Of a stretch of 64,000 nt of DNA, positions 1 through 64,000 are shown piece by piece. The stretch's first letter is position 1; each line of letters starts with the position of its first letter. A program made the position numbers and the translations under genes. Below the pieces are notes generated by a model, which saw only the letters and a list, made by a program, of their open reading frames with translations, searched no databases and was not told where the DNA came from. Origin of the DNA: Halorientalis litorea (lineage in GTDB: Archaea > Halobacteriota > Halobacteria > Halobacteriales > Haloarculaceae). The stretch is from assembly GCF_023028225.1 (NCBI RefSeq), contig NZ_CP095482.1:558001-622000 (forward strand). Direction: 5' to 3'.

Positions 1-426
1 GCGTACCTCGGCGGGAGTACGTTTCTGTTCGGTGGCGCGGCGGTCGGGTCGGTCGGCCCGACTGTCGTCCTCTTCTTGCTCGCGGCACTCTCGACGCTGG
101 CCCGCGAGATTATCAAGGACGTCGAGGACGTGGCGGGTGACAGAGAGGAGGGGCTGAACACCCTCCCGATAGCAATCGGCGAGCGGCGGGCACTCCAGTT
201 GGCCGCGGGACTGCTACTCGCGGCGGCACTCGCCAGTCCCGTCCCGTACCTGACGGGGACGTTCGGCGTGGCGTATCTGGCGGTCGTCGGTCCCGCAGAC
301 CTCGTAATGCTCGCCGCGGGCTATCGGAGTTTCGAGTGTCCGTCGGTCGGCCAGTCGCAGCTGAAATACGGAATGTTCTTGGCGGCAGCGGCGTTCGTCG
401 CGGGGCGTGCCGCGACGGTCGTATGA
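1..426 (+). CDS. UbiA-family prenyltransferase, C-terminal part (probable DGGGP synthase)
   Basis: The reading frame is open from the first base, so the gene begins upstream of the window; about 141 C-terminal residues are visible. An Asp-rich segment (KDVEDVAGDREEG, about residue 39 of the visible part) matches the second prenyl-diphosphate/Mg2+ binding motif of UbiA enzymes and is followed by strongly hydrophobic helices. In haloarchaea the common chromosomal UbiA protein of this type is geranylgeranylglycerol-phosphate geranylgeranyltransferase, which adds the second C20 chain in membrane lipid synthesis. That assignment rests on family resemblance. Menaquinone or heme A prenyltransferases share the fold and cannot be excluded without the N-terminus. 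Confidence 0.8.
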   Translation, partial: AYLGGSTFLFGGAAVGSVGPTVVLFLLAALSTLAREIIKDVEDVAGDREEGLNTLPIAIGERRALQLAAGLLLAAALASPVPYLTGTFGVAYLAVVGPADLVMLAAGYRSFECPSVGQSQLKYGMFLAAAAFVAGRAATVV

Positions 427-470
427 ATCCGCGGGTGGTTTCCGTCGTCGAATCGTCGGTCGCCGGAAGA

Positions 471-486
471 AAAGTATATATATATG
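471..486 (+). promoter_or_regulatory. Probable TATA box of the RAD55-like ATPase gene
   Basis: A run of alternating T and A preceded by purines (aaagtatatatatatg) is a strong archaeal TATA element in otherwise GC-rich DNA. Transcription would start near 505-512. The next in-frame ATG is at 556, so the ATG at 484 inside the TATA element is unlikely to be the start codon. Confidence 0.6.
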
Positions 487-555
487 CTCGGGTCAGTAGT
501 CGGTAGAGAAGCGACCCTGTGGCGGGGGTCACTCCGACGAAACCTTTCACAGTCC

Positions 556-1176
556 ATGTACGAACTGGGTTCTGATTTCGGTGACGCGACAGTCGACCAG
601 GGGACCAATATCCTCGTCGCTGGGCCTCCACTCTCCGGTAAACGCGAGTTGGCGATGAACGTCCTCAAACAGGGCTCCGACCGGGAGGAAGGTTCTATCG
701 TCGTCACGACACGGGACAACGCCGAGCGCGTTCTCGACGACTTCGAGGCACTCGTCGGGTCACCCGAGAACGTCGACGTGGGTATCGTCGACTGCGTGAC
801 CAAACATCAAGGGCGGTCGGTTTCGGATACGGACCTCGTCAAGTACGCGTCTTCTCCGGTCGATATGACCGGTATCGGTATCAAGTTCTCCGAGTTCATC
901 GAGGAGTTCACGGCCTACCGCGACATCGAACACAACCGCGTGATGTTCGACTCCATCTCGACGCTGTTGCTCTACTCGGACCTGCGGACCGTCTTCCGGT
1001 TCATGCACGTGTTCACCAGTCGCGTCGAGAAGGCAGACGCCGTCGGTATCCACGTCATCGAGTCGACGGCACACGACGAGGAGGCGATGAACACGCTCAA
1101 GCAGTTGTTCGACGGCATCGTGCGGACGGACGAGGACCGCAACGTCACGCTCCAACTCCCCGGCATCGACATGTAG
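556..1176 (+). CDS. RAD55/HTR-like P-loop ATPase family protein
   Basis: A 206-residue RecA/KaiC-like protein. A Walker A variant (GPPLSGKR) lies at residues 23-30 and a hydrophobic strand ending in Asp (NRVMFDSIS) is the likely Walker B. Haloarchaea carry many such single-domain RAD55/HTR-like proteins (DUF7504 type), often tied to signalling or surface structures, but the biochemical role is generally unknown. An ATG at 484 would extend the protein by 24 residues, but it overlaps the TATA element, so the ATG at 556 is preferred. The sharply acidic composition fits a cytosolic haloarchaeal protein. No function can be assigned beyond probable nucleotide binding. Confidence 0.75.
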   Translation: MYELGSDFGDATVDQGTNILVAGPPLSGKRELAMNVLKQGSDREEGSIVVTTRDNAERVLDDFEALVGSPENVDVGIVDCVTKHQGRSVSDTDLVKYASSPVDMTGIGIKFSEFIEEFTAYRDIEHNRVMFDSISTLLLYSDLRTVFRFMHVFTSRVEKADAVGIHVIESTAHDEEAMNTLKQLFDGIVRTDEDRNVTLQLPGIDM

Positions 1177-1216
1177 CGGCGGCACGCTTTTCTCGCCGCG
1201 CACTGTCGATACAGGC

Positions 1217-1627
1217 ATGCCAGTCGAAGACGACGCGGCACTCTCCGAGATACTCGACGCCCAGACCATCGCCGTCGTCGGCTGTTCGGCCACGCCGAGC
1301 AAGGCGGCCCACCGGATACCGAAGTACATGCAGTCACACGGCTACGAGATAGTCCCGGTCAACCCGTTCGAGGACGAAATCCTCGGCCAGCGTGCGTACG
1401 ATTCGCTGTCCGAAGTCGAGGCGGACATCGACATCGTGGACGTGTTCCGGCCGAGCGACGAGGTGGCGGGCATCGTCGAGGAGGCACTCGACCGCGACGA
1501 CGCGGGCGTCGTCTGGCTCCAACAGGGAATTACCGACGACGAGGCTGCAGCGAAAGCGGATGCGGCGGGTCGGCAGTTCGTCCAAGACCGCTGTCTGAAG
1601 GTCGAACACCAGCGGCTCAAGACGTAG
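1217..1627 (+). CDS. CoA-binding domain protein (YccU-like)
   Basis: 136 residues, the usual length for the stand-alone CoA-binding (YccU) family. The N-terminal Rossmann signature (TIAVVGCSATPSKAAHR, about residues 17-33) and the following VPVNP strand match CoA-binding domains of succinyl-CoA synthetase type. A VWLQQG segment near residue 94 corresponds to the conserved Gly-Ile-Thr loop that follows. The partner and reaction are unknown. It lies 40 bp after the RAD55-like gene on the same strand and is convergent with the next gene. Confidence 0.85.
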   Translation: MPVEDDAALSEILDAQTIAVVGCSATPSKAAHRIPKYMQSHGYEIVPVNPFEDEILGQRAYDSLSEVEADIDIVDVFRPSDEVAGIVEEALDRDDAGVVWLQQGITDDEAAAKADAAGRQFVQDRCLKVEHQRLKT

Positions 1628-1649
1628 TCGGGCGGTTCGGACCGGGGAG

Positions 1650-1979
1650 TCAGTCCTCGGGTTCGGCGGCCGCACCGCCGGCGGCACCGCTCGTCTCGCC
1701 GCCCGTCGCCGGGTTCTCGTCCGGGTCCTCGGCGGTCGCTATCGTGGCCTCCGCGAGGACGCGCTCGGTGTCGATGTCGGCGTCCGCCGCGAGTGCGTCG
1801 AGGAGGGCGCGCTGTTCGGCCAGTTCGTGTTCCATCCCGTCGACAGTCTCGCTCGTGCTCTCGACGGTCTGACGGAGTTGGTCGACCTCCGCGCGGAGTT
1901 GGTTCATCTTCCCGTAGAGGTCCTCCGCCGCGTCGATCATCTTCTGGATTTTCTTCTTCGTGTCGCCGAGTCCGACCAT
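1650..1979 (-). CDS. Small coiled-coil protein (DUF5798-like)
   Basis: 109 residues. The N-terminal two thirds (about residues 5-70) is a predicted coiled coil with heptad-spaced Leu/Val (KKKIQKMIDAAEDLYGKMNQ and onward). The C-terminal tail is an acidic, Gly/Ala-rich disordered segment. It resembles a haloarchaea-restricted family of unknown role sometimes described as bZIP-like. There is no basic DNA-binding region clear enough to call it a transcription factor. Confidence 0.75.
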   Translation of the reverse strand: MVGLGDTKKKIQKMIDAAEDLYGKMNQLRAEVDQLRQTVESTSETVDGMEHELAEQRALLDALAADADIDTERVLAEATIATAEDPDENPATGGETSGAAGGAAAEPED

Positions 1980-2066
1980 GTTCGTCGGTAGCCGCGCGCG
2001 GCCTTTGCCCTTTGGGGTCGGGCCCCGAGCGTCGTGGTTAAGTCACAGGCGTTCGCAGGTCCGGAT

Positions 2067-2456
2067 ATGGACCGGTTGCGGGTCGCTCCGACCGTCGGTA
2101 TCGTCGCCTCGGTGGCCCTCGTCGTCGCACTCAGTATCCCGTATCTGCTGGGCGTCGACGGCACGGGCGGCTACTACGGGTCCGGGGGCGTGAACCCACT
2201 CCTCGCTGGCCTGTTCGCGCTGGTCACTATCATCGTCTTCGCCGCCGGACGCGAGGAGCGGTCGGACCCACAACTGGCCGCCGGCGTCGCGCTCGCGCTC
2301 GGGGTGTTCGCCGTCATCGTCACGCTCTCGTGGGCACTGACTGCCCGTGTCGACGCCGTCCAACTCACGTCCGCCCACCGGTGGGTCGTGGTCGGGGCCG
2401 CCGGGTCGGTACCGCTCAGTGCTGGCTGGTACGCCCGGACGCTCGGCGTCCTGTAG
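2067..2456 (+). CDS. Four-helix membrane protein, unknown function (DUF7548-like)
   Basis: 129 residues with four hydrophobic segments (about residues 8-28, 44-62, 70-92 and 104-124), so an integral membrane protein. The start ATG at 2067 is preferred over a GTG at 2034 because the upstream part is not hydrophobic or conserved-looking. It is followed directly by the SRP RNA promoter. It resembles small haloarchaeal membrane proteins without assigned function; the family number is from memory and uncertain. Confidence 0.65.
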   Translation: MDRLRVAPTVGIVASVALVVALSIPYLLGVDGTGGYYGSGGVNPLLAGLFALVTIIVFAAGREERSDPQLAAGVALALGVFAVIVTLSWALTARVDAVQLTSAHRWVVVGAAGSVPLSAGWYARTLGVL

Positions 2457-2498
2457 GCGCACGGGAGAAACCGACTGACGGAACCGTATCCGAAAGGC

Positions 2499-2506
2499 CC
2501 TTATGC
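2499..2506 (+). promoter_or_regulatory. Probable TATA box of the SRP RNA gene
   Basis: An element reading ccttatgc is centred about 26 nt upstream of the inferred 5' end of the 7S RNA at 2529, the normal archaeal spacing. Confidence 0.5.
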
Positions 2507-2528
2507 GTCACCAGGAGTATCTTCATAC

Positions 2529-2832
2529 GGACTAGGTCGGGCAGTTAGGCCCTGCTCTCTACCCGCACTACGGTCTTCAGCGGGGACCGAATCTCTGGGG
2601 CGTCCGGTCAGACGGCCGCGGGCCCCGCAAGCCAACGTCGAAGCCTCGTCCTTCGGGGGCGGCGGTCCTCGGCGGTTCGTCTGCAGGGACGACCCGCCGT
2701 GGTTAACCGAGGGCACTCCGTCAGGCGCGGAAGCGAGCAGCGGACCCTTGGACACCCGTCGCTCGAAGGGTCGCGGGGTGGAGGAGGTGCGCGGGCTTCC
2801 CCGTGTCCGAACGCCGGGCAATCCAGAGGTCC
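2529..2832 (+). ncRNA. ffs: Signal recognition particle RNA (archaeal 7S RNA)
   Basis: The universally conserved domain IV (helix 8) is plainly visible: gtcaggcgcggaagcgagca at about 2720-2745, corresponding to the GTCAGG-CCGGAAG-AGCAGC core that binds SRP54. Long GC-rich paired arms surround it, and no credible protein frame exists on either strand. GGAC at 2529-2532 can pair with GTCC at 2829-2832 as archaeal helix 1. That gives about 304 nt, the size known for halobacterial 7S RNA. Ends are inferred to within several bases. It works with SRP19 and SRP54 in co-translational targeting to the membrane. Confidence 0.92.
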
Positions 2833-2890
2833 GTTCCATTCATCCACCATTTTCATCGTCGGGTAGCGGCTTCGCCGTCCGTGAGCAGAC

Positions 2891-2913
2891 GGGGGTCGCC
2901 TCCGGCGACCCCC
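2891..2913. terminator. Perfect 10-bp hairpin between SRP RNA and mscS
   Basis: GGGGGTCGCC and GGCGACCCCC form a perfect 10-bp stem around a TCC loop. It lies between the SRP RNA on the plus strand and the end of the mechanosensitive channel gene on the minus strand, and could end transcription from either side. No T-run follows it directly, so the terminator role is inferred from position. Confidence 0.5.
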
Positions 2914-2929
2914 CGCAGTAAAAAGGTGG

Positions 2930-3829
2930 TTAGTCGTCGCCCGCCTGCGGTTCCGCGATGCCTTCGACGTTCTCCAGTTCGAGACCACCGCCGATGGTGC
3001 GGTTCGGGTAGGGGATGTCGATGCCGGCGGCGTCGAACGCCTCTTTGACCGCTTTGACGTACTCGGCACGGGTCTTCACGAAGTCCGCACGCGAGGGGTT
3101 GGCAATCCAGATGCGGGACTGCAGACCCACCGACGAATCGCCGAGTTCCACCAACCGAACCGAGGGGGCCGGGTCGTCCAGAATCTCCTCGTGGTTTTCG
3201 GCCTCCTCGATGATTATCTCGGTGGCCTCGTCGATGTCGTCGTCGTAGCCGATGCCGAAGAGGAACTTCAGGCGGAGTTGGTCCTTGGCGACGGGGTTCT
3301 TGATGACATCGTCGGTCAACTGGGAGTTCGGCACCGTCAGGAGTTCGTTGTCGAAGGTCCGCACGCGGGAGACGCGCAGGCTGATGTCCTCGACGACGCC
3401 GGAGTTGCCGTCCCACTCTATCCAGTCGCCGATGCGGAACGGGCGGTCGGTGAAGATGAAGATGCCGGCGACGAAGTTCTTGATGACGTCCTGCATGGCG
3501 AAGCCGATGGCGAGCGTCGCCGCCGCGGCGACGGTGGCGAGTGCCGTGAGGAAGTTGCCGTAGCCAGCAAGTCCGAACGCGACGGCGATGGCGACGAAGA
3601 CGGTGAGGATGCCCGTGATTTTGAGTAGGGGTTTGCGGGCGTGCTGGTCGAGTCCCCGCCGGTTCAGCACGCGCCGCACGAGAGGCTGGACGACGGCCTT
3701 GCCGACCAGATAGAGGACGAGGAACGAGACGACGAACGTTATCGCCGACCCGATGGCGTCGGCCGCGGGGACGCCGGCGTTGTCGAGGAAGTCGGCGACG
3801 AACGCGCCGCCAGTCTGCAGGAGCGTCAT
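2930..3829 (-). CDS. Small-conductance mechanosensitive channel (MscS family)
   Basis: 299 residues, close to E. coli MscS in length. Three N-terminal membrane helices (about residues 24-48, 70-92 and 95-125) precede the beta and alpha/beta cytoplasmic domains. The third helix, rich in Ala and Gly (AAAATLAIGFAMQDVIKNF), is the pore-lining helix of the family, and the RIGDWIEW segment after it is the typical start of the beta domain. The channel would release solutes on osmotic downshock. The ATG overlaps the end of the upstream yhbY-like gene by 4 nt, so the two are co-transcribed. Confidence 0.92.
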   Translation of the reverse strand: MTLLQTGGAFVADFLDNAGVPAADAIGSAITFVVSFLVLYLVGKAVVQPLVRRVLNRRGLDQHARKPLLKITGILTVFVAIAVAFGLAGYGNFLTALATVAAAATLAIGFAMQDVIKNFVAGIFIFTDRPFRIGDWIEWDGNSGVVEDISLRVSRVRTFDNELLTVPNSQLTDDVIKNPVAKDQLRLKFLFGIGYDDDIDEATEIIIEEAENHEEILDDPAPSVRLVELGDSSVGLQSRIWIANPSRADFVKTRAEYVKAVKEAFDAAGIDIPYPNRTIGGGLELENVEGIAEPQAGDD

Positions 3830-4074
3830 CGCTCCAAGACTGCCGTGTGACCGCGCGTCTCGACGACCGACGCGTTGACTTCGGCGGCGAGGTCAGCCGC
3901 CAAATCCTCGGTCGTCGTCCCGCCGCGGGCCGCCCGGAGGAACTTGACCTTCACCAAGTCCCGCTCCGCGATTTGGTCGTTCAGTTCCTCGACGACCGCT
4001 CCGATGCCGTTCTTCCCGACCCAGACGGTCACGTCGAGGTCGTGGATGCGTTGTCGCCGGTCGGTGTCGTTCAT
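3826..4074 (-). CDS. YhbY/CRM-domain RNA-binding protein
   Basis: 82 residues, a single CRS1-YhbY (CRM) domain. The GxxG-type loop appears as WVGKNGIGAVVEEL near residues 18-31, followed by the KVKFLRAARG strand-loop characteristic of the family. Bacterial YhbY associates with pre-50S ribosomal subunits; an archaeal ribosome-assembly role is inferred. It sits between RNase P component 4 and mscS on the minus strand and overlaps mscS by 4 nt. Archaeal genomes often place this gene beside rnp4, which supports both calls. Confidence 0.9.
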   Translation of the reverse strand: MNDTDRRQRIHDLDVTVWVGKNGIGAVVEELNDQIAERDLVKVKFLRAARGGTTTEDLAADLAAEVNASVVETRGHTAVLER

Positions 4075-4125
4075 ATTGTCCCTACACAGGCAAGTATCAC
4101 TTATAAACCCTGTCCAACGGGACGG

Positions 4126-4413
4126 TCAGCGATAGGGGTAGCGCGCCTGCGCACCGCAGTCACAGGTGACGACGACGTGGCCGTCACGAGTCCTGACGCG
4201 GGCGTTGGTCCCGGGCCGGAGGTACACGTCGCAGGCGTCGCATGTGAACCGCTTGAACGTCCGTGGTAGCGAGAGGCGGGTCCGTTCGGCGACGCGGCGG
4301 GCACGGCGTACGTACTCGCGCGAGCGGTCGAACTCCCCCGCTGCGGCCGCCTCGCTGGCGAGGGACTGGAGTCGGTCGACGCGCTCGGCCGCGAGTTGCT
4401 CCTCGTCGGGCAC
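4126..4413 (-). CDS. rnp4: Ribonuclease P protein component 4 (Rpp21/Rpr2 family)
   Basis: 95 residues from a GTG start at 4413. An N-terminal helical part (residues 3-55, rich in Arg and Glu) precedes a zinc-binding module with a CDAC pair and a CDCG pair near the C-terminus (TCDACDVYL and VTCDCGAQ), as in archaeal Rpp21 homologues. The protein helps the RNase P RNA mature tRNA 5' ends. A much longer open frame reaches 4581, but it reads through Arg-rich non-conserved sequence and overlaps the divergent glycosyltransferase start, so the short form is chosen. Confidence 0.85.
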   Translation of the reverse strand: MPDEEQLAAERVDRLQSLASEAAAAGEFDRSREYVRRARRVAERTRLSLPRTFKRFTCDACDVYLRPGTNARVRTRDGHVVVTCDCGAQARYPYR

Positions 4414-4496
4414 GGCCGCCGCTAGCAGGCAGGGCGGCCTATAGGTTGCGCTCCGCTTCCGGTAGCGTTTTCTCCCGCCCTCGTCTCGCTCCCCCC

Positions 4497-5558
4497 GTGC
4501 GCGCCCTGAACTACCTCGAACTGGCCGACCGTCTCGACCGGAGCGGTATCGGCACGTCCGTCGACCACCAGCGCGCGGCACTGGCCGACACCGACATCGA
4601 GGTGGTCACCTCGCCGTGGACGGGCGGCGGTCCCGCGAGCGGCCTCCGCGCGGCGGCGACGGGTCGCGGACTCTTCGCCGACTACGATATCGCCCACTGC
4701 AACATGATAGGGCCGGGAACCGTCGCCGTGGCCCGCCACGCCAAGCGCGAGGACATTCCCCTCGTCCTCCACTCCCACGTCACCGCCGAGGACTTCGCCG
4801 AGAGTTTCCGCGGGTCGACCCACCTCGCGGGGCCGTTGGGTCGGTACCTCCGGTGGTTCTACTCCCAAGCCGACCTCGTACTCTGTCCGAGCGAGTACAC
4901 GAAACGGACCATCGAATCCTACCCCGTCGGGGCACCGATTCGCCCCATCTCCAACGGCGTGGATCTCGACTCGCTCGTCGGCTACGAGGACTGCCGGACG
5001 GAGTATCGGGAGCGGTTCGACCTCGACGGGATGGTCGTGTTCGCCGTCGGCAACGTCTTCGAGCGGAAGGGCCTCACGACGTTCTGCCGGTTGGCCGAAG
5101 CGACCGAGTACGAGTTCGCGTGGTTCGGCCCGTACGACACCGGGCCACAGGCATCGAAGACGGTGCGGAAGTGGACGACGAATCCGCCGGAAAACGTCAC
5201 GTTCACCGGGTGGGTCGAGGACATACGCGGCGCGTTCGGTGCCGGTGACGTGTACCTCTTCCCCACGAAGGCGGAGAACCAAGGCATCGCCGTGTTGGAG
5301 GCGATGGCCTGCCGGAAGGCCGTCGTTCTGCGGGACATTCCAGTGTTCGAGGAGTTCTACACGCACGGCGAGGACTGCCTGAAGTGTGAGACGCGTGCGG
5401 AATTCCGGGACGCCCTCGACCGCTTGGCGGCGAACCCGGACCTGCGCGAACGTCTCGGGGAGAACGCGCGGCAGACGGCGGAAAAGCACGGGTTAGACCG
5501 CGTCGGCGACGAGTTATCAGCGGTCTATCACGACCTCGTCGGCAATCCGACCAATTAA
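4497..5558 (+). CDS. GT4-family glycosyltransferase
   Basis: 353 residues from a GTG at 4497 (MRALNYLELADRL). The open frame extends upstream to 4263, but that part is Arg-rich and shadows rnp4. GT-B fold features: an N-terminal acceptor domain; a VVFAVGNVFERKGL strand-loop (about residue 182) that opens the donor domain; and an E-x7-E motif (ENQGIAVLE, about residue 260) that contacts the sugar nucleotide in retaining GT4 enzymes. It is followed 27 bp downstream by a second GT4 gene, so the pair probably works on one glycan or glycolipid. The acceptor is unknown. Confidence 0.85.
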   Translation: MRALNYLELADRLDRSGIGTSVDHQRAALADTDIEVVTSPWTGGGPASGLRAAATGRGLFADYDIAHCNMIGPGTVAVARHAKREDIPLVLHSHVTAEDFAESFRGSTHLAGPLGRYLRWFYSQADLVLCPSEYTKRTIESYPVGAPIRPISNGVDLDSLVGYEDCRTEYRERFDLDGMVVFAVGNVFERKGLTTFCRLAEATEYEFAWFGPYDTGPQASKTVRKWTTNPPENVTFTGWVEDIRGAFGAGDVYLFPTKAENQGIAVLEAMACRKAVVLRDIPVFEEFYTHGEDCLKCETRAEFRDALDRLAANPDLRERLGENARQTAEKHGLDRVGDELSAVYHDLVGNPTN

Positions 5559-5584
5559 GTCCCGGTCGGTGAAAGCCCCGACAG

Positions 5585-6691
5585 ATGCTGCCCACCGCCG
5601 CCGTGTTCACGGACACCTACCTCCCGACGGTCAACGGCGTCACCTACACGATTCAGACGTGGCGCGAGCAGTGGGAGGGGCGCGACGGGGAGATGCCCGT
5701 CGTCTACCCGGACGGCGACGGGTACGACCCTGCCGTCGGCGAGTGGCCGGTTCGGAGCATGTCCTTCCCGTTCTACGAGGGGTTCAACGTGGCTATGCCG
5801 TCGGTTCCGGACGAACTCCCGGCGGCGGACCCGGACCTCATCCACGCCCACACGCCGTTCCTCCTGGGCCTCAGCGGCCTCAACTACGCGCGTCAACACG
5901 ACCTGCCGCTGGTCGCCTCCTACCACACGCCGACATCCGAGTACGCCGACTACATCGCGGAGGGGTGGCTCCGCTCGCCTGTCGAGCGGGCGGCCCGCAG
6001 CTACGAGAAGTGGTACATGAACCGTGCCGAGATGGTTATCGTCCCGAGCGAACCGGCCCGCCACCACCTCCGGGAAATCGACGTTCGCGCACCCATCGAA
6101 GTCGTCCCAAACGGCGTCGACACGGAGCAGTTCAAGCCGGTCGATACCGACGAGTTCTGCCGGACACACGGCCTCGACGCCGACCGCCCGCTGGTGGGGT
6201 ACACCGGCCGCCACGGCTTCGAGAAGGAGTTAGACCTGATACTTGACGCCACCGACGGCATGGACGTGACGGTGGTGTTCGGGGGCGACGGACCGGCACG
6301 GGACCGCCTCGAACGGCGCGCCGCCACAGCAGACGTCGACGTACACTTTCTCGGCTTTCTCGACCGGGGCGACCTCCCGGCGTTTTACAGCGCGTTGGAC
6401 GTGTTCGCGTTCCCGAGTCCCGTCGAGACACAGGGGTTGGTCGCGCTGGAGGCGAACGCTTGCGGGACGCCCGTCGCGGCCGTCGACGCCGGCGCGCTCT
6501 CGGACACCGTTCGGAACGGCGAGAACGGCTACCGCGCGCCCCCGGGCGACGTAGGCGGCTTCCGGGAGACGATAGAGCGGACGCTCCGCGACCGGGAACC
6601 ACTCCGGGAAAACTGTCTCGCCCAGCGCGAATCAATCAGCGTCGACCACGCCGTCGACGCGCTCCGCGAGGCCTACGCGCTGCTCGAATAA
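5585..6691 (+). CDS. GT4-family glycosyltransferase
   Basis: 368 residues. The N-terminus (FTDTYLPTVNGV) is typical of GT4 enzymes acting on lipid acceptors, such as alpha-monoglucosyldiacylglycerol synthase and SqdX-like proteins. The middle VVPNGVDTEQF and the C-terminal E-x7-E motif (ETQGLVALE, about residue 285) define the donor site. It lies 27 bp after another GT4 gene on the same strand and the two are likely one operon. Sequential addition of two sugars to an archaeal glycolipid is a reasonable guess. Protein N-glycosylation or exopolysaccharide synthesis would fit equally well. Confidence 0.87.
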   Translation: MLPTAAVFTDTYLPTVNGVTYTIQTWREQWEGRDGEMPVVYPDGDGYDPAVGEWPVRSMSFPFYEGFNVAMPSVPDELPAADPDLIHAHTPFLLGLSGLNYARQHDLPLVASYHTPTSEYADYIAEGWLRSPVERAARSYEKWYMNRAEMVIVPSEPARHHLREIDVRAPIEVVPNGVDTEQFKPVDTDEFCRTHGLDADRPLVGYTGRHGFEKELDLILDATDGMDVTVVFGGDGPARDRLERRAATADVDVHFLGFLDRGDLPAFYSALDVFAFPSPVETQGLVALEANACGTPVAAVDAGALSDTVRNGENGYRAPPGDVGGFRETIERTLRDREPLRENCLAQRESISVDHAVDALREAYALLE

Positions 6692-6764
6692 CGGGAATCA
6701 AATTCCCAAACGGCGACAGCTTTCATTAAGCAGGGAACATCAAAGTGTATTCACATAGGCATAG

Positions 6765-7853
6765 ATGGGCAAGGGTCTGGAACGTAACAGTCGGCAATCC
6801 GTTTACCGCGGAGTCCTATCCCTATCGATCGGCGTCGCCGTCGTTCTCGTGGTGAATCTCTGGCTGATGTACACTGCCGACGTGACCCAGCGGGAGATAG
6901 CCGCGTGGCTCGTCGCCCCAATCTGTATAATCCTGCTCGTCTTCGCGGTGGGTTTCTGGGTACGGGCCGATTCGTCCCGGGCACGGCACCTCAACCGCGT
7001 CGTCGTGTGGGCGTATCTCGGCGCGCTCTTCCTCGGCATCGGCGGCGGGCTGAGCACGTACGCACAGACGACGGAGGGCTTGATGGTAATAGTACAGTCT
7101 GCCGTCGGCTGGGCGGCAAGCGGACTGCTCCCGGGCGGATTCGTCGGCATCTACGACGCCGAGCGGCGGATAGAGCGCGTGCGGTCGGAGCAGGCACGCG
7201 AGGAGGCCGAACAACTCGCGATGGGGCTCTCGGTCATCAATCGCATCCTGCGGCACGACTTTCGCAACCACATGACCGTCCTGCAAGGGCACTTCGGTGC
7301 CCTCGAAGAGGCTAATCCGGAGCGGGTCGAGAGTATGCGAGAACACACGGACCGTCTCGTCGAACTGGCCGACCGGGCCCGGAGAATGGAGGAACTGCTC
7401 CGGACGGAGGAGTGGACCGTCGTCGACGCGCCGAATGCCGTCACGAACGTCGTCGAGGAGTGTCGAACGGAGTACGAGGACGCGGAGTTCCATCTCGACG
7501 GCCCGGAAGAGGCCCCCGTCTCGGTGCGGGGACAACTAGAGACGGCGGTGATGAATCTCGTCGAGAACGCCGTCGTTCACAACGATTCCGACACCCCGGC
7601 CGTCGAGGTGTCAGTCGAGTCGACCGACTCGGCGGTCGAAATCGACATCCGCGACAACGGCCCCGGCATCCCGCAGTACGAGCGAACCCTCCGCAACCGC
7701 CCGGGTGAGACGGCACTCGAACACAGTAACGGGACTGGCCTGTGGCTGGTCGGCTGGTTCGCCGAGCAATCGGACGGGTCGTTCACCATCGAAACGACGG
7801 AGGATGGGTCGGTCGTGACGCTCTCGCTCCCCCACGCGTCGGCGGGAGTCTGA
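6765..7853 (+). CDS. Membrane sensor histidine kinase
   Basis: 362 residues. Four hydrophobic segments fill residues 14-130, followed by a short coiled linker, a HisKA-type box with phospho-acceptor H164 (LRHDFRNHMTV), and an ATPase domain with N-box (NLVENAVVHN), G1 (DNGPGIP) and G2 (GTGLWLVGWF). The H-box reads HDFRNHM rather than the common HDLRNPL; this variant occurs in haloarchaeal kinases. No response regulator is adjacent, which is usual in this group. An AT-rich stretch at about 6695-6760 should hold the promoter. Confidence 0.88.
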   Translation: MGKGLERNSRQSVYRGVLSLSIGVAVVLVVNLWLMYTADVTQREIAAWLVAPICIILLVFAVGFWVRADSSRARHLNRVVVWAYLGALFLGIGGGLSTYAQTTEGLMVIVQSAVGWAASGLLPGGFVGIYDAERRIERVRSEQAREEAEQLAMGLSVINRILRHDFRNHMTVLQGHFGALEEANPERVESMREHTDRLVELADRARRMEELLRTEEWTVVDAPNAVTNVVEECRTEYEDAEFHLDGPEEAPVSVRGQLETAVMNLVENAVVHNDSDTPAVEVSVESTDSAVEIDIRDNGPGIPQYERTLRNRPGETALEHSNGTGLWLVGWFAEQSDGSFTIETTEDGSVVTLSLPHASAGV

Positions 7854-7856
7854 GAC

Positions 7857-8306
7857 TCAGTCTTCGAGCGCGTCGGCGATACGGTCGAGCGTTCGGCGCA
7901 CGTCGTGTACCTCGTCGCGGAGCTTCCGCACTTCACGGGTGAGTTCCTCGTTCCCGGCCGACTCCTCTTCGCCGCGACCCGGACCGCCGCCGGGGCCCAT
8001 CCCGCCCGGACCGCCGGGGCCGCCACCGGGACCCATGCCACCGCCGCCGCCGGGGCCGCCGCCCATCATGCCGCCCATCATCTGTGCGAAGGGGTTGCCG
8101 CCGCCCATGCCGCCGGGGCCGCCGCCACCCATCATCTCTTCGAGGCGTTCCTCGCGGGACTCGTGGTCGTCACCCTCGCCCTCGCCGCCCTCGGCACGCT
8201 CCTGTCGAATCTCCTCGACACGCTCGCGGAAGGACTTCCCGTCGCTCTCCGATTCTCCTGTCTCCTCGCCTGCTTCGTTGGCTTCGTCTTCAGGTTCGTC
8301 TGCCAT
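7857..8306 (-). CDS. Low-complexity Gly/Met/Pro-rich protein with terminal coiled coil
   Basis: 149 residues from the ATG at 8306 (MADEPEDE). Three parts are visible: an acidic, Arg/Glu-rich helical N-terminus (about 1-58); a central stretch of roughly 60 residues made of Gly, Met and Pro repeats (MGGGGPGGMGGG, GMGPGGGPGGPGG); and a C-terminal coiled coil (ELTREVRKLRDEVHDVRRTL). The sequence encoding the middle is a CCGCCG-type repeat on the plus strand. The stop lies 3 bp from the stop of the convergent kinase gene. No known domain was recognised. It may be a scaffold or phase-separating protein, but that is speculation. Confidence 0.7.
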   Translation of the reverse strand: MADEPEDEANEAGEETGESESDGKSFRERVEEIRQERAEGGEGEGDDHESREERLEEMMGGGGPGGMGGGNPFAQMMGGMMGGGPGGGGGMGPGGGPGGPGGMGPGGGPGRGEEESAGNEELTREVRKLRDEVHDVRRTLDRIADALED

Positions 8307-8351
8307 GGCTCCGGGTTGGGTGGCTGCTCCCAAAAGGGTTGTCGTGTCCCC

Positions 8352-8666
8352 TCAGTTGCGCATCCGCCGGACCAGCAGCGAGAGGCCGATGGCACACCCG
8401 AACACGACGGCGAGGTTGAACGCTGCCTGAAACACCGGCACCCAGTCGCTTGCTATCCAGATACGGATGGCCCGTGACGCGCTGTCGTAAAAACGCAGCG
8501 TCGCCAACAGGGCGAGGACGAGCAGGGTGGCGAAGGCACCCCAGTACAGGTACTCGACGGCACTCCGGCCCCGGAGGAGGGAGCTGTCGCCGTCGTTCTC
8601 GTCGGTCGGTTCGCCGGTCGTCGGTGCGTCTGTCGGGGTTGTATCAGTGTCAGTCACGGGAACCAC
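8352..8666 (-). CDS. Small two-helix membrane protein
   Basis: 104 residues. A Thr/Asp-rich N-terminal 35 residues is followed by two hydrophobic segments (about 41-60 and 76-98) and a short basic end (RRMRN), giving a likely N-out or N-in hairpin in the membrane. Its start overlaps the 3' end of the PGF-CTERM protein gene by 17 nt, so it is translated from the same transcript. It resembles haloarchaea-specific membrane proteins of unknown function. Confidence 0.7.
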   Translation of the reverse strand: MVPVTDTDTTPTDAPTTGEPTDENDGDSSLLRGRSAVEYLYWGAFATLLVLALLATLRFYDSASRAIRIWIASDWVPVFQAAFNLAVVFGCAIGLSLLVRRMRN

Positions 8667-9702
8667 CTCGTCGGGCGAGTCCGAGCGCGATAGCGAGCAG
8701 TGCCACGAGCGTTAGCGCGGCGGTGAACCCCGGCCCTTCCTCGGACACGGGTGTCCCCGGCCGCTCTCTGTCGGGCGCGCCGCCCGCGCCGTCACCGCGC
8801 TCGAAGTCCTCGACGCGCAGGCCCACCTCGCGTCTGGTCTCGTTGACGGAGATGGTCTCGCTCGGGTCGAGGTTGGCCGCCGCGCGCGTGGACGTGACGA
8901 TGACCCCGTCCTTCCAGAGCGTGGCGTCGAGGTAGTAGTTGTACTCGGCGGGGACCGTCAGCGTCGTCGACGGGTTGGCCGTCGTGCCGGGCTGAATCTG
9001 GCCGACCCGAACCGTCCGCTCGGCCGCGACGATGTTCGAGTCGGCTTGCCGCGCCTTCAGCGTCAGCCTGACCTCTTCGGACGGCGTGTCGCCGTTGTTC
9101 GTGAGGTACGTCGAGACGTTCAGCGTCGTCGTGTCCTCGCCCGCGCGCTCGATGCGGTACTCGACGGACGGCTGTGCGTCCGCACCGCCGGCGAAGCGGT
9201 GGAAGTCGACCGTCGTCTGTGCGTACTCGGGCGTCAGCGTCCCGACGCCGCCGACTTCGGTCTCACCCTCGTCGTATCGCCGCCCGTCGGCGTAGACGAC
9301 GGTCTGGATGCGATAGCCGCCGCGGCGCGGGACAGTGAGGTTCGCCGTCACGGGCACCTCACGCTCGCCCTCGACCGTACCCACGTCGACAGAGCGGGTC
9401 GCCTCGACCAGCCCCGATTGGCTGCCGACGGCCCGGAACAGGACGCTGACGTTCTCGGAGGGGCCGCCATCGTGTTGCACTCGCGTCTCGACGGTCAGGG
9501 GCACCGTCTCGCCGCCGACCTGCCCGTGGGAGACGGTCACGTCGCGTATCTGCAGGAAACCACGCCGCACGTCGTCCTCGGGCGCGGAGACGGCTCCGGG
9601 GACGGCGACGGCCAGCAGTGTCGCGACGAGGAGGACCACCGCCAGACCGGCAAACAGGGACCATTCACGCTTCACAGCGGTGAGACTCTCAGGGGGGAAC
9701 AA
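8650..9702 (-). CDS. Secreted PGF-CTERM-anchored protein (DUF7490-like)
   Basis: 350 residues. A Sec-type signal/hydrophobic segment spans about residues 16-40. A long extracellular region follows with beta-rich repeats of the type found in CARDB-like modules and several N-x-S/T sequons. The C-terminus has the PGF-CTERM tripartite signal: GPGF at about 325, a hydrophobic helix, then Arg (LARRGGSRD). Known biology: archaeosortase A cuts at PGF and attaches a lipid anchor; artA is present in this window at 47589-48560. The ligand or role of the ectodomain is unknown. The downstream two-helix membrane protein overlaps it. Confidence 0.85.
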   Translation of the reverse strand: MFPPESLTAVKREWSLFAGLAVVLLVATLLAVAVPGAVSAPEDDVRRGFLQIRDVTVSHGQVGGETVPLTVETRVQHDGGPSENVSVLFRAVGSQSGLVEATRSVDVGTVEGEREVPVTANLTVPRRGGYRIQTVVYADGRRYDEGETEVGGVGTLTPEYAQTTVDFHRFAGGADAQPSVEYRIERAGEDTTTLNVSTYLTNNGDTPSEEVRLTLKARQADSNIVAAERTVRVGQIQPGTTANPSTTLTVPAEYNYYLDATLWKDGVIVTSTRAAANLDPSETISVNETRREVGLRVEDFERGDGAGGAPDRERPGTPVSEEGPGFTAALTLVALLAIALGLARRGGSRD

Positions 9703-9724
9703 ATCTCTTGTGCAGAAACACGAA

Positions 9725-10489
9725 TCAGAACGCGCCGAGGCTGGACTGGAGGTTTCGGTCGGTGCCCCCGTCAGTCACCTCGTGCCCCACGAGGTCACGC
9801 AGGTCCACCGCGTAAGCACTCCCCGCGTGGTCGAGGACGAGGACTCGGCCCTGCGTCCCGCGGACGGTGCCCGTCGCCAGCGTCTCCGAGACGGGGCGGT
9901 CCGTCAGCGAGAGGTCGTAGTCGAACTCGTAGGTCGCGAGCGGGTCGAACTCCGCGAGGAGCGCGGTCCACGCGTCGTCGTCCACCGAGCGATGAATGCC
10001 GTCGATTTTCGTCGGAACGCGAACCCTATCGCCCACCTCGCTGGCGATGTCGGCCTCGATTTGGCGGGCGATGCGGCCGTCTTTCACCGTCCGGAGGTGG
10101 GCGGCGCGGTCGGCTCCCTGCTCGCGCAGGCGGGTGTCGAGTCGCCACGAACGGGTGACCCCCACTTTGAAGATGGCCGGAGCGAAGGCGGCCAGATAGA
10201 CGGCGTGTTCCTCCCGACAGGCGGGGAGCGGGCGGTCACAGTTCCCGACACACCGCGCGCAGGCCCACTTGCTGGTGTGGTCGGCACAGTACGGCGCGGA
10301 CGGGTTCGGGCATCGCTCGTGGCCGTCCCCGGAGACGGCCCCCGCGCAGTGACGCTCGCCCAGCGTGTACGCGAGGTCCGTCCCGGGCGCGAGCGACTGG
10401 CGGGTCACGTCGCCGCCGTCGGCCAGCGAGAGCGCGGGGTCGCGGTCGTCGTCGACGCCGACCCCCGTGTCGTACCCGACGATTTGCAC
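9725..10489 (-). CDS. DUF2797 family protein
   Basis: 254 residues. A Cys/His-rich region (CPNPSAPYCADH, ACARCVGNCDRP, about residues 60-90) probably binds zinc. It is followed by a segment (HAVYLAAFAPAIFKVGVTRS) resembling the GIY-YIG-like core of DUF2797 proteins. Haloarchaea and some actinobacteria carry this family; its function is unknown. It is the first gene of a minus-strand group with the PGF-CTERM gene 22 bp downstream. Confidence 0.82.
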   Translation of the reverse strand: MQIVGYDTGVGVDDDRDPALSLADGGDVTRQSLAPGTDLAYTLGERHCAGAVSGDGHERCPNPSAPYCADHTSKWACARCVGNCDRPLPACREEHAVYLAAFAPAIFKVGVTRSWRLDTRLREQGADRAAHLRTVKDGRIARQIEADIASEVGDRVRVPTKIDGIHRSVDDDAWTALLAEFDPLATYEFDYDLSLTDRPVSETLATGTVRGTQGRVLVLDHAGSAYAVDLRDLVGHEVTDGGTDRNLQSSLGAF

Positions 10490-10538
10490 GGCGACGCGTA
10501 GCGACCGGGGAGGTATAGGTGCTACGAGAGGCGCGGCG

Positions 10539-11465
10539 TCAGTCGCCGTCGAGCAGTTCGCGGGTCGCCTGCCGTACGGCGTCGTCGGAGGACTGGTCGG
10601 GTTCCCACCCGAGCGCGGCCAGTTTCTCGATGGAGAGACGCATCCGTGGCACGTCGCCGACCCACCCGCGGTCGCCGCCGGTGTACTCGTAGGTGGGGTC
10701 CAACTCCATCTCCTCGCTCACGATGTCCGCGATGGTCGTGACGGAGGTGGTCGTCCGGGTACCGAGGTTGTAGACGTTGAACGGTCGCGTCGCGTTCTCG
10801 ACGACGTGGCACATCGCGTCGACGCATTCGGAGACGTGCATGTATGACTTCTCTTGGCGGCCGTCGCCGAGGATTTCGAGCGTAGACGGGTCCTCGCGGA
10901 GTTTGTGGATGAAGTCGGGGACGACAGCCCCCTTCTGGAGGCGCGGGCCGACGATGTTGGCGAAGCGGAACACCCACGCCGTCATGTCGTGGCTGTTCGC
11001 GTACACCGACAGCAGGGACTCCTCGCCGAGTTTGCTCGCCCCGTAGATGCTGATGGGTTCCAGCGGCGCGTAGTCCTCGGGGGTCGGCCGCGGTGCCTCG
11101 CCGTACACCGTCGAGGAGGAGGTGAACGCGATGTTCTCGACACCGGCCTCGTCCATCCGGTCGAGGACGGTTTCGGTCAGTCGGTTGTTGAAGCGGTACT
11201 GGTCGATGTCGTCGCGGGCGGCGTCCTTGTCGGCGGCGAAGTGAAAGACGACGTCGGTGTCGGGCGTGATGGCCTCGGCGGCCACGTCGGGGTCGGTGAG
11301 GTCACCGTCCACGAGTTCGACGCCTCCGGGGAGCCACGAGGGGTCACCGGTCGAGCAGTCGTCGACTGCGCGCACTTCGTTGTCCTCGACGAGGCGCGCA
11401 CAGAGGTGTGAGCCGACGAACCCCGCGCCGCCGGTCACGAGTATCCGCTTTCCTGTCAGGTCCAT
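10539..11465 (-). CDS. NAD-dependent sugar-nucleotide epimerase/dehydratase
   Basis: 308 residues from the ATG at 11465 (MDLTGKRILVTGGAGF). This extended short-chain dehydrogenase has the GGAGFVGSHL nucleotide-binding loop at residues 12-21, a TSSSTVYG serine motif and the catalytic Y-x3-K (YGASK). This pattern fits UDP-glucose 4-epimerase-like enzymes that supply sugar nucleotides. The two GT4 glycosyltransferases 5 kb away may use such products, but no operon link is visible. A GTG/ATG upstream extension exists to 11567 but adds Arg/Pro-rich sequence with no family match. Confidence 0.88.
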   Translation of the reverse strand: MDLTGKRILVTGGAGFVGSHLCARLVEDNEVRAVDDCSTGDPSWLPGGVELVDGDLTDPDVAAEAITPDTDVVFHFAADKDAARDDIDQYRFNNRLTETVLDRMDEAGVENIAFTSSSTVYGEAPRPTPEDYAPLEPISIYGASKLGEESLLSVYANSHDMTAWVFRFANIVGPRLQKGAVVPDFIHKLREDPSTLEILGDGRQEKSYMHVSECVDAMCHVVENATRPFNVYNLGTRTTTSVTTIADIVSEEMELDPTYEYTGGDRGWVGDVPRMRLSIEKLAALGWEPDQSSDDAVRQATRELLDGD

Positions 11466-11679
11466 ACCCCCTCTCCCGTGGGGTCTGCCAAAGTGCCTTT
11501 GGAACGCGAACGGCACACGCAACGGGCACCCAATCGGAACGGAAACGGAGGCGAACGAACGAACCACGCGACTAAGGATTTCCCTACCAGCGGCGTAGCC
11601 ACGACCATGTGGTTCGAGCGAACGACACCCCCGGCCGCCGAAAGAGGTCCTTACCAGCGGTAAGACGCTCCTAAGAGAG

Positions 11680-12327
11680 ATGTGTAGGACACCGCGTCCC
11701 GTCGACTGGTTGGAACGTCACTGTACGCCGCGAACGCTCGCGTCGTTGACAGTCGTGCTTGCCGTCTGTCTCGTCGTCGCCGTGCTGTTCGTGGCGTGGT
11801 ACTTCGGCTCCATCGGCCTCTCGCTCGGGTCCGTCGGCTACGACGACGACGACCGGACCGTCGTCGTCGAGAGCGACGCCCTCGACATCTTCGAGCGACA
11901 CTACCGGGACGACCGGGAGGAGGGGTGGTGCCTCTACGGCAGTGCCAACGAGACCCACCTCCGCGTGGACGCTGTGGTCCCCGCACGGCCGCTCTCCCAG
12001 AGCAAGGAGGAGATACAGTTCACCTGCGTCCGCGAGACAGCCGGCCGACTCCTCGCACAGGAGGGCGCCAGACTCCTCGGTGCGGTCCATAGCCACCCGA
12101 GTAACGACAAGAGTTACCTGAGCCGCAAGGACCTGTTGCTGTGGGGTCGCACCACGCCCGTCGTCGAAGTGATGGGTGTCTACACCGAGGACGCGGGTGT
12201 CGCGTTCTTCACCGTCGAGAGTCTCCGGACGCCGCTCCCGGTGGTCGTCGTCGGAGAAACCGCCGACACGGCCCCGCGGAAGAGTACGAACGCCACCGCA
12301 CGACACCGCTCTCGGCGGGCACCCTGA
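11680..12327 (+). CDS. Membrane-anchored JAB/MPN (JAMM) domain protein
   Basis: 215 residues. A single membrane helix (about 20-45) with a basic N-terminus suggests the rest faces outward or is tethered to the membrane. Residues 60-200 form a JAB1/MPN-like domain with H137-S-H139-P, S148 and D151 (HSHPSNDKSYLSRKD) as candidate zinc ligands. The gap between the second His and the Ser is one residue longer than the usual JAMM spacing. JAMM proteins are metalloisopeptidases, removing ubiquitin-like SAMP in haloarchaea. A membrane-tethered form is unusual and its substrate is unknown. The C-terminus is a basic, probably disordered tail. Confidence 0.72.
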   Translation: MCRTPRPVDWLERHCTPRTLASLTVVLAVCLVVAVLFVAWYFGSIGLSLGSVGYDDDDRTVVVESDALDIFERHYRDDREEGWCLYGSANETHLRVDAVVPARPLSQSKEEIQFTCVRETAGRLLAQEGARLLGAVHSHPSNDKSYLSRKDLLLWGRTTPVVEVMGVYTEDAGVAFFTVESLRTPLPVVVVGETADTAPRKSTNATARHRSRRAP

Positions 12328-12392
12328 CTGGGTAGTTCGGAACGTGACGCCATCGAGACGGACTTAAATGCGGTGGTGCCGAAGCGGAACCT

Positions 12393-13094
12393 ATGGACGG
12401 ACGAGCGACGACTGAATCGAGCGCGCGACGGACCAGACGGGAGTTGCTCGCGGCTGTCGGCGGCGGGACGGCCGTCGCCGTCGCCGGGTGTCTCGGCGGC
12501 GGCCCGGACACGCTCGAAGACGGTGACGCAACCGGCACGGCCACCGGGTCCCCCGCGTCGGACATACTCTCGACACCCGTTCGCGGCGACCCGGAGGCAC
12601 CCGTGACGGTCCTCGCCTTCGAGGACTTCGCCTGCCCGCACTGCCGTGACTACTCCCTGAACGTCGTCCCCGATATCCTCGCCGAGTACGCGGACGACGG
12701 CACGATACGCTACGAGTTCCACGACTTCCCCATCCCGGTGGACGAGGACGTATCGTGGAACGCGGCCTGTGCCGCGCGGGCGGTACAGGCTCGGGCGGAC
12801 GACGAGGCGTTCTTCGAGTACGCACACGCCCTGTTCGAGGCACAGTCGGACCTCGGGCCGGACGCCTACGAGCGACTCGCGGACGATGCGGGGCTGGACG
12901 GGGCCGCCGTCCGCGAGTCCGCACTCGACGGCGAGTACCGGCCGACGGTGGCCGCCGACCGCCAGCGGGGCGAGGAGGCTGGCGTCCGTGGCACGCCGAC
13001 GGTGGCCGTGGACGGGACGGTTGTCGACCCGACGTACGACGCCATCAGTGCCGCAATCGAGGACGCGCTGGGGACGCGCACCGAAACCCCCTAA
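12393..13094 (+). CDS. DsbA/thioredoxin-fold lipoprotein
   Basis: 233 residues. A twin-arginine signal (RRTRRELL, residues 12-19) leads into a lipobox ending at C33 (VAVAGC), so the mature protein is a Tat-exported lipoprotein. A Thr/Gly linker separates it from a DsbA-type domain with the redox pair C81-P-H-C84 and the cis-proline loop GTPTV at about residue 197. It probably forms or isomerises disulfides outside the cell membrane. It follows the JAMM gene by 65 bp and precedes Trm56 by 24 bp on the same strand. Confidence 0.9.
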   Translation: MDGRATTESSARRTRRELLAAVGGGTAVAVAGCLGGGPDTLEDGDATGTATGSPASDILSTPVRGDPEAPVTVLAFEDFACPHCRDYSLNVVPDILAEYADDGTIRYEFHDFPIPVDEDVSWNAACAARAVQARADDEAFFEYAHALFEAQSDLGPDAYERLADDAGLDGAAVRESALDGEYRPTVAADRQRGEEAGVRGTPTVAVDGTVVDPTYDAISAAIEDALGTRTETP

Positions 13095-13118
13095 CCCCGC
13101 CGTGGTCTCGGGGCAGAC

Positions 13119-13667
13119 ATGCAGGACACTCCCGAAGTCGCGGTCCTTCGCCTCGGCCACCGGCCGGGCCGGGACGAGCGAATCACGACACACGTCGGGC
13201 TGACCGCGCGGGCGTTGGGGGCCGACCGCGTGGTGCTGGCCGGTGACGGGGCGAGCCGTGCCGACACGGTGCAGGACATCACCGACCGGTTCGGCGGTCC
13301 CTTCACGGTCGAGACTGTCGAGTCGTGGCGGCCGGTCCTCAGTGCGTTCGAGGGCGCGGTCGTCCACCTCACCATGTACGGTCTCGAAGTGCAGGACGTC
13401 GAAGCCGAGATTCGGGAACGCCACCGCGACCGGCGCGACCCGCTGCTCGTCGTCGTCGGTGCCGAGAAGGTCCCGTTCGAGGTGTACGAGGCCGCCGACT
13501 GGAACCTCGCGGTGACGAACCAGCCCCACTCGGAAATCGCGTCGCTCGCCGTCTTCCTCGACCGGCTGTTCGAGGGCCGGGAACTCGACCGGGAGTGGGA
13601 AGACGCAGAGAAGGTCGTCGTGCCGCAAGCCACGGGGAAACAGGTCGAGGACACCGACGAGACGTGA
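13119..13667 (+). CDS. trm56: tRNA (cytidine(56)-2'-O)-methyltransferase aTrm56
   Basis: 182 residues. The opening VLRLGHRPGRDERITTHVGL is the diagnostic signature of the archaeal Trm56 (DUF127) SPOUT-fold methyltransferase, and LTMYGLEVQDVEAEI plus LLVVVGAEKVPFEVYE cover the trefoil-knot region that binds S-adenosylmethionine. The enzyme methylates the ribose of C56 in the T-loop of tRNAs. The length is normal for the family. The gene sits between the DsbA-like lipoprotein and tfe. Confidence 0.93.
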   Translation: MQDTPEVAVLRLGHRPGRDERITTHVGLTARALGADRVVLAGDGASRADTVQDITDRFGGPFTVETVESWRPVLSAFEGAVVHLTMYGLEVQDVEAEIRERHRDRRDPLLVVVGAEKVPFEVYEAADWNLAVTNQPHSEIASLAVFLDRLFEGRELDREWEDAEKVVVPQATGKQVEDTDET

Positions 13668-13755
13668 CCGGCAGGCTGGTTACGGGCGACCGAGGCCCGG
13701 AGCGGCCGCGGCGACGCCGGTCCGAGCCCGGGCGGTCGACCGGGGCGGTCCGGTG

Positions 13756-13764
13756 CTTTTAAAC
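13756..13764 (+). promoter_or_regulatory. Probable TATA box for tfe
   Basis: The element cttttaaac is centred about 29 nt before the tfe ATG at 13789, which predicts a transcript with almost no leader, the common haloarchaeal arrangement. Confidence 0.6.
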
Positions 13765-13788
13765 GATTCAGACCCGGACTAGGTATCA

Positions 13789-14319
13789 ATGGCTTTTGAG
13801 GAACTCCTCGAGGACCCGGTGATACAGAAGTATCTCCACGAACTCGTGGGCCCGAAGGGGATGCCCGTCGCCGCGGCCCCGCCGGACGGCGAAGTGACCG
13901 ACGAGGAACTCGCCGAGGAACTGGGCCTCGAACTGAACGACGTGCGCCGCGCGCTCTTTATTCTCTACGAGAACGACCTGGCGAGTTATCGCCGCCTGCG
14001 CGACGAGGACTCCGGGTGGTTGACCTACCTCTGGACGTTCGAGTACGACAAGATTCCCGAGCAACTCCAGTCGGAGATGCGCCGCCTGCTCGACGCGCTG
14101 GAACAACGCCAAGAGTACGAGTACAACAACGAGTTCTACCTCTGTGAGGTGTGTGGCATCCGCTTCGAGTTCGACGAGGCCATGGACTTCGGCTTCGAGT
14201 GCCCCGAGTGTGGGTCGCCCGTCGACGCCATGGAGAACACCGCGCTCGTCGGCTCGATGGAGGAGCGAATCGACGCCCTCCGGGACGAACTCAACGTCGA
14301 AATCGAGCGAGAGGCCTGA
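13789..14319 (+). CDS. tfe: Transcription initiation factor TFE (TFIIE-alpha homologue)
   Basis: 176 residues. An N-terminal winged helix (about 1-90, with EELAEELGLELNDVRRALF as the recognition region) is followed by a helical linker and a zinc ribbon with two Cys pairs (CEVCG and CPECG, about residues 121-144). TFE stabilises open promoter complexes with RNA polymerase, TBP and TFB. The stop codon overlaps the start of the DUF2110 gene by one base (TGATG), so these genes form an operon with the lipoprotein gene after them. Confidence 0.95.
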   Translation: MAFEELLEDPVIQKYLHELVGPKGMPVAAAPPDGEVTDEELAEELGLELNDVRRALFILYENDLASYRRLRDEDSGWLTYLWTFEYDKIPEQLQSEMRRLLDALEQRQEYEYNNEFYLCEVCGIRFEFDEAMDFGFECPECGSPVDAMENTALVGSMEERIDALRDELNVEIEREA

Positions 14320-14984
14320 TGGTCGTCCTCGCATCGAAACTGTACGTCGGCGGCGACGCCCGCGAGCGGACGCTCGACAGTCTGACTTCCCTCGTCGGAA
14401 ATGCGGTCGGTGACCTCGACGTGACCTACGAGGTCGGCATCCGCGACGACGACTTCCCCTCGGTCACTGTCGACGGCCCCGACGCCGTGGCCGCCCGGAA
14501 CCTCCTCCGCGAGGAGTGGGGGTCGATTACCGGCGACTTCGAGACGGGCGAAACCTACGTCGGCACCCTCGAAGGGTGGGACGACGACGGGTTCGTCCTC
14601 GACGCCGGGCGAGAGGTGCGGATTCCGGCCTCGGAACTCGGCCTCGGACAGGGGACACCCGCCCAGATACGGACGCGGTTCGGGCTGGTGCAACACGTCC
14701 CGCTCCGGTTCGTCTGGGACGACCCGGCGCGACTGGCGGAGGCAGAGCGCGACCGGTTGTACGACTGGACGCGCGGGACCGGGCGGGTCAACGTGAACAG
14801 CGCGACACGGGCGGAGGCGCGTGCGACGGTCAACCGCGCGGGTCACGCACAGGACATCGTGACCGTCGAGCGACTCGGACTGCTCGAACAGAGCATCGTC
14901 TGTCGTGAGGGGACCGACCCGCCGGGGCTGGTGGCGAGCATCGGCGAGTACCTGCCCGCGGAGTTGCTCGCAGTCGTACCATGA
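14319..14984 (+). CDS. DUF2110 family protein
   Basis: 221 residues starting at the ATG that overlaps the tfe stop. MVVLASKLYVGGDARERTLD is the typical opening of the archaeal DUF2110 family. The central part (TYVGTLEGWDDDGFVLDAG) looks like a small beta-barrel, followed by a C-terminal helical part with a conserved-looking VNVNSATRAEARATV segment. This family is repeatedly found behind tfe in haloarchaea, so a role near transcription or RNA metabolism is possible but unproven. It overlaps the next gene by 4 nt (ATGA). Confidence 0.88.
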   Translation: MVVLASKLYVGGDARERTLDSLTSLVGNAVGDLDVTYEVGIRDDDFPSVTVDGPDAVAARNLLREEWGSITGDFETGETYVGTLEGWDDDGFVLDAGREVRIPASELGLGQGTPAQIRTRFGLVQHVPLRFVWDDPARLAEAERDRLYDWTRGTGRVNVNSATRAEARATVNRAGHAQDIVTVERLGLLEQSIVCREGTDPPGLVASIGEYLPAELLAVVP

Positions 14985-15739
14985 ACAGGCGACTCCTCCT
15001 CGCGGTCGGTGTCCTGGCCGTCCTCGCCGCGCTCGCGGGGTGTTCGACGATTCTGGGACCGGGAGAGCCGGACCCCGAGGAAATCAACCAGAACGTCACC
15101 TACGACTGGAACACGAGCGCGAACGTCACGGTCGACGTGGCACAGTCCGAGTACACCGCCGTCTACGTCATCGACAACCGGACCGAGATAGAACTCTACC
15201 AGCGGGACGCTTTGGGGACCGAGAACCCCCTCGACGCGCGCGCGCTGAAGTTCCAGTTCGAGAACGGGACGGTGCGGAACGTCTCCGTCGAGAACGTCTC
15301 ACTGACACGCAAGCGTGCCGTCGTCACGTTCCCGGCGCGGGACGGAAAGCTGGCGTTCACCTCGCCGCGGCGGGGGAAGTCGTGGTCGTCACCCACCTTC
15401 GTCGAGGGAACGTACGACGTGACGCTCCCGCCGGGGGCACGGGTCGGCATCCCGATTCTCGGGCAGGTCAGCCCCGGCCACGACGGGACGGAGATACAGA
15501 ACGACCGCGTGACGATTCACTGGGACGACGTCGAACGGCGGTCGATATCGGTCAGGTACTACCTGACGCGTGACCTGTGGCTGTTCGGCAGTCTGCTCGG
15601 TGTCGGCCTACTCGCCGCGGCCGGCGGCCTGCTGTACTACCTCCGGCAGATTCGCTCGTTGGAGCGACGACGCGAGGAGGTGGGCCTCGACGTAGACGTC
15701 GAGGACGACGGGGACGACCCGCCACCAGGAATGGGGTGA
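14981..15739 (+). CDS. Membrane lipoprotein with C-terminal helix (DUF5803)
   Basis: 252 residues. The N-terminal signal ends in a lipobox (LAALAGC, Cys about residue 21). An extracellular beta-rich region with several N-x-S/T sequons (NVTYD, NTSANVTV, NVSVENVS) follows, then a membrane helix (about 199-220) and a short charged cytoplasmic end. It therefore has both a lipid anchor and a transmembrane anchor. It matches the haloarchaeal DUF5803 family of unknown function, and is the third gene of the tfe-DUF2110 operon with a 4-nt overlap. Confidence 0.85.
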   Translation: MNRRLLLAVGVLAVLAALAGCSTILGPGEPDPEEINQNVTYDWNTSANVTVDVAQSEYTAVYVIDNRTEIELYQRDALGTENPLDARALKFQFENGTVRNVSVENVSLTRKRAVVTFPARDGKLAFTSPRRGKSWSSPTFVEGTYDVTLPPGARVGIPILGQVSPGHDGTEIQNDRVTIHWDDVERRSISVRYYLTRDLWLFGSLLGVGLLAAAGGLLYYLRQIRSLERRREEVGLDVDVEDDGDDPPPGMG

Positions 15740-15808
15740 CGCGCAACTGGCCCGCCGGGGCGCGGTCGCATCTGGGGGACTTTTGACCGCCGACCGCCAA
15801 GGAGTGCT

Positions 15809-16507
15809 ATGCGCGTCGCGCTGGTCACCGTGGGTGACGAACTACTCGCGGGAGACACCGTCAACACGAACGCCGCGTGGCTCGGCGAACGCCTCGTCGA
15901 CCGCGGAGCGGCCGTCGAGCGCGTGACCGTCGTTCCCGACCGAGTGAGCGACATCGCCCGTGTCGTCAACGAGTATCACGCCGAGTACGACGCCGTGGTC
16001 GTCACGGGCGGCCTCGGACCCACACACGACGACGTGACGATGGACGGCGTGGCGGCGGCGTTCGGTCGCGAAGTGACCCGGAGCGAGGAGGCACTGGCGT
16101 GGCTGGAAGACCACAGCGGCTACGCCCGCGCGGACCTCGCCGAGGGAACCGCCGATATTCCGGCAGGAGCGCGGATGCTCCCGAACCACGAGGGGGTCGC
16201 CCCGGGGTGTGTCATCGAGAGCGTCTACGTCCTCCCGGGCGTCCCGGCCGAAATGAAGGCCATGTTCGAGGAAGTGGCGGCAGAGTTTACTGGCGAACGG
16301 CGACACGTTGAGCGGGTGGCCGCCGACGAACCCGAGAGTGCGATGCTCGACCGCATCCGCGAGGTGCGCGACCGGTTCGACGTGAAGGTCGGGAGTTACC
16401 CCGGCGACACCGTCCGGGTCAAACTCGAAGGGACCGACGAGGACGTGGTACACGAGGCGGCGGCGTGGCTCCGCGAGCGGGTCGAGACACCGGAATCCGA
16501 GGAGTAA
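15809..16507 (+). CDS. CinA-like molybdopterin-binding domain protein
   Basis: 232 residues. The N-terminal domain opens with VALVTVGDELLAGDTVNTN and contains VVTGGLGPTHDDVT (about residues 66-79). Both are hallmarks of the CinA/MoaB-like molybdopterin-binding fold. The C-terminal nicotinamide-mononucleotide deamidase domain of bacterial CinA is absent. Short CinA proteins of this kind may act as pyrophosphatases on ADP-ribose or FAD, but the archaeal substrate has not been settled. It is a free-standing gene, 69 bp after the lipoprotein. Confidence 0.9.
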   Translation: MRVALVTVGDELLAGDTVNTNAAWLGERLVDRGAAVERVTVVPDRVSDIARVVNEYHAEYDAVVVTGGLGPTHDDVTMDGVAAAFGREVTRSEEALAWLEDHSGYARADLAEGTADIPAGARMLPNHEGVAPGCVIESVYVLPGVPAEMKAMFEEVAAEFTGERRHVERVAADEPESAMLDRIREVRDRFDVKVGSYPGDTVRVKLEGTDEDVVHEAAAWLRERVETPESEE

Positions 16508-16531
16508 CGGGACGCGTCGTCGCGGACGCTG

Positions 16532-16657
16532 CTACCGGTAGAGGTATGCCCACCACGCGGCGACGAGGGCGAGGCCACCGAGACCGACGATGGCCCCGGC
16601 GAGATTGATGATACCCGTCTGGACGGTGCTTTCCGAGGCGGCGAGTACGACGCTCAT
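16532..16657 (-). CDS. 41-residue single-helix membrane protein
   Basis: A short open frame starting at the ATG on the minus strand at 16657 (MSVVLAASESTVQTG) and ending with TAG at 16532. Residues 14-40 form one clean hydrophobic helix (INLAGAIVGLGGLALVAAWW) ending in YLYR, a positive-inside tail. Composition and codon use look like real coding sequence, and the space between two plus-strand genes would otherwise be empty. It is a tiny membrane protein of unknown role. It sits head to head with the NAD-kinase-like gene, whose start is 72 bp away. Confidence 0.65.
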   Translation of the reverse strand: MSVVLAASESTVQTGIINLAGAIVGLGGLALVAAWWAYLYR

Positions 16658-16729
16658 AGCCGACGCTTCCGGCCGCTCTGTCTTAACAATCCCGGACTGC
16701 TTTTGAGGACGCCCCGACTACGACCGTCA

Positions 16730-17791
16730 ATGCATACCCTCGGGGTCGTGGTCAACCCGATAGCAGGCATGGGCGGGCGCGTCGGCCTGAAAGGGACCGA
16801 CGGGAAGGTTGCGGAGGCGCGCGCTCGCGGTGCGGAACCGCGCGCGCCGGACCGTGCCCGCGAGGCACTGGCACGCGTCCGCGAACTCGCACCCGACACC
16901 GAGGTGCTGACCTACGGCGGGGCGATGGGGGCCGACCCCGCCCGCGCGGCGGGCTTCGAACCGACCGTGGTCGGCCACCCGGACGGCGAGGAGACGGCAC
17001 CGTCGGACACCCGGGCGGCCGTCCGGGAGTTCCTCGCCCGCGGCGTCGACCTCGTGTTGTTCGTCGGCGGGGACGGGACGGCCGTCGACGTGGCCGAGGC
17101 CATCGGCGACGACGACACCCCGATGCTCGGCGTGCCGGCCGGGGTGAAGGTCTACTCGGAGGTGTTCGGCGTACGGCCGCGGGCGGCCGGACAGGTCGCG
17201 GCCACCTTCGAGGACACGGAGCCGGGCGAGGTCAACGACATCGACGAGGACGAGTACCGCGAGGGGGAGGTCCACACGGAACTTCGCGGGGTGGTACAGG
17301 TCCCCGTCGCCGAGGAACGCCAGTCGAGCAAGCAGTTGGGCGGCGGCACTGTCGAGGGCGTCGCGGAGGGCGTCGCCCGCGAAGCGAGCGCGGGCGTCAC
17401 GTACGTCCTCGGTCCCGGGAGTACCGTCGGTGCGGTGAAAGCCCAACTCGGCTTCGAGGGGACTGCACTGGGCGTCGACGTGTGGCGCGACGGCGAGGTG
17501 TTGGTCGAAGACGCGAGCGAAGCAGAGATACTCGACGCTCTCGGCGAGGAGAACGTCGTCGTCGTCTCACCCATCGGGGGACAGGGATTCGTCTTCGGCC
17601 GCGGCAACCAGCAGATTTCGCCGGCCATCATCCGCCGGTGCCGGGTCGAGGTCGTCGCGTCAAAGCGGAAACTCGACGGTATCGGCGTCCTCCGGGTCGA
17701 CACCGGCGACCCGGACCTCGACGAGGAGTTACGGGGGTGGCTCCAAGTCCGGGTCGGCCGGTACGAGCGACGGCTGATGGAAGTGGTTTAG
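16730..17791 (+). CDS. ATP-NAD kinase family protein (COG3199 type)
   Basis: 353 residues from the ATG at 16730 (MHTLGVVVNPIAGMGG). The GGDGT nucleotide-binding motif lies at residues 113-117 and VNPIAG near the N-terminus matches diacylglycerol/NAD-kinase-like folds. The C-terminal part (VLGPGSTVGAVKAQL, SPIGGQGFVFGRGNQQIS) is typical of the COG3199 group. It probably phosphorylates NAD or a related nucleotide. The exact substrate of this archaeal group is not certain. A second, degenerate member of the superfamily is at 36461-37207. Confidence 0.88.
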   Translation: MHTLGVVVNPIAGMGGRVGLKGTDGKVAEARARGAEPRAPDRAREALARVRELAPDTEVLTYGGAMGADPARAAGFEPTVVGHPDGEETAPSDTRAAVREFLARGVDLVLFVGGDGTAVDVAEAIGDDDTPMLGVPAGVKVYSEVFGVRPRAAGQVAATFEDTEPGEVNDIDEDEYREGEVHTELRGVVQVPVAEERQSSKQLGGGTVEGVAEGVAREASAGVTYVLGPGSTVGAVKAQLGFEGTALGVDVWRDGEVLVEDASEAEILDALGEENVVVVSPIGGQGFVFGRGNQQISPAIIRRCRVEVVASKRKLDGIGVLRVDTGDPDLDEELRGWLQVRVGRYERRLMEVV

Positions 17792-17893
17792 GAACACGGC
17801 CGCGAGGCGGACCCTCATGAAGAGATATTATATTTCGCTCGGTATTAACCCATGTATAGACAGGATTAAGGCCGTTCCGCCCACAGAGTGCGT

Positions 17894-18928
17894 ATGGAGA
17901 CGCGGAAAGTACAGCGGCTAGGACCGTCCACGCTCGCCATGACCCTCCCGGCGGAGTGGACCTCCGAACACGACGTCGACAAGGGCGACGAGGTGTCCCT
18001 GCGCATCGGTGGCAAGGGGACGCTGACGGTGATGCCCGAGTCCGTCCAGACGGAGGAGTCCGAGGCGATAATCTACGCACAGGACCTCGACGCCGACGCC
18101 GTCGAGCGAGCCATCGTCGCGCAGTACGTCCTCGGGCGACGTATCATCCACGTCGAGGCCGGTGAAGGGGGGACGCTCGAGAGCGAACACATCAACGCCG
18201 TCTACAACGCCGAGACGCAGTTGATGGGACTCGGCGTCATCGAGGAGACGCCCGAGCGCATCGCCATCCGGTGTTCGGTCGACCCCGAAGACTTCACGCT
18301 CGACAACCTGCTCGAACGACTGGAATCGACCGGGTCGACGATGCGCAACGAGGCCGTGAAGGCACTGGCCCACGGCAACCCCGACCTCGCACAGCGCGCC
18401 CTCAACCGCGAACGACAGGCCAACAAGATATTCGTCCTCCTGCTTCGGCTCATCTTCACGGCCTACCAGAACCCCAACCTCGCCCGCGCGGTGGGACTCG
18501 AAGACGGCTTCCCGCTCATCGGCTACCGAGCAATCGCCAAGAATCTCGAACTCACCGCCGACAACGCCGAGGACATCGCCGAAATCGTCCTCGAAACGGA
18601 GGGACACACCCTCGACGTGGACTCCTCCACGATGCGACGCATCCGCGAGTTCACCGACGGCGTCAACGAGATGACCGAACTGGCCGTCACCGCCGCCGTC
18701 GAACGCGACTACGACGCGGCCATCGAGGTCCGGGAACGCTTCGCGGAAGTCGGGTCGAACGAGCAGGACATCCTCGACGACCTCCCGGAGATGGGGAACA
18801 CGGAACTCCTCCGCGTGCGCGAGGTGCTGGTCAGCCTCCGTCAGACTGCCGAGTACGCGGTCCGAAACGCCGAAATCGCCACGAACCTCGCGCTCAACGA
18901 GGAGTCCGAACACACGGAAATCAAGTAG
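17894..18928 (+). CDS. AbrB-PhoU phosphate uptake regulator-like protein
   Basis: 344 residues from ATG 17894; a GTG at 17888 is an alternative. The first 45 residues form a SpoVT/AbrB-like DNA-binding domain (KVQRLGPSTLAMTLPAEW), and the rest is two PhoU-type helical bundles with ExxxD-like acidic positions. Such fusions are thought to control phosphate transport genes in haloarchaea, but no pst genes are adjacent here. Upstream, 17820-17875 is AT-rich (for example gatattatatttcg), a likely promoter. The stop lies 8 bp from the stop of the convergent WHy gene. Confidence 0.87.
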   Translation: METRKVQRLGPSTLAMTLPAEWTSEHDVDKGDEVSLRIGGKGTLTVMPESVQTEESEAIIYAQDLDADAVERAIVAQYVLGRRIIHVEAGEGGTLESEHINAVYNAETQLMGLGVIEETPERIAIRCSVDPEDFTLDNLLERLESTGSTMRNEAVKALAHGNPDLAQRALNRERQANKIFVLLLRLIFTAYQNPNLARAVGLEDGFPLIGYRAIAKNLELTADNAEDIAEIVLETEGHTLDVDSSTMRRIREFTDGVNEMTELAVTAAVERDYDAAIEVRERFAEVGSNEQDILDDLPEMGNTELLRVREVLVSLRQTAEYAVRNAEIATNLALNEESEHTEIK

Positions 18929-18936
18929 TCGAGGGT

Positions 18937-20175
18937 TCAGCCGAGCAGTCCGCCGTCGTCGGTCGGCGTGTCAGTCGCCGTGTCAGTTTCGCCGCCCGTC
19001 GTCTCGTCTGTCGGCGTCTCGGTGGCCGTCGAGTCACTGCCAGACCCGCCGAGCAGTCCGCCGTCGTCGGTCGCCGTGTCAGTCGCCGTCTCCGTCGGTG
19101 TCGCCGTCGCGGTTTCGGTCGCGGTGTCGGAGTCGTCGTCTGCCGTCTCGCTACCGCTTTCCTCGTTGCTCGCGGTTTCGTTCGTCGGCTTCGTTCCGAA
19201 GATGTCCGTCTCGACGGTCCGCTGGTAGTCTATCGGTTCGAGCGGGACCCGGAACTCGCCGACGGGGTCGGACCCGAGCAGGCCATCCTCCTCGACGGGG
19301 TCGACGACGACGTAGAACTGCATCCGCAAGTCCGTCACCTGATTGTTCTGGAGGTGGGACACCCACCACTCGTCCAAGTGCTGGTTTCGGAGTATCGTCC
19401 GGGTGTCGATGGTCCGCTCGGTTCCCGGCGGGAGGGTCGCCACGTCGTCGGTACTCCCGGTGCCGACTTCGATGCCGTTCATCGTGATGGTGTAGCCCAG
19501 TTCCGAGACGGCGTAGGGGTAGGGCTTGGGGTTGTACACGTCGAACGAGAGGTCGAGCGGCGTTTGCTCGGGCGAGAGGTTCTCGCGGTCCCACGACGCG
19601 CGGGTACCGTTAACCCACAACACTGGGTCGGAGACGACCCGGCGGTTCGCGTCGACCGGCCGGTCCTCGTCGGAGTTGAACTGGCCGATGAGATCCGTCT
19701 CGACGGTCCGGTCCTGCTGTAGTTGGACGGTCTGCCCGGCGGTCAGCGTGGAGGTGACGCGGGCGTCGATGGACACCTGCGTTCGCTCGCCGTTCTCGAT
19801 GTGGGATGTCCACCACGGCGGTATCTGCCCGTTGTCCATCCGGGTCGTGAAGTTCAGCGTCGAGTTGCCCGTCCCGACTTGTAGTCCCGACTTCTGCCCG
19901 CTCGCCATCCGCACGTCGTTCATGTAGACGGTGTAGTTGACCGCGGTGTCGCCCAACTGGACGCCGACGGGGTTGGGGTTTCTGACTGTCAAATTCGTCC
20001 CTATCGTCGTGTTGTCCTCGGTGACGGCACCGAACTGGTTTTGCACACCTGCAACGGCGGGCGCGCCGAGGACACCCACGGCGACGGTACCCCCGACGAC
20101 GACGGCTATCCCGACGACAGCAGTCAGTACGATGCGGAGCGTACTGCCGAACAGAACCGACGTGATACGACCCAT
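18937..20175 (-). CDS. LEA14/WHy-domain surface protein with Thr-rich tail
   Basis: 412 residues. An N-terminal membrane helix (about 10-36) acts as signal anchor. Two water-stress/hypersensitive-response (WHy, LEA14-like) domains follow, each opening with a conserved N-P-x-P/NPKPYP segment (VRNPNPVGVQLG, about 65; VYNPKPYPYAVSE, about 222). The C-terminal 80 residues are a low-complexity Thr/Glu/Asp tail in which the end sequence DDGGLLG also appears internally. The protein is probably extracellular and membrane bound. WHy domains are linked to desiccation tolerance in other organisms; the role here is not established. Confidence 0.82.
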   Translation of the reverse strand: MGRITSVLFGSTLRIVLTAVVGIAVVVGGTVAVGVLGAPAVAGVQNQFGAVTEDNTTIGTNLTVRNPNPVGVQLGDTAVNYTVYMNDVRMASGQKSGLQVGTGNSTLNFTTRMDNGQIPPWWTSHIENGERTQVSIDARVTSTLTAGQTVQLQQDRTVETDLIGQFNSDEDRPVDANRRVVSDPVLWVNGTRASWDRENLSPEQTPLDLSFDVYNPKPYPYAVSELGYTITMNGIEVGTGSTDDVATLPPGTERTIDTRTILRNQHLDEWWVSHLQNNQVTDLRMQFYVVVDPVEEDGLLGSDPVGEFRVPLEPIDYQRTVETDIFGTKPTNETASNEESGSETADDDSDTATETATATPTETATDTATDDGGLLGGSGSDSTATETPTDETTGGETDTATDTPTDDGGLLG

Positions 20176-20268
20176 TGTCGCCGGGAAGTGCGAGCGAGCG
20201 GATATGTCTTCTGGGCCTCGCCGCGGCCGTTCGAATGAACTAAGTGCGCGCCCTCGGAACGACCGGCA

Positions 20269-20454
20269 ATGGTAGCAACCGGAGAGCAGTCGGACAAAGC
20301 GACCGGACTCGGGTTCGTGTTCGGCACGCTCGCCGTCGCGGGCGCGGTCGTGATGTACGTTGCCGCGTCAGAGCAGGTGTTCGCTGGCTGGGGATTCGCG
20401 CTAGCCGTTCTCGCGGGGTCGCTCGCAATCGCGGCGATTCACGTCTTCTCGTAG
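20269..20454 (+). CDS. Small two-helix membrane protein (DUF7525-like)
   Basis: 61 residues with two hydrophobic helices (about 13-33 and 38-60) and a charged N-terminus. It is divergent from the WHy gene with a 93-bp shared promoter region. The family is haloarchaea-specific and uncharacterised; the family number is from memory. Confidence 0.72.
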   Translation: MVATGEQSDKATGLGFVFGTLAVAGAVVMYVAASEQVFAGWGFALAVLAGSLAIAAIHVFS

Positions 20455-20507
20455 GCAGGCCTCGGGGTAAAAGGAAGGAATAAAAGCGTCGACCCCCTAG
20501 TGTTAGT

Positions 20508-20732
20508 ATGGCCGATTTCAGCGAGGAGGAACGGCGCATCCTAGACCATCTCCGGCAGCAAGTCACCGGAGGTGAGTCCTACGTCCGCGCGAAGAACATC
20601 GCCGAGAGCATCGGCCTCTCGGCCAAACAGGTCGGCGCGCGCTTGCCTCGACTCGCGGAGAAGTCCGACGACGTGGACATCGAGAAGTGGGGTCGCGCCC
20701 GGTCGACGACGTGGCGCGTCACCCGGAGTTGA
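20508..20732 (+). CDS. Small winged-helix-like protein (DUF7123-like)
   Basis: 74 residues. Residues 6-60 can fold as a winged helix: ILDHLRQQV, then AKNIAESIGLSAKQVGARLP as the helix-turn-helix, then a wing (IEKWGRARSTTWRVTR). It is a very common haloarchaeal small protein of unknown target. The upstream stretch 20465-20507 is AT-rich (ggaaggaataaaagcg) and probably holds its promoter, giving an almost leaderless transcript. Confidence 0.8.
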   Translation: MADFSEEERRILDHLRQQVTGGESYVRAKNIAESIGLSAKQVGARLPRLAEKSDDVDIEKWGRARSTTWRVTRS

Positions 20733-20770
20733 TGCGGACGCTTTTGTGACGTGGAACCCCTACGGGGAGT

Positions 20771-21199
20771 ATGACAGTCCGGGTCGAGCGGACCTTCGAG
20801 TTGCCAGCAGAGAGGGAACGAGTGTGGTCGTTTATTTCGGACCCGGAGAAGCGCGCACGTCCCATCAGCGTCGTCGCCGATTTCGAGCAGACGGGCGAAC
20901 ACACCGCGACGTGGTACGTGAAGCTCCCGATTCCCTACGTCGACAGACACGTCGCCATCGAGACGGAGGACGTGGAGTTCGACCCGCCGGAGTACGTTGA
21001 GTTCGTCGGTCGGTCGAAGGTGATGCGCGTCGTCGGCCAACACGAACTCGAAGCCATCGAGGACGGGACCCGGCTGACCAATCGGTTCACCGTCGACGGA
21101 AAGCTACCGGGCGTCGAGCGGTACTTCAAACGGAACATGGACGGGGAACTCCAGAACGTCGAGAACGCACTGCTCGCCGACCTCGGCATCGAGATATGA
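20771..21199 (+). CDS. SRPBCC (START-like) family protein
   Basis: 142 residues, one SRPBCC hydrophobic-ligand domain. It opens with the edge strand and helix (VERTFELPAERERVWSFISD) and ends with the long C-terminal helix (KRNMDGELQNVENAL). It is closest to the CoxG/polyketide-cyclase-like group. The ligand is unknown. The stop overlaps the start of the nitrilase gene by 4 nt (ATGA), so the two are translationally coupled and may act in one pathway. Confidence 0.85.
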   Translation: MTVRVERTFELPAERERVWSFISDPEKRARPISVVADFEQTGEHTATWYVKLPIPYVDRHVAIETEDVEFDPPEYVEFVGRSKVMRVVGQHELEAIEDGTRLTNRFTVDGKLPGVERYFKRNMDGELQNVENALLADLGIEI

Positions 21200-22005
21200 A
21201 ACTCGCGCTCGCCCAGCTCGCCGTCGAGGGCGGTGCCGTCGCTGACAACGTCGACCGAGCGGTGGCCGCCATCGACCGGGCCGCCGAGGACGCCGACCTC
21301 GTCGCCCTCCCGGAGATTTTCAACATCGGGTACTTCGCGTTCGAGCAGTACCACCGCGACGCCGAACCGCTGGGTGGCGAGACGCTTTCGACTATCGCCG
21401 CGGCTGCGCGGGACAACAGCGTTGCGGTCCTCGCGGGGAGCATCGTCGAGGACCTCGGTGCGACGGCCGCCCGAACCGACGCGCCCGTCCCCGACGACGA
21501 GGGGCTGGCCAACACGGCCGTCTTCTTCGACCGAGACGGGAACCGGCAAGCGGTGTACCGGAAACACCACCTCTTCGGGTACGGGTCCACAGAGCAGGAT
21601 TTGCTCACGCGCGGGGAGCGGACACCGGTCGTCGAGTTCGAGGGGTTCGGCGTCGGCATCACGACCTGTTACGACCTGCGCTTCCCGGAGTTGTACCGCG
21701 AACTCGTCGCCGACGGCGCGACGCTCGTCCTCGTTCCGAGCGCGTGGCCGTACCCGCGCGTCGACCACTGGCGGGTCCTCCAACAGGCACGGGCAATCGA
21801 GAACCAGTGTTACGTGGCGACGGTCAACGGGAGCGGGTCGTTCGGGGACGCGACGCTGCTCGGCCGCTCGACGGTGCAGGACCCGTGGGGAACGGTACTG
21901 GCGGGGAGCGGCGACGACCCGACGACGGTGACGGCCACCGTCGACCCCGAGCGCGTTCGTGCGGTCCGTGAGGAGTTCCCCGCGCTGTCGGACCGACGGC
22001 TGTAG
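21196..22005 (+). CDS. Carbon-nitrogen hydrolase (nitrilase superfamily)
   Basis: 269 residues. The catalytic Glu-Lys-Cys triad is visible: Glu in VALPEIFN (about residue 40), Lys in VYRKHHLFG (about 122) and Cys in TTCYDLRFPELYR (about 156). This subgroup hydrolyses omega-amides or similar carboxamides; the exact substrate cannot be told. It overlaps the SRPBCC gene by 4 nt. Downstream, two hairpins separate it from the convergent aldehyde dehydrogenase. Confidence 0.9.
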   Translation: MKLALAQLAVEGGAVADNVDRAVAAIDRAAEDADLVALPEIFNIGYFAFEQYHRDAEPLGGETLSTIAAAARDNSVAVLAGSIVEDLGATAARTDAPVPDDEGLANTAVFFDRDGNRQAVYRKHHLFGYGSTEQDLLTRGERTPVVEFEGFGVGITTCYDLRFPELYRELVADGATLVLVPSAWPYPRVDHWRVLQQARAIENQCYVATVNGSGSFGDATLLGRSTVQDPWGTVLAGSGDDPTTVTATVDPERVRAVREEFPALSDRRL

Positions 22006-22155
22006 GGTTTCACGGTGAGTCGATAGCCCGGCAGGGCCACGCGCCCGGAGCCGAACGTTTATCTCGGGTGGGGGACAATTATCGGACGCCGGTGAGACGC
22101 TTTTCACGTTGAATCCGGCACATCCGCCTCGCTGCTCGGCCACCGCACCGCAACT

Positions 22156-22171
22156 GGCTGTCCGGACAGCC
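22156..22171. repeat. Perfect 16-bp palindrome
   Basis: GGCTGTCCGGACAGCC is a perfect inverted repeat with no spacer, located between the convergent nitrilase and aldehyde dehydrogenase genes. It could be part of a transcription end or a protein binding site; nothing in the sequence decides between these. Confidence 0.5.
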
Positions 22172-22190
22172 CACCGCGGCCCGCACCTCG

Positions 22191-22218
22191 CTCCGGCGGG
22201 GGGGTCGGCCCGCCGGAG
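22191..22218. terminator. 10-bp hairpin directly after the aldehyde dehydrogenase stop
   Basis: CTCCGGCGGG and CCCGCCGGAG pair perfectly around an 8-nt loop, ending two bases from the aldehyde dehydrogenase stop codon on the minus strand. Position suggests a transcription end or mRNA-protecting structure. No T-run follows. Confidence 0.5.
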
Positions 22219-22219
22219 T

Positions 22220-23752
22220 TCACTCGTCTCTGCGCGTAATCTCGGCAGAGAGCCCCTGCGCCATCTCGATGTCCTCGGCGTTGTTGACTGTCCACGCTGT
22301 CCGTTCCGTGACCGCCTCGATGACTTCGCGGGCACTCGGCGCGCCCTTGCCGGACTTCTTGACGCCGCCGAACGGGAGTTGCACCTCCGCACCGATACAC
22401 GGGAGGTTCGCGTACGCGAGGCCAACCTCGGCGTGGTCCCGGAAGTAGTTGAGTTGACGATAGTCCTCCGAGACGATGGCACCCGCGAGGCCGTAGGGCA
22501 CGTCGTTGTGTATCTCGACGGCACGCTCGATGGACCCGCTGTAGGGTATCAGCGCGACGTGCGGGCCGAACACCTCCTCGCGGAGGAGGGGGTTCTCCGG
22601 GTCGTAGTCGGTTTCGTAGACGAACGGTCCGACCCAGTGGCCGTCGGCGTGCCCGTCGGGAATCTCCGTCGGAGGCAACTCCTCGCGGTCGACCAGCACC
22701 TCGGCGTCCGATTCGCGTGCGCGGGCGTTGTACTCGTGGAACTTCTCGACCTGAGACTCGTCCACGAGCGGCCCCATGAACGTGTCCTCCGAGAGCGGGT
22801 CGCCGACGGCCACTGTGTCGGCTACCTCGACGAACCGCTCGCGGAACTCGGGGAGGACGTCCTCGTGGACGACGAGGCGTTCGCTGGAGACACACCGCTG
22901 GCCGGTCGTCTTGAACGACGACATCACGGCGGCGTGGACGGCGATGTCGAGGTCCGCCTCGTCGGTGACGACGACGGCGTTTTTCCCGCCCATCTCGACC
23001 GATACCTCGCGGCCGGGGCGGCCGCCGAGCGTGTCCGCGATTTCGTGGCCGACCGCCGCGGACCCGGTGAACAACACGGTGTCGACCCGGTCGTCCTCGA
23101 CGATTTCGTTCCCGGCGTCGCCGTACCCCTGTACCATGTTGAACACCCCGTCTGGGATGCCGGTGGCCTCGAACAGCTGGGCGACCGTCTCGCCACAGAG
23201 CGGCGTCTGCTCGGCCGGTTTCCAGACGACGGTGTTGCCCTCGACGAGCGCGACGGCCATGTGCCAGAAGGGGATGGCGACGGGGAAGTTCCACGGCGTG
23301 ATACAGCCCACGACGCCGCGGGGACGGCGACGCATGTAGGAGTCCTTGCTGGCGATTTCGGAGGGAACCACGTCGCCGTGGGGGTGGCGGGCGTTGCCCG
23401 CCGCCCACTCGACCATGTGCCACGCCTCGGTCACGTCGGCCCGCCCCTCGCTTATCTCCTTGCCACACTCGCGGGTCACCGTCGCCCCGAGTTCGTCGTG
23501 GCGGTCACGGAGTTCGTGGAACACCTCCCAGAGGTACTCGGCCCGGTCGATGTACGAGAGGTCGCGCCACGACTCGAAGGCGTCGGCCGCCGCGGTCACG
23601 GCCCGGTCGGCCTCCGAGGCAGTCGCACGCTCGAAAGTCCCGAGCGTCTCGCCCGTCGCGGGGTTCTCGCTCTCGAAGGTCTCCCCGGCCGACCCGGTGA
23701 CCCACTCGCCGTCGATGTAGTGTCCTGACGTGGCCGCCCGTTCGTCGCTCAT
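22220..23752 (-). CDS. NAD(P)-dependent aldehyde dehydrogenase
   Basis: 510 residues, full length for the family. Catalytic residues are in place: N155 (PWNFP), E253 (VSVEMGGKN) and nucleophile C287 (TTGQRCVSSE). The cofactor loop reads LFTGSAAVGHEI (about 227-238). The enzyme oxidises an aldehyde to a carboxylate. The substrate is unclear; relatives include succinate-semialdehyde, lactaldehyde and alpha-aminoadipic semialdehyde dehydrogenases. It is a single gene with its own hairpin downstream. Confidence 0.92.
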   Translation of the reverse strand: MSDERAATSGHYIDGEWVTGSAGETFESENPATGETLGTFERATASEADRAVTAAADAFESWRDLSYIDRAEYLWEVFHELRDRHDELGATVTRECGKEISEGRADVTEAWHMVEWAAGNARHPHGDVVPSEIASKDSYMRRRPRGVVGCITPWNFPVAIPFWHMAVALVEGNTVVWKPAEQTPLCGETVAQLFEATGIPDGVFNMVQGYGDAGNEIVEDDRVDTVLFTGSAAVGHEIADTLGGRPGREVSVEMGGKNAVVVTDEADLDIAVHAAVMSSFKTTGQRCVSSERLVVHEDVLPEFRERFVEVADTVAVGDPLSEDTFMGPLVDESQVEKFHEYNARARESDAEVLVDREELPPTEIPDGHADGHWVGPFVYETDYDPENPLLREEVFGPHVALIPYSGSIERAVEIHNDVPYGLAGAIVSEDYRQLNYFRDHAEVGLAYANLPCIGAEVQLPFGGVKKSGKGAPSAREVIEAVTERTAWTVNNAEDIEMAQGLSAEITRRDE

Positions 23753-23836
23753 GCGGCAAAATTTGCGCGCGCGGGATAAAAATCACCCGGCGGTTCGGGG
23801 AGGGACGGAGCGAGCGACACCGAGAGCGATACGTCG

Positions 23837-24634
23837 TCAACTCGCGGCCTTCTCGATCTCACCCTTGACGGCGGCGGCGTCGAAGCGGTGGTCCGGGCGG
23901 ATGTTCACGAAGTCGAGGAACTCCCGGGCGTCGAGCAGTGCGTCCGGCGAGTACGCCGAGAGCGCGGCCTCGACGGCGCGACCGGCACCCACCAACGGGG
24001 CGAGGGCACCGAGGGCGCAGGCAACGTCGTACGCGCGCGCGTCCTCGATACCGCCCTCGCGGACGTTCGTCGCGTCGATGAAGTAGAGTTCGCCGTCGGC
24101 GACGAGGACGTTCTCCTCGCGGAGGTCACCGTGTGCGAGGCCGTTGTCGTGCATCGTCGCCAGCGACGCGAACAGTGTCGGGGCGTGGGCCGCTATCGCG
24201 TCCGGGTCGAGTTCGTCGAGCGTCCGAAACTCGGGGAGGTACTCCAACACGAGGACGCCGTAGCCGTTCACCTCGAACGCCTCCAGCGGTTCCGGGGCCC
24301 GAATCCCCAGTTCGCGCATCCGTCGCGTCGCGTCGAGTTCGTGTTCGGCCATCTCGACGGGAGTGCCGAAGTGCTCGAAGAAGCCCTCGGTGCCCGAGGA
24401 GAACGCCCCGAGGTTCCGCCCGGCGGTCAGGAGGGCGTGGACCAGCGAGTTCTGGTCGGAGATTACCTTCACGAACACCTGTTCGTCCACGACCAGCGGC
24501 GTCGAGAGCCAGTTGTCCGCTTCGAGGAACTCGACGGTCGGGTCCGAGAACGCGTACCGGTCGGCGACGGAATCAACGACGGGGGCCACGTCCTCGCGGG
24601 AGAGGTGCCCGCGGAGCAGGCGACGGACTGCCAT
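23837..24634 (-). CDS. RIO-like protein kinase
   Basis: 265 residues. ATP-grasping Lys is likely K56 (VFVKVISD). The catalytic loop is HGDLREENVLV with D170, and the metal-binding Asp is D187 in YFIDATN. This abbreviated kinase fold without the DFG motif is typical of RIO1-type atypical kinases. The N-terminal winged-helix domain of RIO2 is not evident, though residues 1-40 could form a small helical cap. Targets in archaea are largely unknown; ribosome maturation is the usual role of RIO proteins. Confidence 0.85.
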   Translation of the reverse strand: MAVRRLLRGHLSREDVAPVVDSVADRYAFSDPTVEFLEADNWLSTPLVVDEQVFVKVISDQNSLVHALLTAGRNLGAFSSGTEGFFEHFGTPVEMAEHELDATRRMRELGIRAPEPLEAFEVNGYGVLVLEYLPEFRTLDELDPDAIAAHAPTLFASLATMHDNGLAHGDLREENVLVADGELYFIDATNVREGGIEDARAYDVACALGALAPLVGAGRAVEAALSAYSPDALLDAREFLDFVNIRPDHRFDAAAVKGEIEKAAS

Positions 24635-24965
24635 CGCCGTAGGGGAACCGCCCCAGCGACATAGGGGTTCCGACCGTGTGTACTCGTTTGAACTCTCGCA
24701 CTGACGATGAGGGCACTACGCACCTCCGCTAACAGTGAAGTTCGGCCTAGCGAGGGTTGTTCAGTTTCCTGATACAGGAGTTCGGGTATATTCGAGGGCA
24801 AGAGCCACGAAGTTCGGCTAGTTCCAAACTCAATAGCGACCGAACCGCGTCCGGGGAACACTCCGTGGATAACCTCACTTTCGGTACCTGAATCCTTCGA
24901 GAGGGCTCTCCACGGTGATTCCCGATGCTTCCACCTCGCAACCCGGTGATGAATAGCGATTTCTC
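24635..24965. other. Gene-poor intergenic stretch, possible mobile-element debris
   Basis: No convincing gene on either strand. Base composition is lower in GC than the neighbours, and aagttcggc occurs twice about 72 bp apart (near 24736 and 24809). Short overlapping frames exist on the minus strand (24747-24941) but match nothing recognisable. The stretch ends at a hairpin that has a close copy 1.06 kb downstream. It may be the decayed edge of an insertion; no transposase motif is visible. Confidence 0.4.
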
Positions 24966-25388
24966 GTGGCTTCACTGACTGAAGCCAGACAGCAAGCCCA
25001 GAACGGCACAACCTATATTGACGAAACAGGAGATGACACACTTACCGTGTCCGGCGTGCGAGACCCCGAATCACTCGCAGATTTACTCGGTGATGAGTGT
25101 GCGCGCACGATTCTCGTCGAGGCAAAGAAAGAGCCTCGCTCGGCGGCCGAACTCAGCGACCGCGCCGGGGTTTCGGAACCAACCGTCTACCGGCGACTCG
25201 AACGACTCCGCGAGTACGACTTAGTCACCGAAGATATCCAGCCAGTCACCGATGGCAAGAACTACAAACTCTATCGGACGGAACTCGACGGCATCGAACT
25301 CGACCTCAGCGAGGACGGCTTCGAGATTACAGTCTCACGCCGAGAGCGGATGGCAGACCGCTTCACACAGTTCGTAGAGGGGACCTGA
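24966..25388 (+). CDS. Winged-helix (ArsR-like) transcriptional regulator
   Basis: 140 residues if the GTG at 24966 is used. The winged helix spans about residues 34-90: a helix with LADLLGDECARTILVEA, a helix-turn-helix with SAAELSDRAGVSEPTVYRRL, then the wing. The start is doubtful: the first 27 codons cover a hairpin, and a TATA-like cctatatt lies at 25011-25018. A GTG at 25047 (113 residues) may be the true start. It is followed after 1 bp by a small membrane protein gene, an arrangement seen repeatedly in haloarchaea and suggestive of a sensor-regulator pair. Confidence 0.8.
   Translation: MASLTEARQQAQNGTTYIDETGDDTLTVSGVRDPESLADLLGDECARTILVEAKKEPRSAAELSDRAGVSEPTVYRRLERLREYDLVTEDIQPVTDGKNYKLYRTELDGIELDLSEDGFEITVSRRERMADRFTQFVEGT
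24968..24986. repeat. Hairpin GGCTTCA-n5-TGAAGCC, copy 1
   Basis: A 7-bp perfect stem with a 5-nt loop (CTGAC), followed by AG. A nearly identical hairpin occurs at 26027-26045, and the regulator plus membrane protein gene pair lies between them. The origin is unknown. Confidence 0.6.
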
Positions 25389-25389
25389 C

Positions 25390-25704
25390 ATGCTCGACAT
25401 ACCGCTCCAGATTGATATCGAAACCTTACGAACCGTTCGACAGGCCAGCGAAGTAATTCCGATGGTCCTCGGATTGGCGATCAGTTACCTCGCCTACACA
25501 GCATACCGGCAAAACCAGAGTCGTCCAATGTTGTACATCGCGACCGGCTTCATGCTAGTGTTGTTCGTTCAGGCCCCGCTGGCCCTGATATTCAGTTATG
25601 TCTTGGAACTTCCCACCCCCGTCCTCAATAGCCTCCTCCAGGTCCCCGAGTTCACCGGTCTGGGACTGATACTCTACGGGCTGTGGATGCCACGCCGAGA
25701 CTGA
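25390..25704 (+). CDS. Three-helix membrane protein paired with a regulator (DUF7521-like)
   Basis: 104 residues with three hydrophobic helices (about 22-41, 49-70 and 80-99). It begins 1 bp after the winged-helix regulator stop and is surely co-expressed. Small membrane proteins of this type often accompany ArsR-like regulators in haloarchaea; the pair might sense a membrane or extracellular signal, but no ligand is known. Confidence 0.78.
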   Translation: MLDIPLQIDIETLRTVRQASEVIPMVLGLAISYLAYTAYRQNQSRPMLYIATGFMLVLFVQAPLALIFSYVLELPTPVLNSLLQVPEFTGLGLILYGLWMPRRD

Positions 25705-26089
25705 TACTGGTGGCTCACGTGCGTATCAATTACAACCGGAGGAGTGAATCTGACCGTGTATCTCCTCAGAGGTGTTCGTCATCTGTCACTCCGTTGGACT
25801 GCGGGCGGCCAGAGGGAGTCGGTTCGGAGAGTGCTCTCTTCGTCGGAAACTGTGGAACGAAGGTCCGCGTTGCCGGTTCAAAAGCGTCAACGCCGTCGGC
25901 GTTCCTGTGACCGCGGCGGCGACGCCCCAGACCGCCGGTCAATAAAGGCCTTCGTACGCGAGGGACGAGGTACCTCCTTGGTAGGTAGGGTGACCCCACG
26001 TCCGAACCCACACGCGACACCGGGTTGGCTTCAGCGAGTGAAGCCAGGGAACCCGGCCTTTTTCAGCGGGTCCGTACGTCCAGGTGTCG
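25705..26089. other. Gene-free stretch with a strong hairpin near its end
   Basis: No credible coding frame was found; short frames at 25744-26115 and 25766-26020 are Arg-rich and unlike proteins. A 10-bp palindrome (gaggtacctc) sits at 25967-25976, and the long hairpin described separately at 26020-26056 is followed by a T-run. The stretch probably includes the 3' end of the upstream operon and the promoter of the CPBP protease gene. Confidence 0.4.
26020..26056 (+). terminator. 14-bp hairpin with T-run; contains hairpin copy 2
   Basis: The inner stem GGCTTCA/TGAAGCC (26027-26045, loop GCGAG) copies the hairpin at 24968. It is extended here by an outer stem CCGGGTT/AACCCGG, with a 4-nt AGGG bulge. 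CCTTTTT follows at 26057. Hairpin plus T-run is a good terminator shape on the plus strand. It stands 316 bp after the membrane protein gene and 34 bp before the next start, so a regulatory role for the next gene is also possible. Confidence 0.5.
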
Positions 26090-27100
26090 ATGGCCGAAGT
26101 AGATCCCGATACTGACTTCGAACGAACCGCATCCCGGTCGGCCGATGCCGACCGGCGAGCCGACCGCAGTGGCATCGTGGGACAGGTCGTCTCCGTGCTG
26201 TGGAATCGAACCGAGAATCGCCTCCGCGCGCTCTGGCGCGTTCTTGGGGCGACGGTCGCCGGATTCGTGGGGGTGTACGTGGTCCCGACACTGGTTCTCG
26301 CAGGTACTGAACTCCCGCCGTCGGTGACCGGAGCCGTCGTCAACCTCATCGCTGCCCTCGCCGGTCTCGTCACGGCGGTTTGCTTCGCGAAGTACGTCGA
26401 CCGGCGACCGGTGACCGACTACGGACTCGCGTTCGGTCCGTCGTGGCTCACGGACTTCGGTGCTGGCAGTGCCATCGCCCTGGCAGGGATGGCGGTGGCA
26501 CTTCCCGTGAGTCTAATCGCCGGGTGGGCGACTGTCTCCGAGTTGTTCTCAGGCGGCACCGGAGCGAACACGCTACCGTTCGCCGTCGCGTTCGGCGTGT
26601 ACGTCATCCAGTGGGTGCTGGTGGCTTTCTGGGAAGAGTTGATCAATCGGGGCCTCATTCTGACGAGTGCCGTCGAAGGACTCCGGAATCGGTGGCTGTC
26701 CGACCGTGGTGCGGTCGTGGTAGGAGTGGTGGCGTCCGCGCTGATATTCAGTATCACGCACTTCCCGAACTCCTTGGCCGCTTTCGGATCCCGGCTGATG
26801 ATGGGGGTCATCCTCGCCGCGGCGTACGTCTGGACCGACTCACTGGCACTGCCGATGGGCCTCCACTTCCTGATCAACTTCGCGACGAACAACATCTACG
26901 GCTTGGCGAACGTCCGTGAAGCTGCGGAGGTTCTGCCGATGCTGCTCCGGCCGACGTTCACCGGCCCGTCACAGTTCGTCGGGGCGTTCGGGCTGGTCAA
27001 CACCGGAGCGTGGCTCTGTGTCGCCGCGCTCACTGTCGGATACGTCGCTTTCCGGTACGGGAGCGTCGAGTCGCGGCTGACATCGGCATACTTAGAGTGA
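26090..27100 (+). CDS. CPBP intramembrane glutamic endopeptidase
   Basis: 336 residues from ATG 26090 (GTG 26084 possible). A charged N-terminus of about 50 residues is followed by eight or so membrane helices. Catalytic motifs of the Rce1/CPBP family are present: E182-E183-x3-R187 (WEELINRG), H224 in ITHFPN and H259 in LHFLINF. Rce1 relatives cleave prenylated CAAX proteins in eukaryotes; prokaryotic ones act on bacteriocins or anti-sigma factors. The substrate here is unknown. It lies in the lower-GC accessory-looking segment. Confidence 0.88.
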   Translation: MAEVDPDTDFERTASRSADADRRADRSGIVGQVVSVLWNRTENRLRALWRVLGATVAGFVGVYVVPTLVLAGTELPPSVTGAVVNLIAALAGLVTAVCFAKYVDRRPVTDYGLAFGPSWLTDFGAGSAIALAGMAVALPVSLIAGWATVSELFSGGTGANTLPFAVAFGVYVIQWVLVAFWEELINRGLILTSAVEGLRNRWLSDRGAVVVGVVASALIFSITHFPNSLAAFGSRLMMGVILAAAYVWTDSLALPMGLHFLINFATNNIYGLANVREAAEVLPMLLRPTFTGPSQFVGAFGLVNTGAWLCVAALTVGYVAFRYGSVESRLTSAYLE

Positions 27101-27340
27101 GACTAATTTGAATAGCCAGCCGCAACGATCGACAGTTCAAAAATCTGATTGACCGAAGGTCTCCGAGTGTCGAAAATGAGGCACAACCGCTTTGCCCCAT
27201 CCTACTTTTAGTTTACAGTCTCAGCGATTACGTCGCAGTCATGCGGTTGTACCGCTTGCCGAATACGAATTGGGTTCCGACCTGCCAACTCCGCGAGTGG
27301 TTCCGTGGTTTTAATCTCGGCGGGGCCGTACGGAACTGCC

Positions 27341-28483
27341 ATGGACTTCGACCTCCCGAGCGAACACCGGATGATGCGGGAAACCGTCCGCGAGTTCTGC
27401 GACGAGGAGATAGCCCCGGTCGCACAGGACATCGAGGACGACCACACGTTCCCTGCCGACATCTTCGACGCGCTGGCCGACCTCGACATGATGGGGGTCC
27501 CGGTGGCCGAGGAGTACGGCGGGCTGGGCGGTGACTACCTGATGTACGCCACCGTCGCGCAGGAACTCGGGCGGGTCTCCGGGAGCGTCGGCCTCTCTTA
27601 CGTCGCCCACACCTCGCTGGGGGCGAAGCCGATAGAGATGTTCGGGACCGAGGCACAGAAAGAGCGGTGGCTCCGCCCGCTCGCCGAGGGCGAGTCCATC
27701 GGGTCGTGGGCACTCACCGAACCCACGTCGGGCAGTGACGCCTCGAACATGGATACGACTGCGACAGAAGACGGCGACGGCTACGTCCTGAACGGCACCA
27801 AGCAGTTCATCACCAACGCCAACGTCGCGGGGTCGATTCTCGTCAAGGCCGTCACCGACCCCGACGCGGGCTACGGCGGTATCTCGACGTTCATCGTGGA
27901 CCCGGACGAGGACGACGGCATCGCGGTGACCAACGTCTGGGAGAAGATGGGCTTGAACGCCTCGCCAACCTGTGAACTCCAGTTCGACGACTGCTGGGTC
28001 CCCGCGGACCGGCTACTCGGCGCGGAGGGAGAGGGGTGGAAACAGACGATGAAGACGCTCGACGGCGGCCGTATCTCCATCGCCGCGCTCTCGACGGGAC
28101 TGGCACAGGGGGCGTTCGAGGCGGCCCGCGAGTACGCCACCGAACGCGAGCAGTTCGGGCAGGCCATCAGCGAGTTCGACGCCATCCGCGACAAACTCGT
28201 CGGGATGGACCGCAAGATAGAGCGCGCCCGCCTGCTGACACAGAAGGCCGCGACGAAGTACGACGACGGCGAGGACGTGACGCGGCTCTCCTCGCTGGCC
28301 AAGCTCGACGCCAGCGAAGTCTCGCGGGAAGTCGCCGAGGACGCAGTGCAGGTACTCGGCGGCTACGGCTACACCGAGGACTTCGCGCCCCAGCGGTTCT
28401 ACCGCGACGCCAAACTGATGGAAATCGGCGAGGGGACCAGCGAGATTCAACACGCCGTCCTCGGCGACGAACTCGGGTTGTAG
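27341..28483 (+). CDS. Acyl-CoA dehydrogenase
   Basis: 380 residues from ATG 27341 (MDFDLPSEHRMMRET); the frame extends upstream to 27305 but without family match. Three-domain architecture is clear: N-terminal helices, the beta domain with WALTEPTSGSDASNM (FAD/substrate loop, about residues 127-141), and the C-terminal helical domain ending in EIGEGTSEIQ. This group oxidises short or branched acyl-CoAs and passes electrons to ETF. No other beta-oxidation genes are adjacent. A TATA-like gttttaatc lies about 28 nt upstream of the ATG, predicting a leaderless mRNA. Confidence 0.93.
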   Translation: MDFDLPSEHRMMRETVREFCDEEIAPVAQDIEDDHTFPADIFDALADLDMMGVPVAEEYGGLGGDYLMYATVAQELGRVSGSVGLSYVAHTSLGAKPIEMFGTEAQKERWLRPLAEGESIGSWALTEPTSGSDASNMDTTATEDGDGYVLNGTKQFITNANVAGSILVKAVTDPDAGYGGISTFIVDPDEDDGIAVTNVWEKMGLNASPTCELQFDDCWVPADRLLGAEGEGWKQTMKTLDGGRISIAALSTGLAQGAFEAAREYATEREQFGQAISEFDAIRDKLVGMDRKIERARLLTQKAATKYDDGEDVTRLSSLAKLDASEVSREVAEDAVQVLGGYGYTEDFAPQRFYRDAKLMEIGEGTSEIQHAVLGDELGL

Positions 28484-28661
28484 GGCCGTCATCGACGCGG
28501 TACGAGCGTTCTTGTACGGAGCCGTGACCAGACCGGTGCGTGACCTGACCACGGTTCCGGCGCGGTTCGCGGGTGTGCGACACGCCGCGTCGGTCACGGA
28601 GTGTCGCCTGTTCGCCACTGCGAGACGGAACGCCGAAGTCGTCGGCACCCTCGGTTCCGGT

Positions 28662-29345
28662 ATGGGCACGCCGCTCGCCTCCCGGGAGGCACAGACCGAG
28701 GAAGTCATCGAGCGACTGTACGAGGAGTACCCCGACACGACCATCTCCCTGAACTTCTCGAACCGCTTGGAGTTGCTCGTGGCTGTCATCCTCTCGGCAC
28801 AGTGTACCGACGAGCGCGTGAATACCGAAACCGAACACCTCTTCGAGAAGTACCAGTCGGTCGAGGACTACGCCGAGGCCGACGAGGCGGAACTCGCCGA
28901 GGACCTGAATTCGATTACGTACTACAACAACAAGGCGGGGTACATCAAGAACGCCTGCCAGCAGATGCTCGACGACCACGACGGCGAGGTTCCCGACACG
29001 ATGGCGGCACTGACTGACCTCCCCGGCGTCGGCCGCAAGACGGCGAACGTCGTCCTCCAGCACGGGCACGAAGTGGTCGAGGGCATCGTCGTCGACACGC
29101 ACGTCCAGCGGCTGACCCGGCGGCTGGGTATCACCGAGGAGAAACGACCCGAGGCCATCGAGGCGGACCTCATGCCGCTGGTACCCGAGGACGACTGGCA
29201 ACAGTTCACCCACCTCCTCATCAGTCACGGCCGTGCAGTGTGTACCGCGCGCAACCCCGACTGTGCGGACTGCGCCCTCGAAGACATCTGTCCGTCGTCG
29301 AAACTGGACAGCGACACCGACCTCGCCAGCGGCGAGGCGTGGTAA
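28662..29345 (+). CDS. nth: Endonuclease III (DNA glycosylase/AP lyase)
   Basis: 227 residues from ATG 28662 (MGTPLASREAQTEE). The helix-hairpin-helix LPGVGRKTANVVL (about 121-133) holds the catalytic Lys, and VDTHVQRLTRRLG contains the catalytic Asp. Four Cys in a C-x6-C-x2-C-x5-C pattern (CTARNPDCADCALEDIC) bind the 4Fe-4S cluster. It removes oxidised pyrimidines in base excision repair. The frame runs upstream to 28512, but the extra 50 residues do not match the family. Confidence 0.94.
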   Translation: MGTPLASREAQTEEVIERLYEEYPDTTISLNFSNRLELLVAVILSAQCTDERVNTETEHLFEKYQSVEDYAEADEAELAEDLNSITYYNNKAGYIKNACQQMLDDHDGEVPDTMAALTDLPGVGRKTANVVLQHGHEVVEGIVVDTHVQRLTRRLGITEEKRPEAIEADLMPLVPEDDWQQFTHLLISHGRAVCTARNPDCADCALEDICPSSKLDSDTDLASGEAW

Positions 29346-29790
29346 GCCCTATCTACCGCGTCGCTCCGCCCGTTCTGTTCCCGTGTCTCGTCCACGAACA
29401 ACTACGTCTGTGAGTGGAAAGAAGTGCGCATCGAGTTCGCACTCAGAGCGACGGAAACTGCATAGAGAACTGTCGAACCCGAAAAAATCGTTATGTCAGT
29501 ATCACTCGCTTACCGAAACGTAGGGTCGACAGGATAACCCTACGACGACGAGTTGCGGTGGCCCGTCACGGCCGAGCGGAATGGCTCGGGCAAGCCACGT
29601 GCAGGTGTTGCCGCCACCGACTTCGGTCGGTGGGTCGCGTCGAAACCGAGCCGGGACGGGCCGCCCGTCGGTGACGACGACTGGTCGCCTTCGCAGTCGA
29701 TAGCGACTCCCACCAATACAGAACTGCCATCTCGATGCACACGTGCGTTCCCCCGTGGGCGGCCGGTCGCCAGCCCCGGCCCATCCCGCT
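29346..29790. other. 445-bp stretch with no protein gene
   Basis: No plausible protein frame on either strand. The first 150 bp (29346-29500) are lower in GC and include a run of six A (gaaaaaatcg at about 29482). The remainder is rich in stable hairpins, described as a candidate structured RNA at 29519-29708. The stretch ends at the stop codon of the minus-strand DUF7321-like gene. Confidence 0.6.
29519..29708 (+). ncRNA. Candidate structured non-coding RNA
   Basis: Four hairpins follow one another: CGTAGGGT/ACCCTACG (29519-29544), CCGAGC/GCTCGG (29572-29589), CCACCGAC/GTCGGTGG closed by a TTCG tetraloop (29614-29633), and AGTCG/CGACT (29695-29708); GACGGG/CCCGTC (29655-29669) is a fifth. 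A TATA-like cgttatg lies about 25 nt before the first. An 8-bp stem with a UUCG loop is typical of real RNA. The conserved elements of RNase P RNA, SRP RNA or a tRNA are not present. High GC makes chance hairpins common, so this is a candidate only, and the strand is inferred. Confidence 0.35.
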
Positions 29791-30279
29791 TTACAGGGCG
29801 TACTTGAAGAGGAATCGGGTGAGACCGACGAGGTAGGCGAGGAGCCAGAAGAACACGTAGCCGAAGACGCCGATGCGGATGCGTCGCCGCCAGAACTGCA
29901 TCTGCTCGGACCCGATTTCGTCGAGCAGTACGTCCTCGTCGTAGTCGTTGTAGAGGTCGTGTTCGTACTTCGCGCGGAACACGCGCACGATACCCGTGAA
30001 CGCGAACGTGAGCATGGCGTAGGCCTGTAATCCGAGGAACGCGTGGACCACGGTCGCGCCACCGATTTGCGTGAGAAGGCGCGGGAGCATCCACGTGAGG
30101 AGCGGGACCGTCGTCAGGAGCAGTCCCGTCAGGATGAACTTCAGGTGGTGGGTCAGCACGCCCCACGTGACCCCTTCGGCGTCTATCATTATCCACGCGC
30201 CGTAGAGAAAACAGGGGAAACTGAGCGTGACGGCGAAAAGGACGACAGTGGCAATCGCCGCGTCCGACAACCCGACCAT
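29791..30279 (-). CDS. Four-helix membrane protein of the bc-complex cluster (DUF7321-like)
   Basis: 162 residues with four hydrophobic helices (about 8-30, 44-66, 77-101 and 137-160) and a charged loop with DYDEDVLLDEIG between the last two. It flanks the halocyanin-Rieske-cytochrome b operon, divergent from the DUF7319-like gene with 92 bp between. This neighbourhood recurs in haloarchaea. A His pair in the second region (LTHHLKF) and another His (VVHAFLG) might bind heme, but this is not established. Confidence 0.78.
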   Translation of the reverse strand: MVGLSDAAIATVVLFAVTLSFPCFLYGAWIMIDAEGVTWGVLTHHLKFILTGLLLTTVPLLTWMLPRLLTQIGGATVVHAFLGLQAYAMLTFAFTGIVRVFRAKYEHDLYNDYDEDVLLDEIGSEQMQFWRRRIRIGVFGYVFFWLLAYLVGLTRFLFKYAL

Positions 30280-30371
30280 AGCCGCGCCTAGCCACTGGGC
30301 GCGCTAAAGCGTGCCGAAAGGCGGAGACGGGGTCGGAAAGCGTTTACCGCTCCCGTTCGTATCCACGTGTG

Positions 30372-31337
30372 ATGGCCGACCCAGAGTCGCCACCGAACGG
30401 ACGTCGGGGGGACGACGAACAGGCCGGGGACCGAGCAGTCACCGCCGACGCCGGCACGGGCGAGGCGGATGAGGCGGACGGAGCGGACCCGGCGGAGGGA
30501 GGTTCGGCGACGGCGGAAGACGCGGAGACGGAGACGCCCACGACGGAACAACTCCGTGCGGAGGTCGAAGAGAAGTACGACTTCGACGAGTTCGGCCCGG
30601 AACAGATGGCGGAGATGTCACCCGAGGAGTGGGAGGCGGCGTTCGACCCGGATACGTGGATAACCGGCGAGGAGTTGCTGGACCGGGTCGAAGCGGACCT
30701 CAAATACCGCGTCGCCATCCGTGACGTGTTCGCCCGCGTGGAGCGACTCCGGGACGGGAACCTCGTCGCGTACTCGGACCAAGGGTACGCGCTCGTCCAA
30801 CCGGACGGGAGCGTCGAGGGGTTCGGCACCGTCGTCAGGGACGTGAAACCCGTCGTCGCACTCTGTTCGATGGACGACTACGATGCACCGGACATGCCGG
30901 ATGGGGAGGTACTGCCGGACCCGGCGGAGGTTCCCGAGGGGACCGGCGAACTCGGCAACCGCGTCCTGCAGGTCATCGCAGGCGTACAGGTGCTGGCTGG
31001 CGTGGGCCTCCTGCTGGCGTGGCTCGGGTTCGTGACGGGACTGCTCTCCGCGCCGCGTGGCGGGCAGGACGTGAACCTGACGTTGCTGGTCGTCGCGGGC
31101 ATCGGCTTCCTGATAATCGGCCTCGTCCTGTTCATGGTCGTGGCGAACGCACGACTGTCCGACCGGTTCCGGGCGGAAGAGTTCCGGAATCGGCTCCGGG
31201 CAGTCGGCGTCGGCGAGGGGGAGTACCCCGAGTTCTTGCCGGTCGAGAACGGTCGGTGGGTCGGCGACGAGGGCGACGGCCGGTCCAGCATTCCCGCCGA
31301 CGACGGCGGAGACGACGGCACCGAACAGTCGGATTGA
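30372..31337 (+). CDS. Acidic membrane protein of the bc-complex cluster (DUF7319-like)
   Basis: 321 residues. A long acidic disordered N-terminus (residues 1-70, Asp/Glu/Ala/Gly) precedes a soluble middle region with TPEEW-like and DPDTW segments. Two membrane helices follow at about 197-223 and 237-260, then a short cytoplasmic end. The ATG at 30372 is preferred to a GTG 3 bp upstream. It precedes the halocyanin gene by 130 bp. Function is unknown; location suggests an accessory role for the respiratory complex. Confidence 0.78.
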   Translation: MADPESPPNGRRGDDEQAGDRAVTADAGTGEADEADGADPAEGGSATAEDAETETPTTEQLRAEVEEKYDFDEFGPEQMAEMSPEEWEAAFDPDTWITGEELLDRVEADLKYRVAIRDVFARVERLRDGNLVAYSDQGYALVQPDGSVEGFGTVVRDVKPVVALCSMDDYDAPDMPDGEVLPDPAEVPEGTGELGNRVLQVIAGVQVLAGVGLLLAWLGFVTGLLSAPRGGQDVNLTLLVVAGIGFLIIGLVLFMVVANARLSDRFRAEEFRNRLRAVGVGEGEYPEFLPVENGRWVGDEGDGRSSIPADDGGDDGTEQSD

Positions 31338-31467
31338 CAGGGCGGTTCGAGCGGGGCACGGAGTCCGTTTTCGTGAGAACCAGAAACAGCGTTAGACCAG
31401 TTCATCGGCGTTCCTGCTGGCGTATTCGGTGGGTTTATACAAACCCAGTCCTGAGATTGAGACGTAT

Positions 31468-32112
31468 ATGAACAGGCGGGACTTCATCCGAACAGCCGGT
31501 GGGACTGCCGGTGCCACCGCCGCCGTGTCCGCGAGCGTGGGCACGGCCGCCGCCTCCGAAGAGGGCGGCGGTGGCGGCGGCCCCGACTTCGGCGGCTACC
31601 TCAGCGGCGCGAACAACTACGACGGGAGCGTGGTCGACGCGACCGGACAGGACGAGGTAACTGTCGAGGTCGGCGCGGGGAGCACTGGCCTCGCGTTCGG
31701 TCCGGCGGCAGTTCACGTCGACAACGGAGCAACCGTCGTCTGGGAGTGGACCGGCGAAGGCGGTGCCCACAACGTCGTCGCCGAGGACGCCGACTTCGAG
31801 TCGGGCGCGCCCATTGGGCAAGCCGGCAACACCTACGAGTACACCTTCGAGGAGGACGGCGTCTACAACTACTACTGCCAGCCGCACAAGGGCAGTGGTA
31901 TGGTCGGTTCCGTCGTCGTCGGCACTGACTACCCCACTGCAAGCAGCGACGGCGGTGGCGGTGGAGAGTTGAACCCCATCCACATGGGTGTCCCGTTCCA
32001 AGCCCACTTCGTCGGCATCGCCACGATACTGATGATGGTGGTTTCGCTGATTTTCACCTTCTTCCTGCTGAAGTACGGTGAATCAGCCCACACCAAAGGA
32101 GGGAGCGACTGA
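31468..32112 (+). CDS. Halocyanin-domain protein with C-terminal membrane helix
   Basis: 214 residues from ATG 31468. A Tat signal (NRRDFIRTAGG) with an Ala-rich end is followed by a Gly linker and one plastocyanin-like domain. Type 1 copper ligands are H101, C137, H140 and M145 (CQPHKGSGM). A membrane helix at about 180-204 anchors the C-terminus. Halocyanins are blue copper electron carriers. As first gene of an operon with Rieske and cytochrome b, and with no cytochrome c1 gene present, it is a good candidate for the electron acceptor of the complex. It overlaps the next gene by 1 bp. Confidence 0.92.
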   Translation: MNRRDFIRTAGGTAGATAAVSASVGTAAASEEGGGGGGPDFGGYLSGANNYDGSVVDATGQDEVTVEVGAGSTGLAFGPAAVHVDNGATVVWEWTGEGGAHNVVAEDADFESGAPIGQAGNTYEYTFEEDGVYNYYCQPHKGSGMVGSVVVGTDYPTASSDGGGGGELNPIHMGVPFQAHFVGIATILMMVVSLIFTFFLLKYGESAHTKGGSD

Positions 32113-32498
32113 TGGCGTCGGAAGGCAGCAGTTACGGCGACATCCACCGCTACGAACCGCCCAGAGAGAGCACCGCCGCGGCACTGGCTATCGTCCTGTT
32201 GACAGTGGTCGAAGTCGTGTTCGTCGGTCTGTTCACCTACGGCCTCATCTCCGGGTGGGGGCTGACTGAAGTCGGGAACATGTATCTCGGCGGCATCCTC
32301 GCCGTCATCTTCGTGGACCTCGCCTTCATCATGCTCCTGTACCGTAAGGAGTTCCTCCCCGACGTGATGATAGTCAAGAAACGTCGGCGCAAGTGGGAGG
32401 ACCTCTACATCCGCGAGGACCAAGTCGACGGCACGAGTCTCGTGGACGACCCGTGGGACGGAGTCAAACGCGCGCTGTACCCCTACTACAAGAAATAA
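32112..32498 (+). CDS. Two-helix membrane protein between halocyanin and Rieske (DUF7318-like)
   Basis: 128 residues. Two membrane helices (about 24-47 and 58-78) are followed by a 50-residue basic cytoplasmic tail (VKKRRRKWEDLYIRE). The ATG overlaps the halocyanin stop by one base, and Rieske begins 3 bp downstream, so it is embedded in the operon and may be a structural subunit of the complex. No heme or metal ligands are evident. Confidence 0.82.
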   Translation: MASEGSSYGDIHRYEPPRESTAAALAIVLLTVVEVVFVGLFTYGLISGWGLTEVGNMYLGGILAVIFVDLAFIMLLYRKEFLPDVMIVKKRRRKWEDLYIREDQVDGTSLVDDPWDGVKRALYPYYKK

Positions 32499-32501
32499 AC
32501 C

Positions 32502-33383
32502 ATGCCACTTGACGAAGACAAATATCCGAGCGAGACGGGCCGACGCCGCTTCGTGAAAGGCGTCGTCGGCAGTGCTGCACTGGCGGGCGTCGGTACCGGC
32601 GGTGCGGCCGCCATCGACACCGCGACATCCCCGACAGGTGTCGGCGGTGGTATCACACAGTTCATCGGTATCGAGAACACCGACGGACCGGCCCCACGCG
32701 GAATGCCGCTCGTTCCGCTGGAGATAGACGACGAGGGGGCACTCCGGGGCGTCTGGCCCGAAGTGCAGACGGAGACGGTCGGTGGCCGTCAAGTAACCAT
32801 CGCCGAGGGCGAAATCAACGGCGTCACCTACTCCTCCTCGTGGTACCAGTACTGCGGCATCCAGAACTACGCCGGACTCGACCCGAGTGCCGACCAAGAC
32901 AACTACTTCCGGTCGGTCGGGTCCCCGCCACCGGGGTTCACGTGGCAGTCCGAAGAGAAGGAGGCCGGCGACAAGTTGTTCGTCGAGGACTTCGACGACT
33001 ACGAAGAGTGGGGCAACGGAATCGGCAACGACGGCGTCGGCAAGCCAGCGGCCGCGAACTGGCGGTCCGACGGCGACGTGCAGTCCATTCCCGTGCAGAT
33101 CGTGCGGAGTCCCCAAGTCGAACAGATGGCGAACGGCGAGGGCGAGTACAGCGACCTGCCCGAACGGGCACAGAGTTTCATCTCCGGTGCGACACAGGAC
33201 GGGTTCATGGCGTGGCTGAACAAGTGCACGCACTTCTGCTGTGTCCCCGGATTCAAGGCGTACGAAGGGAGTGCGAAGTTCGGGGCCGAAAACGAAGTGT
33301 ACTGCCAGTGCCACCAGTCGATATACGACCCGTTCAGCCCCGTCGAACTACAGTTCGTGGCACTACCGCGTCCGGGCGAGTGA
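32502..33383 (+). CDS. petA: Rieske iron-sulfur protein of the bc complex
   Basis: 293 residues. A twin-arginine N-terminus (GRRRFVKGVVGSAALAGV) acts as Tat signal anchor. The Rieske cluster ligands are C242 and H244 (CTHFCC) with C268 and H271 (CQCHQS), and C247/C270 supply the usual disulfide; C246 is an extra Cys. The protein is longer than bacterial Rieske subunits because of an insertion of about 90 residues (roughly 120-210), Asp-rich as in other haloarchaea. It carries electrons from quinol at the outer membrane face to the next carrier. Confidence 0.93.
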   Translation: MPLDEDKYPSETGRRRFVKGVVGSAALAGVGTGGAAAIDTATSPTGVGGGITQFIGIENTDGPAPRGMPLVPLEIDDEGALRGVWPEVQTETVGGRQVTIAEGEINGVTYSSSWYQYCGIQNYAGLDPSADQDNYFRSVGSPPPGFTWQSEEKEAGDKLFVEDFDDYEEWGNGIGNDGVGKPAAANWRSDGDVQSIPVQIVRSPQVEQMANGEGEYSDLPERAQSFISGATQDGFMAWLNKCTHFCCVPGFKAYEGSAKFGAENEVYCQCHQSIYDPFSPVELQFVALPRPGE

Positions 33384-33387
33384 TACA

Positions 33388-34191
33388 ATGAGTCTAAAAA
33401 AGAAAGACGAACACGACCACAAAGGCTGGATGGAGTCCCGCGACCTCACGGTCGTCGAAGAGCGTTACCTCGCGGTGTTGATGTGGCTCGACAAGCGGTT
33501 CAGGTTGGTCGACTACCTCGAACTGCTGGAGGACCTGTACTACAAGGTCAACATGCAGATGCCCAAGAGCCACACCGAGCAGTACGGACTCGACAACAAG
33601 TTCTGGTACTGGTACCCCCTGTACGCGCTCGGGTCGTTCTCGACGTTAGCGTACCTGGTCGCGGCCGTCTCGGGCGCGTTGCTGGGGTTCTACTACGCGC
33701 CGGCCGCCGCGGGTGCGACCGGCGACCCGACCGTCGCGTGGAACTCTGTCGCAGCCATCATGACCGACCTGAACTTCGGGTACATGCTCCGGTCCATCCA
33801 CCGCTGGAGCGCGCAGGTCATGACGGCCGCCGTGTTCCTGCACATGCTCCGTGTGTACTTCACGGGTGCGTACAAGGAACCCCGAGAGCTCAACTGGATT
33901 ATCGGCATCGTCCTCATCTCGATGACGATGGTCTTCGGGTACACCGGGTACCTGCTCCCGTGGAACCAGCTGAGCTTCTGGGCCGGACAGATCGGCGTCG
34001 AGATGGCACTGTCCATCCCGATGGCCGGCGAGTGGGTCGCACAGTTGATGTTCGGCGGGTTCACGCTAACCCAGGCCACGCTGCAACGGATGTACATCCT
34101 GCACGTGTTCTTCCTGCCGTTCCTCGTGACCGCACTCATCGCAGTCCACATCGGCATCGTCTGGATGCAGGGCATCGCGGAACCCCACTGA
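33388..34191 (+). CDS. petB: Cytochrome b, b6-type N-terminal subunit
   Basis: 267 residues from ATG 33388; a longer frame from 33241 shadows the Rieske gene. Four membrane helices carry two His pairs for the b hemes: H138 and H152 (13 residues between) and H239 and H254 (14 between). The 14-residue spacing in the second pair is that of cytochrome b6 rather than mitochondrial cytochrome b. The C-terminal quinone part is a separate gene directly downstream, again as in b6f complexes. The start is 4 bp after the Rieske stop. Confidence 0.93.
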   Translation: MSLKKKDEHDHKGWMESRDLTVVEERYLAVLMWLDKRFRLVDYLELLEDLYYKVNMQMPKSHTEQYGLDNKFWYWYPLYALGSFSTLAYLVAAVSGALLGFYYAPAAAGATGDPTVAWNSVAAIMTDLNFGYMLRSIHRWSAQVMTAAVFLHMLRVYFTGAYKEPRELNWIIGIVLISMTMVFGYTGYLLPWNQLSFWAGQIGVEMALSIPMAGEWVAQLMFGGFTLTQATLQRMYILHVFFLPFLVTALIAVHIGIVWMQGIAEPH

Positions 34192-34195
34192 TACA

Positions 34196-34987
34196 ATGAC
34201 AGCAAACGATACGAACACCGACTCGGAGAAGGTGACTGACGGTGGCGAAGAGGTCGCCACCGACGGCACCGGCATCGTCCCGCCGGACGACGAGACGCCG
34301 ACGTGGCGCGAGCGCAAGGAGCGCACGCAGGGTCTCTCCCGGTTGACCTACGAGTACTTCGAGCGTGCACGCCGTGAGGACCAAGACCTGCGCCAAGAGT
34401 CCAGTTACGTCGAGCGCGACGTGTTGGGCTTCCCGGCGTGGCCCCACGAGATGATTCGGAATCTCGCGCTGACGAGTTTCTTCGTCGGCATGATACTGTT
34501 CCTCTCGGCGACGCTCCCGCCGGAGATGCTACCACCGGCCGACGCATCGAACACGCCCGCGGTCATCCTGCCGGACTGGTACCTCTACTGGTCGTTCGGC
34601 CTGTTGAAACTCGGGCCACTCAACCCCGACCTGAGCCTGCTCGGCGGGCAGAAGCTGATGGCCGACCGGACCTACGGTGTGCTGGCGAACCTCGTTATTG
34701 TCGGTGCCATCACCATCGTCCCGTTCGTGAACAAAGGTGCGGCGCGGCGGCCGGTCGAACAGCCCTTCTGGGCGGCAGTGGGCGTGTTCGGCGTCGTCTT
34801 CGCGGCGACGATTTCCGCGCTCTCCATCAAGAACCTCGTCCCGATGGACTCGCACCTGCTGTTCGACCTGACGTTCCTGCTCCCGTTCGTGGCAGGGTTC
34901 ATCACGTACGCCGTGCTCAAGTCGATGCGCGAGGGGTACATGTTCACCCTCAACCGTCGGTACTACCGGCTCCGCCCACCGAAATAG
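34196..34987 (+). CDS. petD: Cytochrome b C-terminal subunit (subunit IV-like)
   Basis: 263 residues. After a charged N-terminal region of about 85 residues come four membrane helices. The quinol-oxidation motif appears as PDWY (LPDWYLYWSFGLLK, about residue 125), in the position of PEWY in subunit IV and cytochrome b. It completes the split cytochrome b with the b6-type protein 4 bp upstream. The last 30 residues form a basic cytoplasmic end. Confidence 0.92.
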   Translation: MTANDTNTDSEKVTDGGEEVATDGTGIVPPDDETPTWRERKERTQGLSRLTYEYFERARREDQDLRQESSYVERDVLGFPAWPHEMIRNLALTSFFVGMILFLSATLPPEMLPPADASNTPAVILPDWYLYWSFGLLKLGPLNPDLSLLGGQKLMADRTYGVLANLVIVGAITIVPFVNKGAARRPVEQPFWAAVGVFGVVFAATISALSIKNLVPMDSHLLFDLTFLLPFVAGFITYAVLKSMREGYMFTLNRRYYRLRPPK

Positions 34988-34997
34988 CGGGGCCGCG

Positions 34998-35372
34998 ATG
35001 AGTTCTCAGGATTCGTCGTCGCAGTCGACAGCCAACGGGGAGCCACGCGTCCCCGACGACGTTGCCGACGACACCGCGGCGTCGGACGGTGATGGGTCCC
35101 GCGATGTCGAAGTCCCGATGAGAGTGTACAAGGCCGTCACGGTATTCACGACGCTCTTTTCGGTCTTCGCGGTCGTTGGCGGCTTCATTCTCCTCGACTC
35201 GGCGACCAACAGGGCGACTGCGTCGCTCTCGGAAATCAACGCCCCACTCGCGCTCGTCGGCATCGGCCTCATCGTCGCCGGAGCGGCGGCCTACGCGTTC
35301 TCGACACGGTTCCGTGCGGCGGGAATGGGAAAGTCTAAAGACGACACCGACGAACCTTCGGATAATGGCTGA
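34998..35372 (+). CDS. Two-helix membrane protein of the bc operon (DUF7315-like)
   Basis: 124 residues. A Ser/Asp-rich N-terminus of 40 residues, then two membrane helices (about 50-70 and 81-104) and a short polar end. It lies 10 bp after the subunit IV gene and overlaps the next gene by 8 nt, so it belongs to the operon. It may be a small structural subunit; no cofactor ligands are seen. Confidence 0.78.
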   Translation: MSSQDSSSQSTANGEPRVPDDVADDTAASDGDGSRDVEVPMRVYKAVTVFTTLFSVFAVVGGFILLDSATNRATASLSEINAPLALVGIGLIVAGAAAYAFSTRFRAAGMGKSKDDTDEPSDNG

Positions 35373-35631
35373 CGAATTCGCCAAAGGTCTCGGCATCCTG
35401 ACTGTGGCAGGGCTGGGCTGGATGGTGCTGTCTGGTTGGTACACCACCGCCAGTTTCGAGGAGGGACAGCTCATCGCGGCACCACCCGAGAACCCTGACT
35501 TCTACGGGCAGCTCGCCCTGTTCCTCAGGGAGGCACTGTTCTGGTTCGCCATCCTCGGCGCGCTGACGTTTTGGGTCGTCATCCCGGCGGTCCAACAGGC
35601 GCGCGAGACGTGGGCCGAGCGCAGTAGCTAA
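35365..35631 (+). CDS. Two-helix membrane protein ending the bc operon (DUF7314-like)
   Basis: 88 residues from ATG 35365; the longer frame upstream is a shadow of the previous gene. Two membrane helices (about 8-27 and 50-74) are separated by an outer loop rich in Pro and Glu. It is the last gene of the halocyanin-Rieske-cytochrome b operon. Its role is unknown; its regular presence there suggests a subunit or assembly factor. Confidence 0.77.
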   Translation: MADEFAKGLGILTVAGLGWMVLSGWYTTASFEEGQLIAAPPENPDFYGQLALFLREALFWFAILGALTFWVVIPAVQQARETWAERSS

Positions 35632-35971
35632 CTGACGGACGCGGTCTTTTCCCGAAACGCTTCTCACCCGGACAGCGGCCGCCATCGCGTGGCGGCGTGT
35701 GGCAGGTGGGCTACTGTCGTTGCTCTTGCCGCGGAGCATACTGTCAGCGTGTGCCCGACCGACTGCATGTGTGGCACGTCTCTCGACGCGTTAGCCTGCG
35801 CGCTGTCGTGGTCGCTTCCGCAAGTAGGGCCAGCCATCACGTCCGTGCGCCACACCGATGTCGGAAGCGGGCGGTCACTGGCGGCGGACACGCCTCGGAG
35901 ATGCGAGACTGGTCGACTCGTAGCGGTGCGCGAAAAGGTGTGGTATCGGTCGTCCGTGACCGACGGGGCAG
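35632..35971. other. 340-bp stretch without a clear gene
   Basis: Between the end of the bc operon and the convergent DUF7313-like gene. Open frames exist on both strands (for example 35689-36003 plus), but they are Cys/Arg-rich and unlike haloarchaeal proteins. The only distinct structure is a hairpin at 35678-35696. Confidence 0.5.
35678..35696 (+). terminator. 7-bp hairpin after the bc operon
   Basis: GCCGCCA and TGGCGGC pair around a 5-nt loop, 47 bp after the last gene of the operon. The role as a transcription end is inferred only from position. Confidence 0.35.
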
Positions 35972-36409
35972 TCAGACGATGGCCGACCAGACGGGTTCGA
36001 TGACGAAGAACAGGGTCTGGTAGGCCGCGTACAGGAACACGAGGCCGGACGCGGCGATACCGGCTTTCGGGCGTTCGAGGCTGATGCCCCGGCGGGCTTC
36101 GACCTTACGGGCCTCGAACTCGAAGAAGTCGCTGACGAAGGCACCGAGGACGAGCGTCGACATCACGATGCCACCGTGGGGGTGCAGCGTGGTGTAGTAG
36201 AACGCCGCCGCCGCGAGGGCGACGTTGGCCGCCTCGTGGGGAATGAACCGAGAGACGGCGTCGGCACCGTCTGCGGCCTGCGAGACGTGTTTCCGGTGTG
36301 CGATGGCACGCGTTCCGATGTTCACCACTGCGAGGACGAGGATGACCCACTCTATGTACGGACCGACTAAGGTGTCGAGCGGGCCGAAAAGCGTCACCGA
36401 TGGTTCCAT
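35972..36409 (-). CDS. Membrane protein flanking the bc operon (DUF7313-like)
   Basis: 145 residues with four hydrophobic segments (about 17-34, 58-75, 80-95 and 118-140). It points toward the bc operon from the other side and is commonly found there in haloarchaea. Two His residues (RKHV, LHPHGG) sit near membrane boundaries. Function unknown. Confidence 0.78.
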   Translation of the reverse strand: MEPSVTLFGPLDTLVGPYIEWVILVLAVVNIGTRAIAHRKHVSQAADGADAVSRFIPHEAANVALAAAAFYYTTLHPHGGIVMSTLVLGAFVSDFFEFEARKVEARRGISLERPKAGIAASGLVFLYAAYQTLFFVIEPVWSAIV

Positions 36410-36460
36410 ACGCGAACGTGGACACCAGATACATTAGAGTTTTTCCAATCCCGGCCGGCG

Positions 36461-37207
36461 TCACTCCTGCTCGAACGGTGGCGCGCTCTCCGGCAGGACG
36501 ACGACCCGGAGCGTGTCGGCGACGGAGATGCCGACCGGGTCCCCGGGTGGGACGGGACCGACGACCCGGTCGTCGGCGAGCAGTTCGACCGGAGCCTCGT
36601 CGCGTTCGACGGTCAGGGAGACGCCGTCGGTCGGTAGCACCCACGAGTCGGCCTCGGTGGCGAACGGGCCGACGGGTGCGACGGCGACGACGCCGGTATC
36701 GGGGGCGACGACCGGCGCGTCGACTGCTCTGGCGTACCCGTGACTCCCGACGGGCGTCGAGACGACGACGCCGTCGGCGCGAAATCGTGACACGAGGTCC
36801 GTCCCGGTCGTGACGGCGTACTCCGAGATGCGGGCAGGTTCCTCCGTGAGGAGAGCTATGTCCGCGAGTGCGTGCGCACGCGGCGTATCGTCCACCGTGA
36901 TGCCGAGTATCGGCACGGTCACCGTCGCTCCCTCGCCCGTGACGAGACGCTCGATTGCACGCAGGGCGTCGTCCGTCGCGACCGAGCGAACGCCCGGCCC
37001 GGCGTCGACGGGGAGGACAGGGACGGACGGCGGGGCGTCGGTCAGCGAGAGGAGGGCGTGCTCACCGACTGCGACGACGGCGTCGAGGTCGGCGGGGTAG
37101 TCGGTCCCCCGTGTGGCGTGTACCTCACCGTCCGCGGCCACGATTGCGTCGGTGACCGTGGCCGACTCCCCGACGACGCCGACGACCGGACGGGCCTCCT
37201 CGTTCAT
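36461..37207 (-). CDS. Degenerate NAD-kinase-like protein
   Basis: 248 residues. The C-terminal half clearly follows the NAD kinase fold: SRFRADGVVVSTPVGSHGYARA (compare the D-G-x3-S-T-P-x-G-S-x-A-Y loop of NAD kinases) and VAVAPVGPF. The N-terminal GGDGT motif is missing; the equivalent strand reads DAVVAVGEHALLSL. It is also shorter than usual. The protein may bind nucleotide without kinase activity, or use a changed mechanism. A relative with an intact GGDGT motif is at 16730-17791. Confidence 0.78.
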   Translation of the reverse strand: MNEEARPVVGVVGESATVTDAIVAADGEVHATRGTDYPADLDAVVAVGEHALLSLTDAPPSVPVLPVDAGPGVRSVATDDALRAIERLVTGEGATVTVPILGITVDDTPRAHALADIALLTEEPARISEYAVTTGTDLVSRFRADGVVVSTPVGSHGYARAVDAPVVAPDTGVVAVAPVGPFATEADSWVLPTDGVSLTVERDEAPVELLADDRVVGPVPPGDPVGISVADTLRVVVLPESAPPFEQE

Positions 37208-37253
37208 CGTGTAGGGCAGTTAGTCCGGGCAGGCAAAAGGATGGGGTTCCCGC

Positions 37254-38555
37254 TCAGAACGGCCAGTCGCCGGTGATACGCATCCCCTCGGCGAGCCCTT
37301 GGGCTTCGAGTGCCTTGGCGACGGTGTCGGTGTCGGCGTGTGAGACGGTACGGTCCGCGTCGGCGAGTTCGACGACGAGGTCGGTCACGAGAATCGCCCC
37401 CTCACGCAGGTCGCGGGAGTCGAGTTTGTCGAGCGTGTCCGCATAGGTGTGTCCCCACCCGCGGCCGCGGTCTTCGGTGTCGCTGAGGACGTAGCAGGCG
37501 GGGACGCCGCGCTTGACGTACGACCAGTGGTCGCTGTGGGGTCCCATCCGCGGGTCGAGTTCGATGGGATGGTCGAACCGGTCCCGGACCGTCTCGACCG
37601 CGTCTGCGAGCGGTTGGAAGCCGTGTGTCTGTGCCCGCAGCGTCCGACCGCGGACGACACCGTCGAGGTTGCAGGCGACGCGCACGTCGTCGGTATCGGT
37701 CCGCGCGGCGTGGTGTTCGGACCCGCGGAGGCCGACCTCCTCGCCCCCGAACGCGATGGCGTGGACCCGCGTGTCGAGGTCGGATTCTCGCGCGGCGAGT
37801 GCCCCCATCACTTCGACCAGCATCGCCGTCCCGGCACCGTTGTCCATCGCGCCCTCGCTGATGTCGTGGGCGTCGACGTGACTCGTCAGGAGGACTTCCT
37901 CGTCGGTGTCGGGGCCGAGTGCTGCGTGGACGTTGCGACTCGTCGCGTCGTGGATGTCCGCCTCGACGCCGACGGTGACGGGTTCGCCCTCGAACCGACG
38001 TGCGACGCGGCAGCCGACCTCCTTGCTGACGCCGACGGCCGGGATGGGGCCGATTTCGTCGTCGTTCCACCCGACGCTCCCGGTGGGCGGGAGACAGCCC
38101 TCGACGTGGTTCCGGAAGACGAACGCGACGGCATCGGCCTCGACGGCGTGGTGGTACTTCTCCCGGCGGTGGATGACGCGGTCGTACCACTCGGGCACGT
38201 CGCTGGCGGCCATCACGACGGCCCCCTCACAGTCGGCCTCCTCGAAATCCTCGGGGCGGCCGTAGCCCGCGTCGACGAACCGGCCCGTCGCCGTGTCCGC
38301 GGGGCTTCGCGGGAGCGCGATGCAGTCCTCTTCGGTGCCGTCGGCCACGAGACGGCTCTCGCCGCGGGTCCACCCTTGGAGCGGGAACTCCGTGATTCGG
38401 GCGTCGCGCGCGCCCGCCTCGGTCAAGGCGTCGCGTGTCAACTCCGCCGCTCGGCGTTCGCCGTCGGTCCCGGCCATCCGGGTGCCCACGTCGACGAGGG
38501 ACTCCAGATGCGACCAGCCACGCTGGCTGGTGAAGACATCGCCTATCCAGTCCAT
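37254..38555 (-). CDS. M28-family zinc aminopeptidase
   Basis: 433 residues. Zinc ligands and catalytic residues of the M28 co-catalytic metallopeptidases are visible in order: H and D in TSHVDAHD, D in GAMDNGAG, E-E in FGGEEVGL, D in CNLDGV and H in GWGHTYAD. An inserted PA-like domain (about residues 95-210) precedes the catalytic core. No signal peptide is seen, so it is probably cytosolic. It would remove N-terminal residues from peptides. Confidence 0.9.
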   Translation of the reverse strand: MDWIGDVFTSQRGWSHLESLVDVGTRMAGTDGERRAAELTRDALTEAGARDARITEFPLQGWTRGESRLVADGTEEDCIALPRSPADTATGRFVDAGYGRPEDFEEADCEGAVVMAASDVPEWYDRVIHRREKYHHAVEADAVAFVFRNHVEGCLPPTGSVGWNDDEIGPIPAVGVSKEVGCRVARRFEGEPVTVGVEADIHDATSRNVHAALGPDTDEEVLLTSHVDAHDISEGAMDNGAGTAMLVEVMGALAARESDLDTRVHAIAFGGEEVGLRGSEHHAARTDTDDVRVACNLDGVVRGRTLRAQTHGFQPLADAVETVRDRFDHPIELDPRMGPHSDHWSYVKRGVPACYVLSDTEDRGRGWGHTYADTLDKLDSRDLREGAILVTDLVVELADADRTVSHADTDTVAKALEAQGLAEGMRITGDWPF

Positions 38556-38637
38556 ACCCCTCGGTGCGGCGATGAGAGCCTAAGGCTTTCGCCGGGGGAA
38601 CTGAAGGCTTTTGGGCCGGGCCGGTGATTGGCGGGGT

Positions 38638-39738
38638 ATGCGGGACGTACTCGCCGAGTGGCGGCCGGTGGTCGACGATGCCATCGCCGAGTTGTTGCCC
38701 CGAGCGGTCGACGAGGCGTACCTCGACGACCTGTTCGGGCCGCCAGCCTATCAGTACGACGCGACTGCAGTGCAGTCGGCACTCGCCGACCCCATCTGGG
38801 AACTGCTGGACCGTGGCGGAAAACGCTGGCGTGCCGTGGTCTTCCTCCTCCTCGTCGAGGGGTTCGGCGAGGACCCACACGACTACCTGCCGTACGCCTG
38901 CATCCCCGAAATCCTCCACAACGGGACCATCATCGTCGACGACGTGGAGGACGGGGCGACGATGCGTCGCGGCGACCCGGCACTCCATCTGGGCCACGGG
39001 ACCGACATCGCGCTGAACGCGGGCAACGCGATGTACTTCCTGCCGCTGAAGGTTCTCTCGCGCAACCCCGCTGACCTCGACGACGGGACGCGTCTCGACG
39101 CCTACGAGATGCTCACGCACGAACTCAACCGCACGCACCTCGGGCAGGGGATGGACATCCAGTGGCACAACGAGAAGGAAATCAGGGTCGGCGAACCGGA
39201 GTATCTGGAGATGTGTGCCTGCAAGACGGGATGCCTCGGGCGCATCGTCGCCCGCCTCGCGGCCATCGTCACCGGACAGTCCGATGCGGTGGAGGCGGCC
39301 GTAGCCGACTACGCCCAGTCGATGTCCGTCGCCTTCCAAATCGGCGACGACATCCTCGACGTGGAACACACGCTCGACCAAGCCGAGAGCGTGGCGACGG
39401 CCGCGGAGGGTGGGTTCGACGACGACTTCGGCAAGGAGTTCGGCAACGACATCCGCGAAGGCAAGAAGACGCTGATGGCTATCCACGCCGCCGAACACGC
39501 CCCGCCCGAGGACGCGGCCCGCCTCGAAGAGATACTCTGGGCCGAGGACAACAGCGACGAGGAGGTCCTCGAGGCCATCGAAATCCTCCAAGCGACGGGA
39601 AGCATCGAGTACGCCCGTGAACGGGCACTCTCGCTCGCGGCGAACGCCCGCGACCACCTCGACGGCGTGCCACTGGAGGGAGAGGCGGCCGAGAACCTCC
39701 GGGAGTTTACCCGGTTCGTCGTCGAACGCGAGGCGTGA
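38638..39738 (+). CDS. Polyprenyl diphosphate synthase family protein
   Basis: 366 residues from ATG 38638. Both Asp-rich motifs of trans-prenyltransferases are present: DDVED (IIVDDVEDGATMRRG, about residue 102) and DDILD (FQIGDDILDVEH, about 240), with the basic residues K-R-W near the N-terminus that bind IPP (GGKRWRA). It makes linear isoprenoid diphosphates such as farnesyl or geranylgeranyl diphosphate for lipids. Chain length cannot be told safely. It is divergent from the M28 peptidase gene. Confidence 0.9.
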   Translation: MRDVLAEWRPVVDDAIAELLPRAVDEAYLDDLFGPPAYQYDATAVQSALADPIWELLDRGGKRWRAVVFLLLVEGFGEDPHDYLPYACIPEILHNGTIIVDDVEDGATMRRGDPALHLGHGTDIALNAGNAMYFLPLKVLSRNPADLDDGTRLDAYEMLTHELNRTHLGQGMDIQWHNEKEIRVGEPEYLEMCACKTGCLGRIVARLAAIVTGQSDAVEAAVADYAQSMSVAFQIGDDILDVEHTLDQAESVATAAEGGFDDDFGKEFGNDIREGKKTLMAIHAAEHAPPEDAARLEEILWAEDNSDEEVLEAIEILQATGSIEYARERALSLAANARDHLDGVPLEGEAAENLREFTRFVVEREA

Positions 39739-39739
39739 C

Positions 39740-40039
39740 TCACGCGACGACGGCGTAGGTCATCAGCAGGCCGAAGTACAGCAGAACCAACACGCCGAGT
39801 GCCAACAGTCGGAACCGCCTGATTTCCTCCTGTTCGGCGTCGTAGGCCGTCTCGAACGCCTCCCGTTCGTCGGCCGAGAGGTCGCCGGGGTGGTCGAGTC
39901 CACGGTGGAGTGCGAGCAGTTCGTCGTCGGCGAACGGCGCGCCACAGTGGCGACAGCGGACGGCGTCGTCGTCTGCCGGAACCGCGAAGTCGCCGTTGGC
40001 GTCGGGCGCGTCGTCTGCGGTGGGTGTCGTGTGTGTCAT
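39740..40039 (-). CDS. Zinc-finger membrane protein (DUF7410-like)
   Basis: 99 residues. A C2H2-like finger (CRHCGAPF then H and H in LHRGLDHPG) occupies about residues 29-52, followed by a charged helix and one C-terminal membrane helix (about 78-97). A zinc finger tethered to the membrane is the typical layout of this haloarchaeal family. It ends 2 bp from the polyprenyl synthase stop and its start lies 2 bp from the end of the large membrane protein upstream, so those two are co-transcribed. Confidence 0.8.
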   Translation of the reverse strand: MTHTTPTADDAPDANGDFAVPADDDAVRCRHCGAPFADDELLALHRGLDHPGDLSADEREAFETAYDAEQEEIRRFRLLALGVLVLLYFGLLMTYAVVA

Positions 40040-40041
40040 TG

Positions 40042-41436
40042 TCAGAGGAACGGTGGCGTGACTGTCGGTTGCGTGATTATCCAGAGGCTCGCGACGGTGT
40101 AACAGACCATCACCCCGGCGAGCGGGTACTGGCTACGGACGGCCTGTAACCGTCCGGGGAACACGTCGTAGGCCGTCGCGTGTGCGACCCAGATGGCGAG
40201 CAGGTGGCCGAGCAGGACTAACGCCATCGAGACACCGCCGAACCACCCGGGCACCTGCAGGACCTGTACCGTCGCCGGGGCGGCCAGCGGCGCGGTGACC
40301 GCCGAGAGGAGCGCGGGCGACAGCGAGAGGAAGTAATCGAGGTAGTGCGCGAGGTGATACCCGGCCGCGATGGGGAGCAGGGACGGGGCAAAGCGGACGG
40401 CGAGCGATTCGGACGTGCGGTAGGTGTCCGCCGTCCGCCGACTCAGGCGGACGGCGATGCGGAACACGGACAGAAAGAGTGCGTAGCCGACGAGGAGCGT
40501 GGCCGGGTAGAGGACCCACGCTGGGACGCCGACGCCGACGAGTACGGTGGCGATGTCCGTCCACGCGGGCGTAGAGACGAACCCGTCGTACGTCGTCACC
40601 CACAGCAACGCGACGACGAAGGCCACCTCGTCGAACCCGTCGACCAGTCGGGACTCCGTGAGTGCGGTGCCCGGGAGTCGAACCGAGAGCCTGTCGCCGG
40701 CACCGTCCCACGACAGGGGTGCGACGCGGCCGTAGTAGCGGAACACGCGCGCCACGGGGTCGACCGACCCGAACCACCGGTCGGGGCCGACGGCCACCAC
40801 ACCGGCGAGCGTGACGACGCTGTACCCGGCGACGACGGTAGCGAGCAAGCGAGGGTCGTCGGCCAGTGGACTCACGACTTCGAGCCAGATGAGGACGAGC
40901 AACCCGGCGACGCTCGGCCACGCGCCGAGTCGTGTGGGGTAGGTCCCGTTCAGCGACGGCAGGCGGCACGAGAGCGTCCGCCACGGGTTGAGGAGGGGCC
41001 ACGCGTTGCCGACGAGGTACGTCGTCACGGTGAACCCGGCCCACCAGCCGACCCAGACGAGCAGAATCGCGAGGTTCCCCAAGGCGTCCGGTGGACCGAG
41101 ATAGCCGACGACGAGGATGGCACCCAATCCGAGGACACCGACGAGTTGGACCAGCGCGGCGGCGACGCGGCGGAGGGGTACGTCCGTCGTCGCTCGCCAG
41201 CCGTGAATCCGGGCGATGAACGCGCGGTCGGTGACGAAACTGGCGAGGAGGAACGACCCGCCGACGGCACCGCCGCCGGTCAGCAGGAACAGCCACGTCG
41301 GCACCGCGAGCGACTCACGGGCGGAGGCACCGAGACTCCCGCCGTGTGCGGCCACCGGGGTGGCCAACAGGGCACTCCCGAGTGTGAGGGCGACCAGCGT
41401 CGCAATCGTCCGGCGCGGGGACGGCGTCTCTGCCAT
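40042..41436 (-). CDS. Multipass membrane protein, unknown function
   Basis: 464 residues with a signal-like N-terminus and about eleven hydrophobic helices. A conserved-looking loop reads VGNAWPLLNPWRTL (about 143-156). Proteins with this N-P-W-R loop are found in haloarchaea and actinobacteria, where some are labelled fenitrothion hydrolase on thin grounds. Several His residues sit in late helices (GYHLAHYLDYF, LLGHLLAIW), possible heme or copper ligands. Its place next to the cytochrome oxidase subunit III gene suggests a link with respiration or copper handling, but this is inference. Confidence 0.75.
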   Translation of the reverse strand: MAETPSPRRTIATLVALTLGSALLATPVAAHGGSLGASARESLAVPTWLFLLTGGGAVGGSFLLASFVTDRAFIARIHGWRATTDVPLRRVAAALVQLVGVLGLGAILVVGYLGPPDALGNLAILLVWVGWWAGFTVTTYLVGNAWPLLNPWRTLSCRLPSLNGTYPTRLGAWPSVAGLLVLIWLEVVSPLADDPRLLATVVAGYSVVTLAGVVAVGPDRWFGSVDPVARVFRYYGRVAPLSWDGAGDRLSVRLPGTALTESRLVDGFDEVAFVVALLWVTTYDGFVSTPAWTDIATVLVGVGVPAWVLYPATLLVGYALFLSVFRIAVRLSRRTADTYRTSESLAVRFAPSLLPIAAGYHLAHYLDYFLSLSPALLSAVTAPLAAPATVQVLQVPGWFGGVSMALVLLGHLLAIWVAHATAYDVFPGRLQAVRSQYPLAGVMVCYTVASLWIITQPTVTPPFL

Positions 41437-41531
41437 CGGGGGTGGCTACGGCCGTCCGGGCCGAGTACCTTCCGAAAGGCGGCGACGAGTTGGGCAGGTT
41501 TTTGGTAGTCCACCCGTTACCCCCCGATACA

Positions 41532-42401
41532 ATGGGCGTCGCAGACGACACGACAGACGACCACGGTGGCCACGGGGACCATCATCTCCCCGCGGTAGAG
41601 GACTGGCCCCGCGGGTTCGGAGAGGCGAGTTGGTGGCCGTTCGTCACGGCCATCGCGGCGGCCGGCTTCTACGTCGGTGCCGGACTCTTCGTCCTCGGGC
41701 GAGGCGAGAACGCCATCGTCGGGCCGATGGTCGGCCCCGGCGTGTTCGTGGCCAGTACCGTCCTCTTCCTCATCGGCCTGTACGGCTGGGTCTACCACGC
41801 GTTCGTGGTCAACTTCTGGGAGCACGGCACGGAGGGACACGGCGGCTCGACCCTCAAACTGGCGATGTTACTGTTCCTCGGAACGGAAGTCGCCACGTTC
41901 GGGGCTGGCTTCGTCTACTACTTCTTCGTCCGGTCGGGGACGTGGCCACCCACGGGTGCGGAACTCCCGCCCCTCGTGAGTTCGCTCGTCCTCGTCAACA
42001 CTGCCATCCTCGTGGTGAGCAGTTTCACGCTCCACTACGCACACGTCGCGCTCCTCAACGAGAACCGCAAGCGGTTCATCCGCCTGCTCGGCGTGACGCT
42101 GTTGCTCGGCGTGATATTCATCGGCGGACAGGTGCTCGAATACTACGAGTTCCTCGTCCACGAGGGCTTCACGCTCACCGAGGGCGTCTTCGGGAGCGCG
42201 TTCTACGGGCTGACAGGCCTCCACGGCCTCCACGTCTCGATGGGTGCCGTCCTCATCGGCATCGTGTTCGCCCGTGCCCTGCTCGGCCAGTACTCGGCTG
42301 ACCGGCACACCTCGGTCAGCACCGCCTCGATGTACTGGCACTTCGTCGACGCCGTCTGGATTTTCCTCGTCGTCGTCCTCTACGTCGGCGCGGCCTTCTG
42401 A
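41532..42401 (+). CDS. coxC: Cytochrome c oxidase subunit III (heme-copper oxidase)
   Basis: 289 residues from ATG 41532. A His/Asp-rich N-terminus (residues 1-25) is followed by seven membrane helices in the subunit III pattern, including the conserved TEVATFGAGF, the FTLHYAH segment and the GLTGLHGLHVSMGA segment with the STASMYWHFVDAVWIFL end. It is a structural subunit of an aa3- or ba3-type terminal oxidase. Subunits I and II are not in this window; a detached coxC is common in haloarchaea. Confidence 0.92.
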   Translation: MGVADDTTDDHGGHGDHHLPAVEDWPRGFGEASWWPFVTAIAAAGFYVGAGLFVLGRGENAIVGPMVGPGVFVASTVLFLIGLYGWVYHAFVVNFWEHGTEGHGGSTLKLAMLLFLGTEVATFGAGFVYYFFVRSGTWPPTGAELPPLVSSLVLVNTAILVVSSFTLHYAHVALLNENRKRFIRLLGVTLLLGVIFIGGQVLEYYEFLVHEGFTLTEGVFGSAFYGLTGLHGLHVSMGAVLIGIVFARALLGQYSADRHTSVSTASMYWHFVDAVWIFLVVVLYVGAAF

Positions 42402-42549
42402 CGGCCACCGACCCGTTTCCGAACCGCGATAAACAGAGCCTACCTACCGGCAGGTGAGCGACGTGTCCGCGGCGGCGGGCGGCCGTCGCGTCGCCGTCGT
42501 ATCGATTCCTTGCTAAAACTTATCAGGAGACGTGTTCTGATTGGCACCA

Positions 42550-43743
42550 ATGGAGGACGCCGGCGGTACGCCGCATCGAGTCGGATTCGTCGGTGCCGAT
42601 TCGGATGTCGCAGAGTGGGTCCGCGCTGGCTTCGAGCGAGCGACGGAGCCAGTCGACTTCGTCATCGAAGAGTCAGTCTCCGACGCGGTGGAACACGTCG
42701 AAACCGCCCAACACACGCCCGACCCGCGGCTACGGACACCCATGGGGGAGTCCGACCCGCCGTTCGACGGATTCGTCGTCACCGACGACGGGGACTGGGA
42801 CCCCACGGACGTCACCCGCCGCATCAGGAACCGGGACGGAACGCTCCCAGTCGTCTTGTTCCTCGACGACGGAAGCGAGGACATCGCCGGGCGGGCCGTC
42901 GCGGCCGACGCGAGCGGCTACGTGACGAGGGCGTGTGAGGAGCCGACTGGAACGCTCGTCGCACGGGTTCTGGACTGTGCCGCGACGGCCAGACGGGAGC
43001 GAGCGACTCGCAAAGAGCGCGCGCTCTCGGCGCGTCTCGTCGAGAAGAACCCCGAAGTCGTGACCGTCGTGCGTCCCGGTGCCGACCTCGCCTTCGGGAA
43101 CGGCCGCGTCGACGAGGTGTTGGGGTTCGACCCCGCCGAGGTCGACGGTCGGTTGCCCTACGAGCGGATTCACGAGGACGACTGGCAGGACCTCCGGGAG
43201 GAGTTCTACGACGCCGTCATCGACCCCGACTACATCCCGACCGTCGAGTTCCGCGTTCGGGACGACGACGGCGGCTGGCGCGCCGTCGAAGCGCGCGGCC
43301 GGAACCTCCTCTCGGACCCCGTCGTCCGCGGGTTCGTCGTCATCATCAGGGACGTGAGCGAGCGACGGGAACGGGAACGAGAGCACGAACTGTACCGGCA
43401 GGTCGTCGAGAACGTCGGCAACGCGATGTACGTCCTCGACCCCGAGGGGTACTTCGAGTGGGTCAACGACGCGTTCGTCAGACAGACCGGCTACGAACGG
43501 GAGTTCGTGGAAGGGACACACGTCTCCGCGTTCATCGGGGAAGACGACTACCGGACGGCAACCGAACTGGTCTCGGAACTCCGTGAAGAAGGCGCGAACG
43601 ACTGGCGACGGTTCGGGTTCGTCGCCGAGAACGTCGAAGGCGACATCCGCCGGGTGGTCGCCAGAGTCTCGATTCTCAGCGGGGCTGACGACGAGTTCCG
43701 CGGCATCGTCGGCGTCCTCCGCGACGTGACCGGCGAGTCCTGA
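42550..43743 (+). CDS. Receiver-like plus double-PAS signalling protein without kinase
   Basis: 397 residues from ATG 42550 (a TTG 9 bp upstream is possible). Residues 8-150 resemble a response-regulator receiver domain but with altered acidic and lysine positions. Two PAS domains follow (about 165-275 and 285-395; for example YVLDPEGYFEWVNDAFVRQTG), each ending in a PAC motif (VIIRDVSE, GVLRDVTGE). No histidine kinase or output domain follows. The stop is 2 bp from the stop of the facing REC-PAS-kinase gene. A TATA-like aacttatc lies about 25 nt before the start. Confidence 0.82.
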   Translation: MEDAGGTPHRVGFVGADSDVAEWVRAGFERATEPVDFVIEESVSDAVEHVETAQHTPDPRLRTPMGESDPPFDGFVVTDDGDWDPTDVTRRIRNRDGTLPVVLFLDDGSEDIAGRAVAADASGYVTRACEEPTGTLVARVLDCAATARRERATRKERALSARLVEKNPEVVTVVRPGADLAFGNGRVDEVLGFDPAEVDGRLPYERIHEDDWQDLREEFYDAVIDPDYIPTVEFRVRDDDGGWRAVEARGRNLLSDPVVRGFVVIIRDVSERREREREHELYRQVVENVGNAMYVLDPEGYFEWVNDAFVRQTGYEREFVEGTHVSAFIGEDDYRTATELVSELREEGANDWRRFGFVAENVEGDIRRVVARVSILSGADDEFRGIVGVLRDVTGES

Positions 43744-43744
43744 C

Positions 43745-45289
43745 TCAGGCCGCCGGTGGCGTGTCGCCGCCGACGCCCGTCACCTCGACGCGGGTCCCGC
43801 CCGCGTCGCTCTCGACGATGTCCAGCCGCCAGCCGTGCCCCTCGACGATGCGACGGACCAAGGCGAGGCCGAGGCCGGTCGCCTCCCTGTCCGTCGTCTC
43901 CCCGTACTCGACGAGTTGGTCGGCACGGTCCGGGTCCATCCCCGGACCGTCGTCGGCGACGTAGAACCCCCCGTCGAGGTCCCCCAGCGTTATTTCGACC
44001 GGCCCGTCGCTGTGCTGGACTGCGTTCTCGAACAGTTCGACGAGGACTTGCTCTAAGCGTTCGCGGTCCGCCGGGACCGTCGCCTCCGTCGCCACCGACA
44101 GCGTTGCGTCCGCGGTGTCGACTTCTTCCCACGCGAACTCGGCCATCTCGGCGAGGGCGACCTCTTGGGTGTCCGGGACCGTGTGCCCCTTCCGTGCGAG
44201 GTCGACGAGGTCGACGATGAGGTCCTCCATCTGGTCCGTCGCGCGTTCGAGCGCGTCGAAGTGCGTCTCGTCGCCGGTTTCACGAGCCAGTTGGATGCGG
44301 CCGGTCACCACGTTCAGCGGGTTTCGCAGGTCGTGTGAGACGGCACCGACCAGTTCCTCCAGTCGTTCGTGCTGTCTGCCCAGTTCCCGCTCGTACGCCG
44401 CCCGGTCGGACACGTCCCGGAGCGTGCAGGCGAGCGCGACGATCCGCCCCTCGGTGTCGGTCAGGCGCGTGCAGTGCAACTCGACGCGCCGCGTCGTGCC
44501 GTCGGCCGTTTCGAGCGCGCAATCGAGCGTGTCCTGTCCCGAGTTCGCCGCCGCCGAGAGCGTCGCCGCGACGGCCTCGCGGTCCTCTGGGGCGAACAGC
44601 ACTGGCGGCTCGATATCGGCGAGTTCGGCCCCACTCCGTCCCGTCAGTTCGGGGACCGCCGTGTTCCAGTACGCAGTCGTCCGGTCGCTGTCGAGGACGA
44701 GTACCCCATCCGGGAGTGCGTCGAGGACACCGGTCAGGACCGCAGCAGCGTTCCCACCGGCGATACGCGAGAGACTGCGGTCCGCCGTGGGGTCCGTCGG
44801 CTCCGTCGGCCGGCCGCCGTCGTCGGACGGCGCGCTCCCGGGACCGCCGTCGGTCCGGTAGACCGGCGTGCCGCCGTCAGTCGCCACGTCGTCTGCACTG
44901 GCCACCGCGTCGACGATTTCGGCCGCGAGTTCACCGTACTGCTCGGTACCCGACCCCTTCTGGAGATACGCCGTGTAGACGGTATCGAGCATCTCCCCGT
45001 CGACCTGCTCCTCGTCCCGTCCGGTGAACAGAACGATGGGGACCCCCGGCGCGGCGTCGTGAATGGCCTCGGCGAACGCCGGTGGCTCCATGTCGGGCAA
45101 CTGGTAGTCGCTCACCACGCAGTGAAACTCGCCCGCTTCGAGTTGGTCGAGTGCCTCCTCCCCCGTCACCGCCCCCTCCATCGCAAGCCGGTCGTCCTCG
45201 CGTTCGAGGAACGTCGCCGCCAACTCCACGATTTCGGGGTCGTCGTCCACGTGTAACACCCGAATCGGGTCGACTCCGACTTCGCTCAT
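43745..45289 (-). CDS. REC-PAS-histidine kinase hybrid
   Basis: 514 residues. Order: receiver domain with acidic pocket DDD (15-17), phospho-acceptor D61 (VVSDYQLPD) and K111; an acidic linker; a PAS domain (about 185-295); HisKA with H319 (VSHDLRNPLNV); and the ATPase domain with N-box (ELFENAVQHS), G1 (VADDGPGMD) and G2 (ATGLGLALVRR). It has no membrane helix, so it is cytosolic. An N-terminal receiver feeding a kinase is a frequent haloarchaeal design. The output partner is unknown. Confidence 0.9.
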   Translation of the reverse strand: MSEVGVDPIRVLHVDDDPEIVELAATFLEREDDRLAMEGAVTGEEALDQLEAGEFHCVVSDYQLPDMEPPAFAEAIHDAAPGVPIVLFTGRDEEQVDGEMLDTVYTAYLQKGSGTEQYGELAAEIVDAVASADDVATDGGTPVYRTDGGPGSAPSDDGGRPTEPTDPTADRSLSRIAGGNAAAVLTGVLDALPDGVLVLDSDRTTAYWNTAVPELTGRSGAELADIEPPVLFAPEDREAVAATLSAAANSGQDTLDCALETADGTTRRVELHCTRLTDTEGRIVALACTLRDVSDRAAYERELGRQHERLEELVGAVSHDLRNPLNVVTGRIQLARETGDETHFDALERATDQMEDLIVDLVDLARKGHTVPDTQEVALAEMAEFAWEEVDTADATLSVATEATVPADRERLEQVLVELFENAVQHSDGPVEITLGDLDGGFYVADDGPGMDPDRADQLVEYGETTDREATGLGLALVRRIVEGHGWRLDIVESDAGGTRVEVTGVGGDTPPAA

Positions 45290-45486
45290 GGCACCCCCTT
45301 GGCATAGTACACGGTTAAGCGTTGAGGGCAGTTACCACGGCTGAAATCCACACGCTCGGTGCCGGCGGCGAAAGGGCCGTTTCGGAAGCCACGGCTGGCA
45401 CACGAGTATCGTGATACCGACGGGACACCAGCCGGCCCACTGACCGAGCGGGTCGCTGTCTGGTCAGTCGTTCGTCCGAGAGAAAG

Positions 45487-45561
45487 AGCCGGTGGAGGGA
45501 TTTGAACCCTCGGCCTAATCCTTACGAAGGATTCGCTCTAGCCAGTCTGAGCTACACCGGC
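45487..45561 (-). tRNA. tRNA-Thr (anticodon CGT)
   Basis: Read on the minus strand: acceptor GCCGGTG pairs with CACCGGC; D arm GCTC/GAGC; anticodon stem AATCC/GGATT with loop TTCGTAA (anticodon CGT, reading ACG); T arm GAGGG/CCCTC with TTCAAAT. The discriminator is U, as expected for archaeal tRNA-Thr. It has no intron and no encoded CCA. It lies downstream of the Trm5-like gene on the same strand. Its 5' end and leader are duplicated upstream (see the direct repeat at 45554-45635). Confidence 0.97.
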
Positions 45562-45635
45562 ACACTCACGCTGTTCGTGTGCCCAGCCCTGCGTCGCTCT
45601 ACTCCGCACGACACCGGCACACTCACGCTGTTCGT
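45554..45635. repeat. 25-bp direct repeat covering the tRNA-Thr 5' end
   Basis: acaccggcacactcacgctg followed by ttcgt occurs at 45554-45578 and again, without mismatch, at 45611-45635. The first copy includes the last 8 bases of the tRNA gene on this strand (its 5' end) plus 17 bases of leader. The second is a solo copy, 57 bp away, upstream of the tRNA in its own direction. Confidence 0.9.
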
Positions 45636-45717
45636 CTACCGAGCCGCCGCGCGTGTCCGCGTGTGCAGATAACCGTTCGTCCCATAACCGCAATAAGGAT
45701 TGTGAATCGCGTCCGGT

Positions 45718-46749
45718 TCAGGTCCGTGACAGTCGAACGTCCAGCACCACGTTCAGTTCGTGTGGCGCGTACGAGCGGACGGTGTGGCGGGTGTCGACGG
45801 TCACTGCGTACTCTGGTTCGGCCGCCGCGCGGATGGCACGCTCGCCCGGGCCGTAGGGGTCGTCCTCGTGCTGGATGTCGTAGTAGTGCAGGACACACTC
45901 CTCGCTCGCGAGCTCGACCGCCGTGTCGAGGAACTCCTCGGCACTGTGGGGGAGGTTCATCACGAGACGGTCAGCCCAGTCGCGATAGTCCGTCCCGTCG
46001 CCGTCGATTCCATCAGGGTCGGTCACCGTTCGAACGTCGCCGTGGATAGCGGTCACCCGGTCAGCGACGCCGTTCCGGCGGGCGTTCTCCCGGAGGTACT
46101 CGATTGCGGTGTCGTTCAAGTCCACGCCGACGGCCGTCGCGCCGCGTTTGGCGAACGGGACGACGAACGGACCGACACCGGCGAACATGTCGAGTGTCCG
46201 CTCGCCCGCGCGCACTTGCTCGGCGACGCGGTGGCGCTCCGTGGCGAGCCGCGGCGAGAAGTAGACTGCCGCCAAATCGAGCGCGTACTCACAGCCGTAC
46301 TCCCGGTGAACCGTCTCGGTCGGTGCGCGGTCGGTCCCGTCCTCGGCGACGGCCAGCACCTCCCAGTCTCGTACTCGGAGGTCGCCCTTGACTTTCGAGG
46401 CGCGGTTGATGACGGCGCGTGCGGGGATGGCCGACTCCATCACGGCCGCCGCGAGAGCCTGTGCACGCTCGGGGTCGTCCTCGTCGACGACCACGACGTC
46501 CCCGATGCGTTCGTAGGAGGGCGTGAAGTCGACGATATCGGCCGGCGTCGTCTGTGTCTCCCGGGTCGGCACGTCGCGGTGTACCACCTCGTAGTCGTCG
46601 GGAACTGCGGTGGCGTCGGTGACGGGGATGTAGAGCCAGCCGTCCTCGACGACGATTTCGCGCGTCTCGGTCACGAGGTCCGCCTCGGCGAGGGTGCTGC
46701 GCACTGCTTCGCCGTCCTCGCGAGGAACGCGGACACACGGGACTGCCAT
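45718..46749 (-). CDS. Trm5-type tRNA (guanine(37)-N1)-methyltransferase
   Basis: 343 residues. The Rossmann methyltransferase core carries the SAM loop FAGVGPFVVPFAKRGA (about 194-209), the acidic VGVDLNDTA end of strand 2, and the catalytic NLPH motif (VMNLPHSAEEF, about 269) that marks Trm5 and related class I tRNA methyltransferases. The N-terminal 160 residues contain D1/D2-type tRNA-binding regions. It methylates G37 next to the anticodon, which prevents frameshifting. It shares a short divergent promoter region with dph5. Confidence 0.9.
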   Translation of the reverse strand: MAVPCVRVPREDGEAVRSTLAEADLVTETREIVVEDGWLYIPVTDATAVPDDYEVVHRDVPTRETQTTPADIVDFTPSYERIGDVVVVDEDDPERAQALAAAVMESAIPARAVINRASKVKGDLRVRDWEVLAVAEDGTDRAPTETVHREYGCEYALDLAAVYFSPRLATERHRVAEQVRAGERTLDMFAGVGPFVVPFAKRGATAVGVDLNDTAIEYLRENARRNGVADRVTAIHGDVRTVTDPDGIDGDGTDYRDWADRLVMNLPHSAEEFLDTAVELASEECVLHYYDIQHEDDPYGPGERAIRAAAEPEYAVTVDTRHTVRSYAPHELNVVLDVRLSRT

Positions 46750-46791
46750 AGCGGTGGTCGGTCAGCGCGTGCGGTAAGCCTGACGGTCCGG

Positions 46792-46804
46792 GCGGTTTAA
46801 CCGC
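46792..46804. promoter_or_regulatory. Palindromic TATA-like element between trm5-like and dph5
   Basis: GCGGTTTAACCGC is a 13-bp palindrome centred on TTTAA. Its centre is 27 nt before the dph5 ATG, right for a leaderless promoter, and 49 nt before the divergent methyltransferase ATG. Its symmetry would let one element serve both directions. Confidence 0.45.
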
Positions 46805-46824
46805 ACCGCCGACCGACTGGCCGT

Positions 46825-47592
46825 ATGCTCACTTTCGTCGGTCTGGGGCTGTACGACGAACGCTCCGTCACGGTGGCCGGACAGGAGGCACTGCGGGCCG
46901 CCGACCGCGTGTTCGCGGAGTTCTACACCAGTAAACTCGCGGGGACCTCGGTCGACGCCCTCGAATCGCATCATGGGGTCGACATCGAGGTCCGCGACCG
47001 CGACGGTATCGAGAGAAACCCCGGTCCGATTCTCGACGCCGCCGAGTCCGGCGACGCCGTCTTTCTCACCGCCGGCGATACGATGATTTCGACGACACAC
47101 GTCGACCTCCGCATGCGTGCCCACGACCGGGGCATCGAGACGCGGGTGGTCCACGGAACGACCGCACAGACCGCCGCGAGTTCGCTCACCGGCCTCCAGA
47201 ACTACCGATTCGGGAAGGCGACGACGCTCCCGTTCGAGCGCGCCCACGGCGGCGAGGGCGTCCCCGACAGCGTCGTGGCGACGATACGGGACAACCGGAG
47301 CCGTGACCTCCACACCCTCGTCTACCTCGACATCAAAGCCGCTGACGACGACTACATGACCGCCGACACCGCCGCGGCGATGCTCGCCGAGGAGTTCCCG
47401 AACACGCTCGCCGTCGCCGTCTGTCAGGCCGGAAGCCCGGACCCGACCGTCCGCGCGGAGACGCTCTCGACGCTCGCAACCGAGTTGTTCGGCCCGCCGC
47501 TCCACTTGCTCGTCGTGCCCGGGAGTCTCCACGTCCTCGAACGCGAGGCACTCGTGGAACTCGCGGAGGCACCGGCCGACCGCCTCGCCTAA
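46825..47592 (+). CDS. dph5: Diphthine synthase
   Basis: 255 residues. The opening MLTFVGLGLYDERSVTV and the segments EFYTSKLAGT, AGDTMISTTHVDLRMRA and YLDIKA match the Dph5 tetrapyrrole-methylase-like family. The enzyme trimethylates the modified histidine of elongation factor aEF2 on the way to diphthamide. Its stop overlaps the convergent archaeosortase gene end by 4 nt. Confidence 0.94.
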   Translation: MLTFVGLGLYDERSVTVAGQEALRAADRVFAEFYTSKLAGTSVDALESHHGVDIEVRDRDGIERNPGPILDAAESGDAVFLTAGDTMISTTHVDLRMRAHDRGIETRVVHGTTAQTAASSLTGLQNYRFGKATTLPFERAHGGEGVPDSVVATIRDNRSRDLHTLVYLDIKAADDDYMTADTAAAMLAEEFPNTLAVAVCQAGSPDPTVRAETLSTLATELFGPPLHLLVVPGSLHVLEREALVELAEAPADRLA

Positions 47593-48560
47593 CCGTCGCC
47601 CTCGCCGTCGGCACGGACCTGTTCGGCCCCGAGCGCACGCTCTAAGTCGTACTCCGTCCCCGTCAGCATGAACAGCAAGTCCTCGACCACTACCAGCACC
47701 TCCGGGAGTTCCCGGACGACGAGCCACGTGATACCTACGAGGGCGACGACCGACAGCCCCTGTGCGAGGATGCGGTCGGCGATGAAGTACGAGACCATGT
47801 ACGGGTCGTCCGTGGCGAACACGGTCATTACTGCGTTCGGGAAGAGGTCCATGTACTGGTAGCCGAAGGAGATGCCGATAAACACGTTTCGGACGATGTT
47901 CAGGGCGTAGATAATCGGTATCGAGACGGCAAAGGCACGGAGCTTCCGGCCGAGCGGTGCGTCGACGGCGGTGACCAGCCCGGCGAAAATCGCCATGCTC
48001 CCGATACCCGTACACGCGGTGACGATAGTGTACGTTATCGCGTGGTTCGGTTCGGGATAGAACTTGAAGGTCGCTCGGAACGGGTCGTACTTCTCCGGCG
48101 AGACGGTCGCGCTGTTGACGACCGCCGGCTCGAAGCCGAGCAGCGACATCACGACTTCGGTCTGTCGAGTCACCATCTCGATGACGAACTGGCGGAGGAC
48201 CACTATCGTCTCGAACGGGAGGTACACCAAGCCCATCACGGCGACGGCCCGCGAGAGGACGAACAGCGTGTCCCGGCCCCTCGTGAGTAAGTAGCCGGCG
48301 TACAGTGCCGCCGGGACGGCGACGAGCGTCCCGATGCCCTCGACGATACTCTTCTGGACGAACGCGAAGTGGTAGATGAGCGTGAACCAGAAGACGGCGA
48401 ACAGCACCCATCCGGCGACGGTTATCCGTCGTGCCCACGAGCGGTCGACGTCGTACCACTCAAGCAGGGACCCGACGGTGAAGGTGCCGAGGACGAGCCA
48501 CGCGAGCGGGTCCGAAAAGCGCGTGAGCCACGCGAGTACACCGAGGACGGTCTCCAGCAT
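47589..48560 (-). CDS. artA: Archaeosortase A
   Basis: 323 residues with about eight membrane helices. The active-site Cys is C183 in TACTGIGS, with R224 (RNVFIG) and R263 (ADRILAQG). These match the spacing known for Haloferax volcanii ArtA (C173, R214, R253): exactly ten residues later each. ArtA recognises PGF-CTERM tails, removes the C-terminal helix and allows prenyl lipid attachment. It lies 118 bp downstream of the S-layer glycoprotein gene on the same strand, next to its major substrate. Confidence 0.95.
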   Translation of the reverse strand: MLETVLGVLAWLTRFSDPLAWLVLGTFTVGSLLEWYDVDRSWARRITVAGWVLFAVFWFTLIYHFAFVQKSIVEGIGTLVAVPAALYAGYLLTRGRDTLFVLSRAVAVMGLVYLPFETIVVLRQFVIEMVTRQTEVVMSLLGFEPAVVNSATVSPEKYDPFRATFKFYPEPNHAITYTIVTACTGIGSMAIFAGLVTAVDAPLGRKLRAFAVSIPIIYALNIVRNVFIGISFGYQYMDLFPNAVMTVFATDDPYMVSYFIADRILAQGLSVVALVGITWLVVRELPEVLVVVEDLLFMLTGTEYDLERALGAEQVRADGEGDG

Positions 48561-48678
48561 CTGTCAGGTGGTATGCGAATGAGCAGTATATGCTTTGTCG
48601 TTACTGTCGGCACTCACCGGGAAGCGTCGAAAGAAAGGTGTGTTCGAGCGGCCGGAGAAGACTCCGGTAGTTCAGACC

Positions 48679-51600
48679 TTAGCTGCGACGGCGGGCCGCC
48701 AGCAGTGCGGCACCGAGCATCGCGAGGACTGCGAGCACGGCCGTGAAGCCGGGACCTTCGGACGACGTGGTCGTCTCGGTCTCGGGCTCTTCGGTCTCCG
48801 TGTCAGGAGCCTCGGTCTCGGTGTCCATCTCGGTCTCGGTATCCATCTCAGTCTCGGTCATGTCGCCACCGGTGTCGGCCGTGATGTTGGCCGTGTCGGT
48901 GACGGCGTCACCGGCCGAGGTCGTGTACGGACCGTCGGCGTCCGGGAAGTCGTATTCCTCGTTCCCGTTGGTGTCGAGGTGAGCCATGGCGATGAGCGTC
49001 GTGTCTTCCTCCGGTTCCTCGTCCAGTTCGACGACAACGTTGTCGTTCTCGCCGGATTCGAGGTAGTCGGAGTTACCGATGACGCTGCCTGCGACGTTCC
49101 CTTCGAGGAGCGACGAGTCGTGGATGACGATGAAGCCACCCTCGGAGAGCGTCGCCGTACTGACGGTCACCGTGCCGTCCTCGACGGTCTGGTCAGCGAA
49201 GCCGACCGCTGCGGTCGCGGCATCGCCGATGACGCCGGGCGTCTCGGTGTCGTCGTCGTCGAAGTCACGGGCCGTTGCCTCGAACGTCGTGTTCGGGGCA
49301 CGGTCCGAGAAGTCGACCGTCGCGTTGAACGAGCCGTCGGACTGAACGATGGCCGTCGGGCTCTCGAGGAACGGACTGGTACCGGTCGAGCGGATGCGGA
49401 GGTTCAGCTCAGTACCGGGAGCCACGGTAGTGGTTCCGGAGATGACCTGGTCCGCCGCAGCGTCGACGCGGATGGTTCCGGTGTCGTCCGTGTCGTAGCT
49501 GAGCGACTTGTCCACAACACTCACATCACCAGTGGCCGAGAGCGGGTCACCGACGACGAAGTCGGAACCGCCTCGGTCACGCTCTGAGATGAAGAAGTTC
49601 GCGGTGTAGGTTTCCCCATCGTCGAACTCTGCGTTACCGCTACCACTGGTCTGGAAGCCAGCTGCGTACTCGTCGTAATCGTCCGTCGGGACGCGTTCGA
49701 GCACGGCCTGGTCGGTGTCTATCAGGACGTACAGCGAGCCGTTACGCTGGTCCGGAACGACCTGCATCGCATCGGCGTCGTTCGTCGATGCGAAGTCGAC
49801 AACCTTCGGGTTCCGGTTCGCGTCCGGATTCGATTGCTCGATCCAGATTTCGTAGTCCTCTTCGGTCAGACGCTGGTTGGCCGAACCGAAGTTGAAGCTT
49901 GCCCGGTTACTGGTGCCGTTAAGCAAGTTGACGAATGCCGTTGCGAAGTCGTCGGAGTCGACATCGGCTGCCTCCTCCTCAGCTTCGATGGCACCGAAGA
50001 CGCTCGTCGTCTGGAATTCGACGACCATCACGTCCTCTTGGGCGACGGAGTCGGACTGCGTGATGAGACCCTCGTCGACGGCGTTGTACAGTTCCTCAAC
50101 TTCGTCTTGGTCGAACTCGCCGAACTCCTCTTCGGGTGCGGTCCAAGTCCGAACATCGTTGACCGAAGTCTCGGTAATCTGGAGCGTACCGACACCGATC
50201 TCGTCACCGTCGTGGGTGACGTTGATGTCGTACGCTGCAGCGTCGAGTGGCGGGTCGTCGATCGGCCCTGCGTTAGGGTTGATGTTGACGATGTCGAATT
50301 CGTCAGAACTGTCGTCGACATCGACGGATTCCTGCATCGCGTTGATCGCGTCAGACTGGGTGAAACCTGCCGTAGTATCCGGGTCCGGATACGCACCGAG
50401 CGTGTAGAGGTTGAGCTGCGGCGTGACGACACCGTCGCCGTCACCGTCCTCTATGTCGGCCGTGAGGTTGAACCCAACTTCGTTGTAACCGATGTTGACG
50501 CGTGCCTCGTCAGTGTCTTCCAGTTCAATCGGGAACTGTGCAATGTCACCCTTGGCGGCGGTCGCGATGCCGCCCTGGGCGATGGTCGCTGTTGCGTCGT
50601 CGTCTTCGACGACGTTGATGGACGCGCTAGTGGACGCTGCCGTGTCGGAGACTTCGATATCGAGCGTGTACTCGCCAGGGTCGATGTCCGTGAAGTCGCC
50701 CGTTGCGATCTGGTCACCACTGACGGTGAACTCGATCTCGTCGTCGTCCTCGTCCTCGGTAACAGCCTTGTCCGTACTGAAGATGCTTGCGAGGTCGCCG
50801 GAGTCAAGCTGCTCCGACGTGATGGTGACATCGAAGTCGTTCCGGTTCGACTCAAAGTCGAGGTCCACGTTGTCACCTGTCTCAATCTCCTCCTCGTCGA
50901 AGGTCGCGCTCAGACTCTGAACGGAGACGGTGAACGTGTCACCGCCATCAATGGTAGAGGCGGTGTTCGGAGCGAGGCCACCACCGGTCTGCGCAGTCGG
51001 AAGCCCGTCTGTCGGGTTCTGACCACTGTCGGCGAGTGCGTACTCGCCTTCGAGATTGTCGGTGTTGATCAGCGCGTTGCTGTTCTCGTCGAAGTTTGTC
51101 TGTGAGATGAAGTCGTTCGAGAGAATCTGACGGGCACCACCGTCATCTCGGGTAACCTCGAACAGTTCGAGCGTTTGTGTGGCGTCGTCCTTGGCGTAGA
51201 TCGTTTGACCCTGCCAGAAGCGACGGTTCTCGAGGTTCAGGTCGCCGACCTTGTATCGCTCGCTTGCGATCTCGTCGACAGTGTTACCCTCGTCGTCGAA
51301 GTGCTCGATCGAGAGTTCGTAGGTACCCGCGTCGTCGGGGTTCTCCACACCGGTGATGGTCGCCGTCACGTCCGTGTTGTCCGGGACAGTGATGGTTCCA
51401 TCGTAGTTGATCTCGATCTCGTCGTCGATGAAGGTGACGTCCGCATTATTGATCACAGAGGTCGGGACGTTGGTGACGCTCGAAATCGTCGCGCCCTCAA
51501 CGTCAGCCTCTTCGATGGTGATGACGGTCTCAGAGACGTCACCGCCATCTTCAACCACGCCGCCAATCCTATACTGTACGCCTGTTGTTCCTGTCAAGTG

Positions 51601-51750
51601 CTCGTCAGCGTCGGTCGGAGGACCAACCTGATACGACACGTTGGCAGCCGCAGCGGCCGTCCCTGTGAACGCGATGGTGCCGGCGAAAACCGAGCCGACC
51701 ATCAGCGTCACGAGGAACAGACTGCGAAGTTTATCTCGTGTTCCTGTCAT
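48679..51750 (-). CDS. csg: S-layer (cell surface) glycoprotein with PGF-CTERM anchor
   Basis: 1023 residues. A Sec signal (SLFLVTLMVGSVFAGTIAF) ends in AAAAAN near residue 35. A very acidic beta-rich ectodomain follows with many N-x-S/T sequons, as expected of haloarchaeal S-layer proteins. Close to the C-terminus is a Thr/Glu-rich stretch of about 45 residues (TETEMDTE repeats), probably O-glycosylated, then GPGF, a hydrophobic helix and RRRS: the full PGF-CTERM signal. The N-terminus (surface glycoprotein signal, GTIAFTGTAAA) is characteristic. GC is lower than in the neighbours. A strong TATA box lies upstream. Confidence 0.93.
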   Translation of the reverse strand: MTGTRDKLRSLFLVTLMVGSVFAGTIAFTGTAAAAANVSYQVGPPTDADEHLTGTTGVQYRIGGVVEDGGDVSETVITIEEADVEGATISSVTNVPTSVINNADVTFIDDEIEINYDGTITVPDNTDVTATITGVENPDDAGTYELSIEHFDDEGNTVDEIASERYKVGDLNLENRRFWQGQTIYAKDDATQTLELFEVTRDDGGARQILSNDFISQTNFDENSNALINTDNLEGEYALADSGQNPTDGLPTAQTGGGLAPNTASTIDGGDTFTVSVQSLSATFDEEEIETGDNVDLDFESNRNDFDVTITSEQLDSGDLASIFSTDKAVTEDEDDDEIEFTVSGDQIATGDFTDIDPGEYTLDIEVSDTAASTSASINVVEDDDATATIAQGGIATAAKGDIAQFPIELEDTDEARVNIGYNEVGFNLTADIEDGDGDGVVTPQLNLYTLGAYPDPDTTAGFTQSDAINAMQESVDVDDSSDEFDIVNINPNAGPIDDPPLDAAAYDINVTHDGDEIGVGTLQITETSVNDVRTWTAPEEEFGEFDQDEVEELYNAVDEGLITQSDSVAQEDVMVVEFQTTSVFGAIEAEEEAADVDSDDFATAFVNLLNGTSNRASFNFGSANQRLTEEDYEIWIEQSNPDANRNPKVVDFASTNDADAMQVVPDQRNGSLYVLIDTDQAVLERVPTDDYDEYAAGFQTSGSGNAEFDDGETYTANFFISERDRGGSDFVVGDPLSATGDVSVVDKSLSYDTDDTGTIRVDAAADQVISGTTTVAPGTELNLRIRSTGTSPFLESPTAIVQSDGSFNATVDFSDRAPNTTFEATARDFDDDDTETPGVIGDAATAAVGFADQTVEDGTVTVSTATLSEGGFIVIHDSSLLEGNVAGSVIGNSDYLESGENDNVVVELDEEPEEDTTLIAMAHLDTNGNEEYDFPDADGPYTTSAGDAVTDTANITADTGGDMTETEMDTETEMDTETEAPDTETEEPETETTTSSEGPGFTAVLAVLAMLGAALLAARRRS

Positions 51751-52049
51751 AGTTTATTGTTGGTATTCGGGCGGTTCAAGCACCTTTCCAACGGGTCGGC
51801 CACGGACTGCACCGTTCCGCGCGGAGACCGACCGGCTGTACTCGCTACTGTCACCATGGGTAGGGGTACGATGAAAAGGAACATCGCTCGTTATAAATGC
51901 TTTGTGGTCGGGTCCGGAGGATGACATCAACCCACATGGTCGGAAATCAACCCGTCAGACCGCTATACCGGTATTTTCGGCCGCACGTACGAGCGCGTCC
52001 GCCCGTCGGCTAACAGGCGTCTGACACGCGTGGGACGTGCCGGTTCGCG
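51751..52049. other. Upstream region of the S-layer gene
   Basis: 299 bp without a gene, between the S-layer start and the end of the VOC gene, both on the minus strand. It holds the TATA box at 51889-51899, and the predicted leader from about 51866 down to 51751 is unusually long (about 115 nt) for a haloarchaeon. Another AT-rich patch (ataccggtattttcgg, near 51974) may be a second promoter element. Confidence 0.55.
51889..51899 (-). promoter_or_regulatory. TATA box of the S-layer glycoprotein gene
   Basis: On the minus strand the sequence reads gcatttataacg, a near-consensus archaeal TATA element preceded by purines (BRE-like caaa). Transcription would begin near 51866, leaving a leader of about 115 nt before the ATG at 51750. 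Confidence 0.65.
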
Positions 52050-52805
52050 TCAGTTCGTCACGAGTTCGACTTCGTGTCCGTCGGCGGTTTTGGTGAACGC
52101 GTAGCGGTTCCCGCAACTCGCCGGGTCACGGTAATCCGCGGCGTGTCGGGTCACGAGCGTCTCCCAGTCGGCCTGCAAGTCGTCGGCTCTGACCGCGACG
52201 TGCCCCCACGCGTCCCCGATGTCGTACGTCCGTCCGTCGTAGTTGTACGTCAGTTCGACCGACATCGTCTCGGCGGGGTCGTCGCCGGGCTTGAGGAAGT
52301 ACAGCGCGAAGTCATCGAACTCCTCGCGCCGGAAGAGGTCGTAGTCGAGTTTCCGGACGAACCAGCCGATTGCGGCGTCGGCATCCTCGACGCGGAGCAT
52401 CGTGTGGTCGAGGCTGAACCGCGCGCCGTGGTCACGTTCGACCAGTTCTATCTCGTGGCCGTCCGGGTCCCGCACGAACGCGTAACTCCCGCCACAGGAG
52501 TCCGGGTCGCGGTAGTCCGAGACGCCCTCGTCGAGTAGTTGCTCGTACGTTTCATACACATCGCGCACGCGCACGGCGATGTGCCCCCACGCGTCGCCGA
52601 AGTCGTAGCTTCGCCCGTCGTGGTTGTACGTCAGTTCGAGGAGTGCCCCCTCGTCGTGTTTGTCCGGCGGCCCGAGGAAGACGTTCGTGAAGGTGTCGGC
52701 TTCCCAGCGGCCGTACTCCTCGTAGTCGAAGTGAGACTGGTACCACGCCAGTGTGGCGTCCAAGTCCTCGACGCGCATCATCGTGTGGTCGAGCGTCCCT
52801 CGCAT
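52050..52805 (-). CDS. Tandem VOC (glyoxalase-like) family protein
   Basis: 251 residues from the ATG at 52805 (MRGTLDHTMMRVEDLD). Two homologous VOC domains, about 2-125 and 130-250, each begin with LDHTMxRVED and contain the same ELTYNxDGRxYDxGDAWGH core with metal-binding His and Glu. The second ends with GHEVELV. The pattern fits lactoylglutathione lyase-like metalloenzymes, but glutathione is absent in most haloarchaea (they use gamma-glutamylcysteine), so the substrate is open. A longer frame to 53243 is a shadow. Confidence 0.87.
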   Translation of the reverse strand: MRGTLDHTMMRVEDLDATLAWYQSHFDYEEYGRWEADTFTNVFLGPPDKHDEGALLELTYNHDGRSYDFGDAWGHIAVRVRDVYETYEQLLDEGVSDYRDPDSCGGSYAFVRDPDGHEIELVERDHGARFSLDHTMLRVEDADAAIGWFVRKLDYDLFRREEFDDFALYFLKPGDDPAETMSVELTYNYDGRTYDIGDAWGHVAVRADDLQADWETLVTRHAADYRDPASCGNRYAFTKTADGHEVELVTN

Positions 52806-52843
52806 GTCCGGAGACAGGGGTGGCGGTCCGAAAAGAATACCGC

Positions 52844-53296
52844 TCAGGACGGGTCGCCGCCAGCACCGGTCAGGAGTGCCCGGAACGGGGGCCAGTAGTA
52901 CCACCAGACGGCCCCCCAGAGGAAGACAGTCCCGACGGGGAACGCGACGACGCCCGGCCGCCGGAGGAACCCGAGGGCGAAGGTAGCCTGACTGATTCCG
53001 GCGAGAACGAGAAGCGCGGCCGTCACGCGCTCGTCCTCCCGGCCGAACAGCCCCGTGGCAGCACTCCCGACTGCAAGCACGAAGAGACCGACCCCGATGC
53101 CGTAGGCGTTCAGGAACCCCGGCAGGCCCTCGGTGAACGCGAAGTAGTAGTCCGTGATGGTCGTCAGCGCGAACGGGTCGAGGTTGAGGAAGCCGACGGT
53201 GAAAAACAGCGTCGGCGCGCCCCCGGTGACCACGACGGTCCACGGGAGGACGGCGAGGCCGGCGAACACGAGGAGGCGATGGCGCGTGGCGGTCAC
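52844..53296 (-). CDS. Small membrane protein, TIGR04206-like
   Basis: 150 residues from a GTG at 53296. Four hydrophobic helices (about 8-30, 61-83, 90-110 and 115-135) with tryptophans at the ends. It resembles a haloarchaea-specific membrane protein family (TIGR04206) of unknown function. It begins 6 bp after the DRG-type GTPase gene stop, on the same strand, so they are co-transcribed. Confidence 0.75.
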   Translation of the reverse strand: MTATRHRLLVFAGLAVLPWTVVVTGGAPTLFFTVGFLNLDPFALTTITDYYFAFTEGLPGFLNAYGIGVGLFVLAVGSAATGLFGREDERVTAALLVLAGISQATFALGFLRRPGVVAFPVGTVFLWGAVWWYYWPPFRALLTGAGGDPS

Positions 53297-53302
53297 TGTC
53301 AG

Positions 53303-54415
53303 TTACTTCCGCCGGACGATGCGGAGCACGTCCTCGTCGGCCAGTTCGTGGTCAGTCCCGACCTGCTGTTCGTCGTGTTTGGCACTCGGGCCGGAGACGC
53401 GGGCGAAGCGGAAGCGGTCCTCGAACTCGCCCCCGAGTTTCCGGCAAGCGTCTCCGACGGTGTCGCCCCGGCGGAGTACCAGCGGTTCGTCGTAGTCGAC
53501 GCCCCGGCCCGGCTTGTCCATGTAGACACGGATGAGGCCGAGGGCGTCCCAGAGTTCCGCCTTCAGCGCGTCCAGCCCTTTCTCCTCCTCGGCACTGATG
53601 AACACCGCCTCGTCGGGGTCGATGTCGTGGTCACGGAGGTTCTCTTCGACCGTCGGGAGGTAGTCCGGGTCGATGAGGTCGGCCTTGTTGACGGCGACGA
53701 TGGAGGGGAGGTACTCCCGGTTGTCCATCACGCCGTCGATGAGACGGTCGATATCCACCTGCTCGCCGATGGTCACGTCCGCGTTGACGAAGCCGTTCTC
53801 CCGGAGTACCTCCTTGATAGTCCCCTCGTCCAAATCGAGGTCGACGCTCGCAGTCACGGAGAGTCCGTCTTTCCCCTTTCGGCGGATGGAGATGCGGGGC
53901 GGTTCGGTGTCGACGCGGACCTTGTTGCGGTACAGCTCCTCGCGCAGGCGCGCGTACTGGTCTATCTCGAACACGTCGAGCATGAAGACGACGAGGTCTG
54001 CGGTCCGGACGACGGAGAGGACGGCCTGTCCGTCACCGCGCCCCTCGGCGGCCCCCTCGATGAGGCCCGGCACGTCGAGTATCTGGATGTTCGCGCCGTT
54101 GTACTGCAACATTCCGGGGTTCACGTCCAGCGTCGTGAACTCGTACTCCCCGACTTCGCTGTCGGCGTTGGTGAGGGCGTTGAGGAGCGTGGACTTGCCG
54201 ACGCTCGGGAACCCGACGAGGGCGACGGTGGCGTCGCCGTGTTTCTCGACGGCGTAGCCCGGGCCGCTAGAGCCCGAGGACTGTTGCTGTTCGAGTTTCT
54301 CCTTCTTCTGTGCGAGTTTCGACTTCAGGCGGCCGATGTGTGCCTCGGTTGACTTGTTGTAGGGCGTCTCGGCGATTTCCTCCTCTATCTCACGGATTTC
54401 CTCCTCAAGCCCCAT
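53303..54415 (-). CDS. DRG-type (Obg-like) GTPase
   Basis: 370 residues from ATG 54415 (MGLEEEIREIEEEIAETPYN). An N-terminal helical hairpin with the KSTEAHIGRLKSKLA segment typical of DRG proteins is followed by the G domain: G1 GFPSVGKS, G3 LDVPGLIEG, G4 NKAD. The C-terminal TGS domain (RVYMDKPGRGVDYDEPLVL) ends the protein. It is the archaeal counterpart of eukaryotic DRG1/DRG2, linked to translation. The stop is 6 bp before a small membrane protein gene. Confidence 0.93.
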   Translation of the reverse strand: MGLEEEIREIEEEIAETPYNKSTEAHIGRLKSKLAQKKEKLEQQQSSGSSGPGYAVEKHGDATVALVGFPSVGKSTLLNALTNADSEVGEYEFTTLDVNPGMLQYNGANIQILDVPGLIEGAAEGRGDGQAVLSVVRTADLVVFMLDVFEIDQYARLREELYRNKVRVDTEPPRISIRRKGKDGLSVTASVDLDLDEGTIKEVLRENGFVNADVTIGEQVDIDRLIDGVMDNREYLPSIVAVNKADLIDPDYLPTVEENLRDHDIDPDEAVFISAEEEKGLDALKAELWDALGLIRVYMDKPGRGVDYDEPLVLRRGDTVGDACRKLGGEFEDRFRFARVSGPSAKHDEQQVGTDHELADEDVLRIVRRK

Positions 54416-54588
54416 TACCGGATAGTCGGCCATCGGCACTCAAAAACGCTTTCGTTGCCCTCGGTCGGCACCGAAACCGATGCCGGGCGAGGAATTTTAA
54501 GACGAGTCTGACAATCACCGGTGCATGCTCGGACCGGTCAATGGACGGCGCGGTCAGGAGTCCCGTTCGGTGAATTGGAGGGGTCGGC

Positions 54589-54966
54589 GTGAGTAGCCAC
54601 GGCGAGCGTACCCCCGAGGCCACGCTCGGCCTGCTGGACGCTACGATGATCGGAATGGGGGCGATGATCGGTGCCGGAATCTTCGTTCTCACGGGGCTTG
54701 CGGCCGAAGTCGTCGGCGGTGCCGTACAGACCATCGCCGACGTCGTCGGTGACCTCGAAGTGTTCGAGATACGCGTCGCCGACGGCGCGCCCGCCGCGAA
54801 CAAACGACTCGCGGACATCGCCCTGCCCGCCGGGTCACTCGTCGTCTCCGGCGACGACGGAAACCGTATCGCCCGGCCGGACACGACGCTCGACCCGGGC
54901 AAGCGGTACGTCGTCGCGGTAGAACCGGCCGTCACCGAGGAGGTAATGAACCTCTTTCGTGGGTGA
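54589..54966 (+). pseudogene. APC-permease N-terminus joined to a TrkA-C domain (deletion remnant or chimera)
   Basis: 125 residues from a GTG preceded by a good ribosome binding site (ggagg at 54579-54583). Residues 12-40 are the first helix of APC amino acid permeases (TMIGMGAMIGAGIFVLTGL). From about residue 55 the sequence is a complete TrkA-C (RCK_C) regulatory domain (EVFEIRVADGAPAANKRLAD to MNLFRG). The other eleven or so permease helices are missing, so it cannot transport. It is either the in-frame deletion product of a permease with a TrkA-C tail or a fusion of two neighbouring genes. Whether it is still functional is unknown. Confidence 0.65.
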
Positions 54967-55017
54967 CGCTACCGGGTTCCGACACACCTATACGACGAGA
55001 TGCCCTGACAAAGAACG

Positions 55018-55218
55018 ATGACAAGCGCGGCGATGCTACGCGACAGCACGCAGATTCTGCTTCCGGAGAGCGTGCTGGGCGACCTCCGGAACGACCTCGA
55101 AGAGCGGTTCACGCTCACCATTCTGACCGACGAGTCCGAGGTGCGAATCGTCGGGAGTCCGGTCGAGATAAAGGACGCGAGCGAGTTCCTCGCCCGCAAC
55201 GGCATCTCGGTACAGTAG
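55018..55218 (+). CDS. Small conserved haloarchaeal protein (VNG_1110C family)
   Basis: 66 residues. It reads MTSAAMLRDSTQILLPESVL and ends in EFLARNGISVQ; an alternating strand-helix pattern suggests a small alpha/beta fold. It is regularly found just before the L11 gene in haloarchaea. The role is unknown. It is 115 bp upstream of rplK. Confidence 0.8.
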   Translation: MTSAAMLRDSTQILLPESVLGDLRNDLEERFTLTILTDESEVRIVGSPVEIKDASEFLARNGISVQ

Positions 55219-55301
55219 TCGCCGCGCAGACGCCGTCCCGGGCGGTTACGGCGTCCTCGCGGACCGTGTGGGGGAGAGACACGGGCCGGCCGGGAAAGCA
55301 A

Positions 55302-55310
55302 TTCTTAAAT
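55302..55310 (+). promoter_or_regulatory. Probable TATA box of rplK
   Basis: ttcttaaat is centred about 29 nt before the rplK ATG at 55335, giving a near-leaderless transcript separate from the L1 operon, which has its own promoter. Confidence 0.55.
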
Positions 55311-55334
55311 CCGCGCCGCTTCGTTTGGTGAAAC

Positions 55335-55823
55335 ATGGCTGGAACCATCGAGGTACTCGTCCCCGGCGGGCAGGCCAACCCCGGCCCGCCGCTCGGCCCC
55401 GAACTCGGGCCGACGCCCGTGGACGTACAGGCAGTTGTCGAGGATATCAACGACCAGACCGCCGCCTTCGACGGGACGGAGGTCCCCGTCACCGTCGAGT
55501 ACGAGGACGACGGCTCCTTCGAGATAGAGGTCGGCGTCCCGCCGACGGCCGAACTCGTCAAGGACGAGGCCGGATTCGAGACGGGAAGCGGCGAACCCCA
55601 GGAGAACTTCGTCGCCGACCTCACGGCCGAGCAGGTCAAGCAGATCGCCGAGCAGAAGCACCCGGACCTGCTCTCCTACGACCTCAAGAACGCCGCGAAG
55701 GAAGTCGTCGGCACCTGCACCTCGCTCGGCGTCACCATCGAGGGGAACAACCCCCGCGAGTTCAAGGAGCGCGTCGACGAGGGCGAGTACGACGACGTGT
55801 TCGCCGACGAAGCGACCGCGTAG
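55335..55823 (+). CDS. rplK: 50S ribosomal protein L11 (uL11)
   Basis: 162 residues. The N-terminal domain has GGQANPGPPLGPELGPTPV, the Pro-rich loop that contacts elongation factors, and the C-terminal RNA-binding domain ends with TCTSLGVTIEGNNPREF before an acidic haloarchaeal tail. The last codons lie in a perfect 10-bp hairpin, and a near-exact copy of the last 27 bases, stop codon included, occurs 76 bp downstream. Confidence 0.96.
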   Translation: MAGTIEVLVPGGQANPGPPLGPELGPTPVDVQAVVEDINDQTAAFDGTEVPVTVEYEDDGSFEIEVGVPPTAELVKDEAGFETGSGEPQENFVADLTAEQVKQIAEQKHPDLLSYDLKNAAKEVVGTCTSLGVTIEGNNPREFKERVDEGEYDDVFADEATA

Positions 55824-55899
55824 GTCGCTTCGAGGCAAACACTCGCAAAACGAACATGATGGGTTTTGCGGTGTGTTCGCGGCCGAAGCGACCGCGTAG
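55797..55899 (+). repeat. Direct repeat of the rplK 3' end (25 of 27 bases)
   Basis: The last 27 bases of rplK (55797-55823, encoding VFADEATA and stop) reappear at 55873-55899 with two changes (would read VFAAEATA and stop). The second copy is outside any gene. Spacing is 76 bp. Confidence 0.85.
55808..55832 (+). terminator. Perfect 10-bp hairpin over the rplK stop codon
   Basis: CGAAGCGACC and GGTCGCTTCG pair around a GCGTA loop, enclosing the end of the coding sequence and the TAG stop. It could stabilise the mRNA 3' end or act in termination; haloarchaeal terminators usually need a T-run, which is absent. Confidence 0.5.
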
Positions 55900-56024
55900 T
55901 CCGCGGACGGTCGTACAGAAGAAGCACCGTTTTCCTGCGTCGTGGTGTCGACGCCGGTAGCCGACGACTGGTAACGAAACCGAACGCCATCGTTCCCGGT
56001 TATTTTGTGCCCACAAATGCGTAC

Positions 56025-56243
56025 ATGACAACAATGTCTGCCATCCAGGGACTCTTGCAGCGGGCACGAATCGAGTCGGGGAGTCGCCGTGCCGTCATCG
56101 GCGGTGTGTCGGGCGGGACGGCCGCGCTGATTGCGTTCGGAACGGTCGACGGGTTGTTGACACAGGCGGCAGTAACTGGGGGACTGACGTTCGTTTTCAT
56201 CGTCGTAGCGGGGCTGGGTTACAGCGCTGTCGGTGGTAAGTGA
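56025..56243 (+). CDS. Small two-helix membrane protein between rplK and rplA
   Basis: 72 residues from ATG 56025; a second ATG at 56034 is also possible. The N-terminal part is polar and basic (QGLLQRARIESGSRRA), followed by two hydrophobic segments (about 26-44 and 48-68) separated by GLLTQAA. An AT-rich patch (ggttattttgtgcc, 55998-56011) directly upstream is a likely promoter. Its place between the ribosomal protein genes is not known to be functional. No family recognised. Confidence 0.6.
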   Translation: MTTMSAIQGLLQRARIESGSRRAVIGGVSGGTAALIAFGTVDGLLTQAAVTGGLTFVFIVVAGLGYSAVGGK

Positions 56244-56281
56244 CGGACGGCAAGTGGCCCGCCTCTCTGGGCGGTTCGACG

Positions 56282-56290
56282 GTTTTAAGT
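56282..56290 (+). promoter_or_regulatory. Probable TATA box of the L1-L10-L12 operon
   Basis: gttttaagt lies about 90 nt before the rplA ATG, predicting a transcript with a leader of roughly 65-75 nt, like the leader reported for the equivalent Halobacterium operon. Confidence 0.55.
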
Positions 56291-56314
56291 GTCAGACTGG
56301 CCTCCCACCGGACG

Positions 56315-56372
56315 AGACAGGCCTCGCCTGTTTCACTAATCCGTAGGAGCCATTGGCGTACTACGGAGGTGA
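56315..56372 (+). promoter_or_regulatory. Structured mRNA leader of rplA, probable L1 autoregulatory site
   Basis: Two hairpins stand in the leader. AGACAGGC/GCCTGTTT (56315-56333) has a CTC loop and one G-U pair. CCGTAG/CTACGG (56341-56366) surrounds an inner GCC-TTGGC element and partly buries the ribosome binding site (ggaggtga, 56365-56372). In Halobacterium and Methanococcus, free L1 binds an mRNA site resembling its 23S rRNA site and represses the operon. The same control is inferred here from position and structure. Confidence 0.6.
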
Positions 56373-56375
56373 ACA

Positions 56376-57011
56376 ATGGCAGATCAGGACATAGAGCAAG
56401 CGGTAACTCGCGCACTAGAGGAGGCACCGCCACGGAACTTCCGTGAGACGGTCGACCTCGCTATCAACCTGCGCGACCTCGATTTGAACGACCCGTCGAA
56501 CCGTGTCGATACGGGTGTCGTTCTCCCCGAAGGCACGGGCCAAGAGACGAGCATCGTCGTCTTCGCGGAGGGTGAGACAGCCATCCGCGCAGAGGACGTT
56601 GCCGACGACGTGCTCGACGGGAACGAACTCGAAGAACTGGGCGACGACGACGAGGCCAAGGACCTCGCCGACGAGACCGACTTCTTCATCGCGGAGCAGA
56701 ACATGATGCAGGACATCGGTCGCTACCTCGGGACGGTCCTCGGCCCGCGCGGGAAGATGCCGACCCCGCTCGACCCCGACGACGACGTGGTCGAAGTCGT
56801 CGAACGCATGAAAAACACAGTGCAGCTCCGCAGCAAGGAGCGGCGGACGTTCCACACGCGCGTCGGCGCGGAGGACATGGACGCCGAAGCCATCGCGGAC
56901 AACATCGACGTCATCGTCCGGCGGCTGCACGCCGAGTTGGAGAAGGGACCGCTCAACATCGACTCGGTGTTCGTCAAGACCACGATGGGTCCCGCAGTGG
57001 AGGTCGCGTAA
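56376..57011 (+). CDS. rplA: 50S ribosomal protein L1 (uL1)
   Basis: 211 residues. Archaeal L1 features: the N-terminal [17 protein letters not shown], the central [19 protein letters not shown] with the [11 protein letters not shown] loop, and the C-terminal [20 protein letters not shown]. It forms the L1 stalk and is the likely translational repressor of its own operon. The start is preceded by ggaggtga. L10 begins on the base after the stop codon. Confidence 0.96.
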
Positions 57012-58070
57012 ATGAGCGCAGAACGTAAGACCGAGACGATTCCGCAGTGGAAACAGGAGGAGGTCGACGACCTCGTCGACACGCTCGAATCCTACGACTC
57101 CGTGGGTATCGTCGCCATCGCTGGCATTCCGAGCCGACAGCTACAGGCGATGCGCCGGAACCTCCACGGGACGGCCGAACTGCGCGTGAGCCGGAACACG
57201 CTCATGACGCGGGCACTCGACGAAGTCGACGAGGGCCTCGAAGACCTGACCGAGTACATCGGCGGGCAGGTCGGACTCATCGGGACGGACGCGAACCCGT
57301 TCTCGCTGTACCAGCAGCTCGAAGAGTCCAAGACGTCGGCCCCCATCAACGACGGCGAAGTCGCGCCCAACGACATCGTCATCCCCGAGGGCGACACCGG
57401 GATGGACCCCGGACAGTTCGTCGGTGAACTGCAAGCCGTCGGTGCGGACGCCCGCATTCAGGACGGCTCCATCGTCGTCCTCGAAGACTCGACGGTGCTC
57501 GAAGCGGGCGGCGTGGTGGACGACCAGCTCGCTGGCGTCCTCAGCGAACTCGGTATCGAACCCAAAGAGGTCGGACTCGACCTGCAGGCCGTCTTCGCGG
57601 ACGGCGTGCTGTTCGAGCCCGAGGAACTCGAACTCGATGTCGAGGCCTACGAGGCCGACATCCGGGCGGCCGCCGGACAGGCCCGGAACCTCTCGGTCAA
57701 CGCCGCCTACCCGACGACGGCGACGGCCCCGACACTGCTGGCCAAGGCCAGCGGCGAGGCCAAGTCCGTCGCCCTACAGGCCGCAATCGAGGACGAGGCA
57801 GTCATGCCCGACCTCCTGAGCAAGGCCGACGGACAGGTGCGGGCACTCGCGGCGCAGATAGACGACCCCGACGCACTCCCCGAAGAGTTGCAGGGAGTCG
57901 AGACACCCGAACCGGACGCGGAACCGGCAGCGGGTGACGAGGAACAGACTGACGAAGACGACGCGGACGACGCCGAGGAGAGCGACGCCGACGACGCCGA
58001 GGAGAGCGACGCCGACGAGGACGACGGCGGCGACGGTGGCGACGCCCTCGGAGACATGTTCGGAGACTAA
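57012..58070 (+). CDS. rplP0: 50S ribosomal protein L10 (acidic ribosomal protein P0, uL10)
   Basis: 352 residues. The N-terminal rRNA-binding domain contains [19 protein letters not shown] and [13 protein letters not shown]; the archaeal-specific insertion follows. The C-terminal region has the helices that dock L12 dimers and ends in a long Asp/Glu/Ala tail with [10 protein letters not shown], the conserved end shared with P1. It starts directly after the rplA stop and precedes rpl12 by 2 bp. Confidence 0.95.
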
Positions 58071-58072
58071 CA

Positions 58073-58426
58073 ATGGAATACGTTTACGCAGCACTCATCC
58101 TGAACGAGACTGGCACCGAAATCAACGAAGACAACCTGACCGACGTTCTCGACGCCGCGGGCGTCGACGTGGAGGAGTCCCGCGTCAAGGCCCTCGTCGC
58201 GGCACTCGAGGACATCGACATCGAGGACGCCGTGGCGGAGGCCGCGGCCGTCCCCGCGGGCGGCGCGGCCGCATCCGCTGGTGGCGAGGCCGAAGGCGAA
58301 CTCGAAGAGGCCGACGAAGGCGGCGACGACGAGGACGAAGGCGGCGACGAAGCAGAGGCCGACGAAGGCGGCGACGACGAGGACGAAGGCGACGGCGGCG
58401 AAGGCCTCGGCGAACTGTTCGGCTGA
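58073..58426 (+). CDS. rpl12: 50S ribosomal protein L12 (P1)
   Basis: 117 residues. The dimerisation domain ([20 protein letters not shown] to [13 protein letters not shown]) is followed by an Ala/Gly hinge and an acidic tail. The tail contains a tandem repeat of [12 protein letters not shown] and ends in GLGELFG, the factor-recruiting end shared with P0. It is the last gene of the L1-L10-L12 operon. Confidence 0.95.
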
Positions 58427-58598
58427 CGCCACACCTCTCCCATTATTTGTACGCGCCACGGGGCGACAGCGACGGCGGCGTCGCGGTACTGGCGTGAATC
58501 CGTGTGCTTTACACTCGCAACGGCCCGTTTTGGAATCAGATATGATACCAATGGGCATAGTTTACGGAGTGTGGCATTCAATCGTGCGGTAGAGACGC

Positions 58599-60590
58599 AT
58601 GCTCCAGTCGACGCCCTACACCGTGCCGTTGGCCCTCGTCGTGCTGTTGGGCGTGGCTGGGGCCGCGTTGACGTGGCGAAAGAGTGAGAGTGCGGCGGAG
58701 CGGTGGTTCGTCGCCATCGAGTTGTCGATGGCAGTGTGGGCTAGCGTTCACCTCCTCACCGTCTCGGCGGTATCGCTCCCGACCAAAGAGCGGATTCTCG
58801 TGGTCGGGTTACCGCTGTTGCTGTTTCTCCCGATTAGCCTTCTCGGGTTCACCCTCCACTACACGGGCCGGAATCACTGGGTGACCCGTCGGACGCTGGC
58901 TGGACTGTTACTCCTCCCGGCGGTGAGTGCTGCCAGTGCGACGACGAACAGTTACCACGGCCTCTACTACGCGAACGTGCGGCTCGTGGACCACGGTCAG
59001 TACACCGTGGCCTCGTTCGAGTGGCGACCGGCCTCGACCGCTCTGATCGTTCTCTCGTGGGTAATTATCCTCGCGTGTATCGGAATGTTGTTCGAGAAGT
59101 TCCGTCGGTCACGCAACGTCTACCGGAAGTTGAGCTTCATCCTGCTGGTGTCGTTCGGTGTGATGTGGTTGGCGAACGTGGCGAGTTTCGTCGGGCTGAG
59201 TCCGTTTCCACACTTCACGCTGTTGCCGCTCACGTTCCTCGCGTTCGGGTCCATCGCGCTTCTGACGACGGCGAACGTGCGGTTCGTTCGGGCGATTCCG
59301 CTCGAACGGCTCCTTTCGGCCGTGAGTACCCGCTTCGGGGGCGTAGTCGTCATGGCCCGTGATTTCATCGTCGAGGAGATCGACAACGGCGTCATCGTTC
59401 TCGACACCGACGGCGTCGTCGTCGACATCAACACGACGGCAAAGGAGATACTGGGCGTCGACCGACCGGTCGGCCAGCGGATTTCCACGGTGGTGGACTT
59501 CGACGCCATCCGCAAGGAGGGGACGCTCGTCGTGGCACTCCGGAACGACTTACAGGTAGACGACCTACGCGACGAGTTGTGGGTCGACACGGACGGGGGA
59601 AAACGGTGTTACGACGTGAGCGTCTCTGCGGTGACTGACGGCGACGACGCCACTGGACGGGTGGTCCTCATACACGACATCACCGACCAGAAACGCCGTG
59701 AGGAGCAACTGCGCGAGCGCGAGCGGACGCTCCAGCAACGGACGACGGACCTCGAACAGCGGAGCCAACAACTCGAACATCAGAACGAACAACTCGACCA
59801 GTTCGCGAGCATCGTCTCTCACGACCTCCGGAATCCCCTGAACGTCGCCAGCGGACACGCGGAACTGCTCGCCGCCGAGGTGGAGACGACCGACGAAGTA
59901 GACTCCGAACACGTGGCGCGTATCGTCGAGGCACACGAACGGATGGGCGACATCATCGACGACGCGCTGGAGTTGGCCCGACAGGGGAAGGCAATCACGG
60001 AGACGGAGTCGGTCGAACTCGCCGGTCTCGCGGCCGAGGCGTGGGAGAACGTCGGGACCGACGGGTCGACACTCGTCGTGGAGACAGACCGCACAGTCGG
60101 GGCCGACCGGGACCGACTGCTCAACGTCTTCGAGAACCTGTTTCGAAACAGTGTCGAGCATGGCTCGACGGGCAGTCGGCACTCGTCGAGTGCTGGCGAC
60201 ACCGTCGAACACGCTGCGGACGGCGAGTCAGAGCCGAGGAAAACTGAAGACGGGGCGACGGAGGAGGCGTCGGTACCGGCGGCCGACGGCGTGACCGTAA
60301 CCGTCGGGGACACCGGCGACGGGTTCTACGTCGCGGACGATGGTGACGGCATTCCCGAAGACAAGCGCGACGACGTCCTTGAGCAGGGCTACACGACCAG
60401 CGGCGACGGGACCGGTCTCGGCCTCGCAATCGTCGACGACATCGCACGGGCACACGGCTGGACCGTCTCGGTGACTGAGAGTGTGGACGGAGGGGCACGC
60501 TTCGAGTTCGCCGGCGTCGAACCACCCGGTGAGACGGTCGGGCACACCCAAGAGTCCGCGTCGTCCACGAGGGATGCGTTCGAGCCGTAA
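58599..60590 (+). CDS. 7TM-PAS histidine kinase
   Basis: 663 residues. Seven membrane helices (about 8-226) match the 7TM histidine kinase sensor module, followed by a PAS domain (about 258-365). A coiled coil rich in Gln/Glu/Arg (366-400) leads to HisKA with H408 (IVSHDLRNPLNV) and the ATPase domain with N-box (FENLFRNSVEHG), G1 (VADDGDGIPED) and G2 (GTGLGLAIVDD). Between N-box and G1 there is an unusually long polar insert of about 50 residues (Ser/Glu/Thr-rich). No regulator is adjacent. Confidence 0.9.
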   Translation: MLQSTPYTVPLALVVLLGVAGAALTWRKSESAAERWFVAIELSMAVWASVHLLTVSAVSLPTKERILVVGLPLLLFLPISLLGFTLHYTGRNHWVTRRTLAGLLLLPAVSAASATTNSYHGLYYANVRLVDHGQYTVASFEWRPASTALIVLSWVIILACIGMLFEKFRRSRNVYRKLSFILLVSFGVMWLANVASFVGLSPFPHFTLLPLTFLAFGSIALLTTANVRFVRAIPLERLLSAVSTRFGGVVVMARDFIVEEIDNGVIVLDTDGVVVDINTTAKEILGVDRPVGQRISTVVDFDAIRKEGTLVVALRNDLQVDDLRDELWVDTDGGKRCYDVSVSAVTDGDDATGRVVLIHDITDQKRREEQLRERERTLQQRTTDLEQRSQQLEHQNEQLDQFASIVSHDLRNPLNVASGHAELLAAEVETTDEVDSEHVARIVEAHERMGDIIDDALELARQGKAITETESVELAGLAAEAWENVGTDGSTLVVETDRTVGADRDRLLNVFENLFRNSVEHGSTGSRHSSSAGDTVEHAADGESEPRKTEDGATEEASVPAADGVTVTVGDTGDGFYVADDGDGIPEDKRDDVLEQGYTTSGDGTGLGLAIVDDIARAHGWTVSVTESVDGGARFEFAGVEPPGETVGHTQESASSTRDAFEP

Positions 60591-60623
60591 GTTCAAGTCG
60601 GATGCCGGGACCACCCCGGCACG

Positions 60624-61871
60624 ATGGGGTGGAGTGTCCTCGGGACGCGCGTGGCTGTCGCGCCGGAAGCGGCCGCGCTCGCACTCGGGTTCGTCTGCGG
60701 GGGGGTCCTCCTCGGCACCGTTTCGGGCCTCGTGCCGGGCCTGCACGCGAACAACATGGCACTGTTGCTGGCGGCCGGTGTGGCGGCAGTACCCGGGCCG
60801 CCGCGACTCGTCGGCGCGGCCATGCTCGCCGCCGGGACGGTCCACACCTTCCTCGACGTCGTGCCCGCGCTGGCACTCGGGGTCCCCGACCCGGCGATGG
60901 CCGCCAGTTCCCTCCCCGGTCACGAGTTGGTGCTGGCTGGCCGCGGCCGGGAAGCACTCAGGCTGTCGGCACTCGGGAGCGGACTGGCCGTCGTCCTCGC
61001 GGTACCGCTCGCGGTGCCGATAACCGAACTCGTCACCGCCGTCTACCCGACGGTTCGGGCACACCTCCCGGCGGTGCTGGCCGGCGTCTGCGTCCTGCTG
61101 GTCACGACCGAAGGGACCTACCGGGCGAAGGTCGGCGCGGCAGTCGGTCTCGTCGCGAGCGGCGCGTTGGGACTGGTCACGCTCGACTCGAATCCGTCGG
61201 GATTGGTCGACGCTGGCGGAATGTTGGCACCGCTGTTCGCGGGGTTGTTCGGCGCGCCGGTGTTGGTGGAGGCACTCGGGGGTGGTGGCGTCCCGGCGCA
61301 GGACGACGCGACGGTCGCACTCTCCCGGTCCGCCGTCGGCGGACTGTCGCTGTTGGGGACCGTCTCTGGCGCGCTCGTCGGGTTCGTCCCCGGCGTCTCC
61401 AGCGGCGTCGCCGGGACGGGCGCGTTGCTCGCCGTCCCGTATCGCTACGGTGCGCGCGGATTCGTCGTCACGACCAGCGGCGTCAACACGGCGAACACGA
61501 TTTTCGCGCTGTTCGCACTCCATGCACTGGGGTCGCCTCGGACCGGCGTCCTCGTCGCCGCCGAAGCGGCGGGTGTCCCGATGGCACTCCCGCTGTTGCT
61601 CGCCAGTGTCGCGTTCGCGGCGGCAGTCGGGTTCGTCCTCGTCGTGGTCCTCGGCGACCGCTACCTCCGTGTCGTGGGCCGCGTGGACTACACCGCCCTC
61701 TCGGTTGCGGTCCTCTGTCTCTTGGCGGGCGTGTCGTTCGTGTTCGCCGGACCGCTCGGCATCGCGGTGTACGGCGTCGCCGGGGTGGTCGGCCTCGTTC
61801 CCCAGCGGTTCGGTGCCAGACGGGTGAACCTGATGGGCGTACTGCTCGTCCCGCTGAGTACTGGCCTATAA
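60624..61871 (+). CDS. TctA-like permease (DUF112 family)
   Basis: 415 residues with about eleven membrane helices. Two related loops, GTVSGLVPGLHANN (about 29-42) and GTVSGALVGFVPGVSSG (about 245-261), show the internal duplication of the TctA/DUF112 family, large permeases of tripartite tricarboxylate transporters. Here TctB and the binding protein TctC are not adjacent, and the archaeal relatives usually stand alone, so the substrate and mechanism are unknown. The last 6 bp overlap the end of the convergent corA gene. Confidence 0.85.
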   Translation: MGWSVLGTRVAVAPEAAALALGFVCGGVLLGTVSGLVPGLHANNMALLLAAGVAAVPGPPRLVGAAMLAAGTVHTFLDVVPALALGVPDPAMAASSLPGHELVLAGRGREALRLSALGSGLAVVLAVPLAVPITELVTAVYPTVRAHLPAVLAGVCVLLVTTEGTYRAKVGAAVGLVASGALGLVTLDSNPSGLVDAGGMLAPLFAGLFGAPVLVEALGGGGVPAQDDATVALSRSAVGGLSLLGTVSGALVGFVPGVSSGVAGTGALLAVPYRYGARGFVVTTSGVNTANTIFALFALHALGSPRTGVLVAAEAAGVPMALPLLLASVAFAAAVGFVLVVVLGDRYLRVVGRVDYTALSVAVLCLLAGVSFVFAGPLGIAVYGVAGVVGLVPQRFGARRVNLMGVLLVPLSTGL

Positions 61872-62843
61872 GTATCCTCGGCGGCGGAAGTAGGCGAGCA
61901 TCCCGACGCCGAGCAGCGCCATCCCGACCATGACGGCCGGGTAGCCGTACTCCCAGCCGAGTTCGGGCATGTTGTACGGGCCGCCGGTGAAGTTCATTCC
62001 GTAGACGCCGACGACGAAGGTCAGCGGGAGGAACACGGTTGCGATGACCGTCAGCACCTTCATCACCTCGTTCGTGGACTGAGAGACGGTGTTGAGGTAG
62101 ATGTCCCGCGTCCCCACGGTGAGGTCGCGGTACGTCTCGGTGAGGTCGACGATTTGGACGAGATGGTCGTACAAGTTCCTGAAGTACTTCTCGCTGGCTG
62201 GCTGGACGTACTCCGGGTCGCCGCGGGCGAGGATATCGACCGCACCCCGACAGGGCCAGACGAGTTTGCGGAACGCGAGCAGGTCACGCCGGAGCGAGTT
62301 GATGGCGTCGAGCGTCTCGATGTCCGTCGAGACGGTCACCGCTTCCTCGATGCGTTCTATCTGGTCTTCGAGTCGGTCGAGCAGGTCGAAGTACTCGTCG
62401 ACGACCACGTCCATGACGCGGTACGCGGTGAAGTCGGGGCCACGCTGGAGCAGTCGCTCGTCGCCGGAGACCACGGCCCGCCAGACGCGCTCGACGGGTG
62501 TGTCGGGAACCGTCGTCATCGTCAGCACCCAGTCGTCCCCGAAGCAGATACCGACCGTCTCGTCGATGACCTCCTCGGCGAATATCTGGTCACCACCCGC
62601 GAGTTCGGCAGTCTTGATGAGCGTGAAGGTGTGGTCGGCGTACTCTTCGGTTTTCGGTCGGACGCCGTCGCGGACGTTCTCGACGACCAGCTGGTGGATG
62701 TCGAAGGCGTCGGCAACGGTGCGCAAGTCCGCGGCGGAGGCGTCGCTGGCCCGCACCCACGTCGTCCCGGCGGCGTCGCGGGCCGTCGCGATATCGTCGT
62801 ACTCGGTGACGCCGTCGGCACCGTAGGCGACGGCCGAAATCAC
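61866..62843 (-). CDS. corA: CorA-type magnesium/cobalt transporter
   Basis: 325 residues. A large N-terminal cytoplasmic domain with a long helix (DRLEDQIERIEEAVT onward) is followed by two C-terminal membrane helices. The signature YGMNF closes the first helix, and the protein ends with the basic FRRRGYL. Pentameric CorA channels import Mg2+ or other divalent ions. The start overlaps the small upstream membrane protein gene by 4 nt. Confidence 0.94.
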   Translation of the reverse strand: MISAVAYGADGVTEYDDIATARDAAGTTWVRASDASAADLRTVADAFDIHQLVVENVRDGVRPKTEEYADHTFTLIKTAELAGGDQIFAEEVIDETVGICFGDDWVLTMTTVPDTPVERVWRAVVSGDERLLQRGPDFTAYRVMDVVVDEYFDLLDRLEDQIERIEEAVTVSTDIETLDAINSLRRDLLAFRKLVWPCRGAVDILARGDPEYVQPASEKYFRNLYDHLVQIVDLTETYRDLTVGTRDIYLNTVSQSTNEVMKVLTVIATVFLPLTFVVGVYGMNFTGGPYNMPELGWEYGYPAVMVGMALLGVGMLAYFRRRGYL

Positions 62844-63010
62844 GTCGGGTCACCGTCGTGAGAGACACGGCCGGTGGCGACGAGCAACAGGCCGACCATG
62901 ACCGCCGTCACCGAGAACGCCCGACCGGGGTAGGAGACGGCAGTACCGACCACGTAGCCGACGAGTCCCGCGACCAGTGTGACGACACCGGCAACCAGTT
63001 CGCGGTTCAT
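62840..63010 (-). CDS. Small membrane protein upstream of corA
   Basis: 56 residues from the ATG at 63010 (MNRELVAGVVTLV). Two hydrophobic helices (about 5-24 and 28-47) with a short polar C-terminus. Its stop overlaps the corA start (ATGA), so they are translationally coupled. It could be an accessory to the Mg2+ channel, but nothing more can be said. A longer frame to 63073 adds non-hydrophobic residues unlikely to be translated. Confidence 0.7.
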   Translation of the reverse strand: MNRELVAGVVTLVAGLVGYVVGTAVSYPGRAFSVTAVMVGLLLVATGRVSHDGDPT

Positions 63011-63159
63011 ACCCGTCACGCACCCGCCAGACGCAAAAACGTTCGCCGCACCGGCAATCCGAGGGCCGCACACCCGACCGGGCCGCCCGGGTCGCGACTC
63101 GACTGCCTGCCGTCCCGGAGAACGGCCGGGACTGGAGTGCCTATCGCCAATTCATTTCT

Positions 63160-63250
63160 TCTATTCTGTGGTTAATTTAATTAGATTCAATTATAGTATC
63201 GAGCGCATGACTGAATACAAATCAGCATTATAGCCGATATAAGACCCAGT
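63160..63250 (+). promoter_or_regulatory. AT-rich promoter region of the last gene
   Basis: This 90-bp stretch (ttcatttcttctattctg onward) is the most AT-rich of the window and contains several TATA-like elements, including cattatagc about 22 nt before the ATG at 63251. The divergent small gene at 62840-63010 could use the other direction. Confidence 0.45.
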
Positions 63251-64000
63251 ATGCTCGCCTCCTACGACGACGATGCAATCGCCGACGAAGAGTTGCTGAC
63301 GGGAACGGGCAGTGGCGGCCTGTTCACCAGCGGGTACCTGCGTGACCGTCCACTCATCGAGTATCTCGACGAGGAGGAGCGGGTTGCCTTCCTATTGTCG
63401 AACAAAAAGAAGGGGGTCAGACGAGAGACGGAGGACAGGGCGACGGTGTACGCGCCGGGCGACGGGTACCAGGCCATCGCGGCCGTCACCGACACGCGTG
63501 TCCTGTTCGTCGTGGGAGGGAGTGGCACTGGCGGGGACGAGGTGTTCTCGGTCACCTATGCCGAGATGGAGGACGTAAAGAGCGACAGCGGGATGTTGAC
63601 CAAACACCTCGACGTGTGGTCGACGGAGGGCGTCCGCTGGCGATTCTACGTCCGGGCGACAGTCGACATCGAACCGGCCACCGAGTATCTGGAACGCGCG
63701 GCGGTCGTCTGGTCGCGCGCCGAGCGACAACTGGGGTACGCTCGCAAGTGGTTCGTGGACGCGAACGAGGCCATCGACGCCAACGACCACGAGCGCGCAC
63801 GGGAGGCACTCGACCAAGCGGAGACACACGTCGACGAGGCACGGAACGTGGCTGCCCAACTCACGACGGAGCGGGACGACGCCATCTGGGAGCGAGTTCG
63901 GGCCGCGCGTGAACGGCTGGATGCCACCTCGTTGGAGGCAAACCGCGCTCGGGGCCAGCATCTCACACGGAAGGCAGAGCGACAGTGGCGGCGAGAGCAG
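63251..64000 (+). CDS. PH-like domain protein with helical C-terminus (partial)
   Basis: The open frame from ATG 63251 (MLASYDDDAIADEELLTG) runs 250 codons to the window end without a stop. Residues 10-125 contain a beta-rich region like bacterial PH or YvbH domains (LIEYLDEEERVAFLLSNKKKGV, YQAIAAVTDTRVLFVVGG). From about 140 the sequence becomes alpha-helical and highly charged (RAEROLGYAR-like start, then ARKWFVDANEAIDANDHERA and more). Haloarchaeal proteins with such a PH-like start sometimes continue into a nuclease or membrane part; this cannot be judged here. Confidence 0.7.
   Translation, partial: MLASYDDDAIADEELLTGTGSGGLFTSGYLRDRPLIEYLDEEERVAFLLSNKKKGVRRETEDRATVYAPGDGYQAIAAVTDTRVLFVVGGSGTGGDEVFSVTYAEMEDVKSDSGMLTKHLDVWSTEGVRWRFYVRATVDIEPATEYLERAAVVWSRAERQLGYARKWFVDANEAIDANDHERAREALDQAETHVDEARNVAAQLTTERDDAIWERVRAARERLDATSLEANRARGQHLTRKAERQWRREQ

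Follow-up and report, generated by a model that had tools for sequence, protein, structure and literature searches.

A haloarchaeal complex III gene cluster without cytochrome c1, with a predicted permuted Rieske protein, a tethered halocyanin and co-inherited small proteins

Introduction

The haloarchaeal petABD complex III has been described as HVO_2620/HVO_0842/HVO_0841 (PMC8305020). That article presents the same core as the locus analyzed here, with a b6-like PetB, PetD, a Rieske protein and halocyanin as the probable carrier, and gives the complex as missing in about one third of haloarchaea, as we also find. Electron flow from complex III to halocyanin was proposed there and in PMC3403918, so that neither the core complex nor a probable acceptor role of halocyanin is new. 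In the accessible main text of PMC8305020 we found no mention of a permutation of PetA, of the identity of DUF7318 or of the co-inheritance of DUF proteins, and these three points, together with a relative of canonical order from a groundwater archaeon, appear to be new in the literature searched.

Cytochrome b6f and the Bacillus-type bc complex resemble the haloarchaeal complex in that cytochrome b is split, its second His pair brackets 14 residues and a subunit IV is present. Their Rieske hinge is Gly-rich, like that of PetA. The haloarchaeal complex differs from both in that its cluster is without cytochrome f or a fused cytochrome c, PetB is without the haem-ci cysteine, the Rieske protein is predicted to be permuted, the small proteins are unrelated and PDWY replaces PEWY. 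In actinobacterial QcrABC, cytochrome b is unsplit and the acceptor is a dihaem cytochrome c (QcrC). The N-terminal membrane module of QcrA is a predicted homologue of DUF7318, and its C-terminal GPAxRxLPQLPIxxDxEGYL stretch would correspond to the block moved in PetA, but QcrA is a single chain in canonical order. Textbook accounts of energy conservation include the motion of the Rieske head, and to our knowledge the order of the Rieske fold has until now been regarded as fixed.

Results

Gene content of the locus

The window is a 64,000-nt stretch of the Halorientalis litorea genome, and the ten open reading frames that an earlier note had placed at 29791-36409 were confirmed there (Table 1). 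Gene order is conserved in 60 sampled neighbourhoods from ten haloarchaeal families, and this recurrence far exceeds what chance clustering would produce. Ligand residues and profile matches bear out the note's combination of halocyanin, Rieske protein, b6-type PetB and PetD with PDWY, and open reading frames and profile searches agree with its statement that the gene cluster encodes no cytochrome c1 or f.

Table 1. Features of the complex III gene cluster in the Halorientalis litorea window
Feature	Positions	Strand	Basis
DUF7321	29791..30279	-	PF24007, 257 bits
DUF7319	30369..31337 (start 30369/30372)	+	PF24003, 315 bits
Halocyanin	31468..32112	+	TIGR03102, 147.7 bits (cut-off 93.8)
DUF7318	32112..32498	+	PF24002, 246 bits
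PetA, Rieske [2Fe-2S] protein	32502..33383	+	Ligands, order tests
PetA residues 50-86, pre-Pro-loop strand, Pro-loop GPAPRGMP and last strands	32649..32759	+	Canonical profile, L124 alignments
PetA residues 242-273, box I CTHFCC and box II CQCHQS	33225..33320	+	Invariant columns
PetB, b6-type cytochrome b	33388..34191	+	PF00033, 153 bits
PetD, subunit-IV-like	34196..34987	+	PF00032, E 1.5e-7
DUF7315	34998..35372	+	PF23997, 108 bits
DUF7314	35365..35631	+	PF23996, 134 bits
DUF7313	35972..36409	-	PF23995, 209 bits

The histidines of PetB form two pairs, H138/H152 and H239/H254, with at least 95% conservation across 61 orthologues; as in b6, 14 residues lie between the members of the second pair. 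PDWY, the Qo motif, is invariant in PetD (61 orthologues), and the PF00033 and PF00032 parts of cytochrome b lie on separate genes at all 60 loci. Two features set the complex apart from b6f proper: no cytochrome f or c1 gene lies within the cluster, and the column of the haem-ci cysteine holds Ala (24), Thr (18) or Ser (18) in 60 PetB orthologues. Haem ci, considered as a possible solution to the 'haloarchaea paradox' concerning c-type haems, was ruled out, since the cysteine is missing in 60 of 60.

The Rieske head of PetA is predicted to be circularly permuted

PetA has a Tat signal, a Gly-rich hinge and both Rieske cluster boxes (CxHxxC and CxCH), with cluster ligands C242 and H244 in box I and C268 and H271 in box II. 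CTHxCC and CxCH are invariant in 34 aligned orthologues; among 45 orthologues, CxHxCC and [YF]CG are both present in every one, and 40 have exactly six cysteines. Two disulfides are probable: C247-C270 is the canonical one, and the partner of C246 is probably C118. These ligands confirm the Rieske gene listed in the earlier note, which had contained nothing on a permutation. The Pfam Rieske model PF00355 gives PetA 12.3 bits, under its cut-off of 20.3, and misses it in the genome because the protein is apparently rearranged.

Elsewhere, the order of Rieske elements is box I, box II, Pro-loop and last strands; in PetA it is inverted, with the Pro-loop and last-strand block about 180 residues ahead of box I. 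Against a canonical Rieske profile, PetA orthologues give two matching blocks whose order is inverted and which meet at position 170/171, residues ~54-80 aligning to positions 171-196. Summed HMMER scores, as used in a circular cut scan, add blocks in any order and are blind to this difference, and the order tests rest instead on single-domain scores and pairwise alignment. When canonical order was restored in 45 PetA proteins, the mean best single-domain score against the canonical profile rose from 20.1 to 29.3 bits, compared with 21.1 ± 0.09 bits when the moved block was shuffled.

A relative operon was found in the groundwater archaeon NC_groundwater_1310_Ag_S-0.2um_68_50 (JACQPP010000140.1; L124/L129), and this single MAG contig supplied the unpermuted relative used for comparison. 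Like the haloarchaeal cluster, it encodes an anchored carrier, a DUF7318 homologue, Rieske, PetB and PetD in that order with an nth gene close by, and its Rieske shares the CxHxCC box I and C-terminal YCG of PetA. It differs in that a membrane-anchored cytochrome c fills the halocyanin slot, the Rieske is in canonical order, PetB retains the YCLGG cysteine, PetD is fused to a 4Fe-4S-type domain and the five other DUFs are absent from the contig. A search for the unpermuted form among 393 genomes of the phylum and 58 of the class yielded just one genome, and the corresponding contig search yielded one locus.

Aligned with the L124 Rieske, the 45 PetA proteins scored 95.3 on average in native order and 130.4 with order restored, improving in 45 of 45 cases, against a shuffled null of 95.7 ± 0.25. 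BLAST segments between the two proteins match in inverted order, with PetA residues 50-86 falling on the L124 C-terminus. Profile searches of the PDB placed PetA residues 60-82 on positions 369-390, near the C-terminal end of actinobacterial QcrA, and residues 168-273 on box I/II of Rhodobacter-type Rieskes. Full-sequence scores against the best QcrA were 26.3 bits for the order-restored and 22.5 for the native profile, a small gap because HMMER sums the blocks.

DUF7318 and the co-inherited DUF proteins

The six small proteins, all present as noted earlier, belong to the Pfam families DUF7321, DUF7319, DUF7318, DUF7315, DUF7314 and DUF7313. They had been described as membrane-protein orphans, a description that does not hold for DUF7318, a predicted homologue of the actinobacterial QcrA N-terminal membrane module encoded as a separate gene. 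This assignment is based on the NCBIfam model NF050121 (QcrA), which all 26 DUF7318 members match. The protein in the window matches profile positions 20-124 at 21.4 bits against a cut-off of 275, as a match to the N-terminal part of QcrA and not to its full length. Haloarchaeal Rieskes of canonical order match the same profile from 121/123 to 315 only, the part complementary to DUF7318. A PDB search with DUF7318 gave no useful match.

Co-occurrence was assessed in 145 haloarchaeal genomes, 102 with this PetB and 43 without. DUF7318, DUF7315, DUF7314 and DUF7313 are present in 102 of 102 PetB genomes and in none of the 43 others (145/145 concordant); DUF7319 and DUF7321 are present in 101 of 102 and again in none of the 43 (144/145). 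The co-occurrence check that had been suggested earlier thus gave an essentially perfect result. All six are missing from four genomes whose sole cytochrome-b complex is of another kind.

DUF7321 is a predicted four-helix membrane protein (AF2 pLDDT 91; helices 6-33, 39-71, 74-106 and 127-161), for which a structure search against the PDB gave no fold match under E 0.4. It contains the invariant histidines H45 and H79. A bis-His haem site was rejected, as the two residues each start successive helices, probably on opposite sides of the membrane. DUF7319 has an acidic soluble N-terminal part followed by two hydrophobic helices, DUF7315 and DUF7314 are small membrane proteins with two hydrophobic helices each, and DUF7313 is a multi-helix membrane protein. 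We infer that DUF7321, 7319, 7315, 7314 and 7313 serve this complex alone, either as accessory subunits or as dedicated assembly factors; co-occurrence does not distinguish the two roles.

The halocyanin

The halocyanin had been described as a Tat-exported protein with the copper ligands H101, C137, H140 and M145 and its own membrane helix. Each element was recovered: it matches TIGR03102, at least 95% of 61 orthologues keep the type-1 Cu ligands, and a C-terminal hydrophobic helix serves as membrane anchor. The gene lies directly upstream of DUF7318 in 60 of 60 neighbourhoods. We propose that this protein is the electron acceptor of the Rieske cluster.

Discussion

The haloarchaeal complex is very probably a menaquinol:halocyanin oxidoreductase of split-cytochrome-b type, with a permuted Rieske protein, DUF7318 as its QcrA module and five accessory DUFs, as judged from gene content and sequence. 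Family knowledge suggests that menaquinol would be oxidised at a Qo site formed by the PetD PDWY motif and the Rieske cluster. One electron would then pass by the Rieske head to the tethered halocyanin, which would deliver it to a haem-copper oxidase, and the second would reach the Qi side through haems bL and bH. In PetA, the membrane anchor and Gly-rich hinge would enter the chain just ahead of the Pro-loop block rather than the first strand. Co-occurrence, conserved gene order and the L124 cytochrome c in the halocyanin slot give good support to the view that a c1-less b6-type complex III is coupled to a tethered halocyanin and that the small proteins form part of this system. The distinct quinol:halocyanin oxidoreductase with possible extra subunits envisaged in the earlier note is thus partly supported, but its core complex and probable acceptor had been published before.

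It is very improbable that PetA is unpermuted, with the N-terminal GPAPRxMPxIP arising by chance or convergence and the C-terminal LPRP end as the genuine Pro-loop. The chain past box II does end in (F)VAxPRP, which vaguely resembles a truncated Pro-loop, and a Foldseek search with the AF2 model of PetA (pLDDT 84.5) retrieved no Rieske structure. Foldseek alignments are order-dependent, so a permuted fold could escape them, and the AlphaFold model neither confirms nor denies the permutation. Against an unpermuted PetA, the N-terminal match spans 25-27 residues rather than four, runs through the last strands up to the W-x-Y-C-G motif that closes the L124 Rieske, is position-exact at profile 170/171 and is lost on shuffling, whereas GPAP follows box II in 0 of 45 PetA proteins. 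An exit of electrons through another halocyanin, or straight to the oxidase, is unlikely, though less so than an unpermuted PetA: haloarchaea have several halocyanins (eight per PMC12175516), yet this particular paralogue lies just 5' of DUF7318 in every neighbourhood and occupies the slot of the anchored L124 cytochrome.

The five DUFs could instead be maturation or assembly factors specific to the complex, acting in Fe-S or haem insertion, Tat export or copper loading of halocyanin, an explanation to which we give only slightly less than an even chance. DUF7321 and DUF7313 are encoded on the opposite strand, PDB sequence searches with both gave nothing of note and they share no sequence with solved subunits, DUF7319 has its large acidic soluble part, and the L124 contig encodes the core and none of the five. 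On the other side, DUF7315 and DUF7314 come after PetD in almost every operon, and as tiny membrane proteins they resemble b6f small subunits. Hitchhiking of the DUF genes by linkage or shared ancestry, functionally unconnected to complex III, is the least credible of these alternatives. Most of them are clustered with petBD and one deletion could remove them, but DUF7313 is frequently unlinked in other genomes and still always accompanies PetB, DUF7315/7314 are unlinked in G075 and G123, and petA is unlinked in all f4 genomes tested; each is kept or lost with petB. Presence and absence both occur inside families f1, f2 and f3, and therefore at least three separate joint losses or gains of the whole set took place.

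There is perhaps an even chance that most of an archaeal class uses a complex III with a naturally permuted Rieske protein, its hinge near the cluster-binding side and its swinging head rebuilt around a tethered copper protein, together with a split QcrA module (DUF7318) and five haloarchaea-specific integral subunits. Such a permutant would relocate the tether on the Rieske domain, so that the part played by tether geometry in quinol bifurcation could be tested directly, and would account for the failure of the standard Rieske model to find PetA. The co-inheritance table turns six Pfam families of unknown function into complex III candidates.

The L124 relative illustrates concretely how a copper protein could take the place of a cytochrome, with halocyanin possibly having taken over the operon slot of an earlier anchored cytochrome c. 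The likeness between the halocyanin anchor and that of the L124 cytochrome c (11.1 bits, E 0.13) is only suggestive. An additional conserved histidine of the halocyanin, H180, is located where the chain enters the membrane.

Gene content of the cluster

All ten open reading frames named or implied in the earlier note were found in the window, and the copper ligands of the halocyanin, the haem histidines and the PDWY motif of PetD are kept across ~60 orthologues. Window PetB is the sole Cytochrome_B match in the H. litorea genome, and the cluster is therefore the organism's only complex III. At the position of the haem-ci Cys of b6, haloarchaeal PetB has Ala, Thr or Ser (n = 60).

A b6-type complex III that lacks cytochrome c1 and feeds halocyanin is already known, as follows from published statements. 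PMC8305020 likens haloarchaeal petABC to chloroplast b6f, notes its absence from about one-third of haloarchaea, lists petABD as HVO_2620, HVO_0842 and HVO_0841, and treats halocyanin as a probable one-electron carrier in haloarchaea. The bc1 complex couples halocyanins to the quinone pool (PMC3403918), and the "haloarchaea paradox" is that haloarchaeal bc complexes have a c-type haem protein for which no gene could be identified (PMC4429474).

Features of the H. litorea cluster, the groundwater archaeon locus (L124) and loci with extra Rieske copies
Feature	Location	Assignment
Window nth	28512-29345	endonuclease III
Halocyanin	31468-32112 (+)	Pfam Copper-bind; also above TIGR03102 cut-off
PetA	32502-33383 (+)	Rieske
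PetB		Pfam Cytochrome_B
PetD		Pfam Cytochrom_B_C
Six small proteins		Pfam DUF7321, DUF7319, DUF7318, DUF7315, DUF7314, DUF7313
L124 nth	L124:4242-4970	endonuclease III
L124 operon gene 1		monohaem cytochrome c, C-terminally anchored, CVSCH
L124 operon gene 2		DUF7318 homologue, E 3e-12
L124 operon gene 3		Rieske, 238 residues
L124 operon gene 4		PetB, 49% identity to window PetB
L124 operon gene 5	L124:8096-9067	PetD fused to 4Fe-4S-type domain (C-terminal, two 4Fe-4S-type Cys motifs)
Extra permuted Rieske	L125:3538-4782	
Extra permuted Rieske	L126:4185-5123	
Extra permuted Rieske	L127:4216-5127	

The Rieske head is circularly permuted

The PetA chain ends ~20 residues past box II (C268-Q-C270-H271-Q-S), which follows box I (C242-T-H244-F-C246-C247). 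Residues 62-83, GPAPRGMPLVPLEIDDEGALRG, are Pro-loop/last-strand sequence that stands after box II in other Rieskes. A canonical profile was built from nine Rieskes of the same class, taken from the second type of haloarchaeal complex (unsplit cytochrome b, canonical-order Rieske). It matched the PetA proteins as two blocks in inverted order, with the junction at profile position 170/171. Across 45 proteins the best single-domain score averaged 20.1 bits in native order and 29.3 bits with the block restored after box II, as against 21.1 +/- 0.09 bits with a shuffled block and at most 21.2 bits with other segments of the same protein appended. In profile searches of the PDB, the PetA N-terminal block aligned with the C-terminal region of QcrA chains and, separately, the box region with Rhodobacter-type Rieskes; after order restoration, both blocks were colinear with QcrA chain 7q21. 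Foldseek with the AF2 model of PetA (fair, pLDDT 84.5) returned no Rieske, a result that is not decisive because Foldseek aligns in sequence order. A literature search of limited coverage found no earlier mention of a Rieske permutation. Some genomes carry extra permuted copies, with no other complex III genes in the 9 kb around those at L125, L126 and L127.

An unpermuted relative in a groundwater archaeon

Across the phylum (393 genomes), the permuted Rieske had full-length matches in haloarchaea only, and the single partial match outside them was in a groundwater euryarchaeal MAG (G340; JACQPP010000140.1, locus L124). This Rieske has CPHACC, CICHDSRYDP and then a C-terminal GGPAKRALPQIPIKIVDGRIIGAPEKPDWYVYCGVDVE, the canonical order; the same block, including its W-x-Y-C-G motif, is C-terminal in L124, whereas it is N-terminal in haloarchaea. 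Order restoration raised the pairwise local score against the L124 Rieske from 95.3 to 130.4, with improvement in 45/45 proteins and a shuffled-block null of 95.7 +/- 0.25. The L124 PetB retains the haem-ci Cys (FYCLGG). An nth gene is found in the 12 kb neighbourhood of 54/60 haloarchaeal loci and also close to the L124 operon; so constant a neighbour, shared with a relative outside the haloarchaea, suggests common descent of the locus. A neighbouring ORF in L124 looks, by eye only, like an archaeal-type shikimate kinase, which makes an archaeal origin of the contig probable.

Disulfides, tether and halocyanin

Exactly six cysteines are present in 40/45 PetA proteins: two Fe ligands, the canonical pair C247/C270, and C118/C246. 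CxHxCC and [YF]CG co-occur in all 45, the L124 Rieske carries both CxHxCC and YCG, and neither is present in the nine canonical Rieskes. The simplest reading of these sequences is that a second disulfide would join the YCG segment to box I.

The Tat signal/anchor of PetA is followed by a kept Gly-rich stretch (G46 and G48-G50 invariant), which we take to resemble the b6f hinge. This stretch lies directly before the Pro-loop block, so that the tether would meet the head near the cluster-binding side instead of ahead of the first strand. For the most part we infer that electrons from menaquinol would pass through the permuted PetA head to the tethered halocyanin. The haloarchaeal halocyanin and the anchored cytochrome c of L124 share operon position and topology, and their anchors show weak sequence similarity (11.1 bits). 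In the halocyanin, H180 is kept at the start of the membrane anchor, as is KYGES past the helix. Halocyanin coupling may not be limited to the b6-type complex, because halocyanin genes also adjoin complexes of the second type (L098, L101-L103).

DUF7318 as part of a split QcrA

Two haloarchaeal Rieske/cytb complexes were reportedly described by Baymann et al. in 2012. The actinobacterial QcrA Rieske subunit model (NF050121) is one NCBIfam model that matches 26/26 aligned DUF7318 proteins (best E 6e-6). Window DUF7318 covers profile positions 20-124 of 319, and the model covers Rieskes of the second complexes (n = 2) only from 121 or 123 to 315. Since DUF7318 and the Rieske match complementary parts of the profile, two genes, as judged from profile homology, stand for QcrA: DUF7318, the N-terminal membrane module, and the Tat-exported Rieske. 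A DUF7318-like gene lies immediately 5' of the Rieske in several second complexes, and the split is common to both haloarchaeal complex types. At L092-L096, the separate DUF7318-like gene is followed directly by the canonical-order Rieske and then by the unsplit cytochrome b.

Co-inheritance of the small membrane proteins

In a survey of 145 haloarchaeal genomes, b6-type PetB (>400 bits) was present in 102. The co-occurrence analysis proposed in the earlier note bore out the association: DUF7318, DUF7315, DUF7314 and DUF7313 are each present in 102/145 genomes, the same ones as PetB, and none of the six DUFs was found in the 43/145 without b6-type PetB. All six are missing from G001, G002, G010 and G039, whose sole cytochrome b complex is of another, unsplit type. 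Families f1, f2 and f3 each contain genomes with and without the complex, which implies a minimum of three separate changes. The co-inheritance cannot be put down to linkage alone: DUF7313 is remote from the operon in many genomes (e.g., G063, G109, G045, G069), G075 and G123 have DUF7315/7314 unlinked, and in family f4 it is petA that lies apart. The order kept across families is divergent DUF7321, DUF7319, halocyanin, DUF7318, (Rieske), PetB, PetD, DUF7315, DUF7314. The five non-QcrA proteins (DUF7321, 7319, 7315, 7314 and 7313) may be either subunits or assembly factors. The AF2 model of DUF7321 is good (pLDDT 91, four helices), and a structure search matched it to no known fold.

DUF7319 and DUF7321 are each present in 101/145 genomes, G021 being the only member of the PetB set that lacks them. 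This small genome (locus L091) has PetB, PetD and DUF7318, 7315, 7314 and 7313, which may represent the minimal set of the complex.
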